DNA of 64,000 nt from Lineolata rhizophorae (Eukaryota; Ascomycota; Dothideomycetes; Lineolatales; Lineolataceae). The notes beneath the pieces are model-generated. The model did no database searches and was not told where the DNA came from. It saw only the letters and a program-made list of their open reading frames with translations. Position numbers and translations under genes: made by a program. Positions 1 to 64,000 of this stretch are shown here, piece after piece (positions within the stretch are counted from its first letter, which is position 1; each line of letters opens with the position of its first letter). The DNA lies in NCBI GenBank assembly GCA_010093515.1, contig MU001674.1, forward strand, positions 358,246 through 422,245, read 5' to 3'.

Positions 1-1195
1 CACGCGAAGATTCCACTCCTCTCGTCGAGAAATGCACGCGGACGTACTTCCGTTCCTGCATTAGCCTGCAGACCGGAAGGTCGAGCAAGGGGTTTTGTGT
101 GTGGGAGGCCGTGGCGCTCAGCTGAACCATCTAGGCGCGTGTGGTCCCCTTCGAGAGGTTACACCGCAGCATCTTTCCGTAGCTAACCAAGAACCGCTCG
201 TTTTGCACCTACAGAGGCTCTCGGCCGCATCTTCGACCGCGCCGACGGTGCCCAATTCGACTACGTCTTCAACTGCGGCGGTGAGACGCGGTATTCGCAG
301 GAGGACGAGGTGTACCGCGCGCGAGCGCACGCGCTCTCCATGGCCGTGGGCCACGAGGCGGCCAAGCGGCGCGTCAAAGTCTTCGTCGAGCTCTCCACAG
401 GCATGGTGTACAAGCCCAAGTCGACGCCGCGCAAGGAGACGGACGAGCTCAAGCCGTGGCTCAAGCTGGCCAAGTGGAAGCTTCAGGCCGAGGACGACCT
501 GGCCAAGGTGGAGGGGCTCAACCTAGTCGTGCTGAGGCTGGCCCACGTGTATGGGCCCTACATGAACAAGTTTTTGAGCACGGCGCTCTGCATGGCGAGG
601 GTGTACCAGGTCCTGGGTAAAGAGATGAAGTGGCTTTGGGACAAAGATTTGAAAACGAACACGGTACATGTGAACGATGTAGTGAGGGCCATGTGGACGG
701 CGGCGGAGTGGTACGGGCTCACACATAGGAGGGAAGTGCCGATTTTTAACGTCGTGGACCATACGGACACTTGTAAGTCTAGTTGCTCTCTTTTCTTCGG
801 ATCTCACGAGTTTACTCCACAGGAGCTTGAACTGACCGGGCTCTACAGCACAAGGAACCATGGCGACGCTCATCCACGAAGTCTTCAACATCCCGACGGG
901 CTTCCAAGGCACGCTCATCTCAGCCTTCGCGCGGCTCAACCTCGACCACGTCGTCAACGACGTCAACGATGAGCTACTAGATCCCTGGGCCGAGCTCAAT
1001 GCCAACGCGGGCATCTCGAACGCGACGCCGCTGTCACCCTTCATGGAGAAGGAGCTCATCAAGGACGCTGACTTGTGCCTCGACGGCGGTCGCTTCGAGC
1101 GCGAGACGGGCTTCAAGTATGAGCACGAAAAGCTGACGAAGGACGAGCTCGAGGATGTGCTGGATAGCTATCGGAGGATGAAGTGGTGGCCGTAA
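1..1195 (+). CDS. Atypical extended SDR (NAD(P)-binding epimerase/dehydratase-like), 5' partial
   Basis: This is the C-terminal part of a Rossmann-fold extended short-chain dehydrogenase. Readable exons are 215-772 and 849-1195. The 773-848 intron (GTAAGT..CTACAG) joins the two frames in phase, and an acceptor at 211-214 opens the first visible exon. The stretch FDYVFNCGGETRYS followed by the ELSTGMVY strand and the LRLAHVYGP segment is the usual extended-SDR core. Where the family has YxxxK before the KxxAE helix, this protein reads LAKWK, so the catalytic Tyr appears to be Leu. The glycine-rich nucleotide-binding start is not in the window and must lie upstream or in an exon within 1-214 that I cannot resolve. 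The protein ends with the motif MKWWP. Substrate is unknown; loss of the Tyr suggests a non-classical or structural role (inference). Confidence 0.8.
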
Positions 1196-3916
1196 AGCGG
1201 TAGCCCCACGCACCACACCACGAAGAAAATTCCTTGCCATCGCCGCGCCCTCTTGCACGTCTCCGGGCCTCTTGTTGCTGGTTTTGGGTTGGCCATTCCC
1301 GGCTCTACGGGTGCGGCTCGGTTCCTGCTGAAAACAGGGTAAAAAGAACGAGGTGGAGAACTTGAAGGAGGAGGAGAAGGCGCGGCGCCATATCCGCCTC
1401 TCGTCTACGCGCGTCCACTCCCCACTCAACGGAGCTGTCCTTTTCCCGGTGTGCAGCGCCTCTGCACTGTTGCTAGCGTTCGCTACTTGCATGACTTATC
1501 AAACAGGAGCACACTATTACCTACTCCCGCTTTGCGGCCTTGCCGAATGCGGAGCAGCACCTTTCGCCTTCACCCTACCGTCCGGCACTAGGGCGGTAGG
1601 ACTACCGTATAATAATGCGTTCTGGGGCCTACGTAGATCGACTTGGTTTGGGTTGCTTGTTTGAAAGGGAGGGAAGAAAGCGAGGATCGCCGCTCCTGGC
1701 CAGCACCGTCGGTCGTGGCTAGCGGATTTGGCTTGGGTGTGTGATTCTTCTGTAGGTTGAAGGAGATCCGAGGCGTGTGAGAAACATGGAACGGGTTTGG
1801 GATTTGCTGCTTTTCTCTTTTAAGTCAGTTGGGTGGTGGCAGGCAACCTGGCGTATTCCTCATCTTTTTTTTTTGAACATTTTCCTTCGTGCTGCCTATC
1901 GCGCGGCTAGCAGGTTACATGCCGTTGTCGCACGAAGCAGAAATCATGGTCATCATTCCCAGTGCTACCGACCTTCGAAACGGCCTGTCATAGCGTTGGA
2001 GCTTGGGTTTCAAGGGCACATCGGACGTTTTCCGGGCTGTATCCCCCACCACCTCTTCCAATTTTTGCCGGTCCTAATGCTCGCATGCCCCCTCCTCTTT
2101 AAGTTCCTCTCTTCTCCGCTTTCAACTTTTGTGCCTTCGTACTCTAGGGTTCTTTTCTTCCCTGTCCGTCTGTGGCCCTTATTTCTTTGCGGTGCTGGCG
2201 GATACCAGTCACTCTCAGCCGCGCTCCTGTTATGCATTTAGCGTGGGACGTGCGGGGAAAGGAAAAAGCATATCTGGAGCATTCTTTTGAGGGACACGTC
2301 TGGGCCACTATTTAACCCGTATTTTTCCCTTCTACTGGATGTTGCTGTTTGTGTGCGTGAAGTAGTTGATGTGGAAAAGATGGGGTTTCTAAGCCATCCT
2401 TAATAATTCGAACGTGTTTAAGTAGGTAGTATGGAGTAGGGTTTCAGGACACGAATTGCGTGGAATATCTATCTATCTGGGATTGTTGCAGCTTTGTTTG
2501 GACGTGATATCTGACAGAGGCACAGCGTGGGCTCTAAGGGGCTTAACAAACTGGCATCGGCGCCAAATGGTCAAGATCTTCTGAATGAAATTGGCAATTT
2601 CAATAGCAGATAGCAATGGCGAAGATGTCTCTGGCTACATGTGTGTGGAAGTAGTCAAGCGACGTTAAAGCTTGCATGATTTTGATTTTGACCCTGGAAA
2701 TGAATACGTACCAGGCGATGAAAGATTCTACGGAATACGGATTGGTACTTAGGACTTAACGCCCGTCCAAAGAAAATAAAACTTTCCCTTCACCGGAAGA
2801 AAGGGGTCGGGTCCTTCCATGGTGTGAATAATCTGCTAGGGTTCGAAAGTGTGCAGCTTCTCGTGGCCGTGAATCTTTTTGGTGGAGCGGGGCCAAATGT
2901 TGATGCCTGGCCGGATGAAGGTTGTGCTTCTGTCGAGTTTTCGGGAGGTCTAATGCTAATTGGACAAGAGGGTGTTTCCGGAATGCACATTTGAGGCATC
3001 GAAGCTTGAGAGGGGTTGGAATCGGCAGTATCTTAGGACATTGCAAACGCTTTTGCTTCGCTACGGATTCAGGTGATTCGAGCCAAGAAGCATTTATGTC
3101 CCAAAGCATTCGTCGACCAGGGTGCTCAGTTAAATAGAACGCTTCTCATGCAGGTGTTCAGGAGACTGATCAAGAAATACATGAGAAACGAGGTGGAAAG
3201 CCGTATGAACGTTCACTCCCTGCTGCACCAAAAGCTTTGAGCAACCATCGAAGTCTTCAAGCAAGCCGACCTCACACGATAATTCGAGCACAGCGGATAA
3301 GGAACCCCCTCAAAAGCACCTTTAGTTCCAATAGCGGAGGAAACAATTGCTGAACACTTCGAAACAATAAAGAATGACATAAAGACCCGGCAGATTCGAT
3401 CAGATATGATCCTCTAAGAAACAGCGGGATGCTAACCACTGTGAGCTTCTGGCTACCCTATAACAAGAACTTAACCGTCCTTGAGAGACCTATGTACTTT
3501 AGAGCTCCTTATCCGAGTGTATGCATAGGAATGAGATCGATGCCTTAAATTATTTATGAAACACCAATAACAGTAAACAATGGATGAAGCTCCATACGGG
3601 TATAGAAATTGAACGTGTGCATGCATCTTAAAAAGCTACGACATCAAATCGACCAAATCACGAGACCTAAGTTGACAAAACCGTTATTGCCTATGTGGTC
3701 TCCAAAGACCAAATGCCTATCTACGGGCTCTAACAGGCATCAAAAAGCCCTCTCAAAGCCAACACCTCTCACCCGCTGCACCAAGAGCTTCTATTCCCCT
3801 CACCGCCGCCCCCATCAGCCCGAGGCGTATCCAACCGAGCTGTTTTTAAACTGTCTGCTCCGTAGGCGGAGAATAGAAGCCGACGCTTGACAATTGAACT
3901 ATGCACAAGACATAGC
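1196..3916. other. Intergenic, no supported gene
   Basis: The stretch lies between two convergent genes. It has short T-rich tracts (for example around 1866-1874) and only small ORFs of unlikely composition. I see no RNA gene or repeat here. Confidence 0.6.
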
Positions 3917-5545
3917 TCAATAACTCACGCTATCGCGGCCAGAATCATTCATGCACACGTCATCCTTCGCATCACGCTTAAACGACTTGAGCTCTTTCTC
4001 CGAGTCCGGAACCGACTCTCTGCTGTCCGGCTCCTGCGAAGATGCGTTGCGGCGACGCTTAGCAGGTGGCTCGTAGTGCTCGACCGACGGGAAGCGCCGA
4101 CGCGGCCGCGGCGACGACGAGCTGTGACGACGATTGTGGCGGCGATAATTGCTGTCAGGAGAGCGGGAATGCTCCCGGCGCTTCTTGGAGGTGCCCTTTT
4201 CATCATCAGCCCGGCGTACGTTGCTATAAGACGCGGTAGTGGTGTTCTTGTGGGTTGGTGGCGGCATGTCTGATGCTGAGGATGAGCTCCGCCTCCGATG
4301 ACGATCATAATCGCGACCGTGGTCACGATTACGACGGCGCTCGTGATCACGATCACGATCACGGCGATCATCACGGTCGCGGCGGGATCGACGACCACCC
4401 CTGCGATCACGAGAACGGTGACGGTGGCTGTTGCGATTGCGCGGAGGGGAGCGCGAGCGAGAGTCAAGGGACGGCGAACGGCGTCCATGGCGCCGAGGTG
4501 GTGGTGGCGACGGTCTGAAGGACAATGAGCGTGAGTCTCTTGAGTATGGTGGGGATGATGGTGATCGGTCGCGGTAGTGCCTTGCCTCTCGACGAGGAGG
4601 CGGGCTCATAGAGGGGCTGCGCGATGCGGAGGGAGACCTATAACGGCGACGACGCGGCGCCGGCGACCGTGAAGGTGAAGACGACGAACGACTCGAGGCA
4701 TATGACTCGCGGCGAGAATACCTGTCACCCCGACGGGACCCACCCGCAGAGGGTGGAACATACGAATCGAATCCGTCGCGATTCCAAGCGCGGCGAGGAG
4801 GCGATCTCGAATCTCTAGCGTATCGCGGACTCCGGTCCATGTCTCTTCTACCACGCGGAGGTCCTCCACCGCCCTTTCCACGAGGGCCACGTCCGCGGCC
4901 ACGCTCAGCACGCTCACGCTGGCGGATGGAATCGAGCTCGCGGTCGCGGGTACGCTCTTCTTCGCGGCGGCGATTGGCTTCTTGGGTCTCTTTCTCGCGG
5001 CGAATCTGACGACAACCGCGTTATTAGCTGGGCATGGCACAGAAAATTTGTAAAATTACCATTTCCTCGTATAGTTCGAGCTTCTTAGCTTCGAGAAGCT
5101 CTTTCGGCACGCCTTGAGCATTATCTTGGGCGCTAAGGCAGAGGTTCCACAGCTCTTTGCAGAAAGGCGCAGTCGATTTCTCAAGGAATCCGGTGAGTTG
5201 GATCTGGATTTCTTTAATATTAGGCTGTGGTGGTTAACGTTAGCAGTGGTCGCTGCTGGCACAGGTCTGGGAGGGCTTGGAGACCTACAAAACGGGTGGT
5301 CTCTAGCAGGTTGAAGCAGAGCTGTGTGACAACATCGTCTTCGTTACCAAGAATGTCGGAGATTTTGCCAGCAATCCACCTATCGCAAAGTATTAGCGCC
5401 TCACCAAAACAGGCACGAGGGGTAAAAACGATGACACGCACTTCTTAATTACTTCGAGATTGACCTTCTCCATGTCCACCTTCTTGTTGAACTCCGGTGG
5501 AAACTTGGTAGACCGGAGCAGCTTTTGGTCGACGGACGCTGCCAT
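3917..5545 (-). CDS. PWI-domain, RS-rich splicing coactivator (SRRM1/SRm160-like)
   Basis: The protein is about 482 aa, from four exons: 5442-5545, 5289-5379, 5060-5224 and 3917-5005. The ATG at 5545 starts MAASVDQKLLRSTKFPPEF, the typical start of SRRM1-type proteins. Residues about 30-110 form the PWI domain, with KKWIAGKISDIL, a conserved ETTRFPN segment and QIQLTGFLEK; PWI domains bind RNA or DNA. A charged helical stretch rich in Arg and Glu follows, then a glycine/arginine patch and more than 250 residues dominated by RS, RD and SP dipeptides, as in proteins that bridge U snRNPs and exonic enhancers. The C-terminal end is less certain: the frame stops at 3917, but a GTGAGT overlaps the last codons, so a small extra 3' exon is possible. 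The repetitive RS coding gives long open shadow frames on the other strand. Confidence 0.88.
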
Positions 5546-6155
5546 GACGGCGACCAGCCCCGTTGGCGCGCAAAATAGGATTAGGCGCAGGAGAAAAGAT
5601 CTGATGTTGCGCGTAGAAGATGCTGCGGGAGAATAGTGTTGGAGATGAAGAAGGTGGTGGGCTGGGGGCGCCGACACGCGAGGTTCACGTTCAGTATGGG
5701 CAGCAGCGGGCCGAGGGCCCGTGCACGCGCTCATGCGCGATTACCATATCCGGCAAGCAGCTCCAAGAGTTCTTACACATATGTGCATGTAAACAATACC
5801 TAGTAAACACGAGTGACATCCTGTAAACTGATGTCAATACTTCTTGCATTGTGGCGCGGAATTCGTATTAAAAGAGTGCTAGTACTGCCAATCCTCTACA
5901 AAATTGCGAGATTGTAAAGCACCACGAGGGACTCTCCCAAGAACAAATCTCTAGAATATCCAATGCCGCCTCGCTCCCTGTGAAAATGCAATGGCGGTGT
6001 GTTGAACCAACCGCCGATCTGTCCATGCAATGCAAAGCTATTATCTACCTGTCTTTCTTTACCCACGACAATCACCCCACAATTGAGATGAGACGGGAAC
6101 ATTGTCGTTTCTTGTAGTCCAACCCATCTGAGAAATACTCGTAGACTATAGACTT
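5546..6155. other. Intergenic between tandem minus-strand genes
   Basis: It should hold the promoter of the PWI-domain gene and the 3' end of the phosphotransferase gene. I recognise no coding or RNA feature. Confidence 0.6.
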
Positions 6156-8209
6156 TTACTCCCGCTTCATACCCACGGCGCCATTCGCCGCACCATTAGC
6201 CCGAGCTTTCTTCGAACTTTTCGGAATTGTGAGACAATTAATCCCCAAATACTCACAAATCCGGGAGATTACCAGCACCGCCCAGCGCGTATACACCACG
6301 GCTGCAAAGATAAAGTACGCAAACAGGTACCTCGCCTCAAATGCAGGGCTCACCGCGTACTGGTCAAGCCCTAGTGCGGGCAGATTGACCAGCACCGCGC
6401 CGCCGACAAGCGGCGCTAGCATGACGGTCCAGTAGGGGAACGGCTGGCGGGTCAGGTGCGCGAGGATGATCTTGGTCGTCATGCGGCCGAATACGAGGCT
6501 CATGGTCAGGCAGAAGAGCACGAGGTGGTTGTCTCGCAATAGGCGCGAGTGCGAGCTACCTAGCCAGGCGGCGCACGCGGTCACGTAGACAAGCATCGGA
6601 GCCCACTCGAGGAAGAGCGGCGCAAGCGGGAGGCCCTTTGCGCTGCGGGCGCGCCATACGTTGAATATGCAGGCGGGCAGGTGCGCCGTGAAGAACGCAA
6701 TCAGCAGAATGGGCACCCAGAGGTCGCGGAACGTCAACCCGTCGTGGACGTAGGGCTCGATGCTGGAGTACAGAGTAGGCGACATGGAGGAGAGATAAGG
6801 CGCAATGGGAGTGGACCACACTCCAGGCCCGAAGTATCCGGACACGACCATGATTAATGATGCAAGTAGAAGGCCCTCTGCTTTTAATTAGCAAATGAAC
6901 CCTTGTGTTATAGATTTCGTAGTTTAGGGCAAGACAGCCTACCAGTAGGTCCGTTGAAGTAGCCGAGATATAACGTATGGGTATGATATGTCTCCCAAGT
7001 GGAGAAGAACATGGGCAAGCACGGCACGAGGGCTGTGAACGCGCCAGTCTTGGTGGGGCCATATCCCATAGCTGCGGTCTCCAAAAGGCTGCCAAGCGTG
7101 CAGTTCAGGGAGTCTATCCCGTGGCTGTTGTAGACTGTTAAGCTAGGTTCATACGATACTGACAAAAATAGAAATATAAAACGTACTCGAATAGCTCACC
7201 AAGTCCGCTGGAAGTTCCCGTTCGCCTGGCCTGCTTTCCATCTATGTTATCCATTGTCGAATACCTAAGGAAATTAATACTGGCTCCTAGATGGCGGCCA
7301 AGTGATTCTTCTCACATCCATAAGCCAAGTCCAAAACTGTAGTATACCCAGGATGGACCCTAAAATATCAGCCATGTCACGTTAGCACACTAGTCGTGAA
7401 TGCTACCAAGATCACTAGAAGGAAAAGGCTTACTGGTCCAACTAAGTCAGGAATGGCCAGCTCTAGAAGCGCTACATTTCCCAAAATGAAGAAGAACCCT
7501 ATTAATGTCACCATGTTGGGCGCGAGCCACATGGGAAGGAGTTCCACAAAGGCATTCCACTGGGATTTGGATTAGTGATTAGCATGACCAACCCAATGAA
7601 TCTCGAGGCGATGCGCAAAATTTTTGGAGTACGTATTGATGATGTAGAAACTGAGACAAACATACGTAGTGCTTGAGGACATATCGTGACAACAATGACT
7701 TGTCTACCGAGGAGTACTTGTATTCTTTGAGATGGGAAAGCGCCTCATCCGAGACGCACTCGTGGGCTGCGACATTGCCTGCAAAAATTATCTGTCAACG
7801 GAGCTCCGACGAACTTTCTATGTAATATAAATTTTGGGTAAGTCGGATGTAGTCCCAATGAAAGAAATTACAGACACGCGTGGTTGTCCTGATTGCAAGG
7901 TAATATGACGCTGTGCCAACCGCACCGACACCAGAAGGCCGCCACCATCTGATAAAAAGACTTGATATCGTGACTTAGAGGAAAAGCCTAGACGTGGAAC
8001 ATCAAATCTCCGAGCACTAGCCAGCAACGCCATAATAGGACTAGAAATTCTAGACCAAGACGTGATGGGATTGAGGTGGCGACGTGTTCCGCAACGAGCC
8101 GGCCGCGCGGCGAATAGCGCTAGACAGAGAAATGAAGCTCTTTCGGCATGCGTAGCCCGAGCGTGTACGACAGGAAAAATATGTCCTCAAAGATCCACTT
8201 ACTGCTCAT
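6156..8209 (-). CDS. Choline/ethanolamine phosphotransferase (CDP-alcohol phosphatidyltransferase family)
   Basis: This multi-pass ER membrane enzyme performs the last step of the Kennedy pathway, moving phosphocholine or phosphoethanolamine from a CDP-alcohol to diacylglycerol. Well-supported exons are 7666-7778, 7434-7559, 7316-7359, 7187-7264, 6943-7124 and 6156-6877, all in phase. The family motif DG(x)2AR(x)nG(x)3D(x)3D is present as [24 protein letters not shown], split by an intron inside the Asp codon before [18 protein letters not shown] and [13 protein letters not shown] are further family signatures. The first exon is my inference: ATGAGCA at 8203-8209 followed by GTAAGT gives exactly the phase needed and yields MSSNVAAHE, but needs a 424-nt intron, long for this window. 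A start inside that interval is the alternative. Substrate preference (choline or ethanolamine) cannot be read from the sequence. Confidence 0.88.
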
Positions 8210-9256
8210 CCTCTTTGCGGTAGGCGGGGCTTGCTCTCGGAATCTCGAAAAAGTGAAACCCCTTCCTCTTGCGTTGCTGACGCAGTAGCCGCGTTCGTTT
8301 GCCAGAGCACGAGATCCCCCAAATCTACAATCCGAACGAACAATCTAGAGGGCGCGGAAAAAGGGGGGGCGTTCAAAGAGCGTGGGATTCAAAGATTGAA
8401 GATCGAGAATGGCGCGAATCTTCAGGGAGCCGTCAGAAGAGCGGAGTAGACGGATTCGCGGAGGAAAAGAAATTTCCAAAAGGCTTGGAGAGAGCTTGTC
8501 TGTCTCGGTAAAGGGGGCTTTGAAGGAAGAGGTCGGCCGAGTTTGTTCCAGTTGCAACTTGCAAGGGCCACCACAACTCTTAAGCGGGACTAATGAGGTG
8601 CACCTTTTCCGCACGTGAAAGCGCCGCGCACCCCGCGCGGCTGGTCGCGGCTGCACGTAAACGCTCATCTCCCCTGGGGATCGAGATCCCCCCGAGCAAG
8701 GGACTCTGATCGCGCTCGCCGGTCTGGCCACGGCACAACGTTCACCCGCCGTCAGCCTTCATTGCCGCCCACATCTTCAGATCCCCGAAGGCGGATGGAT
8801 GCCTATTTTTGACCTGTCCAATAATGCTTGCATATCCATCCCATTCTATCCTGTAAAAAACAAGCTCTACATCACGACCAAATCACGACACAGCCAATCG
8901 AAACCAGCGCCGTGCATACCAGAAAGTTCTCAAGTCAATTACCGCTCATTCAACCCACACACCCAAGGGAAGAGTGCAGCATTGCCGGAAATAGTAAGTT
9001 ACAGAGAAAGGGAAAGGGACACAGGCAAGCACCTTTTAGCAATGAGAGAGAGCAGTGCTGGCGGGCACCAAAGGTCCATGTCCCCCATAAACTTTTGACC
9101 CCAAATGCACCGTCTAGCCGTGATGAAGCAGATCGCTATCATCTCTTGCCAGCGCAGACCCGCGCCTCCCACCGCCCGCCCGGAGATACCTTGCTTCTAC
9201 CCGCCAATTCTTCCAAGACCCCATCTCTACCGCCCGAGGGGAGTCGAGAAATGCAT
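8210..9256. other. Intergenic
   Basis: This lies between the proposed start of the phosphotransferase gene and the stop of the Hsp70 gene. Small overlapping ORFs on both strands show no recognisable product. Confidence 0.55.
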
Positions 9257-11439
9257 CTACCGAGTTGAGAACGCCTTCGTAACGATACGCTTTAGCGCCA
9301 GCTCCTTCTTCTTGAGCTCCTCGGCATTCGCATCCTCGATCTCAAGCTGCGCCATAGCGTCGCTCAGCGCGCTCTCGATCTTCTCCTTCTGGCCGCGCTT
9401 GAGCTTGAGTGACTGGCCGGGGTCCGAGATCATGTCCTCGACGCGCGAGATGTACGACTCGAGTGCTTGCCGGGACTCGAAGCGCTTGCTAAACGCCTCG
9501 TCGGTGCTCTTGAACTTGGCGGCATCTAGAATACTAATGAGCGCCCGTACTTTTAATCTGGAACGATCTTAGGACTTACCGTTGATCATCTTCTCAATTT
9601 CGGAAGACGAGAGCTTGCCAACGGAGTTGGAGATGGTGATGTTTGCGCTGCGACCAGACGTCTTCTCCGTAGCTGTGACCTTTAGGATACCGTTGACGTC
9701 GACCTCGAAGACGACCTCCAGGACCGCATCACCGGCCTTCATCGGCGGAATAGGAGCCAAAGTGAACTCGCCTAGGGAGGTATTGTCTTCGCAATTGGTA
9801 CGCTCGCCTTGATACACCGGAAACTGGACAGTTTGCTGGTTGTCGGCAACAGTGGTGAACGTGCGCTTTTTGATGGTCGGGACAGTCTGCCCACGCTGGA
9901 CCACGGGTGCGAAGATGTTGCCCTCCATAGCAACGCCGAGGGATAGGGGCACGACGTCAAGCAGCAATAGGTCGGCTGTGTCCTGAGATTGAGCCTTTCC
10001 GGACAAGATACCGGCCTGGACAGCGGCACCATAGGCAACGGCCTCGTCTGGGTTAATGCTCTTCTCAAGCTTCTTACCGTTGAAGAAGTCGCTGAGAAGC
10101 TTCTGAATGCGAGGGATACGGGTGGAGCCACCGACAAGTACAATCTCGTCGACCTTGCTCTTGTCCAAATTGGCATCCTTGAGGACCTGCTCCACAGGCT
10201 GCAGGGTGCCGTTGAAGGCCTTGGCATTTAGGTCCTCGAAGCGGGCACGAGTAATGGTGGCGTTGAAATCCTCTCCGTCGAAGAGTGAGTCAATCTCGAC
10301 CGTGGTCTGGGTGCCGTTCGAAAGGGTACGCTTGGCACGTTCGCAAGCCGTCCGCAGACGTCGCAGCGCGCGGGCATCGCCGGACATATCCTTCTTTGTT
10401 TTCCGCGAGAACTCCTTCTTGAAGTGCTCCAGCAGGTTGGTATCGAAATCCTGGCCACCCAAGTGGGTATCACCAGCAGTCGCCTTCACAGTAAAGACGC
10501 CGCCCTGGATGTGGAGGAGAGAAACATCGAAGGTCCCACCACCGAGATCATAAATTAGGACGTTGCGCTCCTTCTCCGACTTGCCGGAGCCGAGACCGTA
10601 CGCAATAGCAGCAGCAGTCGGCTCGTTGATGATACGCAAGACGTTCAGGCCAGAGATTGCGCCCGCATCCTTGGTTGCTTGCCTCTGGTTGTCATTGAAG
10701 TAGGCAGGGACCGTGACGACCGCCTTTTCGACCTTCTTCCCAAGCTTGACCTCCGCAACCTCCTTCATCTGTTCAAGCTGTTAGCCAACCGTCGATCGGA
10801 GGTAAGAGGAGCGCGCGATATTGACCTTGCCCAAAACCATGGCAGAGATCTCCTGCGGGGAGAATGTCTTGGTCTCGCCAAGATACTGCACCTCCACAAA
10901 CGGGTTGCCATCCCTATTGACCACCTTGAACGGCCACGATTCGATATCGCGTTTGACGGTCTCGTCATCGAACCGGCGACCAATGAGACGCCTACAGGGC
11001 GAACATGTTAGTTCTTATCGGGCTTCCTCAACGTTTGAAGAGGTTCTACTTACTTGACGTCGAAGACGGTGTTAGTGGGGTTCATGGCAGCCTGGTTCTT
11101 GGCCGCCTCGCCAATGAGGCGTTCCTCGTCCGTGAACGAGACATACGAGGGTGTGGTGAAGCTGCCCTGCTCGTTGGCGACTGTCGCGCCCAGTCAGATA
11201 AATCCTTCAATCTATAAAGTGGAAATGAGAGCTGCGGTTTTACGTACTTATCTCCACGTTGGCACCCTCATAGTTGGCAACGCAAGAGTAGGTCGTGCCT
11301 GCAGGCAATGTAAGCCTTTCTGCTATCACTGTGTGCCGCGCGCCCAGAGAAGACAAGCGCCCTCCCACACAGTGAGGCGATAAAATGGTTGCGCACCAAG
11401 GTCAATCCCGATGGCACCCTCGTAGACTTCGTCGCTCAT
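9257..11439 (-). CDS. SSB1: Ribosome-associated Hsp70 chaperone, Ssb type
   Basis: The protein is 614 aa, from six exons: 11397-11439, 11248-11298, 11054-11180, 10826-10991, 9580-10768 and 9257-9525. It starts [15 protein letters not shown], with the first intron inside the nucleotide-binding IGIDLGTTYSCV motif. Other Hsp70 marks are the phosphate loop DLGGGTFDV and [14 protein letters not shown]. The fourth intron uses a weak GTCAAT donor, but the join LGK/MKEV is the expected Hsp70 sequence. The length, the Ssb-type N-terminus and the absence of a C-terminal EEVD (it ends FSTR) identify the ribosome-bound Ssb class that assists nascent chains together with RAC, rather than Ssa. It has no signal peptide, so it is cytosolic. 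Confidence 0.97.
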
Positions 11440-12227
11440 GTTTACGGGAGGGAGTGCAGGCGGAGAAACCAAGAGGCAGGACGCGGTCGGAGGAAATTTT
11501 GCGAATAAAAAGAGTGCGTGAGGGCAAGGCCTGGGCGGCTGTGCGGTGGGCTCGAAATTTTGGGCAAAGAAAAAGTTCAACAAATTTTCTAGGCGGCGGC
11601 GCGCAGGCCAGAGGACCCTAGTAGGCGGCAGCCGAGCGGCGACGGAACAAATCGTCCGGAGGGGGGGCACGGCGGTGAACCCTTGGTTGGACTAGGCGGT
11701 GAAAAGCCTGGGGGTCCTTTCCTGCGCGTCAGCGCCTCTGGCACAGAGGTTGCCAAGACTAACTCAGTCAGATTTTTGTTAGAGATGCATCATCATTCAC
11801 CATAGGCCTGTTGGAGGCTGTGGTTTACACTCCTCTATTCGGATGTCGCTCTTGAAAGTACACTTGGTCCTTCCAAAGCAGCCAGCAAGGCAAAACTACA
11901 TGTCCTGAATCCAGTGGCCTAGTGACTGAACCCTCTAGGTAAGACACGAGAAGTATCCACGTTAAGCCGTTAAGAGTCAAACACATGCTCCCATATCAAA
12001 AGAGGCCCAAATGAACGCCAAACCTAAGCTCGTCATCTTGATGGGCGAGGCTCCTAAACCCTTCAGGCAAGGCCCATGGAGTCCGAGCTACTCCAAATCT
12101 GCAGAATCGAATGAACCGAAATCCACCCTATCATGCCGTCCCAAAGCCCTAGATATTAAGGTCCAAACGCACCCAATGCTACTCTTTCTAAGCCACAACT
12201 GCGCGCACTGCTCCCGCCACAGCCAGC
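11440..12227. other. Intergenic, Hsp70 promoter region
   Basis: This is the upstream region of the Hsp70 gene and the 3' side of the E2 gene. Runs of A/T alternate with GC-rich stretches near 11590-11700. I could not identify a clean heat-shock element, consistent with Ssb genes not being heat-induced (known of the family). Confidence 0.5.
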
Positions 12228-12984
12228 TCACACCGAGTTGTCATGGAACAGAAAGCTAATATCGCGGGGTCGCTGCGTGTTGCGGCGCACGAAGTCGTCA
12301 TCTCCTGGCGGGCGCTCATTCTTCGTGTTCCCAGTGAGCATGCTCTGAAGGCTCATGCAGACCGACTCGACGTTGTGCACTGGGGACCAGCCTTGGCGGT
12401 CCAGCAGGTCCAAGCAGATGATGCCGTTGGAATAGATGTGCGGGTGCATGGGGATCGGGTGCGTGGCGTCCTTGACGAAGGTGACTTCAGGTGGTTCTGA
12501 GAGCGGGTTAAAGGCGTAAGTGTTTGGTTCTACGGCGTCGGCTCTGCTTAGCAAGGGGAGAGACATACCAATGGGATAACTACCGCTGAAGACGAACTTG
12601 AGCCTGTACTTCTCACCCTGGTATAGCGGGTTGCCATCTAGGACCTCGATGTCCATGAGCCACTCCTGGAAGTTTTCAGTGGAGACGATGGTGATCCCGG
12701 GCGGGGTGTGCTCGTTCAGCTAGCATTGTAAAGGCACCCATGGTCAGCAACTAGAGAAAACAAGGCTCAAGCTTAGATCGCAAAGGCGTTCGGTGATGAA
12801 TGGCAACGTTTATCGCTTGAATGGCGAAGTGGATTTGCGAGAAAGTCGGGGCCACGTTTGGTGACGACATACCTTGACGAGCTCCTGCGACGCAAGCGGT
12901 TAGTTTAGCTGCCCAACGGAACATGACGATCTCCACGGCAAGCAAGAGCACACGAACCTTTTGCAACCGCTTGGCGACCAACAT
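12228..12984 (-). CDS. Ubiquitin-conjugating enzyme E2, UBE2W-like
   Basis: The protein is 152 aa from four exons: 12958-12984, 12873-12884 (only 12 nt, coding ELVK), 12569-12719 and 12228-12496. The translation MLVAKRLQK-ELVK-LNEHTPPGI reconstructs the first E2 helix. A UBC core follows: YPIEPPEVTF, then HPHIYSNGIICLDLL, where the Cys in IICL is the ubiquitin thioester site, and SVCMSLQSML. The HPHxYSNG arrangement in place of the usual HPN, and the FHD ending, match the UBE2W group (fission yeast Ubc16-like). In animals this group transfers ubiquitin to protein N-termini; that activity here is inference. The start at 12984 is the first ATG giving a normal E2 helix; longer upstream frame sequence lacks homology. 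Confidence 0.9.
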
Positions 12985-13991
12985 GATAGCTAGCGTAATC
13001 TCGTCGGGACAGAGCTGCGTGAAAGGGTTGCGCGTCGAGAGTAGGTCGAAAGCTTGCGGTCCGACAGACGTCAGCGCCGAAGGTGACAGCCTACTACGAG
13101 AGGAGGGATGTAGGTCTGGGCCGCGGTACAGCTGGCGGCGCGATGAGTCAAGCAGGCCCGGGCAGAAGCACCATGGCAATAAAGCGCACCTGAGATCTGC
13201 GTCGTGCGCGCACGTCGGGAGCGGGATCGCCAACCCGGCCCCGGAGGACTTGAAAGAGAGTTTTCAGCGCGCAGCTATTGCAGCGAACGATGGTGTGTCG
13301 GCGGGACAAGCTGCAGCAGCGTCCGGGGGCATGCGGGCCGCCAGCGGGACGGATGCTAGCAGCCTGACAGGAGCCGTACCTAGCTTTTGTCGGTCCGCGA
13401 CACAAGCACCTTCAGCGGGCTCTCCCTCACGGCGGTAACGTGAGTCAGTCGGAAGGCGCGTGCGACACGGCCACGCTCTTCACGAGAGCAGCCAGGGAGA
13501 AGGCGCAAGCCTCGGTGCACGTGTCAGTGTTCCCGTGGGACAACGGCTAGCCCCACATTGGTGCGATCTGATGGACTCGGGAAACACGACGGAAACGTGA
13601 CACGCTCATCCAACTGGCAATTTGCCCAGAACGGTTTGAGCACGAGGAACGACCTCTTGATAGAAGCTAATAGGTAGCTTGGTAGTACTTATTGTCACCA
13701 GGAAGCTGCATTCATACCATATCAAACTGGCTTTTCGATTCGTCAAAGCTATACAAATCTCCCGGTAGCTAGGCCAAGAAGCGAACAGGTGGTCATCTCC
13801 GTTCATCATCCAGGATACCATTACACCCTAAGAAACCCCCTAAAACAATATATGATGGTGACACCACCTCCAAGACTAATAGCCCACAACTCTCCTACTA
13901 GTACTAGGCAAAGCAACGCAGGATCAAACGAGTCAAGAAAGCAATAACGCCCTACTCCGTTCCCCGTAGCTTTTCCCTCCCAATCGCGCGC
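12985..13991. other. Intergenic
   Basis: It holds the E2 promoter and the PEX13 3' side. GC-rich ORFs on both strands around 13000-13430 look like composition shadows. Confidence 0.5.
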
Positions 13992-15458
13992 TTACGAATA
14001 GAACTGGCTCTTCTGGAAGCTCTCCACGCCGATATCCCCGGGCTTCCCCGAGATCGGTGGCGGCTTCTTCGCGTCCGCCATCGTCGCCGCCCTGCTGCCG
14101 GGCCCACTTCCCGTGCCGGACATGGTCTGCGCCCTGCTCCCGGCGGGGCTGCCGGCCTGGCTCGCGCTTGTGATCTGCGCGGGCTGTGCCCGGCGCTGAA
14201 TGGGCTCGAGATAGGGACTAGGCAAGTAGCCCATGCGGCCGTCGCGCGCGCGGCAACGCCACCACTCGGACGGGTTGCCCATGGGGTCCGACTTGGAGAG
14301 CACGGCGACGAGGTCGCCCTTCTTGACGGCGAGGTCCACGCCTTGCACGTTGTCGGCGTTGGTGTCCGGCGTGAAGTCGTACATGACGCGGCAGAAGTCG
14401 AGCTTGGACGGGTCCAGCGGCTGCCCACCGTACATCTGCGGGTTCGCTTCCATGCGCTTGCGCTCTTCCTCCTCTTGCCCCCGAGCAAGGGCGCGGATAA
14501 GCTTGCTCATCAGGTATGGGAGGCCGAACACGGTCACGATGAAAAAAATGAAGGGCTTCTTCGATGGCCTTGCGACAGGGGAGCCGTCAGGATTTTGGCC
14601 CGTAAAACTGGCAAAGTTCGTCGGTGTCAGCTCCTTTGATGACGCCGGAGGTGGCCGGCCAGTGAGCTTTGCTATGGCTGTCCGTATCCAGCGCATAAGA
14701 GTGAAGATACCCAAAACGGACCCCAGCGTGTGTCGCAGCTGGCCAAATTGCTCCGCAACAGAGATCATGGCTAGAAAACGTAAACATATTAGCCTGACTG
14801 CTCCATAACAACCAAGTCTTGCAAGAACGCTGACTTACCGAAAAATGATGAATGCGTCGCCATATACGTGCTCTCTAGCATCTGCGCGAATCCACCAAAA
14901 GCCCCTACCATGCTCTCTATGAGCTGAAATGTCGCTTGCGTGCTTTGCGAAAACGACTGCGTGAGGCTATTGGGGTTATTCGGGTCGCCCGGCATCCCTC
15001 CCATGCCGGGCCCATACATGCCGCCCATGCCGCCCATGGGACCGTACATGCCCCCAATTCCGCCGTAGCCGCCATACATGGATCCGTATCCTCCGCCGCC
15101 AAAGCGCGAGTAGGGGCTGCTATAGCTGTTGTAGCCGCCGTAGCCGCCGTAGCCGTACGGCGACGACCCGAAACGATTCGTCGCATTGTTGTACGACGAG
15201 TAGTTAGAGGCGGTGCGGTTGACGACTGAGTTGAGCGAGTCGGGCCGGCCGGGCAGCGCAGGGGGCTGCGATCCTGACGCCGTGGCCGCTGTCGCTGAAG
15301 TGGGCGTTGCGGCGGTCGTCGCGCCTTGGTTCGTCATCAGCTTTTTCGCCGCCTGGGGCTGACCAGCCCAACAATGTTGTGAACATGAGCGTCAACGCAC
15401 CTGATGTCGCGGCCGCGCCGACGCCAGCTGTCTCCCATGGCTTGGGTGGCGAAGCCAT
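13992..15458 (-). CDS. PEX13: Peroxin-13, peroxisomal docking-complex protein
   Basis: The protein is 440 aa from three exons: 15401-15458, 14839-15324 and 13992-14770. It begins MASPPKPWE, the diagnostic fungal Pex13 start. A Thr/Ala/Ser stretch and a Tyr/Gly-rich segment (about residues 60-120, repeats such as YGGYGG and MYGPMGGMGG) follow; in yeast this N-terminal region binds Pex7. Hydrophobic segments lie around LGSVLGIFTLMRW and KPFIFFIVTVFGLPYLM. An SH3 domain (DFCRVMYDFTP..WWRCRARDGRMGYLPSPYLEPI) faces the cytosol and in yeast binds Pex14 and Pex5. The first intron is 76 nt and only the join SG/ATTAATPT keeps frame. A foldback element lies 435 bp upstream of the start codon. Confidence 0.96.
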
Positions 15459-15893
15459 GTCTGCTTCTTCTCCTCCGGGCTCAGCAGCCCTGCATCGGCA
15501 ACTCGTCGTTGGTGATGGATGGGAACGAGAGTTGTGATTCTGCGGTGCCACGCTTGACGTAGACGCAGAAAGAAAAGAGAGGTCGGCCGCTCGGGTCGGA
15601 GGGTCGGGAAATGAATATGTCAGCCACTAGGAAGCGAGCCGATCACCGCCGCTGAAAATGCGGGGTCGCACGCTCTTCGCAAAAATGCGACCAAAAACGC
15701 TCTTTGCAGCCACTTGACTTCACTACGGGTGCAAAAGAAAAGAATAGGTCGGATGGTACAACGTAGGGAAGCCACGACAGTTGCGGGTGGCAACAGGAAA
15801 GGATGAGCCGCGAACGGCTTTCCGCAGAACGAAAGGCTTTGGGTGGCAGGTGCCAGCCCGCTAGCAACGGCGCCGGCCGAGACTCGCTCTGTT
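15459..15893. promoter_or_regulatory. PEX13 upstream region
   Basis: This is the non-coding stretch between the PEX13 start codon and the foldback element, presumably its promoter. No specific binding motif was identified. Confidence 0.4.
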
Positions 15894-16372
15894 GCCTCGG
15901 CCAGGGTTGGCAACGATACTATTGATTAGCTAATCAATACCTATCAATACTTAACAATACCCCGCTTTACTAAAGAAAATTTCTAGGGAGAGCAAGAACA
16001 GCTCTAGACTAGAGAAAATATACAAATTAAGCCATCTGCTGGCCCGCTACGCGTAGGAAGGGAATTCTTTCCTAGTTCCTATAGAACCTAGAGTTAATAA
16101 CAGCCTAGTAGTTACCCCCACTGCCACCACCAGAACAACGAACTACTAGGCTATTATTAACTCTAGGTTCTATAGGAACTAGGAAAGAATTCCCTTCCTA
16201 CGCGTAGCGGGCCAGCAGATGGCTTAATTTGTATATTTTCTCTAGTCTAGAGCTGTTCTTGCTCTCCCTAGAAATTTTCTTTAGTAAAGCGGGGTATTGT
16301 TAAGTATTGATAGGTATTGATTAGCTAATCAATAGTATCGTTGCCAACCCTGGCCGAGGCTCTGATGTTGCC
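15875..16372 (+). repeat. Imperfect direct repeat flanking/overlapping the foldback element
   Basis: GGCCGAG..GCTCTG..TTGCC occurs at 15875-15896 and again at 16352-16372, with a 4-nt insertion in the first copy and a 3-nt insertion in the second. It overlaps the element ends by 3 and 9 nt. It might be the remnant of a duplicated insertion site, or chance. Confidence 0.35.
15894..16360. mobile_element. 467-bp foldback (long inverted repeat) element, MITE-like
   Basis: Left arm 15894-16113 and right arm 16141-16360 are reverse complements over 220 nt with a single mismatch, a C/T difference beside the AGCCTAGTAG segment. They are separated by a 27-nt loop rich in C and A. Each arm contains an 18-bp perfect palindrome, ATTGATTAGCTAATCAAT, at 15921-15938 and 16316-16333, and several CAATAC copies. 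There is no ORF inside. The outermost GCCTCGGC belongs to the inverted repeat, so no clear target-site duplication brackets it. CAGGGTTGGCAA starting inside each end resembles the CAGGG ends of hAT transposons (resemblance only). Near identity of the arms means recent origin or ongoing arm-to-arm conversion. The inner AT-rich composition differs from the GC-rich flanks. Confidence 0.85.
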
Positions 16373-17143
16373 GCAGCGCTACGGACCTGCGAACCACGGC
16401 GCGCCGACATACACATGACAAGCTCGCCCGGCTTTAATGTCCATACGTACCAAGATCTAGCTCAGCTTGCGAGGCGCACGTTAAGGCTGCATCTCCTATA
16501 TTGGACCCAGTGCACAAGCCGCAGTAGCGCCATCGGCCCTATATTTGCGTATGCGGAATGACGCGTTGGACCCTCACCGAACCACGGGACGGATTTAATT
16601 GTTGATCCAAGATCTGCAGCTTGACATTGACACGTGCACACGAAAGATGAGCCGGACGAGACCAACTTCGGATTTTGCGCAATAGGTTCCCTTTGCCGTC
16701 CCTCTTACTCGCAGTACATCTCAACTCCGACGCTGCCTATGTACAACCGAACGCAAGCAGAGCCAGCTACCTATGAGTTTCGCCAAAGCCGATGGAAGGA
16801 GACCCGCCCATGCCAGCATCGTCAATCATGAAAAAAAAAACTGGTTGTGGTATCGTCGTCAAGGCGATGCAGGCCTCGGCCGGTTCAGGAGAGCTACATA
16901 GTACAATCCAGGCCCCAATTCTCGACATAGTTAGTACCGGCACTGCCGGGATCAATAGGCACCGGAGCTCTCTTCCGCCACCGAGAACGGCAATAGTGTA
17001 GAAGGGAAATTTAAAATCAAGTTTCAACTCCGAGGTATCAACATCTGAAGGTATCTATGACGTCTGTCCAAGGAGTAGATGATGCGCAAACTCAGACATC
17101 ACATCTTCCTATCTCTTTCTTCTTTGCCCTTCGTGCGACACTC
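16361..17143. other. Intergenic
   Basis: The stretch runs from the foldback element to the 3' end of the TOS1-like gene. No gene is supported. Confidence 0.55.
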
Positions 17144-18711
17144 TTACCGACCGGCAGAGCCAGCCATGGCGAAGATAGAGTTAAGGATGTCAGGGACGTC
17201 CTCGTCGCTGCAGATATCCTCGATGGTGGACTGGGGCATACTGGTACCGAATTCAGTGTCGTCATCGAGGACCTGGATGGTGAGATTGTCATCTTTGAAG
17301 ACGACGACGGCCTTCATGAAGCTGTCACCCGGGCGCTGAAACCAGTCCGAGGAGCCACCAGCGTTGTTGCCGTGGATAGTAGACTTCATGCGATGGTTGC
17401 CCGAGTCTAGGACCTCGAAGAAATCGGCCTCACCGCAGCCGGTGGTCCAGCAAGAGCAATCGGCTTGGCCATACTGGAGAGTGCGCGGGATCTGGGCATT
17501 GAGGCCCCAGAAAGCACCCATGTCCTCATTCCAGCCAGTCTTGCCGTCGTAAGGCATCGAAAATTCAATGAAGAAAGCCTTGTCAGAACCGCCGAAGCCC
17601 TCTGTAGCACGTGGTTAGCGATGTAAATTGTGCATTAATGTGTGGTCACATGAGCATACCGTAGGCGACGGAGCCAGGGCGAACGTAGCCACAAGAACCT
17701 TCCGAGCACTCGCGGTCCGACATGATCGCAATCTCGGTGTTCGACGGAAGCAGGACATCATCAAGTACCTGCGGCGAAGAGGCGCAGGACTGGCCATCAG
17801 AAGACACATAAGATAGCGAATTGCCGAAAGTGCTGCGAAATGTTAGCAATGACAGCGTAGAGAATTTGGACTAGGCGAAGACTTACTAGTCGAACACGCC
17901 GGAGCCACCGCCGCCCAAGTTGGCTAGGAAAGTGAGGCCGGTCGCAGTGCCCTCCTCAGCGTTGTAGTAGGCAACCTGAGTCCAGTCGCCGGATGCAGCA
18001 GGTGTCGCAGCGGAAGACGCCCCGGTGCTAGACGCCTTAGTGCTAGACGCTTGGGCGGAAGAGGTTTCGGCGGAGTAGTCGGCAGCCTCGACCGCAGCAG
18101 CCGTTGTATCGGCGGGAGCAGCAGGGGCGGTCGTGGCCGGGCTTCCGTCGTACTCGTTGATCCAGGAAACAACGTCGCCGTTCGCCCAGGTGACGGTGAC
18201 CCAGTCGCCAATATCACGCTTCTCCTCGGCTTGCGCGGTGTTCTTGACCTTGTGCAGCTCGCGGATTTCCTTGTTGTGCTCATGGAAATGCGCGTGGCCG
18301 TGGCGGCGCTCGTGCGGCGTGCGACGCGTCTTCTTGCTAGACTCGCTCGCCGACGACGGGGTGTAGACAGCCAGCTGCTTGAGGTGGAAGGGCCCGCGAA
18401 TGTGGAGAGAGATCTGCAGCGCGTAAGATTCTCATAAAAAGCGGTGCGCGCAACTCGGAACTTACATCCTCGTTCAATGGAGCCAGGGAGCCGGAGTAGT
18501 GCTCCGGCTGAGAGGAGCAGGAGCCGCTGTCGGCATCCATGTTGGTGACACGGTTGAAGGAACCCGCGCCGCCGACGCCCTGGTACGAGACACGGTCGAC
18601 CTTCTGGCAATACCAGTTGCCGCCGATGAGCTCGGAGCCCAGGTTGCACAGATCGGCGCCGACGCCGGCAGCGAGGGCCAGGACAGACCCCGCGGCGAGG
18701 AATGAGCGCAT
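17144..18711 (-). CDS. Secreted TOS1-like cell-wall glycoside hydrolase-type protein
   Basis: The protein is 467 aa from four exons: 18466-18711, 17887-18413, 17660-17832 and 17144-17601. Residues 1-20 form a clean signal peptide ending near GVGA. The N-terminal module (LCNLGSELIGGNWYCQKV..GVGGAGSFNRV) is the glycine-rich DUF2403 type. A Ser/Thr/Ala-rich linker follows, likely O-mannosylated. The C-terminal module (about residues 240-450; YYNAEEGTATGLTFLANLGG, MPYDGKTGWNEDMGAFWGLNAQIPRT, CSCWTTGCGEADFFEVLDSG) is the DUF2401/TOS1-like putative glycosyl hydrolase domain of yeast Tos1 and YJL171C. The GEADFFEVL segment with its acidic residues is the likely catalytic strand (inference). No C-terminal hydrophobic GPI signal is seen, so it is probably a soluble wall protein like Tos1. 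Confidence 0.92.
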
Positions 18712-21700
18712 TGTTGCGAGTCGGTATCGATGCTCGGTGTTTGGGTGTTTGATGGGCGCGATGTCGCGTGGCCGAGTGGAATGTCGGAGCTAGGGAGGCG
18801 CGGCCGTCGAGAACCGGGTACTTGGAGTCTTCTACGAGACGTTCCAGAAGGGCAGGCACGGCCGGGCAGAGAATCGGAAAGAACGTGGGTCTCGCGAAGC
18901 GGAGGCGCAAAGCAGAATCCAAAAAAACCAAAAAAAGAACGGCAAGAGCTGGCGAGCTGTCGTTGCTGGCAAGGAGTGACTGAGTTAAGAGAGCAGCGCT
19001 GGCGACAGCACACACACACACGCTCAGAAGGCACGCAGACGCCGGGTGAAGGTGTCTAGGAGAGGCAATCGAGGCACGGGCGCTTGGAGGCGGGCGTGTT
19101 ATTTTATTATGGGCGGTCCTGGCCCCCGGCGACGGTTTGGTTTGGTCGGCGGCGGAAGCCTGCGCTAGCGCCAGGGACACCCGGCGCTCATTTCGCATCC
19201 CTGCGCGGCGTGGCAGGCACCGCCCACTGCCATCGCCCGGATCTCCCAGGGGTTCCGGGGAGCCCTTGCCGCCAAGCGCCCGCCCACGGCCACCCCCCGG
19301 CCGCCCAGCGCCCGGCTCCCCCTCCCAAGCCCCCGAGCCAGCGACGTCCTCCCGCGCCGCCGCGCCGCCGCCGCGCTCGGCGTTTCTGCTTTCTGCCGGC
19401 TCGCCGCCCTGCAGCCCTCGCATGGCCATCAGGGGATCCCTCCGCGTTGCCCGTCCGGGCCGCTGGCACTGGTCGCGCGTTTCCAACGGGGGAGATGAGA
19501 CCCCTGGCCGGACATCCAACGATCGAGGCCATATATGAGGCAAAATCTGACCTCCATATGTCCGAGCCAGGCCTGCAAGCATGACTGAGCCCGCAGCCCT
19601 CCTCGCGCGTCCGCGCTGCGCTTCTGCCGGGCTCCATTTTGGCAACTCGACCGGCCGTGCCTTCTGTCGGAGGATCTGGCGTCGCGTGCACCCTTGTTGG
19701 ACCGTGGCCGCCGCGCGCTCGAGCGGGTTGAATCTTGAAACTTCGAAACGCGCCACTGCCCGCAATCGGGCAGGTCCAGCAATGCGATCGGCGCTTGCGC
19801 CTTGCCTCTTCTCGACCTTAGCCCGCCCGAATCTTACTAGTACGTCGAAATTTCCGCGTAATAATTGCCTGTGTGCAGGCCTGGATTTCCCTGAACCGCT
19901 TGTGGGTCGACGAACTACCTATAGCGCGAGCCAAGTCGTCGTCATCGACCACTGGTCCGCGCTTCTTCGGAGAGATGTTCGCGCTTTCGGGGGGGCTCTG
20001 TGCGGAGGCTGAGCGTTGGCGTCAACTAAACTTGGTATCCTCCGGGGGTGGTGCAGACAGTACAGTCAGCATATCCTCTTGTCGTTCCTTGCAAAATCTC
20101 CGCTGCAGGGCTGCTCCTTCAACCGGATTTTTCGATAGCCCGAGCATGCGAGAAGATGCACAACGCATGCAGGTCCAATTTCCTTGGACACATCCTCCCA
20201 CACAATCGGTTGCGGGGCAATGATACGCCGCTAAAGTGACCTCGTGCGTGATTCTCCCGTAAGGCTGTTGTGCTTCCAAGTTTCCTGCAGCTCATTGAGC
20301 TCTGATAAGCTCTGTTGTGTGTGCCTAAAACGTAGTGCATCAGCCAGCGCACCAGTGCCACGTCGAATTGGTTCACAACGAAAACCACTTCCTACCATAA
20401 GCGAAACATGTGCGACTTACGTGGTTCCCACGTTGCAGGACGAGAGCACGTTGCTAATCGCGGTCCGTTAGTGGACAATGCTTCCCGGCCTATTCAACAA
20501 CATTTGGTACGTGCATAGAGCTGACCTGTCGTGCCCACTCGGTCGGAGGAGAGTGTTCAGCGGGCATCGATACGCTCGCGAGAATTGTACGACGCGAAAA
20601 CAATATGATTAGCACTTCTTGGCATAGTCTTTCAACGTTAAGTTTGTCAGGAACTGAAGGCCAAAATTCCAGCCGATCCAAGAAATGTTCGGCTGGAGAT
20701 GGCTGGAATGTAATACACAGAACGCCAAGGTGGGGAGGGGTCCTTCTGCATCGTGGCAGCTAAGACGGCTGGCAGCCTGAACGATGTCTTGGCCGGGTAT
20801 TCGCTTGGGGTATATGGAGCATGCATGGAAGAATTGTGATCACGAGGGTGCGCTTCAAATCCCCTACGAGACGTCACACAGATAGTCAATGAGCAAGTCA
20901 TTTTGGGGTAGGTATAGAAAATCATTGTAAAAAGCCTTCCAAACGATTATAGACGGTATATTATCGCTTATCTGGATAATCCGACAGTGGAATTCTGGAT
21001 AAGAACTGTGTCGAATATCCGAAATCTTGGAAGCGTGGCTAGGGATGGTTGGTGAGTAATTGCAATCGCTTCTTGTGCCCAAGGGTCCCGGAATGGCGGC
21101 CCGAAAAAAACTTTTGCGACATGTCTTCGCCAAGACGGTCAAATTCGCCCTGATCGCTAACATTCGCGGCAGGGAGAGAGCCAGCAATCAGCGGAATGAC
21201 AACACACAAATGAGAACTCCAAACTTAAGAAGCGGGTGAGTATGGGATGGAGCACGGTTCTCAAAATCATTGCCAAACACGTCATGTCTTCACTCGGCCT
21301 ACAGACCGGCAAGTTTGACAAACACAACATTTCGCATGCGGTCAGGTACAACCTAGTATTTGTGTCAACAAGGCAACTTCACAAGGTAGCAAAAGCAACG
21401 AAGTACACGTGCAATAAAAGAAAGTCAGAAGTCCATTTAGATCATCGAAGCTAGAAAGCTTCTAACATAAGAGGTACCAGAAATATTGTTTATGGAGTTA
21501 GATCATCACAGAGAGTGCAAACGAGGTAAAAAGGTAAATTGGACTTGCACTTACTTCAATGGAGAATGGAAAATATGGATAGAGCAATGGCCACGCCATC
21601 GGACTCTAACTGAAATAAAATTGTGACTTCTGGGCCGATAGGGACAACGAATCTGCAACCAAAGGAGCCGCCAAACTGGCACCCATCGAGTTGATCGGTA

Positions 21701-22011
21701 AATTTGGCTTAAGTTCCATATCTCTGAGAGGGTGCACTAGTAAATGTATTTGTTTAGAGCAAGCAAACACGAGCGGGTCTCTCGTCCTAGAGTAGCTGAA
21801 GCTCGACAAGTGGACAGAAACGACAGCGGTGCGGTGGGAGAAACTGTCACACGTCGCTCGCAGGAAGCGGGCAATTCTCGGGCCGACGTTTGCTCCGAAG
21901 CTTAGCGATTTTGGCTACCCACAAACATTGCGGACCGCACATTATCGCCCTGACCCGCCACTACCGCCGTATTTCCTAGCGACAAGGTTTCGAACACAAC
22001 CACCGCCGAAA
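18712..22011. other. Long intergenic region without supported gene
   Basis: A strongly GC-rich block at about 19080-19750 produces long overlapping ORFs on both strands with Pro/Arg/Ala-rich translations and no homology I recognise. A short CA run lies near 19011-19020. From 19800 to 21990 only scattered short ORFs occur. I see no tRNA, 5S or snRNA motif. Confidence 0.5.
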
Positions 22012-22757
22012 ATGGGTCGACTCCACAGTAAGGGAAAGGGCATTTCATCCAGCGCGATCCCATACTCGCGCACGCCGCCTGCCTGGCTCAAAACCACCCC
22101 GCAGCAGGTCGTCGACCAGATCTGCCGCCTCGCCAAGAAGGGCGCCACGCCTTCGCAAATTGGCGTCGTTCTGAGGGATTCGCATGGTATAGCGCAGGTC
22201 AAGGTCGTCACTGGTATGTTAGGGCAGAAGTCTGGCGTGAAGTTGCTCAAAGCCAGAGGAGAATGACGCTGATGGTACGCGCAACAGGCAACAAGATTCT
22301 ACGTATCCTGAAGTCAAATGGTACGACTTGAACAATGCGTACTGCCAGCTTCGTGGAAATGGGCTGCGTAGTATTTGCGCAATACATATATGCCTCTGCT
22401 TGGTCCAAAGGCTGACAGAGTGATTTCTCAATGATAGGCCTCGCCCCAGAGATCCCTGAGGACCTGTACATGCTCATCAAGAAGGTAATGATGGTCTAAA
22501 ACGATGGACAAAGATATTCTATTTGGCCATTTTGCAATGCCGCACGCCATTGTAGATGGCTATTTGTGCTGACAATGCCCTAGGCCGTCGCTGTCCGGAA
22601 ACACCTAGAGCGCAATCGGAAAGACAAGGATTCCAAGTTCCGCCTGATTCTAATTGAATCCCGCATCCACCGCCTCTCCCGGTACTACAAGACGGTCGGC
22701 GCGCTGCCGCCCACCTGGAAGTATGAGAGCGCCACCGCCAGCACGCTCGTGGCGTAA
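22012..22757 (+). CDS. RPS13: 40S ribosomal protein S13 (uS15)
   Basis: The protein is 151 aa, the exact family length. Exons are 22012-22213, 22288-22320 (33 nt), 22438-22484 (47 nt) and 22584-22757. It starts [18 protein letters not shown] and includes [38 protein letters not shown] and the rRNA-binding [16 protein letters not shown]. It ends TASTLVA. It is a component of the small ribosomal subunit. Three introns in a short, highly expressed gene are usual for filamentous fungi. It converges with the SDC1 gene, whose stop is 268 bp away. Confidence 0.98.
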
Positions 22758-23025
22758 GTAGGAAGGAGATGAGGAGATACGTGGTGGATGTGGCTACCAC
22801 GCGGGTTGCATTAGACAAATGCTCGGGTGAATAGCACCGGCATCTCAAAAATAAGGATAATTTTCAACTAAGACTACATGGTCCTAGTCATTGCATCTTG
22901 TCGTATCTCGTATTGCGGTCAGTGATGCCCAAATTCTGGATCTGCGGTGCTTTTCCCGATATGTCTATGGTCCTCCAAAGCGCGCATAACGCCTTGCTAT
23001 GCCAAAGTACTAGTTTCAAGTCCTG

Positions 23026-23731
23026 CTAGGTCCCTTCTACCTCCTTGCTTTTTGCAGCCAGGAAGTCTGCGAGCCACTTCAGCGGTTTCTCCGGCCTATA
23101 AGTGCGGACGAACTAGTTAGCAATGTAGTAATGCTGCGGAACCCCAATACATCCCAACAATCTAGTCGTCTCGGCGCATGGACAAAATTCACAACTAGGC
23201 GTACTCATTTGCAGCCAAAAGTTTCATGCCTTCCAGCAAGTGCGGCGTCACATTCGTATTGAGGTACACCCGTGTCGGCGACCCGTGCGGCATCGCTTGT
23301 GCTGGAGCCGCCTGCTGTTGCTGTTGCGACGGTGTCGCTCCGGGATGCGGCGATGCTGTGCGCCGCTGCGGCATGGGTGTAGACGCGGTAGCAGGCGCTG
23401 TGTTTGCGGGCACAGTAGTTGGTGTTGCGGTCGCGCTTTGCGGAGTCGGCGTTAATGAGGTAGCAGCTGCGGCTTGCACGGCGGGCGTGTCAACGGTGGA
23501 GAGGGGCTGGAGCCAGGCTTAGATTGCGTCTTAGTCTACTGTTTAGTGCAGAAGTATTTTCAAGGACCAAGAGGCGCGTGTGTCGAGCTCGTAATGCTTT
23601 CGTACCTCGACAGCGATAGTTGCAGTAGGTGGAAAGTCCTTCATTACCACGTCGGCAGCTGAGCCATTGGCAGCTGGAGCCGGCACAGCATTATCTGCGG
23701 GTGGGTTGTTTGGTGTTTGCTCAGCGGACAT
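23026..23731 (-). CDS. SDC1: COMPASS subunit Sdc1 / DPY-30 homologue
   Basis: The protein is 165 aa from exons 23606-23731, 23205-23506 and 23026-23095. The N-terminal two thirds is low complexity (Pro, Ala, Thr, and a QQQQQ run). The C-terminus is a Dpy-30 motif: RVYLNTNVTPHLLEGMKLLA, then, after an intron splitting a Glu codon, NEPEKPLKWLADFLA..EVEGT at the stop. This helical pair forms the dimerisation platform that contacts Bre2/ASH2L within the Set1 H3K4 methyltransferase complex. The start MSAEQTPNN was preferred; an in-frame upstream ATG at 23869 would add an unconserved extension. Confidence 0.93.
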
Positions 23732-24111
23732 GATAATTGTAATGTAAAGATAACTCCAGAGGTCTATGCGCAGATGTTTGCAGATGTTTGCAGAGAGTGA
23801 CGGCGAGTGATGGTGGGGTTGTGGGGATGTGATCTGACTTTGAAGTTCGCGTAGGCATGGCGCATGCATGAGCTCCTTAAAGTGTGTAGTCTAATCATGA
23901 CAATCACCGCATAATATTTTTGAGATCAGTTAAAATACTACCCACAAATTTGAACAAAGTATATGGTAGACTTAAGTACCCACTCCCGCTATACATGCAC
24001 TGTCCTACAACTCGGTTGAGTCAAGTAGAAGTACAAACTCAAATAGTGAACTTCTGTCAATATTCACAACGTACAGCATGTTCCTCATTCCCATCACCCC
24101 TTACATCAATT
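23732..24111. other. Intergenic
   Basis: This is the SDC1 upstream region and 3' flank of the complex I gene. It contains a short tandem repeat of CAGATGTTTG near 23770. Nothing else is seen. Confidence 0.5.
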
Positions 24112-25673
24112 CTACCTATCCACTTCACCGAACACCAGATCCATCGTACCAATGATAGCCACTGCATCAGCCAACATATGACCCCTTGCAATCTGATCAA
24201 AGCACCCAAGATGCGCAAATCCCGGTGCGCGCACCTTACACCGATACGGCCTCTCGCTACCATCACTAACTAGGAAGACTCCCATTTCGCCCTTGGGAGC
24301 TTCAATGGCCGTATACGTCTCGCCAGGAGGGACGCTGTAGCCCTTGCTGAAGAGCAAAAAGTGATGAATGAGTGCTTCCATGTTCTCCTTCATGGCAGCG
24401 CGGGGGGGCGGGGAGATCTTGTAGTCCTCGACCTTGACGGGGCCGGCGGGCATCTTATTTAGGCACTGGTGGATGATACGGAGGGACTGGCGGAACTCTT
24501 CCATACGGCATAAATACCGGTCATAACAGTCACCGTTGACACCGACAGGGACATCAAACTCCACCTCGCCATAAGCGTCATAGGGCTGTGATTTACGGAC
24601 GTCCCACGGCACCCCGGAACCGCGGAGCATGACTCCAGTAAAGCTGTAGTTGAGCGCATCGGCTGCGGAGACAACGCCGATATTCTGCGTTCGGCCTTTC
24701 CAAATACGGTTGTCGGTCAACAGCTCCTCCGTCTCGTCAATACGATCACCGAACTGGGTGGCCCATTGGTAAATATCGTCCAGGAGGCCAATTGGAATGT
24801 CTTGCGAAACGCCTCCAGGACGAACGTACGCAGCGTGCAGGCGAGCGCCGGAAACACGCTCATAGAATTCCTAGTCTAAAGTTAGCTAATCCATGGTTCC
24901 AAGCAACACACCCACTTATTCCGGTTGTAGGAACTCAGACATACCATGAGCTTCTCTCGTTCCTCGAAGCCCCACAAAAAAGGAGTCAAAGCACCAACAT
25001 CCATCGCGTGGGAAAGAACGGACATAAGATGGTTAAGAATACGAGTGATCTCGCCGAACAATGTCCGAATCCATTTAGCCCGAGCCGGAATCTCGACATT
25101 CAACAGCTTCTCGACGGCCAGGGAGAACACTTGCTCGTTCGTCATCATGGACACATAGTCAAACCTGTCGAAGTACGGTAGGGCTTGAAGATATGTCCGA
25201 TACTCGATAAGCTTTTCCGTACCCCTATGCAATAGCCCCACGTGCGGGTCCGCGCGCACGATCTCCTCGCCGTTGATCTCAAGAATCAGACGCAGCACGC
25301 CGTGCGCAGCCGGATGCTGCGGCCCAAAATTGACAGTGTAGTGCCGAATCTTGCGTTGCTTCGGGTCAGTGCCGTCCTCGGGCGCGACGTTCATGTGCTG
25401 CGGGTCCTCCGGATTGACGGGGTGCCCCAATTGGTGGTCGATGTTGAAGAGCCGCAGGTTTCCCACGTCTTTGAACGGGTCGGGTTCTGACGTGGCTTCG
25501 GCGGACGCAGCATAGTGGCGCGGCAGAGAGGTTGATATGCCGCGGGCGGCGTCGGCGGCGATAGGCTGTCGCCGGTTGTTGAAGAAGGCGGGCCGGGGAG
25601 CTCGAGGGACGCTCAGCCAGGCCCGCTGGGCCGCTGCACGCCCGGCGGTCAATCGGACAGCCGTGACGGGCAT
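24112..25673 (-). CDS. nuo-49: NADH:ubiquinone oxidoreductase 49-kDa subunit (NDUFS2/NuoD)
   Basis: The protein is 495 aa from two exons, 24945-25673 and 24112-24870. The first about 50 residues are rich in Arg, Ala and Ser with few acids, a mitochondrial presequence ([13 protein letters not shown]..). The mature part has the 49-kDa hallmarks: [16 protein letters not shown] near the quinone site, [25 protein letters not shown], and the end [14 protein letters not shown]. It lines the quinone-binding cavity of complex I next to the N2 cluster in the inner mitochondrial membrane. It is transcribed divergently from RPC40. Confidence 0.98.
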
Positions 25674-25951
25674 TATTTGGATGACACGACGCCAATTCCA
25701 ACAGCACGTCCCGGGAAAATTGCGAGGGAGGCCGCAATGAGTGGAGAGGGGTGCCGGAAGTAGCTTCGATGATGTTAACGGTCGGACGAGGTCGGTGGCC
25801 AATCCGCTTCGGCAACTAGTAAGCATTCTAAGGCGGTCAGAGGCGGCAGAACATGCTCGACCTGTCGCGTCGCAAATCAATATTTCTGGCTCTGCCGGTA
25901 GCCGGCTATGCGCTTGCATAAACGCAACAACCTCTCTACCTCGCAACCACG
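25674..25951. promoter_or_regulatory. Bidirectional promoter of nuo-49 and RPC40
   Basis: The two start codons are back to back, 278 bp apart, so the 5' UTRs and promoters of both genes must lie here. No TATA box stands out. Confidence 0.6.
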
Positions 25952-27247
25952 ATGCGCGCCATATCAGATGAGGAGTTGGACAGGCGGAAAGTATGTTTAA
26001 CTTGTTTCTAAGTCTCTTCTTAGAGCTGAGTTGACCAAAGGTCGCAGATTGTTGGCGTCAACGCCGAAACTGTAACCGATGTCACGTCCACCGATTTCCC
26101 AGCCCACTGGCCGGGGGAAGACCACTCCTGGAGCATAGATCACTTTAAGAAGGTATGCGCGCTGTTCAGGGTCGAACACGACGCTGGCTAATCGTCGCAG
26201 AATTTCCGAGTCGAGTTCCACACCCACAAACCACTAGACAACTGCTTTTCTTTAATCGGCATCGACGCGAGTATTGCGAACGCATTCCGGCGAATTATGA
26301 TAGCCGAGATCCCTACAGTAGCTATAGAAGAAGTTTTTGTGTTCAACAATACTTCAATAATACAAGACGAAGTCTTGGCGCAGCGATTAGGGTTAATCCC
26401 GCTTCAAGCCAACAAGGACGGCTTGAGATGGCTGAAGTGGTACCACAAGCCTGACCCGGACGCCGATTCCGGAGGCGATATTTCGGATTACAACACACTA
26501 GTCATGAACCTCGACGTCAAGTGCACTTGGCAGGAGAAGGGCATAGAGCGAGCGAGGAAAGGCGAAACGGACCCAAATAAGCTCTACAGGAATGCCAACG
26601 GTAAGCGCCTCGATCTGGCGCTTCAAATGCTTACTCTAGCTAATATGCCATTACCCACAGTCTACGCGCACCAGCTCGTTTTCGAACTTGCGGGGCGACA
26701 GGGCGAATTCTTCAGCGGCTCAGACAATGCCCTCCGGCCCGTCAATCCAGACATACTGATTGCGAAGCTGCGGCCTGGCCAAGGTATCCAGATCCGCATG
26801 CACTGCGTGAAAGGCATCGGTGCCGACCACGCCAAGTTCTCACCAGTGGCCCCGGCCACGTACCGTCTGCTGCCCCACATCGACATTACCCGGCCAATCC
26901 TGGGCGACGACGCCCGCAAGTTCGCGCGGTGCTTCCCGCGCGGAGTCATTGGACTAGAACCTGTGACGAAGGAGGAGGCTGCGCATGAGGGTAGCGGATA
27001 TGAAGGGCATGAAGATGAGATGAAGGCGGTAGTGAAGGACCCTATGAGGGATACAGTATCGAGGGAGTGTCTTAGGCATCCTGAATTTGAGGGCAAGGTC
27101 AAGTTGGGGAGAATTAGGGATCACTTTATTTTCAGTGTAGAGAGCACGGGACAGTGGGACAGTGATGAACTGTTCTTGGAGAGCGTCAGGATTTTAAAGC
27201 AGAAGTGTCAAACTATGAAGCGCAGCTTAGATAACCTTATGAATTAG
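25952..27247 (+). CDS. RPC40: RNA polymerase I and III shared subunit AC40 (RPAC1)
   Basis: The protein is 376 aa from exons 25952-25990, 26048-26152, 26201-26600 and 26661-27247. It begins [13 protein letters not shown]. The alpha-like assembly domain reads [38 protein letters not shown], the equivalent of the bacterial alpha N-terminal dimerisation helix. [27 protein letters not shown] follows, then [10 protein letters not shown] and [13 protein letters not shown]. It pairs with AC19 to nucleate assembly of Pol I and Pol III in the nucleus. Confidence 0.97.
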
Positions 27248-27919
27248 GATAGAGTTTAAGCCGTACTTGGGACCGCCATCCATTTAGTGGTGAACGTGTG
27301 CCAGTTCACTAAACTTGTCGATGCGTTGAAACAGCTTAAAATACTAAGTACGAGTACTAACCAGAAGGCCGCCTGTGTGGATGAAAGCCACTGAACCACC
27401 AGGCTGCACATAACCTCAGTCTCACTGCAGTACTAAATCCATAGCAGCCAGCTTTACATCTGAGGTAAGTCACAAGACTTGTCTTTCTAGTTCAGTCATG
27501 GACTCCAATACGTACTAGTGTAGTAGCGAACAATCCAACTATGGAGCCGACAATCCAGCCTATTCTGGCGTAGCAGGCATGTTGATACGGGTATGTCTTT
27601 CAAGGTTCCTATGCTTTGAACTTCCTGCTTACAGGAGTCAAGACATGCACTATCTAAGCTTGTGCATTCTTTTGTCCTGTTCCCACTGCAATTGAACACG
27701 AAAACTGAGCTACTAAAGATATAACAGACTCGTCGCTGGGCCAAAATGACGGGGTGACAACCGATAGGAAATTCCTGGTATATTGTTAAGTGTGTAAACG
27801 TATGGTTCGATAGAAAGTGCTATCTACATAGCGACATGTGAACAAAATAACACATATTGTACCAACAATAGCAATCTGTATATTAAATAGTTGCTACTAC
27901 ATTAGCATAGATGGCGCTT
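27248..27919. other. Intergenic between convergent genes
   Basis: It contains only short AT-rich ORFs. No gene is supported. Confidence 0.55.
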
Positions 27920-28809
27920 TCAAACAATGTTCTTAGCTAGCCACTCCTCCCACTGTTCCTTCGTCATGCTGCTCGAAATGCTATTCTCGACGACGCCCTA
28001 GATTGCGCGATGAAAGCTGTCAGCAATCCATTTGTCTCTTCACGTCACATCATCCGGCGCCACCTTGGCCATCAAGATTGACGTCACGACTCACATTAAA
28101 TATCACCGTCGGCGTCACATGCACGCCGACCAACCTATTGGCCTTGACCATAACTTTCACATCATCCGTAACCTTGTTCCCAATGTTCAACGCGCCTCCC
28201 TCGCCGGGCTTGCCAGGTACCTCCAGCAGCCCGTACAAGGCGCCCTCATCGACACCGACCTCGCCCGCGACGGCGGCGAGCCGCTTGTACGTGGCGTTGC
28301 GGGTCTCGTGGACGACGCTGACGTCGAAGAAGTCGGTCTGACGGGCGAAGAGGGCGGCGGAGAAGGCGAAGAAGCGGTCGGGCGCAAGGCGCAGGACGGC
28401 GGCGCCGGCCTCGTGCGTGAGCGTCGACGACGGGTGCCAGGGCTGGATCTGCTGGCGGAAGATGATCTGAAGGCGCGAAGCGTAGGTCGATTCGATGGTG
28501 GGGAGCACCTTAGTGTAGACTGTATCGAACATCTTTTTGGAGAACTGCGCGAGGAGTTAGGCCAGCGGCGTCAAGAGGCTAGGTTGTGCACTCTCGTGGA
28601 ACAGATACTACGGCTGGTTGGCGGCTAGATGCCCGTTGCACGTACTGGGCAGACATAGTCAAGGTCTAAGAGAAGGTCAGCTCATCTTCTGGAACATAAA
28701 CTAATTGCAACGAAAACGAGTTTCGCATACAGAGCTCGACAGTGTGAAGCGTCTTGGGAGAGAGCCCAGAGGCGAATTTCTGCCCAACGAATTTCGGAGC
28801 TAAGGCCAT
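27920..28809 (-). CDS. DsbA-like thioredoxin-fold protein with CPxS active-site motif
   Basis: The protein is 208 aa from exons 28731-28809, 28646-28665 (20 nt), 28095-28544 and 27920-27997. It starts MALAPKFVGQKFASGLSPK. LELYLDYVCP joins across an intron to FSKKMFDTVY, giving CPFS where DsbA enzymes have CPxC. The later VGVHVTPTVIFN loop carries the cis-Pro (TP) of thioredoxin folds. The middle segment, including HEAGAAVLRLAPDRFFAFSAALF, resembles the helical insert of DsbA/FrnE-like proteins. It has no signal peptide, so it is probably cytosolic. Monothiol chemistry would suit an isomerase or transferase rather than a disulfide oxidase (inference). Confidence 0.85.
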
Positions 28810-29396
28810 TTTGATGAACTAAAGCATAAAGTCCGACAAGTCTAAGTTTTCAATTGAACTTGGCAAAGAGAGAGCGGGAATTGGAGATCTGGGTAGAACA
28901 GGATGAATGGATGGTGGGGCACGGCGGGGTGTTGATGTTATGACGAGCTAGCCACCCCCGCTGGGTACGCGGGACCGGCGGCACGCAGGCACGTAGGGAA
29001 GGCTGCGGCAAGGGCTGACTGTGCATTAGCTCTTCTTAGGTAAGGACTTCGCCGATGCACTTCGCACTTCGCATGCAAGACGGACGGATCCCTTAAGAGT
29101 TAGGCCGAGTTCAATGACATTGTGAAGCTTTTCGAAAAGGAATCCATCTATTCTTGGCCGTTCCCCTTTGAGGACTATTTTCCACTGCAAACCAGAGATT
29201 AAAACCCGATCGACGCCGCTCCCGCCAGACCCCTTAAACCGGTTGAAAACAATTCTTGAAAGTGTATACGGCGTATAGAAGCATTTGAGCTTGTGGTCGT
29301 TGAACCTGGTGACGGTCGACTCGAACCAGTTTAAGTGCCGTGAAGAGAGGCAACAAGTGCCACGAGTGACAAGCTAGGAGCGTACGCGGACGCCGT
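28810..29396. other. Intergenic
   Basis: This is the upstream region of the DsbA-like gene and 3' flank of the Sm-G gene, with nothing recognisable. Confidence 0.5.
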
Positions 29397-30002
29397 TCAC
29401 CTCCCAGACCTCTGGTCGGTCTCGATGCGCTCAAGTGCCTGTTTACAAGGTCGAGTGTCAGCGATCGAGCCGGTCTTAAGGCGTGACTTCGCAAAATAGC
29501 TTACCTCTAGCATGACGACAGAGTTGCCGCGGATGACCTGCGCAAGGAAAAGCATCAGCACTACCGCAGAGCAGGTCTCTACAGAGGCAGACAACTAACG
29601 TACCACCATGCCCAGCCTAACTTTCTCATTGCTAGGCTTCTCTTCGACCGCCTCGTCGAGCACGATGTTGAGGAAGACCTGCAAGGAGCCTGATTAGCCA
29701 CCATCGATTTATACGCACACGCGGAGGTGTTTGCTGGAAAAAGCGAAGTTTTGGCGGTTGGGAAGCAACGAACATCGTAGCCGCGCAGGACACCGATGAC
29801 TTTCCGCTGGCCGTTCAGCTGAATGAAAAGGCGTTTGTCCAGGTACTAGAATGCGCGAGACGTTAGCGGTACAAGCTCTCAAGATTTCTTCCGGTCGGCA
29901 AGGCGGAATGATAAGCCGCGAACGCGCAGAGGTCGCGCGCGGCCGCGAGGTGGCAGAACGAGGCATGTGCACCTTCTTGAGCTCGGGCTGAGCCTGCGGC
30001 AT
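29397..30002 (-). CDS. SMX2: Small nuclear ribonucleoprotein G (Sm-G)
   Basis: The protein is 83 aa from five exons: 29973-30002, 29774-29845, 29604-29678, 29505-29537 and 29397-29438. It reads MPQAQPELKK, then YLDKRLFIQLNGQRKVIGVLRGYD (Sm1 motif) and VFLNIVLDEAVEE, then VIRGNSVVMLEALERI (Sm2 motif, with the RGN turn that contacts RNA). It is one of the seven Sm ring proteins on U1, U2, U4 and U5 snRNAs. All four introns fall between codons, an unusually dense and uniform arrangement for an 84-codon frame. It is divergent from the NTR2-like gene, which also belongs to the spliceosome. Confidence 0.97.
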
Positions 30003-30335
30003 GATTGCGGGGGCCGTGGGCGGGCAAAGAGGGCTACGGCAGCGATGGCGGAGGAGACGAAGCTTCGATGGCAGTGAAGACGAAGCTACGATGGCGGTGG
30101 TGCGCGCGGCGGCGAGTCAACGCTTGGGGCAGAAATCTCGACGCGCGCTGGTGGGCGGCGCGTGCGGCTCCGCGCCCCGCCAACCTCCCCCTCTCCTCCG
30201 CGCCCCGGTCTCTCTGTTCCTTGCAGCACGCGTCCGACGGCTTCATCGTCGCGCTTTCTCCCTCTCGCTTCTCTGCCAAACAGGCACACTCCAGCCAGCG
30301 CCCTGCCGCATTTGCTGCCCGGTGCTCTGCCCGCA
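30003..30335. promoter_or_regulatory. Bidirectional promoter of Sm-G and NTR2-like genes
   Basis: The start codons are 333 bp apart on opposite strands. The stretch is GC-rich with pyrimidine tracts on the plus strand near 30180-30270. Confidence 0.55.
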
Positions 30336-32262
30336 ATGAAGAAATCATTCACGTCGCGCCGACCGGCGCCGCGGAAGATCGGCCGCGACTCCGACTCAGA
30401 CGACGGAGGCGACGCCAAAGTGAAGGACGCGCAAGGTATGCACGTTTCCTGCACCCAGCCCCATTTCCCATGCATAGAATGCTCCTTCTGCACTTATTAC
30501 GTCTGACGTCCTCGAACACTCTAACCTCCAGACTTGAGCCCAGCTTAACCCGTCTGTTTTCGCAGAGCCCACTGTCAAGCGTCCGCCGCACTCCTCGTCC
30601 AAGTCTAAGCGCACCGGCGGTAGCAATGCTAAACGTCTTTCCTCTACCTTTACCCCCCACGACGATGGCGAAGATACCTCCGAACCTGCCTTCGTACCCA
30701 AGAAGTCCACGCTCAGCCGCATGGCCATGGCGCGCAACGCCGAGCGCAAGTCTCTCGCTGCCGGCGCGACCTCCTCCCAAGACGACCTCCGTATTCGCGC
30801 GGGCGCCGGTTCCGAAACCGACCGGCCTAGCTACAGCAAGGACTACCTGAAGGAGCTGCGCAGCGCCACGCCGACGACGCCAGCCTCGCGCGAGGGGAGC
30901 GCCGGCGCAGACATGGACATGGATATGGACGTCGACATGGACGAGGACGAAGACATGGGTATGGAAATCCCGCGTGAGCAACGCGAACGTAGGCGCAAGG
31001 AGCGCAAGGGCAACGAGCCGCACACGCGCGGCGCGCAGCAGCAGGAATCGCAGCAACAACAGCAAGTCGCCGCCAAACCGCTCGACATCGAGTCCAAGTT
31101 TGGCGCCTCCGCGGCGCTGGCGCCCGCGTCCTCCGCCTTGGCCACCCTCGGCGCCGCATCCATCATCCCTACCGACGCCGAGATCCGCGAGAAGAAGGAG
31201 CGCCGACGCCGTCTCGCCCGCGAACAAGACTTCAACGCCCTTCGTGAGGCTCAGTCGAACACGTCGGGCTCGGACGACAATTCGGACGACGTACCCTCGG
31301 ACCGTGAATTCCTGCCACAACAGCAACGATTCCGTCGCGCGCGCCGCGACGGCGACGGCGACTCTGACGAAGACTACGACGCGCGCGCCTCGGGCAGCGC
31401 AGGCAAGCTCGCCCGGCGCGCCCTCTCCGGGCGCGACCCAACGAAGCAGAAGACGCACAAGTCGGAACGGCTCGTCCGCGAAGACGAGGACCTGGCCGAG
31501 GGCTACGACGACTTCGTCGAGGACGAGGGCGGCCTCGCGCTCGGCAAGCGCGCCAAGCGCGCCGCCCGCGACCGCAAGCGCCGGCAAATGGCCGACATGA
31601 TCGCCGAAGCCGAGGGCAACGACGACGAGGCGGCCGCCGGCGATGGACCTGCCGGCCCGGTGCCCGCGGATGAGGAGCTCGACTCCGAGACCGAGCGTAT
31701 GGCCGCCTACGACGCCGAACAGGCGCGCCGCGCGCTCTATGGCCGCGAGGGCCGCGCCGCCGCGGCGCGCTCCTTGCGCTCCGGGCACGACAACCACCCC
31801 CACCACCATCACCGCGCCGACGACGACCCCACCCGCCGCGCCCCGCAGCACATGACACCCATCCCGCCGCTGGCCGACCAGCGCGACGCGCTGCGCGCCG
31901 CGCTCGAGGCGCTGCGGCTCGAGCGCCAGCACACGGCCGAGGCGCTGCGGCGCGCGCAAGAGGAGAAGGGCGAGCTGGCGGAGCGGGAAAAGTGGATACA
32001 GGGGCAGTTGAGGGAAGCGGGTGAGCGGTGGGATGGGCTGAGGAGGGAGATGGTTGGCGGCGGGGCGGCCGCGGAGAGAGTGGACGGGGACGGTGCTGGG
32101 ACGAACGGGGCGGCGACGCCGGGGCTCGCTGCTGCTGCTGCGGCTGCTGGGTTTGCGGGTGCGAAGCTGGGGACCAGTGGCATGTTGGCAGTTAATAGGG
32201 GGCTTGAAAGTCTGGGGACGACACCACTGGCGGGTTCGGCGGAGAGCAGTGAGGAGGATTGA
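30336..32262 (+). CDS. NTR2: Nineteen complex-related protein 2 (NTR2)-like spliceosome disassembly factor
   Basis: The protein is 598 aa from exons 30336-30435 and 30566-32262. It starts MKKSFTSRRPAPRKIGRDSDSDD. NTR2-domain features in order are FVPKKSTLSRMAMARNAERKS, RPSYSKDYLKELRSATPTTP, IPTDAEIREKKERRRRLA, SERLVREDEDLAEGYDDFVED, and a C-terminal coiled coil (RDALRAALEALRLER to EREKWIQGQL). Between them are acidic Met-Asp repeats (about residues 145-165), a QQQ run and a His run. In yeast Ntr2 works with Ntr1 and Prp43 to release the lariat-intron spliceosome. The high GC content creates a 536-codon open antisense frame which I regard as a shadow. Confidence 0.87.
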
Positions 32263-33893
32263 GATGTGAGGTTAGGATGGCGGCTCCCATACGTATACAC
32301 ACACATTTAGTGTATATTATAATTGTAGTAGTAGGCTCAAGAAATGAAGGGAAGCTATTCTTACGTTTAATGTGCTGTTAATTATGCGGAGTGACGGCGC
32401 CCTCTGCATCTATCATTGCTGTAAAGGTTCGATAGGAGTACATCAGTTTCATGTGCTACTAAAAACTACTGAAGTTCTATACCATAGCCGGATCTTGTAA
32501 GGGGGATCTATATTATCCTACTGCAGCTATGGTTAACTAAAAAGCTCAATATCAATTAGAGCTTAGCATCACCATTTAGTTGTCCATATGAGGGGGGTAG
32601 TTATGCAGAAAAAACTGGGGCTGTTTAGGATGTTTTGCGGTCCGTAGGTTAACTGGTTTGTGTAAACTAGCAAGTTCTTCGTGTATAGTGTAAGAGCTCT
32701 GGTATAAGGGAAGTTCGCGCATAAGGTGTAGAATGGAGTTTATAACAATGGCCTGTGCTACGGCTAGAAGAGCTAAGATATAAGCCGGGTATATTAATGG
32801 TATAATCAGTTGATCAGAGGAAAGCATTTTGTCTTGGACTAGGAGTGCTACGTACACAATGTAGTCGCTTTGATAAGGAAATCGGCTAGCTGTGAGTGGA
32901 AAACTTTAGCAACGAAGTTAGCGGATTGTCAAAGGAAAGTTTATGGAAAAGTGTATATTCATGTAAAAGTATGCACATTTACGGTTAGTATAGCTACGGA
33001 CTTAACAAATTCGTCTTGTCGTATACTAAAATGCTTAATTCTCTATATACAATCCTGAAGCTACAATCATGTTGCGGCGATATGATACGTCTACGTGCTT
33101 GGGTCGTGCCTCGGGCCCATCACAAAACACGAAAGGCATAGAATCCATAGCCTTAGGACTAGCAAGTGATGTGAGCAGGTTAAAGCGCAACAACTGTTTT
33201 GGCTTATGACAACACCGATTACAGTTCCGTGGTGCGAGTTTCTGCATTACAGAAAACCACATAGCAATGATATTAAAAGATGAATTTGATCTGCTAGCGT
33301 ACACATTGAACCTCGTAAAGTAAAGCAACTCGATCTGCCAGTTCGACTACCTAATCTGTGAAGTTGCAGTTCCCGGAGAAGACGTAGGGAGAAGAACTGA
33401 GGCCATCCGCAGTCTGTGAGAGAGAGGGGTGCAAAAAAAAAAAAAAAAAAAAGAAGCAACTAGAAAGCAAGCCAAGCAAAAAGGAAGCAGAGGTATCATT
33501 GCAGAACCCCGCCCACCGACCCCTAGGCATCTGTCCAGCCTGGGAACGTTGTATAAAGTGGCAAGTTTGCAAGGGAAGTGGAGTTGAAAGAAAAAGCAGG
33601 AGAAAAAAAAGTAACAAGGATGAGATTTGCCCAAACCGGCTCCGATCGTGTACCAGCCTCCCATTTGAATACCTCTCAATAAGGTTGCGCCAGGCTACAT
33701 GTGTGTGCTACTGTATTTACCATTATCCATCAACGCCTTGTCGCACCCGAGTCGTCATTCGTCCAGCCGGCGCCAATGAAAGTCTCCGATGAAGACTGGA
33801 ATAAGAACTGGAACATGAATTGGAGAGCGCGGGAAAGAGATCAGAGTATAATGAACAGTAGGGAGAGGGTTCCAAGAAAAGCGGAGTCGAATC
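32263..33893. other. AT-rich intergenic region
   Basis: From about 32300 to 33350 the sequence is clearly more AT-rich than its neighbours. It contains one 93-codon minus-strand ORF (32576-32857, starting MYVALLVQDK) that I do not recognise and do not call as a gene. An uninterrupted run of 20 A lies at 33433-33452. Confidence 0.5.
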
Positions 33894-36800
33894 TTACATG
33901 CCGCCCATCTCCTCATCCTCACCATTGGCCTGCTCGATCTCATCTTCCTTACGCTTCTCGCCCACCTTCGCGCTCTCACCCATTGTTTCCTTACGCAAAC
34001 CTCCAGTCCTCCATTCGCCAGTCAACTTGGCCGCGAACTCCTCATTCGCCTTCGCGGTTTCTTCCTCGCCGACAATCTCCATCCAGCGAGGCTTTTTCAC
34101 AAGGTGCTCGTGGCCGATACGCTCGCGGCGCACAGTCTCGACATCAGCCTCCGACACCCCCGCGTTGGGGTCAAACGGCCCAGCCCGGGCGGTCACACCG
34201 CGCACCATATACTCCTCTGTGGCAGGGGCAAATAGCATTTTATAGTTGTTGAGACTGACACGGATGACGAGGTGCTCCTCAGAACGAACTGAGTCGGTGA
34301 GGAGGGCTTGGGCGGCAGCGGCCTCGGGCGATTCGTCATCCTCGGCGACCATAGGCAGTTGTTCAAGTGCAGGTAGATTGAGGGTAGATTTCTCGTAAGG
34401 GAGACGGACACGGTCAGCGGGCACGCCTTCGGTCGGGTCGAGCGAAGTCCAGCTAGAAATGTAGTAGGACCAGCGCTTTTCGGGCTCAAGCTTATCCATG
34501 TCGAAGGTGGCGTCGTCCTTACGGAAGATCTGGACCCAGGCTTTCATCTCCCGCTGATTCTGAGTGTGGGTTAGTACGAATGGTAATCACTGGCTATTAG
34601 GGTAAGCAGGATCACTTACAAATGTGATGCGATAGATGTCGCCATCTTTAGCGTACTTCTCTGCCTGCTTCCGGAACTGTAGCTCATCCTGGTGGGTCGT
34701 CTGTTCACGCGCGCGGTCTTTCTTGAACAGTTGGTAGATCTCCCAGCTCTTATCACGGGCTTCGGAGCCAATCATGGCGAGCGCGAAGCGAGACAACGCG
34801 CCCAACAACTTGTCAAAGCTGTGAAGCTGCCAGCCAGTCTGCAAGTAGAAGCGACGTAGTGTTTCCTCAATGTGTACTAGGTCGATCTCGCCCCGGATCT
34901 GCTCTTGGAACATGACCAGCACCTGTTGGTAGTAGTTCGCTGACGGTGACACGTCCGAGAAGAAGTCGTACGGTGTCTTGTCCATCATTTTCAGGTCATG
35001 GGCTGGCTTGTGATCCAATGCACGACGAACGGCCTCGTGAACATTTGCCTCGTTGCGCTTAAGGTTGTATAGCCGTTCGTAAAGCATAACGAACATGCGC
35101 AAGAAGCAGTAAATCGGTAGGTTGGCGTACATGTGGTAATCATCTCGACGGAATGGCTCATTCGGCGCGATGTCGTGCTTGTTGAAAAGGTTTCCGCCGT
35201 TTGGATGCTCCAACCAACGGCCTTGAGAATCATTTTGGGCAGTGCTGCCAGCAGGGCTCTCGGCGCCCGCTGTGATATCTTCATCAATTGCGGACGCAAT
35301 ATCTGGGGTACTGCCCCTGCTACCCGAAGCCACGCTCTCCTCTTTCTTGCCCTGTTTGCCAGAACGGCTACGGTCGAGCACTCCACGTAGAAGATTGTTC
35401 TTGCGGCCGTTGGTTTTGTTCCCACTGCGTGGGGAGGAGCCATCTTCCGCCATCGCCGTATCCTCATCGTCCTCCGGTTGAGGCGAACCACTATTAGACT
35501 TGCTCAACCGTTGGTCAAACTTGACAGGGTCTAGGCCAAAGAACAGCGGCACAAATTCCTTGATGAAAGAGTAAAGGCGAGGATGATCGGTAGCGTAGAC
35601 AGATTCCGCGAAAGAAAGCACCAGCTGCGAGGCATCGAAGAGCACATCAACATCGTCGAATCCAAACTCGTACTGGTAGCGCGGCGTGTCCTTGTTCTGG
35701 ATCTCGCGTTGACGGCGCTGCTCCTCAAACTTGACCTGGATTTCGTTCTGGAGCGTCTTAGTCTGGTATTGGCGCTTGTCGTTGCCCTTCTGATTCGCAG
35801 TTTGATGGTCAAGGCTCTTCCAGAAGACCTTTTGGGTTTGGTCTCGCCAGACCTTCTCCCACTCGCGCTGTGCAGCCTTCCATTCTTCAAGCTTGCTCTT
35901 CAGACGAGTGAGGAGGACGGGAACTACCTTGCTCGGTATATCGAGCAAGTTCCTGCAGACATCGTTGCCCTTGTCGCGCCCATAAAGCTTGTAGATGACA
36001 CGCTTGTGTATGGTCTCGCTCTGGCCACCAAGTCCAGGAGGGAGTTGAAGTTGGCCCTGCTCCTCAGATGTCGCGAGCAGCAAAGATTGTGCGATTGGCT
36101 CTAGAAGCTGAATAGTACGGGCGCAGGCCTCGATGCTGAAGTCGTAATCGTGGCGCTCCTCTTCGATGCGGTGGAGAATTTCCTCATGAATATTTTTCCT
36201 ATGAGCGACAAATCCAGAATCCTCCGAGGCCCAAGTAGGATGCGAAGCCCAGTCGTCGTTGAGAACAGCCTTGCAAAGTTCATCGCGTCCGCTACAGACG
36301 CGCTGACGTTCGCGCTTCGGAAGAAGACGGTAACTCGGGTTCAGCCCACGGCAATTCGCCAAGGCAACACGGCCACTGACAGTCCGAGCCCTATTCTCAA
36401 TGATGATATCTTTTTCCTCGTAGCCAAGAAAGCGCCTAAGCCAGCCCATCAATTCGGCATTTCCACCGATGAAAGCCTGAGCACGGCCGGCAAACATCTC
36501 CTTCGATATCAGATCTTGCGAGTAGAGGTTGCACACCTTCAGGAACTCGTTCATGCTGTTCTTATTGCCGAGAAATTTCTTAACGCGGTCAAAGAAGGCG
36601 AGCTCTTCCGACGTAGCAGCGGTGCTAGTTGACGGGGGCATTGGTTCAGGCGGTGCGGGGACAAGGGTAGGTTCAACAATTGGAGCCTCTGGAGCGGTGG
36701 GCTGTTTCTGGCCATGTGCCTTCTGCCGCTGAAATATGTTAGCATAGCTGTAAAGGCAAAAGGGTAAAACCGAAGTGGTAGGTTTAGCTAGATCCTGCCA

Positions 36801-39800
36801 CCGGCTGGATCTGCAACAAACAAGCAACACTGTTTGCGGTCTCTAGAGCGATGAAAATAGTACCTTTGGTGGCGGCGGTTGCTGGCCGAACTGTGGTCGC
36901 TGGGCCGGCGGACCAGTCTCTGCAGGCATAGAAGGCGCAGGTGCAGTGCTTGCTACAGTGCCCTCCCTCCCAGTGGTACGCTTCCTTTTGTTGTCTCGTT
37001 GTGCGCTAGGCGTTGGTGCGAAGTTGCCAATGGGCGGATGCGACCGCTCACCGCGCGGCGTGTGCTGCATCGCTTGCGACTGCGCTGGGTACGGTTCGCT
37101 GCGGACGTTGCTCGTCATGACGTTGGCCTCTTGCTCGGCGGCGGCCTGACGCGCCGCGGCGGCAGCTTTGGCCTGGGCGGCAGACTCCGGGAGGAACTGC
37201 TTGAAGTCTTCGAGCAGATCGGGCGCCGAACTGAAAAGAAGCGTCACTTGGGAGTAGACGTCTTGGATAGGCTTCGACTCGCGTTGGTAAGTCTGCAGGA
37301 TTTCGAGGAACTGCTTATAGATGTCGGGCTGTTGCGCGAATCGATTCTGGAATTTTGGAGGCTGGGTTAGCAGGTGTGTGGAGGTGTAGGTGTAGAGGTG
37401 TGGAGATGTGGAGGTGTGGAGGTGTGTAGATCCGGAAGATGGGAGATTGGTACGGGAAGAGATGGCGCTACCGCGGCCAGTGCCGCATCGCGACTTCTCA
37501 CACGGGACGCGACTGCCGGAAGCGGGTCCGCAAACTGCCGAAAAGCGAAGGTGCGATTCACAATTGGCGCCTACCTTTATCTTATTCACATAGCTGATTG
37601 CGTGGTTGAACTCCACTGGTCCGCGCTTCTCTCCGCCTGCTGCCGCGGCATGCTGGCCCATCGCGCCTGCCCCATTGACACCTTGGGCGGGCATCGGCGT
37701 CGTCGAGCCGCCGGCAGGCGAGAGCATGTCCTGCCTGGGCACATTCCCTGTCATCGCCACCGAGGCGGCGTTCTGGAGCTGTGACACGCCTCGTTGTTCC
37801 TGCTGGTGGACCATTTGCGCCGCCACCACCTGCTCGCTCCGCTCGCGCTGCATCTGGGCTTCCGGCGAGAGCGGCACGCCTTGAGCACCTTGTCCACTCG
37901 GCCCACTCGGCCCACCGTACATGGGTTGATTGACTGGCCTGCTATTGGGGCTAAACATCGCTTCGCTGGCACCAGGAGCTGGCTGCGCTTGCGGAGGCTG
38001 TTGTGCCTGCTGGGGCTGCTGCTGAGGCTGCCAGCCACCGCTAGCAATTCTGCCCGCGCCCTCGTGGTACTGGCGATCGCTTGGAGCTGCCCCGGAACCG
38101 TTTACGGTTGGCCCGCGAGACAGAGGGCGATGCCCTGGCATGGAGGATACGGTGGTTCCCATAGGCGTCGTCACGCGAATGGCGTTCGGATCGCCGCTGG
38201 CACCACACTCAATCTTGTAGCCCGGAGGCAGAAAAGTATTGAAGCCCTGAATGAGCTGCGGGTGTCCGGTAAAAAGGCCTGATACACGCTCAATAACTCC
38301 GGGCGTATCGATACTAGAGAGCGGGGTCAATATTTGTTCGTGCCAACACAAATAGGCCTCGAACACTTACGCTCCGGACTTAAAGTCTTTCATGATGTCA
38401 AGGAACTTATTGTACACGTCCGGCTGCTCAGAGAAGCGGACTTTCACCTGGTCTAGGTAGCTCAAAGCGTCCTGTTGTTTGGTTAGCGGATAGTTCTAGC
38501 TGTCATGCTAGCACGGCAAACAGGAACGCTTAAAGCCGAGTTCTAGAGCCGCAAACAGAAGATATATATTTAAGATTAAACACCTACATTGAGTATGGGT
38601 TGTTGGCCTTGGCCAATAGCGATGTGTGCTTGCTGAGCCTGTTGCTGTTGTGGCATTGGAGGTCCTGGCATAAAGGGCGCAAGGAGCTGCTGCTGAGAGG
38701 GTTGACCCTGAGCCTGCATGCGTTGGACACCTTCATTCTGCTGAACTGGTCCTGTACCGAACATAGGCCCGGGACCACTTGGCCCGCCCAGCGGCGCAGC
38801 AAGATGGTTCGGCCCAGACTGGGGGGCAGAGCCTCCACCTAGGATTCCATTCGGGCCGTGGATGGTATGCGGCGCCACAGCAACCGGCTGATGTAGGTGG
38901 ATAGGCCCAGCATGATTCTCATGCGCTGCATGTTCGTGTTGTTGCTGATGCTGTTGGGGCTGTTGGGGTGGCTGCGGCTGTTGTTGCCGCTCACGCATCT
39001 CTCGTTCGCGTATCTCTCGCTCACGATGTTCTGCAGCTATTCTCTGAGATTCCTCGAGATGCTGTCTCTCTGCGAACTCTCTTTCCCTGGGGTCTCGGCT
39101 GTCTCGCTCTCGCTCGAGTGCCGATGGCGGGCCTTGGGGATGCTGTTGTTGGTGAAGACCCTGCGGGATTGACGGGTATCCCTGCATAGGAGGCTGGTGG
39201 GGAGGCATTCCAGAGCCCGACTCCGACGAGGGAGGGCGGCCAGCAGACTGTCCGGGTGACTGCTGAGTGAGCCCTGCAATGGTAGGAAGGTTGTGGGTCG
39301 GCGGCTGGTTTGAAGGAAAGAAAGCACCTGCTCCAAAATTTGATGACGAGTCAGTACTAAATCTAGAGAGCTAGTGGAAGAGGAGAAGTAAATGAGAGTG
39401 AAATGTAGACTTCTTACCTGCTGGTGGTGGCAGAACAGGGCCGGATGCCTGGCCCGTTGGCTGTGAAGCGGGCTGTTGCGACGCACTAGATCATAGAAGG
39501 TCAGCAAGCAGCACAAATGGTGAAGAGATGTCACTTGATCCATGGTAGGAACTGTCAGAGCTCGCTTCACCCTTATTCGATCCACCCAGAACAAGTGACG
39601 CGACGCTGCTGTATATCCATTCAGAGCGCGCGCCACGTTGACCACTAGAGTGTCGCAGAGGCGGGACAACAATGCTTTGACGTTTTTCGACCCCTCAAAA
39701 CCAACAAACCACACTTACCCAAAGCCTCCTATATGTTTACCCGGTTGGGCTTGTCCATGGTCGCCGCCTTGAGGCGGGTTTGACGGCTGCGGGCCCTGGG

Positions 39801-39834
39801 AGGGGCCCCAGCCTTCTCTACTTCCCGGATTCAT
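33894..39834 (-). CDS. SIN3: Transcriptional corepressor SIN3 (scaffold of Rpd3/HDAC complexes)
   Basis: The protein is 1673 aa from eight exons: 39719-39834, 39418-39485, 38588-39327, 38371-38471, 37575-38313, 36864-37346, 34620-36728 and 33894-34559. The N-terminus ([13 protein letters not shown]..) is Gln/Pro-rich with an Arg/Glu helical stretch. PAH1 (about 310-375) is [27 protein letters not shown]2 (about 560-630) is [27 protein letters not shown]3 begins at [17 protein letters not shown]. The HDAC-interacting region includes [18 protein letters not shown] and the Sin3a C-terminal domain starts near [22 protein letters not shown] pockets bind repressor helices; the HID binds Rpd3. A 228-nt intron (37347-37574) contains a minisatellite. 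The last codons are ATG TAA, where GTAAGA overlaps the stop, so a further 3' exon cannot be fully excluded. Confidence 0.96.
37372..37430 (+). repeat. Minisatellite inside a SIN3 intron
   Basis: About 60 nt of imperfect tandem copies of an AGGTGTGG-like unit (CCACACCT on the sense strand) fill part of the intron between the two halves of PAH2. The open frame through it reads as repeated Thr, Ser and His residues but is removed by splicing. Confidence 0.8.
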
Positions 39835-41421
39835 TCCGACCGCGGAGCACGGCGGACGGATTGCTCTGTGTGGGTGAGAGCGGCGCTCGTCTTGTCTCCA
39901 GCAGGGTCGCAACAGCCGGCCGGTGGCTACAGTGCCATATGCGATACCCGTCGGCGGGTGCGCGACTCGAAAGAAGGGTAGTGATGGCGCAAACGGGGCG
40001 TCGCGCGCGAAATCTCGCAGCGTGGAAGCTTGAGAACAGGGAGGGGGGAGCGCGAAACAGCGCGGACTCGACCGACGCGGATCGGTGGGCAAGGGCGCGT
40101 AGGGCACGAAGTCTGAGCAACGCCGCAGGAAAGATGTCAGTGAAGATATTGTCGCCGCGCGATACGGCTGCGACAGGCTGCGACCGGATCGGAGGGGGTC
40201 AGCTGGGCACGCGGAGAAGAGGTGGGAGGAGGGAGAGCTCCTCAGTCGGATGGTTGCAAAAGCGCGCCGTGCCAATCCGGCCTACCGTAGCGGCGCGGCC
40301 AGGGTCAGACTTGCCGAGAACGCTGCTGTCCCATTCCGTCTCCGGTCCCCCGGCTCTACAGAAATCCCGTGGCGGGCCGAAAACGCCCCTATCGGCCCAA
40401 AACGTCATTGACAGGCCCCTTGTTTGCGCAGTCAGGAACAGCACCAAGGCATGACTCAGGCCTGCACAGTTCACTCGTCCATACTCTGTTCTTGCTGGGT
40501 ACATGCGCTGAACTTGCAGTTGAAACGTCGGCTAGGCACAGCGTCTTTTGAGACCTCATCATACTTTTTCTGCCCCCTAAAGACTTATAGCGTGTGAGTG
40601 GTATGGAGGAGCCGTCCGTGTTTCCGTTTTACGTTCGCGTCATTGCCCCGATGGGGTCAGACCTTATCCCACTGTACGCCCGCATTTTCGATTCATGCTC
40701 CTCCTTCAGTAGTACGGTGTGCCGCTGGCGCTCCGGAAGTAGTGCAACGGAACTCTGTATTTTGCTATAATTGTAGTTCTCGACTCCGTGCTCGAAAACG
40801 CACTTTCCTCGGCATGTAATCGGAGATAATTCGGGGGATTTGTGGTTTAAGTTGAACAGATGAGACTAAAATCACGCATAGGACGATAATTCAGACGATG
40901 AATATCCTACCTTAAGTGTTTAGAACTTTCCTAATAAGTATACTTAAGTACTCTCGTCTACTTTTCTCCTTATTCTTCTTTCCCCTTTCCTTTCATCGTA
41001 TAATCTCTCGTCTCCCAGCTAGAATTCAAGGCTCTCCTACAAGAGTTTCCACTTGTCAGACCGTGACAATATAGTAGCCAAACCGTGAATTCCAATTACC
41101 CAAGTTCAAGTGAAGCCAATCTGCAAGAATGAGTGTGAGGTGAAGCATATCGATATTGCTAGATAACATTCTAGTGTTCGTGCTGCCAAATACTCCCTTG
41201 TATCAATCAGGTCGTCCCGAGATGACTCCAGAGAAAATTGCCGTCATGTCCGTGGATCCAAATTTCCCAGAACAAATGGATATAACTAGACGTAGGAATA
41301 AGAAATGAGCGACGACAATAAAATTACCCCCCAAAGAGACAGACATAAGCCACGGAGCAGGCAGGCGGGCTGTCTTTAGCAACGAGGGTTGGAAGACAAA
41401 TCAAAGACAAGCAAACACAAT
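39835..41421. other. SIN3 upstream region and beta-glucosidase 3' flank
   Basis: Up to about 40450 the sequence is GC-rich with overlapping ORFs, probably the SIN3 promoter and leader. A pyrimidine-rich tract lies at 40960-41020. No gene is supported. Confidence 0.5.
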
Positions 41422-44400
41422 CTAAAAGACCCACGTGAAGGACTCCTTCACTTCAAACGATACGGTCGAACTGCAGCAAAAATAAAGGTGGTCAGTAAAA
41501 AAGAGACTCCAACACGAATTCAGGGTCGCTATACTCACCGAATGTCGACCGACGACGAGCCAATCAGAACATCAAACTTCCCTTCCTCCGCAATCCATGC
41601 CTCGACCGAGGTATCGTAATAACCGACCGAGTATTTGTCCAACATAATCTCCACAGTGCGCGTCTCACCCGGCTGCAGGGGCACCTTGACGAAAGCCTGG
41701 AGCTCCTTCTCCGGGCGGGGCAGGCGGCTCTTGACGTCGCGCACGTACGCCTGAACGATCTCTTTCGCAGGCATCATACCCTCGTTTGTGACGGGTACCG
41801 AAATCTTGACGACACCATCCTCGGCCAGCACGGGCGAGTCGATGACGGCATCGCCGTAGGCGAAGGTCGTGTACGCGAGGCCGTGGCCGAAGGCCCAGCG
41901 CGGCTCGATGCGCGCGCGCTCGTAGTGGCGGTACCCGATGTAGATGCCCTCACCGTAGACCACCTTTGCGTTCTCGCCCGGCCAGTTGTGGTAGGCCGGG
42001 TTGTCGGCGAGGCGCTTCGGGAAAGTGGTGGGCAGCTTGCCGGAGGGGCTCACGTCGCCGAAGAGCACGTCGGCGAGGGCGTTGCCAGCCTCTTGCCCCT
42101 GATACCACGCTTGCATGATGGCCGGGACCGAGTCGGCCCAGTCCATGGTCACGGGCGTGCCGGATTGGTTGACGACGATGGTGTTGGGATTGGCGGCCAC
42201 GATGGCTTCGACCAGACGATCCTGAGACCCATTCTTGGGCAGGTCCATCGTCTGCCGGTCATACCCTTCCGACTCCCACTCGGCGTCGAGGCCAACGAAG
42301 ACGACAGCTACGTCGGATGCCTTAGCGATATCCACTGCCTCTTGCAACAAGTCGACCGTCGCCTCCTCTTGGTAGCCGATGCGGCAGCCACCGTAGTGAT
42401 GGGTGGGGCCCAGTGAGATCTTCGACGCCGGCCGGACCTCGTTGTTGCTCTCCACCAGAATGGTCACGGGCACGCCTGCCTCGAGGTGAATTGACTTGAC
42501 CACGTCCTCCGACGCCTCAAACATAGCCTCACCCTCTTCCGTCCAGTCCCAGTTGTCGATGAAAAGCTCTCCATTGAGGAAGAGGCGGCCAGGGCCGACG
42601 CTTGAGAAGCTGAACGTGTGTGTGCCCGTTGTCTTCGGAGTGAGCGTAGTCTTCACCTTGAATGAGTAAGCCGGAAGGACCTCTTTTGGCGCCGAATCCC
42701 ACAGGAACAGATCGGTAGTTTGCTTCAGCTGCACCGACGCAGGCTCGCCCTTGAACCGATCCCCGTAATAGTACTCCAACACGACACCCTGCTCGCCACT
42801 CTCGAGGGTGCAGTAATCGTTGGCCAGTGGCATCCACTTAGCAGTGTCACAGCCTTGCGAGTAGAGAATCTCCGCCTCTGCCCGGGCCTTGATGCCATCA
42901 AACGGAGTGGTTGTGTAGTACGGGTTGAGACTTGCGCTGCCGCCACCACCAGCAATTGCCCTTTTGGCATTTGGTCCTATTATCGCAATCTTCTTGGCCG
43001 ATGCCGCAATCGGTAGCAGGCTACCCTCGTTCTTCAATAGAGTCAGTCCTTCAACGCCCGTCTGCCGGATCAGTGCGCTCGTCTCCGGGTTGTCGTTGCT
43101 CCGTTCCGCAGGCTCCTGACCTCCGTTCAGCCCCTTCGTCCGGTCGACTAGGTACAGGACATTGCCAGCTGCCTTCTCCACCGCCTCTCGCGAGAGGTAG
43201 CCGTCCTCGACAGCCTTCAGTGCGCGCTCTCCTCGCCACTTGGTAGGACCCGGCATTTCCAGGTCGCAGCCCGCTTCGATCGCTTCGGCCACCGAATTGG
43301 TTCCTGTCCAGTCGGACATCACCAGCCTAAATTCATTAGCCTCGTTCGCTATTCCACTTCGCGCAATTCTTCGGAAAATATCCCGTGCAAGAGAATAGTT
43401 CAGGGATGGACTCATGAGTTCGTGATTCACTCAATATGGAATCATAGTAATGCACTTCAGATAGGCGTTAGGGTGACGTACCCATCAAATCTCCACTCCC
43501 CTCGCAGAATCTCTTTCAGCGTGTGCTCGTGCATGTCCGCATGGATGCCGTTGATTAAGTTGTACGAGCTCATGAGTGCCCATGGCGGGCACTCACGCAA
43601 CGCAATTTCGAACGGCTTAAGGTAGATCTCGCGCAGCGGCCTCTCCGCAATGATGGAGTCGATAGACATGCGAATAGTTTCCTGCTCATTTCCGACGAAA
43701 TGCTTGATCGTAGCGGCGATGCCCTTGCTTTGCACGCCGCGGATGTACGACACAGCAAGTTTCCCGGTTAGGTACGGGTCCTCCGAGAAGGACTCAAAAT
43801 TCCTGCCGCCAAGAGGGGATCGGTGCATGCATATCGTCGGTGCGAGGAGCACATTAGCGCCGCGGGCCCGGGTCTCGTCACCGAGGTGCTTGCCGACTTC
43901 CTCGATCAGATCCGTGTTCCACGTTGCGGCGAGCGAGATACCGCATGGGAACAAGGCCGCCTAGAATGTCACGTCAGACTGGCCGGGCGAACGGTCTGAA
44001 AATTTTCGCAGTACTTACGGGAGTGCCATTCTTGAAGAATTCTCCTCTGGCTCCATTAGGACCATCCGTGGTCTTGATGGATGGAACACCCTTTTCGGGG
44101 ATGGCAACAGTCCGCCAGAAGTCTGCTCCAGCCAACAAGGCGATCTAGGACGTTCAGTTAGCAACAGAGCCCGGCCACTCAAAACGTCACTGACACCCTC
44201 GCTTGAAACCAAAAAGGGACAAAGAGAAAAAGACAGAATACTTCGCGCATTCACATAGTCGGCAGTTGTTTTGAGACCCCGGGCCTCGGATCACAAACCG
44301 ATCCCAGGAAAGCCAACCCAAGTTGAACCCGGTTAGCACCCATGTCCCACGATAATCAACTGGACTCGGAAATTTTGACGATTCGTTTAACAGAACGCCA

Positions 44401-44877
44401 CATTCGACTCAAGGAGTGAGCAAACCTGGGCCGCGCACGTTGCTGTCAAGGAACGAGGATGAAGGAACAATAGAAGTGAAAAGAAAAAAATTTCCGAGAA
44501 TGTACAGCCACCATCCCGGTGCGGCAAGCGTAAAAAAGCAAGCTTAAACCACACCCCAACCGGAATTCAAAGGAAAGGAAGGAAAAAAAAAAAAAAAGAA
44601 CAATTTACTGACGTACCTGCTCCTCAAGAGTGAGCTTTGAGGCCAATTCCCGGGCCCGGTCGTCCGGTCGCTCATACGAAAGAATCTTCTTGCCCGCCAT
44701 ATCTTCGGGATCGCAGTCGGCTGTAACTGTGCTGGACGAAGGCGAGGTCGAGCTATCGGCTACCGCAGCAGTAGTAGCAGCAGAATGCTGGCCGACGTCC
44801 TTTATAGGTACGAGGGCGTCCTCCGGCGAGGAGTTGTCGAGCGGCAACGCACTGGGTGCAAGGGTCGAATCGCCCAT
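41422..44877 (-). CDS. Glycoside hydrolase family 3 beta-glucosidase with PA14 domain
   Basis: The protein is 900 aa from five exons: 44617-44877, 44019-44144, 43482-43960, 41539-43326 and 41422-41470. The last exon is only 49 nt and supplies the expected GH3 end (SVDIR/STVSFEVKESFTW). The catalytic domain runs from LASKLTLEEQIALLAGADFWRT, with KHFVGNEQE and the nucleophile Asp (about residue 294) in LVMSDWTGTNS. A PA14 insert (about 450-590) includes GTHTFSFSSVGPGRLFLNGE. The (alpha/beta)6 sandwich and a fibronectin-III-like end (YVRDVKSRLPRPEKELQAF) follow. It hydrolyses terminal beta-glucosides. No signal peptide is seen, so it is probably intracellular. The first about 65 residues are a Ser/Thr/Ala-rich extension. 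The first intron is long (472 nt) but the join TLEEQ/IALLAG is exactly the family sequence. Confidence 0.95.
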
Positions 44878-47686
44878 TGCAGGGGGGAGGGAGAGGGGGG
44901 GGGGGTTGAGTGGGTGGCAGTACATACGAGAAGTGAAAGCCTTATTCTGTTAAGGTCGGAGTATCTGGATGTAGATCCGCCAACGGCTTTTTAGCTTTTG
45001 CCACGCGTGGCACGAGTGGTCGGGCCTCAGTGGCGGAGGAAAAATAATAGTAAGGGCACAGTATGGACGAATTAGGCCTGAAGTGGAGGTGGCTGTGGCT
45101 GTCCCACAGCGCACTGCGGTGCAATAGTGTGCAGGCAAGACCAGCACTACCTTGACTTGGAGATGGTGACAGCTGGAGGGGGGTTGGCGGGTTGCCGGAC
45201 GGGACGCGGCCAAGAAGGGAAGGATCAGACCCGCGCAACGACCGTCTGATATTTGCAGCGCGGCGAAAGGGAAAGCTGAGAGGTCCTTCGTAAATTGTTA
45301 TCACGTCCTTTTCAATGTCTGCCGCATTGTTCCCATATCACGTCGCTTGTCGCGGATCATCCAAGAGCTTCTACCAGCAGCACCACCACCACCCTTAAAA
45401 GAGGGGGACTCGCCTGTGTCTAGTCGAATATTTGGCATCATCTATTGCTGTTACTGTGGGACCGGGACGAACGACAAGGACCCTAAGCCGGGCGAGCATG
45501 CCTGTCCGAGCCCGGACTACCTCCATGACGCCCTGCACTCGGCCCTGGCAGGTTGTCACCCAGAGGTACCCGCACGCTACTATCGGAGAACGGCGGCCAG
45601 GGTGCGAGCCTTAAGCTATTAAGGCGGCCGGATATCGATCTGACTTTCAGCTTCGGCTTCCAGAATGGCCGTCTGTGTCTCTTTTTGGCGTGCCGTCCGC
45701 CGAAGAACCCTGCCGGCGGGGCCAAGCAGATCTGTGTCACTGCGTTCTTCCTGCACGGCTACACCTTCCACCGCCGGGCGGAGCAATCAACGTGCGGCAA
45801 AGCTGGCAAGGGGAGGGAGAAGGGGCCGGCGCCAAGCCGACTTCATCTCGTCTGCCGTTCGTACTCGCGAGCAGACTGCCGGCATAGAGAGCAATGGGTA
45901 TAGACATAGCGCCGGCAGCCAGCAGCAAGGCGTGGAAGATGGGTGATATGCATAGACCTACGGATCGACACAGCGAAGAGGGGGGGGCCTATAGCGGGAA
46001 AGGCTTGCGAGGGATCGAGCAAACCCGCGCGCAGCATCTGCGGAACGAAGCCCGGCATGTCGTGCGTACATGGCGGACGAGCGAAGAACGAGGGCCCGTA
46101 CTGCTAGGGTACGAAGAGGCACTTCGGCCAAAGCAGCGAAGCACTGCGTTCATGCGTCTGCCCCTCTCGCGAGCTGCGAAAAGCCGCACGCAACCCCCCC
46201 TTAGCGCCTTTCCGCGGTGACCGAAGCAAAGCCCCGCCAACGAATTGCGGAGCAGTTTCAGCGACAAGACTGCAGGGCCTCCGGGACGCGGCGCCTGATT
46301 GGGCCCGCGAGTCCTGCCTCCCGCAAATCTACAAACATACGTAGTATGTACACACATGCCCCTTGGCACCGTCCACCCTGGTCGGCCCGGGACTGCATTC
46401 TCCTTGCCCCCGGGTGCCGCCAGCCCAGATGGCGCAAACGCCCCTCAAATGAACCAATTGCGTGCGGTGATAGCGGACCTGCAACCGCGACGCGGAGCAG
46501 TGCCTTCCGAGCCACTGGGGATGTCCGGCTCGCCGGCTGCGGCAGGGTTGCCGTTTGGTCTCGGCCTGGGGTTCGCGCAGCAGTTCCTGCCGCGGCTGGG
46601 ACGGGCCTGGCAACCGAACCGCTTAGCGCCCTTCGGCCGGGCCCACCAAGTCGACGAGCTCCGCAGAGGCAACGTGACCCGCCCGCGCTGTGTCTTGCCC
46701 GCACTTCACGGGGGCGTGTTTCCTTCTTCCACCAACCAGTTCCGCAAAAGCTCCACGGCCATGTGGGGCCGCCTGGCGTGCGGCGCGCTCAAATTGTCGC
46801 ACAAGGCCACCTGACAGCTCGGCTTGGCTCCCCTTCGACGGAAGGTCCGTCATAAAAGGATACATAATGCCGTCCGCTGCCACAGCGACTATGGTGGCCT
46901 CTCCGCCAGATCAGCTTCCGCGGCCTTCATAAGCACCGCGGAGTAACTTTATATACACGTATATACTTTGGCTCGAGTCACTTACTATGCACCCCCTTGG
47001 GTTATACAGCCCCTATATACATACACGTTTCCGCAATGAGCACCTGGATTCCGCCGTGAGTCCACCACCAAGCCTGGGGTGTCGTACAAGGACAAGGGGA
47101 TGAAAGAAGCCGGTCATCTTATTTTTACTCTCTGCCTCCACTGGCGCGCCATAGCTAGGGTCCAAGTCGATCACGGCCGAAAAACAGGAAGCTGTTAACA
47201 TAAGTGAATTTGAACTCTATATCCCCACAAACCCGCAAACAGGCTCGAGCGCTCGCCGCCAGCTACGCAACGGGGCAACCCGATGACAAGCATGTCGAGC
47301 GCATGCTTCGCAGTGGAAATGTACCTCCATGTACATGGGCAACTTGAAAACAAAAGATAAAAAGGGGTTAGAAAAGCCTGGCTGGTCCGGATCCTCCCGC
47401 GCCTCACCTTACCTGTCGCCCACCGCCCGCCCGCCAAACGCAGTGTAACCCGCCAAGCAATGAAAAGAGCAAACCAAGCAATTACTTCGGAAGCTTCCTT
47501 TCAACGGCCGTGAGTCCCGTGACGTGCCCGCCTTTCTAGGTATCCCTCCACCCGATCAATCCAACGGTGCGACCGCGTAGCGCAACCAATATCAGCACCT
47601 TCGGCTCTAGGCAAGCGTAATAGATTGGTAATATGAGGGGCTCCTTCCCTACCTCCCCACCTCGCCGCCTCACCGTCCGAGACACC
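44878..47686. other. Long intergenic region without supported gene
   Basis: This 2.8-kb stretch has a GC-rich centre (about 45480-46850) where ORFs up to 212 codons overlap on both strands with Arg/Pro/Ala-rich translations. No domain, splice-consistent model, tRNA or terminal repeat was found. Confidence 0.5.
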
Positions 47687-50600
47687 TCACCAGTCATCCT
47701 CGTCCGCGGTCTTCTTCGCGTGCATGGCCGCCTGCCTCGCCCGCAGCGCCTCGGCCAACCCCCCGGCAATACTCCCGCCGCTGTCCCTGGGAGTCTCGGT
47801 CCCGCTAGCCCCGCTTCCAGAGTAGCCGCTATCGCGGGGCGCCGGCGGCGGCGCGGGCTTCTGCCTGGCGACCGGGCGTTTCGCCGGAGGGACCGGGGGC
47901 CCGGGCTTGGCGCCGCGACCGCCGCTGCCGCCGATGCCGCCCGCGCTCGCCGACCCGTTGGCCGTGGGCGGAGTCGGTACGGCGCGAGACGCGGCGGGTG
48001 GCGCGGGAGGCGGCGGAGGTGCCGCTGGCTTCGACACCACTTCTTCCAAGTAGGCTGCGGGCGTCCAGCCGGCCGACTTGGAGTCGGTGGTCCTGTGGGC
48101 GAGCCACCAGCCTAGCCCTGTTGTTAGCATGTGCAGTTTGGGGGGGTTGGAAGGGAGATGATGCCAACGCGGGGATGCATCCCGCGACGCAAAGAAAGGG
48201 GAGGGGGGGTTTGCCTCCGGGGAAATGCGGGGACTTACCGTTCGGTTCCTTCTTGTCGATAACGACGACCTCGTCCTTGGTCAAGCTCAGCTCGCCGCTC
48301 GTTTGACCGGCAAAATCATAGAGGGCGCGATATCGCGCCTCCTGCACAGCAGGAGGAGCGGCGGGGGGAGGCGGAGGAGGTCCACGTGCCGCGGATGTTG
48401 ATGAGGATAGATTGCGATTATGACTCGGTCCGTTCAGCGCCGCGCCGGGCTGTGGAACAGGCCTGCTCTGCTGCTGGTGTTGCTGGGAAGCAGCGCTTGG
48501 TGTCGATCGGGGTTGCGCAGGGCGGGATGTCAGCTTTGACTGACCCCCACCAGGGCCTCCAGCACGGATAAGCTTGCCCTTAGTGATAGGCTTGGATGAG
48601 ACCTGCTTCCCACGTGGGGTAGGCTTGGACCTTGAGTTTGGCGGCTCTCCAGGGCCTGTATGGATCTTGCCGCTCTTGTAGACATCGTCACGAGGTACGG
48701 CGGGATCCTTGATGGCCTGGATTGTAGCCGGCTTATTTGGCTTTTTATTGTATTGGATCCTGGCAACGGGGTAAGCATATTTCCAACAAGTTTGGGATAT
48801 ATGGTACTCACATTTCTCCAATCCGCAAGTCTGGCTGGGTCATTCGAGCGAGATACGTGAAGAACTCGGTCTTGAACACGCAGCTAATCAGAGGGTCTGG
48901 CTCCTGTGGAGAACCAACTCCGAGCGCGAACCAGTCATCTTTGAGGTTCGAAGTGCTAACAAATCTGATAGCACCCAAGGGGATCGTCCGCTCCGCCTGG
49001 GTGACAATCTGCTTGTTTAAGAGAACCTGCTTGATGATGTAGACGGTTCTCTGCGTGAGGACAAGGTAGCGACCTTCTGGCTTACTAGATCGCCCGAGTT
49101 TCGACACCAGAACTTCGCATCTGCACGAGAACACCACCTGTTCCCCGGACCCGATCGCATTCCGCAGGGGTTCCCCGAACCCACCGGTATTAGCGACGCC
49201 AATGTAATCACCCAGGAATCTCCTGGAGCCGAGCAGACTCATACGACGTCGCTCTTTCCTGCCGCCCAGGACCTGGTGACCATAGTCCCGTAGCTGAATC
49301 AATGCAAGCTCGCCCTTCTTGCGCCGCCAGAACCTCTGGATCCTCGCCGCGCTCTCGGCTCGGTATCTCAAATAGTTCCTCCACGCGCGCTGGATACGAA
49401 TGGCCATATTAACCCAGTAGCGATCGCGCAACGTCTCAAGCGAGAACAACGTCTCGGGAGTCTTAATGAACACCTTGGTCCTACCCATTTGGTGCTCATC
49501 GGGAGCGATGGCGCAGTCGTGCAGAATCTGCTTCACCCCGCTCTTGTCGTCACCCTGCCATGTACATTCCCCTGCGTAGGATGTCTTTGGAGACAAGAGA
49601 TAGAACCGCTCGAGGAATTTCTCATAGGTCTGACGGTATGCGAAACCCGCTCTCCGAATACGCACGTTTTCTTGCAGCCCAAGATACTTGATCTGGTGAA
49701 GCACGTTAGGCGAGTTGTACTCTTTGGGCGACTTCTTCTCATTCGGCTTGATCGTGCGAATATACGAGGGCGACGCCTGCATGAGAGTGTCGAATAGATC
49801 ATTCGCCGAAACCTTGATCTTATCTCCTGCGGTTGGCGGTCGTCGCTTATTGTCCGTGTCGACCTGCTCTGGGAAGAGCGTGTGTACAAATCGGTTCGAG
49901 CTCTGGCCGACCAAGATCAGGAGATCTTTCAGAAGTTGGTCCTTGTTCTTATCCGTCATGCCGTCAATAGCGTACGCCACGTCACCGGCATAGTGCTTGA
50001 CAATGAATTGTCCTTGTCGATGCTCGAAATTAGGGTTGGAAGAAAGCATGTTCAACCTCTGAGCGAAAGTTTGGTCTGCAGCTGCTGGATCGGCGTGCGC
50101 CGTCGCACAGGCATCGTTGAGGGTTGCAAAGACACCCGCGGGCCTCCGCTCTTCGATGAGTTGGCACACAACTTTGTTGTCGAAGTACTTGATTGGAGTC
50201 CACTTGATGCCTTCATTCGCGTACTCTTCTTGCTCCGCCTTCAGCGTAAGCTGAATAAAAATCTGCTGAAGCTTTTCGTTGACATAGTTAATGCAAAGCT
50301 GCTCGAAGCTATTGCGCTCGAAGATTTCGAATCCATAGATGTCCAGGATACCAATCGTGTGTGCAGACGCCCCACGGGCTTGCAACGACACGTTCACTCG
50401 GCTCACGATCCAATCAAACATGTTGAAATAAATCCCTTTTGCGAGAGCATCTCGAACAGCACCAGCTTGAGCCGGGTTGAGAGGGACGTCATAAACAGAG
50501 CCACGGCGGCCACCCCGACTAGTTTCGACCACTCGTGTCGTGAGAGCTTTGTTAACGTGTGCAGGATCTACTTCGAGAAGATATGCCACAAAGTCAACCA

Positions 50601-51413
50601 CGCTCTGGTCAGTGATTGCTGCATAGCCTTCATCATTCTCCCTGAACTGAACATTCCCAAGCCAGAGAATAGCGGAGAGCATGCGGAAAATGTCGTCCTG
50701 CTCGCTCTGTGGAAGCCCGATAACACGCATGGCATTCAGCGTATCTTGGTAATCGGCATGGTCGTCAATTCCAGCAACGTCGTAGCACTTTGACCGACTC
50801 GTATAGGTATAAGAAGTGGGCGGTTGAACCCCGAACAGCTCGCGGTGCGATTGTGAAGCTGCCTTGGTGAACTGATAGAAAATGTGGAAATTCCTCTCAT
50901 CTCTAATCTGACCAACGACTCTTGACTTCTCTAGCAGGTAATTCTTGATGTTGGCCCCGACAGGCTCCCCTTGCGCGTTGAAGTGGATTTCTAGGTATTT
51001 GCCGAATCGGGACGAGTTGTTGTTTCGCAGTGTCTTCGCGTTTCCGAAGGATTCAAGAAGCGGATTGGTGGCCAGCACCATATCTTTGATTTCCTGGATG
51101 TTCGAACTCGAACCTCCCGACACGTTGGCGATGTATTGCATAATACGTTTCGCGGCCTCGGTTTTGCCGGCGCCGGATTCCCCGGAGATGATGATACATT
51201 GGTTGTCCTTGTAAGCGTTCATATTGTAGTACGCACTTTCTGCAATCGCGAAGACGTGCGGAGGAACCTATTCAGGTCAGAATTTGGCCGGCCTACAGCG
51301 CGCTTTGGTAAACCATACCTCTAGCCTATTCTTTCCCTTGTAGCTCTCCAACACCTCATCGGTGTAAATCCCCACTAGATATTATCAGCTTTCTTGTCAC
51401 CAACCGTTTTTCC

Positions 51414-51445
<32 letters not shown>

Positions 51446-51897
51446 GCGAGCGCCACGTACAGTCTTGAAACGGGTTGACCGAGACCAACACATGTCCGAT
51501 GTATGTCTGTAGGGGCGCCACGGTTAGCAGACCAGATTACACTCGGCGCGCTCTTGATGCGGATATCTCGACCCGCATCAACACCAGGGCGGAGGACATA
51601 CGTAGATCTCGTGAGCCTCAAAGCGTTTCCTCAAGTTGTCGTTGATGGCTTCGTTGGACACCTGGCTCAGCAGCGTGAGGTCTGACACGCCCACCTCCTT
51701 CTTTTTGGACGTCTCGAAAACGGCCTTCTTGACCCCTTTCTTGCCTCCGCCGCGCGAGCTTTCAGCTGGCGCTGAACTGGCCGGCTCTTTTTTGCGCCCA
51801 GCGCGCCGCGTAACACCCTGGTGGAAAACAATAAAAGCCTTCGCATCAGCCGCCCGTTCAAGAATATAGGTAAGGACGCGAAAAGCAACGATACCAT
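47687..51897 (-). CDS. myoA: Class I myosin (long-tailed, with TH1, SH3 and acidic tail)
   Basis: The protein is 1242 aa from seven exons: 51895-51897 (ATG only), 51602-51817, 51461-51506, 51319-51374, 48812-51267, 48239-48759 and 47687-48117. It begins [11 protein letters not shown]. The motor has the P-loop GESGAGKT (about residues 136-143), [10 protein letters not shown] (switch I) and [20 protein letters not shown] (switch II/relay). RRGSVYDVP puts Ser at the TEDS-rule site phosphorylated by PAK kinases. Two IQ-like helices ([24 protein letters not shown]) are followed by a TH1 membrane-binding tail, a Pro-rich stretch and an SH3 domain ([29 protein letters not shown]). The acidic end DEDDW binds Arp2/3. 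It drives endocytic actin patches and polar growth. Confidence 0.97.
51375..51460 (-). other. Myosin I intron with extreme purine tract
   Basis: On the sense strand this intron contains an A14 run followed by AAAAG repeats (plus-strand TTTTC repeats at about 51410-51445), the reverse of the pyrimidine-rich tract usual before acceptors. Confidence 0.7.
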
Positions 51898-52841
51898 TTT
51901 CCTGTGCTGCTAGCTCTCGTTACTGAGACTATGTCCGCTCGTGTAGTCTGGAAAGTTGCGTGCAGTCGACGTGTGAAACCGTCTCGCGACGCGGTAGTAG
52001 TATCGAGGGTGAGAGTCGTAGAGGGGTGGAGGGGCGGCGGTCGTCGTCCAGACGTAGTAAGGAAAGCGCGAAAACCGCCGGGGACGGCGAAATGACGAGG
52101 CGACTGCCCAAAACGGCTTTATTTACGACGCAGAAGTCGAAGGTCAGAAGGAGGCGGTGTTGCCGGCGCCTGCTCTCTGCCTGTGCCTGAGATCGTTTGG
52201 TAATGGCCCGCAGCCATGCGGTGGCCGACGGTTGTGGACGGAAACAAGCCACCCATGCACAGCCACGCTACTGCCGCGTAAGAGCCGCGCAGCCCATGAG
52301 TAAAGAAAGATTCCTAACCCTGCAGTACCTAGTTTGGATATTGTCCTACGCCGGCCCTTCCTTTCCATGCTCCTAATTTTTTCTTGCAGTTAACTCGTCC
52401 CAGGCTTATTTGCGAGCTGACTTTTGTGAGTGCCAAAGTCACGCAGTCAGGCAGGAGCGTTCGCTTTAATTAAGCCTCGTCTAGGATGCTATTATCAGAA
52501 TCAGCAATATCACATATTTCCGTTGAAACATCTTTCGTCACACATTCGACGCCCAGGTATGTACTCCTTTTCTTGGAACATTAAATTCCTAGTTGTTGAC
52601 AGAAGAGCTAGACGTGCTATCGTCCTTCGTGAATTACCCAAAGGAACTGGAGGACGCCATTCAAACACCGCGCTACAGAATTGATCGCCGATGGAAAAAC
52701 CAACCGAGAACAGAACAGCAAGCCCCTTTAGCCGAACAATCCGGGCACCGTAATGGAAGATACAAATGCTACTCAACACCATAACACCTAGCAGGAGAAC
52801 TTGACACATACCGCTCGAGCTTAATACGAGCGAAGCGGCAA
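51898..52841. other. Intergenic, myosin promoter region
   Basis: It lies between the myosin I start codon and the Polo kinase stop. No supported gene. Confidence 0.5.
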
Positions 52842-55634
52842 CTAGCACCGCTGAGCGTCGCCACCGAAGCGGCCGACGGTAACCCAGTCCGACTTCTTCC
52901 CATCATCAAGCTGCGGGCCCCTCCACTTCAATTTCTTCTCTGCTCCGGGGGGATGGCATCCTAGGCCGCGGTAGGTAACCCACTGGTCTGTGATAGTGAC
53001 GATGTATTCAAGCTTCTCACGTAGGAAGTTCGCTTCCATGACGTCCGCAAATGCCGTCTTTTCATTGAATCCGTACAGGAGAGTCTGCACTGGTAGCGAG
53101 AGAACTTCACGCTCCCGTATGTAAGCAAATGGCAAGTCGCCGTGCTCGACGAGATGCAGCGCCGCTTCCTTTGACAGGCATGTAAAGTTGCAGAACTTGC
53201 CGTCTGCGGAGAGAACAAGCTTGGTGTGGTCGGGGAAGTTGAACTGTAGTACAACGAACGTTAGCCTAAGCTTCTGCAAGCATCAAGTTCTGGAGGGAAC
53301 CTCAACCAACCTGAAAGGAGCCATCGCCGAATCCCCACACACCAACTCCTCCAACTCGCTGGTAGAATCGCACAAACGATATCTTCTTCTCCGAGTCTGA
53401 GCTGTCCACCCGGCCATCTGCCTGACCCAACTGTTGGCACATGTATTTGCCAAACTTGAACCAAAGCACCCCCATTGCCCTCCTGCGCTCATTGTCAACT
53501 GACACTGCTTTGATACCTTCATCGCCACAATCGGCAAGAAATTCAAGCGGGACCTTTTCCATGGAATTCGACTCCTTCGCAGCACCCTTCAAGTGCGAGT
53601 ACCCGTTACGGACGACCACGTGTGTGACGGGGTGCTTTGACGTGGCATTCATTATACATCCAATGCTGCCATCTTCCAAAACATATCCGACGCCGTGCTT
53701 GCCTGAATAGTCAACCCACTTGGACACAAATGGGAGCTGCTGTTTGAAGGGCGCCCTTCTATAAGTCGCATGCTTCGTCGTCAGAGCTTCGGCAATGTTG
53801 TCGCGGAACCGCGCGACTTTTTCAAGTACACTAGCCGGATCCGAATGCGGGATTCTGTCTACATTGGAGGATGGAGGCCACGATGGTGGAGCGGCATTAC
53901 TCCTATTCGACATACTGCGAGCGCTCGACACTACGCGAGATACTTGCCGCACTGAACGAGGTCGTTCCGGGGGCCGAGTATCTGCTGGTTCCCTTGTGAC
54001 TATCGAAGTGGGTGGTCTAATTGGAGGTTCGTCCACAATTCGGATTGGCCTGGCCTTAGGCTCTTGCTTTATGTCTCGAGAAGATGCTTTCGTTCGTAGT
54101 GTGGTCTTCACTGTCCTCTCGGGCTCCTTTCGAACACTTCTTGTACGCTTCAGGGGCTCCAATTGTGGGATCGGGGCAACGTCATTCGGACCATCGTTCT
54201 CCTTTGACGATTCTTCCGATGATCTTGATCGTTGAGTCTGAACTTGTCTCCTCGACCTTGTGATCTGATTCCCTTTCGTTTCGACCAAATGTCGGCTCTC
54301 GGCAGAGGACTCTTTCTCTTCCACAATATCGCTCAGGACCCCGTTGTTTCCGTTGATCAAACTCCAGCTGCTCCTCTCGGGGTCGGCCTCATACACTGTT
54401 CCTTTTGGAATCGGAATCACGGGTTGATTTCCTTGTTCCACCTCCTTCTCGAAATCCTTGACCACCGATTTGACCTTGCGGCCGCCGCAGATTGGAAAGC
54501 ACCTCCCGGGCTCGTACTCGCCCACTCCAGACTCCTTGCATAGTTTGTACCACGACTCCGAATATCCCCGGCGCTTCGTCTCTATAGATGGTGGTGGATT
54601 ACTCCACTTCGGTGGCCTCGCGGTGCAGTTGCTGTCGAGGTGCTCGGGTACAAACGTCATCTTGAAAAATGGGTGGCTGACAATTTGGTCCGGATTGGGT
54701 CGGTCGTCTTCGTGAACCAGCAGGGAACCAACAAGTTCTCGAAGGTCGTTCGATATCTCTCGGTCGACGTCGGGCCACTTGTATTCGCGAGCTTGGAGCT
54801 TCTTATAGATGTCTTCTCGCTTCGCCGCATGAAACGGGGCTCTGCCAACGGCGAGCGTGTACCTGGATCGGGGTAAGTTCAGCAGTGTCCAATGCCAACA
54901 GCTTACGATTGGGTGCTCCTACGCAATAATCCCAATTGCCCATAGATCGACCTTTTCGTTATGGCCCTTTCCACCCTTCTCTAAAATCTCAGGCGCCAAG
55001 TAGTTGGGCGTGCCACACATCGTCGTTCGCCGCGAGCCAATGTCATTCTGAGACATCAGCACTGCCGCCAGACCGAAGTCACCGACCTTAATGTTCATGT
55101 TGCGGTCCAGGAATAGGTTGCCCGTCTTCAGGTCACGGTGGATTATATGCCTGTGGTGCAAGTACTTGACAGCTCCGCAGGTCTGGATGATGAAGCGTCG
55201 AATTTCCGGCATGGTGAAATACTTGCGCTTCTTGAGCGCATCGGCCAGTGAGCCATTTTCGCAGATTTCCAGGACAACGTACGTATTCTGCTGAAAGGAG
55301 AAGGCACGGTAGAACTCGACTATGTTGGGGTGGTGCAGCTTCGAGTGGATTTGCAGCTCGGTGACGAACTGAAGTCGTAGCATCATGAGCACGCCAGGCA
55401 TATATTTGATTGCGAAAAGAATAATACACCGACCTTTTGAGCAAGCTTCGCCGGCTCCATTTTGCTCTTGACAATCTTCAGGGCCACGACCTGGCCGGTT
55501 GGTTTGCCGTTGTCGAGCAGCTCGGCACGGTGGCATATAGCAAAGCCACCTTTGCCGAGCTGCGAACCCGTTGCATATTGGATCGTTGTAGGCTCGTTGA
55601 CTAGCGCCGGCGGAGGATCCGCGTGGACAGACAT
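52842..55634 (-). CDS. CDC5: Polo-like kinase (Cdc5/Plo1)
   Basis: The protein is 866 aa from four exons: 55434-55634, 54923-55368, 53311-54862 and 52842-53243. The kinase domain starts near residue 15. It has the glycine loop LGKGGFA, catalytic HRDLKTGN (Asp about 146), GDFG (Asp about 164) and a T-loop RRTTMCGTPNYLAPE whose Thr residues (about 182-183) are the activating site. A long basic, Ser/Thr-rich linker with SRSSEE and RSVRK patches follows. The C-terminal polo-box region begins FVSKWVDYSGKHGVGYVLEDGS. It continues through FNFPDHTKLVLSADGKF and LREKLEYIVTITDQWVTYRGLG. Polo boxes dock primed phosphosites and target the kinase to spindle poles and the septation machinery. The first intron has an uncommon GTCGGT donor. 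Confidence 0.96.
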
Positions 55635-56285
55635 CTGTAGTGGTACTCTCGAGGGTCTCTACCGCATGAGAATTGCTGAATGGGTGGTGGAGTGGACCTG
55701 TGGCTGGTGTTCGAGAGGAAGGCCGAACCCATGTGCAGTGCGAAGCCCGAGTATGCGGTATAATGGCGTTGGTAAACACGGCAGAAGCGCCTAGCTATCG
55801 GTTGCTAGGGACCGGACTATTGAAAGTGCCGGCTCCGGTTGGAAACAACAAGGGTGAGCTGCTGTGCGCGCCTCTTATTGGACGCACATTCTGCCAGGCC
55901 TCACCGCCGGTGGGGAGTTGTCCCTCGGGCTTAAGACCAGTGGTTTGGCCGATCGGGCTAGCTTCTCCAGGCAAGAGGCAGGTTGACTCCGACGGGCTGC
56001 CAGGCTACCACTGCTCTGCTCATCCTATCCATGGTCAAGAGCTCCTCCCCGTGCGCAAGTCATACTCTCACAGTCACAAGGACGAACCCTTTCTTGCTTG
56101 TGCTGCTACTACTCGTAGCCACGCATCATGGGTAGTTCGACCCTAGGCTTGTAGTTTCCGTCCCAATTGATGGCTTCTTCAACCAGACTTTCATTCTGAG
56201 TCCTTATCACTTTTCCGTACACACGCCTTTAGGTCTTGGCTTTGCTGGTCAACTGCTCCGAGGTCTGTGATCTTCTCTGGCGAGG
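55635..56285. promoter_or_regulatory. Intergenic between divergent CDC5 and OPA3
   Basis: The two start codons are divergent and 651 bp apart. The stretch has no convincing ORF and should carry both promoters. Confidence 0.5.
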
Positions 56286-57101
56286 ATGTCTCTCACACTT
56301 AAAATTGGCTCCCTTGCCATTCGGACGCTTGCAAAGCCCGTTGCCGTATAGTCCCAGTGGCCCACACATGCGAGATATTCTCGAGACACTGACACTCCTC
56401 AGAACTACATCAAGCGCAATGCCCGCGAGCACGAACGCTTCCGCCGACTCTGCATTAACTTCGCGCAGCGCCTACACCGCATCGACATGCGCATGCGGCT
56501 CGGCCTGCTGCAGGATCCGGCCGTCATCGACCGCCAGATTCAGCGAGAGGTGGAACGCGAGGAGGCCCGACGAAAAGCGAGACAGCCACCCACGGCCGAA
56601 ACCAAGGAGGAGATTGAGGCCGCCGAGGCGCGGCACAGGGAACGGATAGCCGAACGCCAGAAGACGGCACATAGGCCGCCGCGGATACGTCCACTCTCGG
56701 AGAGCAAGGCCATTGAGACGGGAGCCAATTTCATCTCCGAGTCGTTCATGTTCATCGTCGCTGGCGGCGTCATTCTGTTTGAGACGTGGCGGAATCGTCG
56801 GAAGGAATACAATCGGAGAGAGGACGTCGGGGAGAGGCTGGAAGAGCTGGAGCAGAGTGACAAGGAAATGCGAGAAATGGTTGAGAAACTGCAGGCTCAG
56901 CTGGCGACGGTCCAGCCACAAATCACTACGGTTTCCGCAAATGCCCCAACTTCGTCGGCTGCGCCCGAGAAGTCTGGATTGACTACCTTGGTAGCCAAGG
57001 CGGTGCCTTCTAAGGAGCCACAATCTGACTCAAAAGATCCGAAACCGGATGGGAATCCAGAACCACCTGACTCTGAAAAAGAAAGTTCTAAAAAGCCTTG
57101 A
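56286..57101 (+). CDS. OPA3: OPA3-like mitochondrial protein
   Basis: The protein is 252 aa from exons 56286-56345 and 56403-57101. MSLTLKIGSLAIRTLAKPVA is an amphipathic mitochondrial targeting start, followed by NYIKRNAREHERFRRLCINFAQRLHRIDMRMR, the core of the OPA3 family. A hydrophobic stretch FISESFMFIVAGGVILFETW (about residues 125-145) could be a membrane anchor. A coiled coil (REDVGERLEELEQSDKEM) and a low-complexity Ser/Pro/Lys tail close it. In mammals OPA3 affects mitochondrial morphology and lipid metabolism. The intron is 57 nt, with donor GTATAG. Confidence 0.93.
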
Positions 57102-57609
57102 TACCCCAAAAGTTTCCCTCTCTCCACTCGATACCCGGTTATACGTACGGTTCCTAAGAGACTAGAGTGTACAGCGCGATTTTGTTAAGCTACTCCACTC
57201 GCGGCGCAACGAGATTAAACTTGTAACTTACTGATTTTGTGTGAACATGCATCGCGAGGCAATCTCCGGAGGAGCTTGTCTTATTGTGAAAGATATTGCT
57301 AGTTTTTCCTCTTCAAATTTAGTAGTTCTCCAATCCCAATTCATTTCATCCGTTCTACATTATATGGAGCTCCCAGATGACCACTTTGAGGCTTTCATTC
57401 TCCAAATTACATCACCACATCATGTATTCAAGCATAGCATCCTTCTGAATTGGCAAGCCGCAGGCATTCCTTGTGCCTGCAAAATGTGAGTTTTGATTTC
57501 TTTTCGTGGATACGTTCAACACAAGCCAGATATCTTTGCCACCTCTCCGATCTATAACTTTTTGTAACTTTTTACACCCCTATGATCAACCGATCATCAT
57601 TCTCTAACA
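57102..57609. other. Intergenic
   Basis: It contains an 82-codon ORF (57241-57489) without recognisable features. No gene is called. Confidence 0.5.
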
Positions 57610-58530
57610 ATGTTCAATACTAATCTCCGCCACCGGCCTTCAGTAGCTAATCTCATCTCTACTGTTGTGTCCCCACCTCCGCGCGGGCTCTCGCTCCTTG
57701 AGTCTGCCCTTCCGGAACACGACCTTGCCGTCCCAATTCCCAACACCAATCCCCAACGCACTCTTCGCATGCTAGTTCTCACTCCAAGCTCCGCAGCTGA
57801 CCTACCACGGATCCAGCGCTTCGCCTCGCTGACGGGTGGACAAGACGTCGCTGTCGTATTCCACATGGACAGGAGCCCGACCATCACTTCTACCGCAAGT
57901 TCCGCTAGCAGTGTGCCACGCCACCCCCAACAAGGAAGTATCGGAGCCGCTGTAAACGATGGCAGTGAAGGTGAAGAGCCAACCCAAACGTCTCCTCTCG
58001 CCGCCTTCCACGCCCTCGAGATTCTCCTTCTCGACTCGGCACTTGCTCTCCCACTCATCCCGCTCCCACGACCCGCCGCGCTACCTCGCCTCGTAAGCGC
58101 TTTCCTCCGCGGTGTCGCGCAGGCCAACGCTGCGGGACACGGTCCTCGCAATGCACAACAACAAAGTCAAGCCAACGTACCGAGAGGAAGGGGCACCGGA
58201 GGTCTGGCCATTCCGACGTCGGCGCCGGTCAACGCAGCGCTCGACCTGCTGCCGTGGTGCTCGAGCGAGGCGCCGCTAAGGCGCGAGCACGTGCATATAC
58301 TGAGCGATTTGTGCCCGAATTTGAGGAGCGTGGCCGAGTTGGCGGCATGGGCCGGGCGGGCGGAAGGGTATCGGGGGAGAATCAGGGGAGAGGAGGAAAT
58401 CGGAGAGGGGATGAGTAGGAGGGAAATTGAGCGGGCAGCGAGAGCGTGGAGGTTGTTGAGTGAGTATTTGGGTGAGAGAGCGGCGAGAGGGGTGGTGGAG
58501 TTTTGGGAGAAAGAAACGGTGGTGCTTTGA
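57610..58530 (+). CDS. Unrecognised single-exon protein, 306 aa
   Basis: I do not recognise the family. The frame is intronless, unlike almost all neighbours, and starts MFNTNLRHRPSVANL. An N-terminal part has alternating hydrophobic strands (RTLRMLVLTPSSAADLPRIQRFASLTGGQDVAVVFHM), looking like an alpha/beta fold. A Gln/Ser-rich linker follows, then a leucine-rich helical segment (FHALEILLLDSALALPLIPLPRPAALPRLVSAFLRG). The C-terminus is Arg/Glu-rich and helical (EIERAARAWRLLSEYLGERAARGVVEFWEKE). It has no signal peptide or clear membrane span. The long antisense frame over the same DNA is probably a shadow because only this strand gives a balanced, globular composition. Confidence 0.7.
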   Translation: MFNTNLRHRPSVANLISTVVSPPPRGLSLLESALPEHDLAVPIPNTNPQRTLRMLVLTPSSAADLPRIQRFASLTGGQDVAVVFHMDRSPTITSTASSASSVPRHPQQGSIGAAVNDGSEGEEPTQTSPLAAFHALEILLLDSALALPLIPLPRPAALPRLVSAFLRGVAQANAAGHGPRNAQQQSQANVPRGRGTGGLAIPTSAPVNAALDLLPWCSSEAPLRREHVHILSDLCPNLRSVAELAAWAGRAEGYRGRIRGEEEIGEGMSRREIERAARAWRLLSEYLGERAARGVVEFWEKETVVL

Positions 58531-61176
58531 AACGAAAGACCGGGCCTTTGGATTTCTACTGTCGGTTTCCGTTGAGCTTAAGGTAATTGGATACAACTTC
58601 GGGCGTCAACGTGGATGGATTGATGCGCAAAAACAAGTGCGAATCATACTGAAAAGGGTAGTTTCAAAACACCTGGGACGATTGTGGGCTCTAAAGTAGG
58701 GGAGAGCTTCCTCAGCCCTTTTGCCATTCTACAATTGGCTTCACGATGTTACATTAGGCAATGGACCGATGTGACCTAAATGATAAGTGTTTCGGAAGTC
58801 GGTGCGCCTTGCACTTCAACGCGCATACCGGTTGCTGAGACCCCAGGTCTCATCAAATGTCTTCCCATGCGTGATTGGGCGTGGCTCTGCAAAAAATGAA
58901 TGTCCGGATCAATTTAAAGTGGAACATACGAGGGCGTGTGGGTCGCCTGGATGGCTGATTTGGAAGGCTGAGGGGGAAAAGAATACAGTAGGTCGCGTAG
59001 GTGAGACAAACCCCACGTGTGTTCGACTCGCTCGAAACTGATTTCAGATGCTCCACGTTCTACGATTTCGGGAATCTGGACACTTGCCCTCTTTAGTTAA
59101 GACAATGTCCGTTTGGGGTGATTCGTATTTAAACCCAGAAGCGAACGCAGGACTATACACAAACACCAGTTCTGTTACTATAATTAGAGGTCGGGGACTT
59201 GTCCACCCATGGGCAATACTTCAGCACACCGTTAAAACCTTATACTCTTCACAGAGGACTAAACGATCAGTTAAGGGTCCTTATGATGGCGGTGGCCATG
59301 TCAGCTTCAAGTTATAAGTTGGTGCACTAATCCGACTCGTTTGCCATAATGCTAACTGGATAAATTCGACCAGTATAACACAACGCAGGGTCAACTTCTC
59401 ACTCTTTCAAGTCCTCCATAGTACGTTTTTAATGATTTTATTGCATGAAAAAGGCAGGTTGAGCTATTCGGCAATTGAATCAGAATCCCGTCCTAATAAC
59501 TGTAAGTCCTTGGAAATACATGCTAGCCGCTAGATGCTAAGGAGTGAGGAAGTCCTGGGCCTTTACTGCTTTCTTGCTTCCTCCCATTCTTCATCTAGTA
59601 ACTCGTTGTCCTCGGACACTGAACTTTGTAGACGGCTATGCTTGTCTAGCAATTCGGGTCGCTCGTGGATCTCGTGTGTGTGTAGAAATTGCACACACTG
59701 TACCACTCGTCTACTTCTTCTGCTTCGTCTTGCTCTTTAGCCGAATCCTCAGTCTGAATTCCTGTCTCGGCCTCGTCGGACTCATCTATTTCTAAGGATA
59801 TACCCTCACCCGCTGTGTGAAAACTAGGCCTATCAAACGACTCGGACCTGTCGTCCGATAACCTAGTGTCCGTTCCCTGAGGAGTTCTAGAGGGGCGACG
59901 AACGCATAATAGGCGTAAGCTCTTGATCAGTCTGGTCCTGCATGGGTAGAACTGAGGGCTGTTGTAGGGGTACCGTTCAATGTATGGCGACAATATCTTT
60001 TTATGAGCATTGTATCATTTTCAACATTTAGCTAGATCAGTACATTGCGAGTTTTGGAAAGCACTCCATGACTTGCGATCGACAACCGGACTTGTCCTGA
60101 CGATGAGTCGACTAGTGGACCTGGTCTTCTCGGAGCCTACTACGTAGGCCGGTTAGACTCGTGTGGACTCGTACGGAGCACTCGAACTCTGCGCCTTTTG
60201 TGGACAGTTTTCTCTTGCGAACCCGAAAGGCCTAGACCAACTTAGCACAGTGGAATTCTGCGGAAATATCTTTTCCATCAATAGCGGTTAACCGTTCCTG
60301 GGATGTTGGAGCCTCTATCCAAACGCGAACAATGAATCTCTCTCCCAAAAGAGCCGAAAACGGTAGCGAAGCTGGTGAGGTCATCTTCGGCGCGAATTTC
60401 CCTTTTCGAATTGCCGAGGCAATGTCCCGTTTGGGTAAAGACTGCGTCCACGCACAAGACCCTCGATAGAGTCACCACCAGTACGGACGGCAATGGTCGA
60501 GGTCTTGAGCTCGACGATGCAGACGATGAGAGAAGAGAAGAGCATACCGTGTATCAGGCTGAGAGTGGAGACGACGGCCCAGACCCCGCGGCGCAAGCCA
60601 ACGTGACCTCGCGGAGCTCGCTTTCACATGCCAGCGGCTGAGCGCGGTTCCGGTCGATGACGACTGGCAGCTGAGCGCCCACGCGCCCCGGACTTGGCGG
60701 CCGCAAGGTCGTCGAGCCCGCGTGACGGCTCTCGCACCACGAGGCGCAGCGTCGTCGCCGAGACACATGGCCACCGGCGCGGGCTGATTCACATGCATTG
60801 ACGTACTGCGCAGCAATGCTGTAGGTAGTTTTTGGGGGGAGGCCTTTCTCGACTCGCGCGCTAGCATTCCGCCGGGCCCTGACCAACGCCCGCCCCGCCA
60901 TTCGTCGCTGAAACCAGCCGCGGACGGACGACAGCGCTGCAGTTGGACCGCCCGAGTTCTCCGCGCCGAGGTTAAACTGTGGGGTGCGAATCGCGCTCGC
61001 GTCTCTTAGCAGTCAGTTTTGGCCGAGCAAATCACTGAGGTACATTAACCCGACCTCGGCCCCTGGCGGCTTTACCTACTTTCTTCTTCTCACTTCCAAC
61101 CTGATCACTCACTCTTCGCTTTCAACCCTCGCGTCTCATCCGCCTTTCACCTCGCATAGATCCCTATCTGTCAGTC
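58531..61176. other. Intergenic
   Basis: This 2.6-kb stretch has only short ORFs. The last 600 nt are GC-rich, then pyrimidine-rich on the plus strand (61070-61170), as expected for the leader of the fumarate reductase gene. Confidence 0.5.
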
Positions 61177-63240
61177 ATGACGCAGAAAGTCATTGTCGTT
61201 GGCGCTGGCCGTAAGCACCACCGTGACTTCATTGACCGCGGAGGACTCTCCAGCTAACTAGTCGCCAGTGTCCGGCCTGAGCGCCGCTCATACCGTCTAT
61301 CTCTCTGGCGGCAACGTCCTGCTGCTGGACAAGAACAGTGAGTACAAATGCCATTCGCCACCCTCGGAGATCTAATTCGATTGTGATATCAGACTTTATG
61401 GGCGGCAACTCGACCAAGGCCACCTCCGGCATCAACGGGGCTCTCACAAGGACTCAGGTCGACCTGAAGATCGCCGACAGCGTCAAGCAGTTTTACGACG
61501 ACACGCTCAAGTCTGCGCGCGACCTCGCGCGGCCCGACCTGATCAGGGTGCTTACGTACAAGTCGGCCGCGGCCGTCGAGTGGCTACAGGATGTCTTTAA
61601 CCTCGACCTGACGCTAGTCTCGAGGCTGGGCGGGCACTCACAGCCGCGTACTCACCGCGGTCACGACGCAAAGTTCCCCGGCATGGCCATCACGTACGCT
61701 TTGATGCAACGCTTCGAGGAGCTAGCCGAGTCCGAACCCGAGCGCGTACAGCTCATCAAAAAGGCCAAGGTGTCGAAGATACACAAGGACGGCAACCAGA
61801 TCACAGGCGTGACATATCTATTCAATGGCGAGGAGACGAGGGTTGACGGGCCCGTGGTTGTTGCAACTGGAGGCTACGCTGCCGATTTTGGCGAGCAGTC
61901 TCTTCTAAAGCAACACCGCCCGGACGTTTTCGGCCTGTCGACAACGAACGGTGCGCATGCGACTGGCGATGGCCATAAGATGCTGATGGAGATTGGTGCC
62001 AACGGGATCGATATGGAGAAGGTCCAGGTTCATCCGACTGGTCTGATAGATCCAAAGGACCCTGGGTCGAAGTGGAAGTTTTTAGCCGCTGAAGGTATGT
62101 AATGGATTGATCAATTCGTAAGCACCTGAATCTCACTAATTGAGCGCAGCTCTACGTGGTGAGGGAGGTCTTCTTCTTAACTCCAAGGGCCAGAGGTTCT
62201 CTGACGAACTTGGCCACCGCGACTACGTCTCCGGGAAAATGTGGGAGGAGAAAGAGAAGGGATCATGGCCGATTCGGCTAATCCTGAACTCCAAAGCCTC
62301 CAACGTGCTCGACTTCCACACTCGACACTACTCCGGCCGTGGTCTGATGAAAAAAATGACGGGCAAGGAGTTGGCGAAGGAGATTGGCTGCAGCGAATCA
62401 GATCTGCAGTCGACCTTCCAGGACTACAACGCCATTGCCGAGGGGAAGAAGAAAGACCCATTCGGCAAGAAGTTTTTCCACAACCTCCCCTTCGACATCA
62501 ATGACACCTTCCACGTCGCCTTGATGGAGCCCGTCCTACACTTTACAATGGGTGGCATCGAGATCAACGACAAGGCTCAGTGCCTCAACAAGGAGCAGAA
62601 ACCTTTTGATGGCCTCTTCGTCTGTGGTGAGCTTGCTGGTGGCGTTCACGGTGCTAACCGCCTCGGCGGCTCCTCCCTACTCGGTTGCGTCGTCTATGGC
62701 CGCGTCGCGGGCGAATCAGCCTCCAAGTACCTGTTTCAGCAAGCCCTTAGCGGCACCTCGGCCGCTGCTCAGCGTCTCGGCCAGATTTCGCTGCACATCG
62801 ACCCGAGCCAGCCGGGCAAGGTGTCGGTAGAATGGGGCTCCGGCGTGGGTGCCGGCGCCGGTCCATCGCCCGACCAGCAGGCGCAAGTGAGCGCTGGACC
62901 TGTCAAGGCGGGCGCAGCGGGGGATAGTGCGGACCCAGGCAAGGTCTCAGCTCCTTCGAGCCCGAAGAAATTTAGCATCCCGGAGAAGGAATTCACGCTC
63001 GAGGAGGTGGCCAAGCACAATAAGAAAGAGGACATGTGGGTGGCAGTCAAGGGCATCGTGCTGGACTTGACCAACTGGGTGGACGAGCACCCCGGTGGCC
63101 CTCAGGCGCTGTACACGCACATGGGCCGTGACGCCACGGAGGAGTTTGAGATGCTGCATGATGACGAAGTGATTCCGAAGTATGCGCCGGAGATCGTGAT
63201 TGGCAGGGTCAAGGGGCAGAAGGTCACGCTAGAGTATTAA
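61177..63240 (+). CDS. OSM1: Soluble fumarate reductase (Osm1/Frd1 type) fused to cytochrome b5
   Basis: The protein is 631 aa from exons 61177-61210, 61269-61337, 61393-62094 and 62150-63240. It begins MTQKVIVVGAGLSGLSAA, the FAD dinucleotide-binding motif, with the first intron splitting GAG/LSG. FMGGNSTKATSGIN, LGGHSQPRTHR, VVATGGYAADF, VQVHPTGLIDP and GGVHGANRLGGSSLLG are the conserved FAD and dicarboxylate segments of the fumarate reductase/flavocytochrome c family. After a Gly/Ala/Pro linker (about residues 510-545) a cytochrome b5 domain follows: EFTLEEVAKHNKKEDMWV, then VDEHPGGPQAL, where the His is a heme ligand, and LHDDEVIPKYAPEIVIGRV, which carries the second His. It reduces fumarate to reoxidise flavins. 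There is no presequence or SKL end, so a cytosolic site is likely. Confidence 0.96.
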
Positions 63241-63738
63241 GAGAAGGGCATGAGAACGGTAGGCGTTTGATATGCAGTGCATGACGTGATGGCTTTATCG
63301 CTTTGTATAATAAGTGTTTGAGCATCAAAATTTAGATTTATATTTATATTCCAAGAGCTAATTGATGATGCTGCACACCTTCCTTAGCAAGACTTTTAAC
63401 AAGGGGTTATCAATTCTGATTCCTTCTTCAAGCGGTTACTACGTGCAAAAAGCACTTTGGCGTTCCCCTTGAGTTGGTTCCGATAAGGAAATCCTGTCTG
63501 TCGAATTACCAGATCCGGGAAGAATCGGATCACATGTTCACGCGCCCGAAGCGCGTTTGCGGAAGACGCGAAGTGCAGATACCGTCCCATGGTTCTAGGA
63601 CGGAGATGACGTCTCACGTCTATCGAAAAGCTTCTCCCACTCACTGCACCACTTTCCTCCTGATAAATTTAAGCAACTCCATCTTCCTACATGCGTTTCT
63701 CCAGCATCTCCGATTGCGTACATTAATCCACTGTGGTC
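63241..63738. other. Intergenic
   Basis: AT-rich 3' flank of the fumarate reductase gene, then the promoter of the MutL-family gene. No other feature. Confidence 0.5.
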
Positions 63739-64000
63739 ATGCCAATCGAGCCTCTCTCCCAGCCTACCATCCGCCAACTCGGGTCTACCCAAGCTATCAC
63801 AGACCCCTGCTCCGCCATCAAGGAGCTCATCGACAACGCTCTCGACGCGCGGGCCTTGTCAGTCTTCGTCGAAGTCTCGTCCGACTCTCTTTCCGCCATT
63901 CTGGTCCGCGACAATGGTCACGGAGTCCCGCCGGGCAACAGCGACCCCGGAGGAGGGGGTGATACACGTCGCCTGCTCGGGAAGCCGCACTGCACGAATA
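63739..64000 (+). CDS. MutL-family DNA mismatch repair protein, 3' partial
   Basis: Only the first 87 codons are in the window and they are uninterrupted. MPIEPLSQPTIRQLGSTQAI is followed by DPCSAIKELIDNALDARA, the GHKL ATPase motif I in which Glu and Asn position water and magnesium. VRDNGHGVPP is motif II (DNGxG). LLGKPHCTN at the edge precedes the expected TSK motif. The combination IGSTxxIxDPCSxxKEL is closer to the Mlh2/Pms1-like group of fungi than to Mlh1, where the sequence reads RIAAGEVI. Exact paralogue assignment needs the rest of the gene. Confidence 0.88.
   Translation, partial: MPIEPLSQPTIRQLGSTQAITDPCSAIKELIDNALDARALSVFVEVSSDSLSAILVRDNGHGVPPGNSDPGGGGDTRRLLGKPHCTN

Follow-up and report, generated by a model that had tools for sequence, protein, structure and literature searches.

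A near-perfect foldback element upstream of PEX13 in a filamentous ascomycete, probably a non-autonomous MITE

According to excerpts of the published descriptions, fungal hAT elements have an 8-bp target-site duplication and CAGNG ends; a central TA in the duplication is typical of the hAT element VdHAT1, and VdHAT3 is a hAT element with ends other than CAGNG (PMC3441728). Transposases bind conserved regions in the terminal repeats, mostly short tandem duplications (PMC3441728, in excerpt), and for Kat1 of yeast, an enzyme derived from a hAT element, both terminal and subterminal repeats are important (PMC4763223, in excerpt). The MITEs of Epichloe festucae (PMC6218096) and of Mycosphaerella graminicola (PMC4522978) are described, in the excerpts cited, as lying mainly in gene-rich regions, and one family of the latter has duplications of 8-9 bp. 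The element described here is a long palindrome in a 64,000-nucleotide stretch of DNA (the window). We consider it quite likely to be a non-autonomous foldback MITE, of the hAT or Mutator-like kind taken together, and it is probably a neutral passenger between PEX13 and TOS1.

Palindrome structure and genomic setting

The left arm (15894-16113, plus strand) and the right arm (16141-16360, minus strand) were each 220 nt long, were complementary at 219 of 220 positions, and enclosed a loop of 27 nt (16114-16140; 63% GC). The coordinates that the first-pass annotation had assigned to a foldback at 15894-16360, with 220-nt arms, one difference and a 27-nt loop, were exact. The sole arm mismatch set C at 16101 against position 16153 (T in the same-strand reading). 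Thirteen inverted-repeat pairs of at least 24 nt were reported in the window, among which this element alone had separate arms within 3 kb of each other. Besides the pairs starting in the element, exact inverted seeds of 14 nt with a spacing below 3 kb were present at two places in the 64-kb window, and no other long, close inverted repeat and no second copy of the element were found there. Perfect palindromes were sought in the window at 14, 16, 18, and 20 nt, and those of 18 and 20 nt were confined to the element, with one in each arm.

The minus-strand RNA had a predicted folding energy of -427.8 kcal/mol, compared with a mean of -127.8 kcal/mol for 100 shuffles (z = -48). The predicted RNA formed one stem of about 220 bp, in agreement with the 220-bp hairpin that had been proposed. 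A scan of the element in six frames gave a longest stop-free stretch of 33 codons, which bears out the earlier view that it has no coding capacity. Among the features by which MITEs are recognized, terminal inverted repeats, short length, and non-coding sequence were found in this element (arms matching at 219/220, 465-467 bp, at most 33 codons).

The element had been placed upstream of PEX13, and this position held: Peroxin-13_N and SH3 matches in Pfam were found in two open frames on the minus strand (13992-15337), which correspond to at least two exons and represent open frames rather than a gene model. The 258-amino-acid frame at 13992-14768 contained both Peroxin-13_N and SH3, and the frame at 14789-15337 contained the start of Peroxin-13_N. 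When the first ATG of the latter frame was taken as the start, the element began 557 bp upstream of PEX13. The nearest recognized gene on the other side encoded a TOS1-like cell-wall protein (17147-18789, minus strand), with N- and C-terminal YJL171C_Tos1 matches in Pfam distributed over three open frames, again not a gene model. Its C-terminal domain was located in the frame at 17147-17614, and its 3' side faced the element at a distance of about 0.8 kb. A 613-amino-acid frame (17924-19765, minus strand) was rejected as the right-hand neighbor; it had no Pfam match, overlapped the TOS1-like gene in other frames, and is probably a chance off-frame translation in GC-rich DNA. The element by PEX13 is a candidate marker for presence or absence, and an effect on the expression of PEX13 is conceivable.

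The genes of the window are those of a filamentous ascomycete. The closest Protein Data Bank entries to an Hsp70 fragment were 7olc (SSB1) and 5tky, which we take to be Chaetomium proteins, and the type I myosin matched one distinct sequence at a cut-off of 1e-200, that of 6ui4, presumably a Fusarium protein. These two matches suggest a Sordariomycete as the probable host. The stretch 51406-52367 started with a low-complexity CTTTT run, which was situated immediately upstream of the frame for the type I myosin. Furthermore, the minus strand at 21423-21513 matched Rfam Afu_264, a C/D-box snoRNA family that takes its name from Aspergillus fumigatus, with 65.8 bits where the gathering score is 40; a frame with a ribosomal S13/S15 N-domain match (21796-22263, plus strand) was close by.

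Element ends, subterminal motifs, and superfamily

Direct repeats were scored at 46 symmetric boundaries with repeat lengths of 2-11. Because a symmetric direct repeat that lies wholly inside a palindrome must itself be palindromic, the arm limit is the informative place. The best direct repeat near it was formed by CTCTGTTG (15887-15894, plus strand) and CTCTGATG (16360-16367, plus strand), which were identical at 7 of 8 positions and abutted 15895-16359, one base inside the arm limit. These boundaries, favored for their symmetric ends and for the best nearby symmetric direct repeat, define an element of 465 bp in which both ends start with CCTCGGCCAGGG, and the two octamers are the presumed copies of an 8-bp target-site duplication. 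At that fixed boundary, a match of at least 7/8 was reached by 0.05% of 20000 random flank pairs from the window; a repeat equally good at lengths of 4-11 and shifts of -3 to +3 was reached by 0.7% of random flanks, a figure that covers symmetric and not asymmetric ends. The 8-bp repeat is good but not conclusive support for a target-site duplication.

Other readings of the ends were also compared. A 9-bp repeat, GCTCTGTTG/GCTCTGATG, matched at 8 of 9 positions with ends that were asymmetric by one base, and shorter perfect repeats were found at asymmetric ends, such as the 7-bp TGTTGCC, for which the ends were 8 nt out of step. CAGGG, which matches the CAGNG of fungal hAT ends as given in an excerpt of PMC3441728, was present in both arms (15902-15906, plus strand; 16348-16352, minus strand), 7 nt inside the duplication-defined end, and offers an alternative left and right end. 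The octamers that flank this alternative (15902-16352), GCCTCGGC and GCCGAGGC, agreed at 6 of 8 positions and were exact reverse complements. Such a reading would need the duplication to have become fully inverted, for example by the hypothetical repair of a hairpin with a stem that extended into a near-palindromic duplication, which is an attractive idea. At the left end (15892-15913), TTGCC (15892-15896) was complementary to GGCAA (15909-15913) and enclosed CAGGG, which would allow a separate small hairpin at this end; the two outermost bases of this putative hairpin were outside the arm and had no mirror on the right. CAGGGTTGGC occurred exactly at only two sites in the window, the ends of the element. 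With up to two mismatches, the window contained 67 occurrences, compared with 67.3 expected from shuffles, which gives no sign of the ends of relatives there.

Four 10-bp motifs formed an array in each arm, the first inverted and the other three direct, in the order reverse complement of CTAATCAATA, CTAATCAATA, CCTATCAATA, and CTTAACAATA (15920-15959, plus strand), with its mirror copy in the right arm (16295-16334, minus strand). The array started 25 nt inside the end of each arm and had a tandem period of 10 bp, and the inverted and first direct copies of CTAATCAATA formed a perfect 20-bp palindrome. The tandem score of the three direct copies, which was the quantity tested and left the inverted copy outside the test, was reached by none of 1000 dinucleotide shuffles of the arm. 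Across the window, 22 start positions reached this tandem score, including 8 in the two arms, 1 at 23765, and 13 at 51.4 kb, the last in a T/C-rich low-complexity run. Given what the cited excerpts report on repeats and transposases (PMC3441728; PMC4763223), the array can be read as putative transposase-binding sites.

The near-perfect 8-bp direct repeat at symmetric ends and the subterminal array together support the proposal of a mobile foldback element or MITE. Its mobility, its reliance on a transposase supplied in trans, and its superfamily are inferred. The element would be a cut-and-paste DNA transposon of which two long terminal inverted repeats are left. Its movement would depend on a transposase from another element that binds the subterminal 10-bp motifs of each arm and makes its cuts at the ends, positions 15895 and 16359; insertion into a staggered break would give rise to the 8-bp target duplication. 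If the element is a MITE, its end sequence and subterminal motifs provide enough information to find sister copies, as well as the autonomous parent, in the genome of the host.

A hAT-type source is slightly favored because of the 8-bp duplication and the CAGGG motif, with a Mutator-like source second. The duplication matched at 7 of 8 positions and lacked a central TA; CAGGG was positioned 7 nt inside the favored end, and the match of the duplication fell to 6/8 when CAGGG was taken as the end. No transposase was detected among the 26 open frames tested with Pfam, a subset of those in the window.

The Mutator-like or Foldback-type alternative, in which a MULE transposase would generate duplications of 8-10 bp, differs from the hAT reading in superfamily only, remains within the MITE interpretation, and is a tentative second choice. 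Foldback elements commonly have long arms, and the 9-bp reading (8/9) also suits this alternative, but it leaves the ends one base asymmetric. According to the excerpt cited, duplications of 8-10 bp accompany 45 of 53 complete elements of Tm1 (Mutator/Foldback), a family whose inverted repeats vary in length and which includes a MITE-like class, for the most part below 0.5 kb (PMC3169594). Fungal MULEs contain subterminal direct repeats, and one has an 8-bp duplication, but their terminal consensus GGNAA, as stated in an excerpt of PMC3441728, was absent from the ends of the element. These read CCTCGGCC or CAGGG, and GGCAA was internal, 15 nt inside, where no symmetric direct repeat supported it. 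The missing GGNAA lowers the case for a fungal MULE. A Tc1/mariner source of the mimp type was rejected, as the TA duplication was absent at the arm limits; TA matches at least 25 nt inside the ends are forced by the palindrome.

Composition, age, and explanations other than transposition

The arms had a GC content of 41%, compared with 55% for the window. The GC drop that had been noted was therefore real, but the foreign origin drawn from it was not shown, because other stretches of the window were even lower in GC: the eight lowest-GC 467-bp windows listed (38.5-40.5%) were elsewhere, at 32.3-32.9 kb and 40.75 kb. This moderate drop was the sole basis for a foreign origin. Recent insertion or continuing conversion had also been deduced from the similarity of the arms, a conclusion that similarity by itself does not justify. 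Both arms of a MITE are carried along in each transposition, so that, unlike the identity of LTRs, theirs does not measure time. The one difference in the 8-bp duplication and the one in 220 arm positions, each a single event, speak if anything against a very recent insertion, and they do not prove conversion either.

The element had a TpA/ApT ratio of 1.70 and a (CpA+TpG)/(ApC+GpT) ratio of 0.77, which are RIP-like by the usual thresholds of 0.89 and 1.03, respectively. Both thresholds were passed by 76 of 636 windows of 467 bp, 5 of which overlapped the element. RIP is not claimed, as many windows pass and, if it had acted on the completed arms, they should have diverged from each other. In TpA/ApT, however, the element was conspicuous: a ratio of at least 1.6 was reached by 7 of the 636 windows, four overlapping the element and three at 51.6-51.9 kb. 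The 467-bp windows starting at 51601, 51701, and 51901, after the CTTTT run, had TpA/ApT ratios of 1.7-1.8, near that of the element.

Among the explanations that do not involve transposition, a hairpin-RNA locus, which would be transcribed and diced to small RNAs that might or might not affect PEX13, is improbable, although it comes before the others. The single stem predicted for the RNA would be a good double-stranded substrate, and the element is positioned in the upstream region of PEX13. However, the matches to the arms in the window outside the element were short (E 5.7), so that no target in cis was visible, and the ends and duplication fit a transposon for which an RNA role is unneeded. 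A further proposal, that of a lineage-specific foldback transposon family outside the described fungal superfamilies, would combine the near-perfect 220-bp arms, CCTCGGCC ends, four-site array of inverted and direct decamers, and 8-bp duplications with arms kept identical through conversion templated by the hairpin and a standing source of double-stranded RNA upstream of PEX13; we regard it as very improbable.

Slightly less credible still is a local inverted duplication of host DNA that arose through replication template switching and was later homogenized. Template switching can yield closely spaced inverted repeats, and the lack of a second copy in the window agrees with such an origin, but the arms matched no neighboring sequence in the window that might have been their source, and a terminal direct repeat and a tandem array in both arms are not expected from it. 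The least probable explanation is an assembly or library artifact such as a fold-over chimera; strand switching can create near-perfect palindromes, but a simple fold-over would continue into the mirror image of one flank, and here the outer flanks were unrelated to each other beyond the arms, the arms differed once and were unlike the flanks in composition, and the ends carried a direct repeat. Taken together, these features make an artifact unlikely.

Comparison with described elements

Exact scans of viral contigs with pieces of the element gave 0 matches, and a distant blastn search of plasmids and phages gave no match to it; both collections are non-fungal and carry little weight. A scan of prokaryote genomes with the 17 specified end bases returned 19 matches, all in records with bacterial titles, which is at chance level because about 30 are expected (257 billion bases, both strands, 4^17). 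When end-motif strings were searched in paper texts, no title on a eukaryotic transposon was among the matches listed, and one title concerned bacterial integrons. Among the matches listed from the open-licence literature, no title indicated a description of this element.

The element resembles mimp MITEs of Fusarium oxysporum (Tc1/mariner) in being small, non-coding, and located upstream of a fungal gene, but mimps, as described in the excerpt cited, are 200-220 bp long with repeats of about 27 bp (PMC3599309). The TA duplication of Tc1/mariner elements (PMC3441728, in excerpt) was not found at its arm ends. The MITEs of E. festucae and M. graminicola, for which the comparison is by description only, are likewise short and mainly in gene-rich regions (PMC6218096 and PMC4522978, in excerpt). 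Tm1 of nematodes, with inverted repeats that vary in length, makes duplications of 8-10 bp, in line with the 8 bp presumed here; its repeats are composite with a mean identity of 93.15% (PMC3169594, in excerpt), compared with 99.5% for the arms of this element. Fungal MULEs (VdMULE/Hop1) resemble the element in their subterminal repeats and, in one case, in an 8-bp duplication like the one presumed here, but the element lacks the GGNAA ends that the excerpt gives for them (PMC3441728).

Fungal hAT elements and MITEs (VdHAT1, Restless, Crypt1, Tfo1, and Drifter) have a CAGNG motif near the end in common with the element, and the duplication of VdHAT1 is of 8 bp, as is presumed here (PMC3441728, in excerpt). 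The MITE forms of hAT are also non-coding. On the other hand, CAGGG is 7 nt inside the favored end in contrast to fungal hATs, the duplication differs from that of VdHAT1 in having no central TA, and the arms of about 220 nt compare with repeats of 22 and 20 bp in VdHAT1 and VdHAT3, respectively (PMC3441728, in excerpt). Set beside these systems, the element looks like a clear-cut case of a common type of fungal element.
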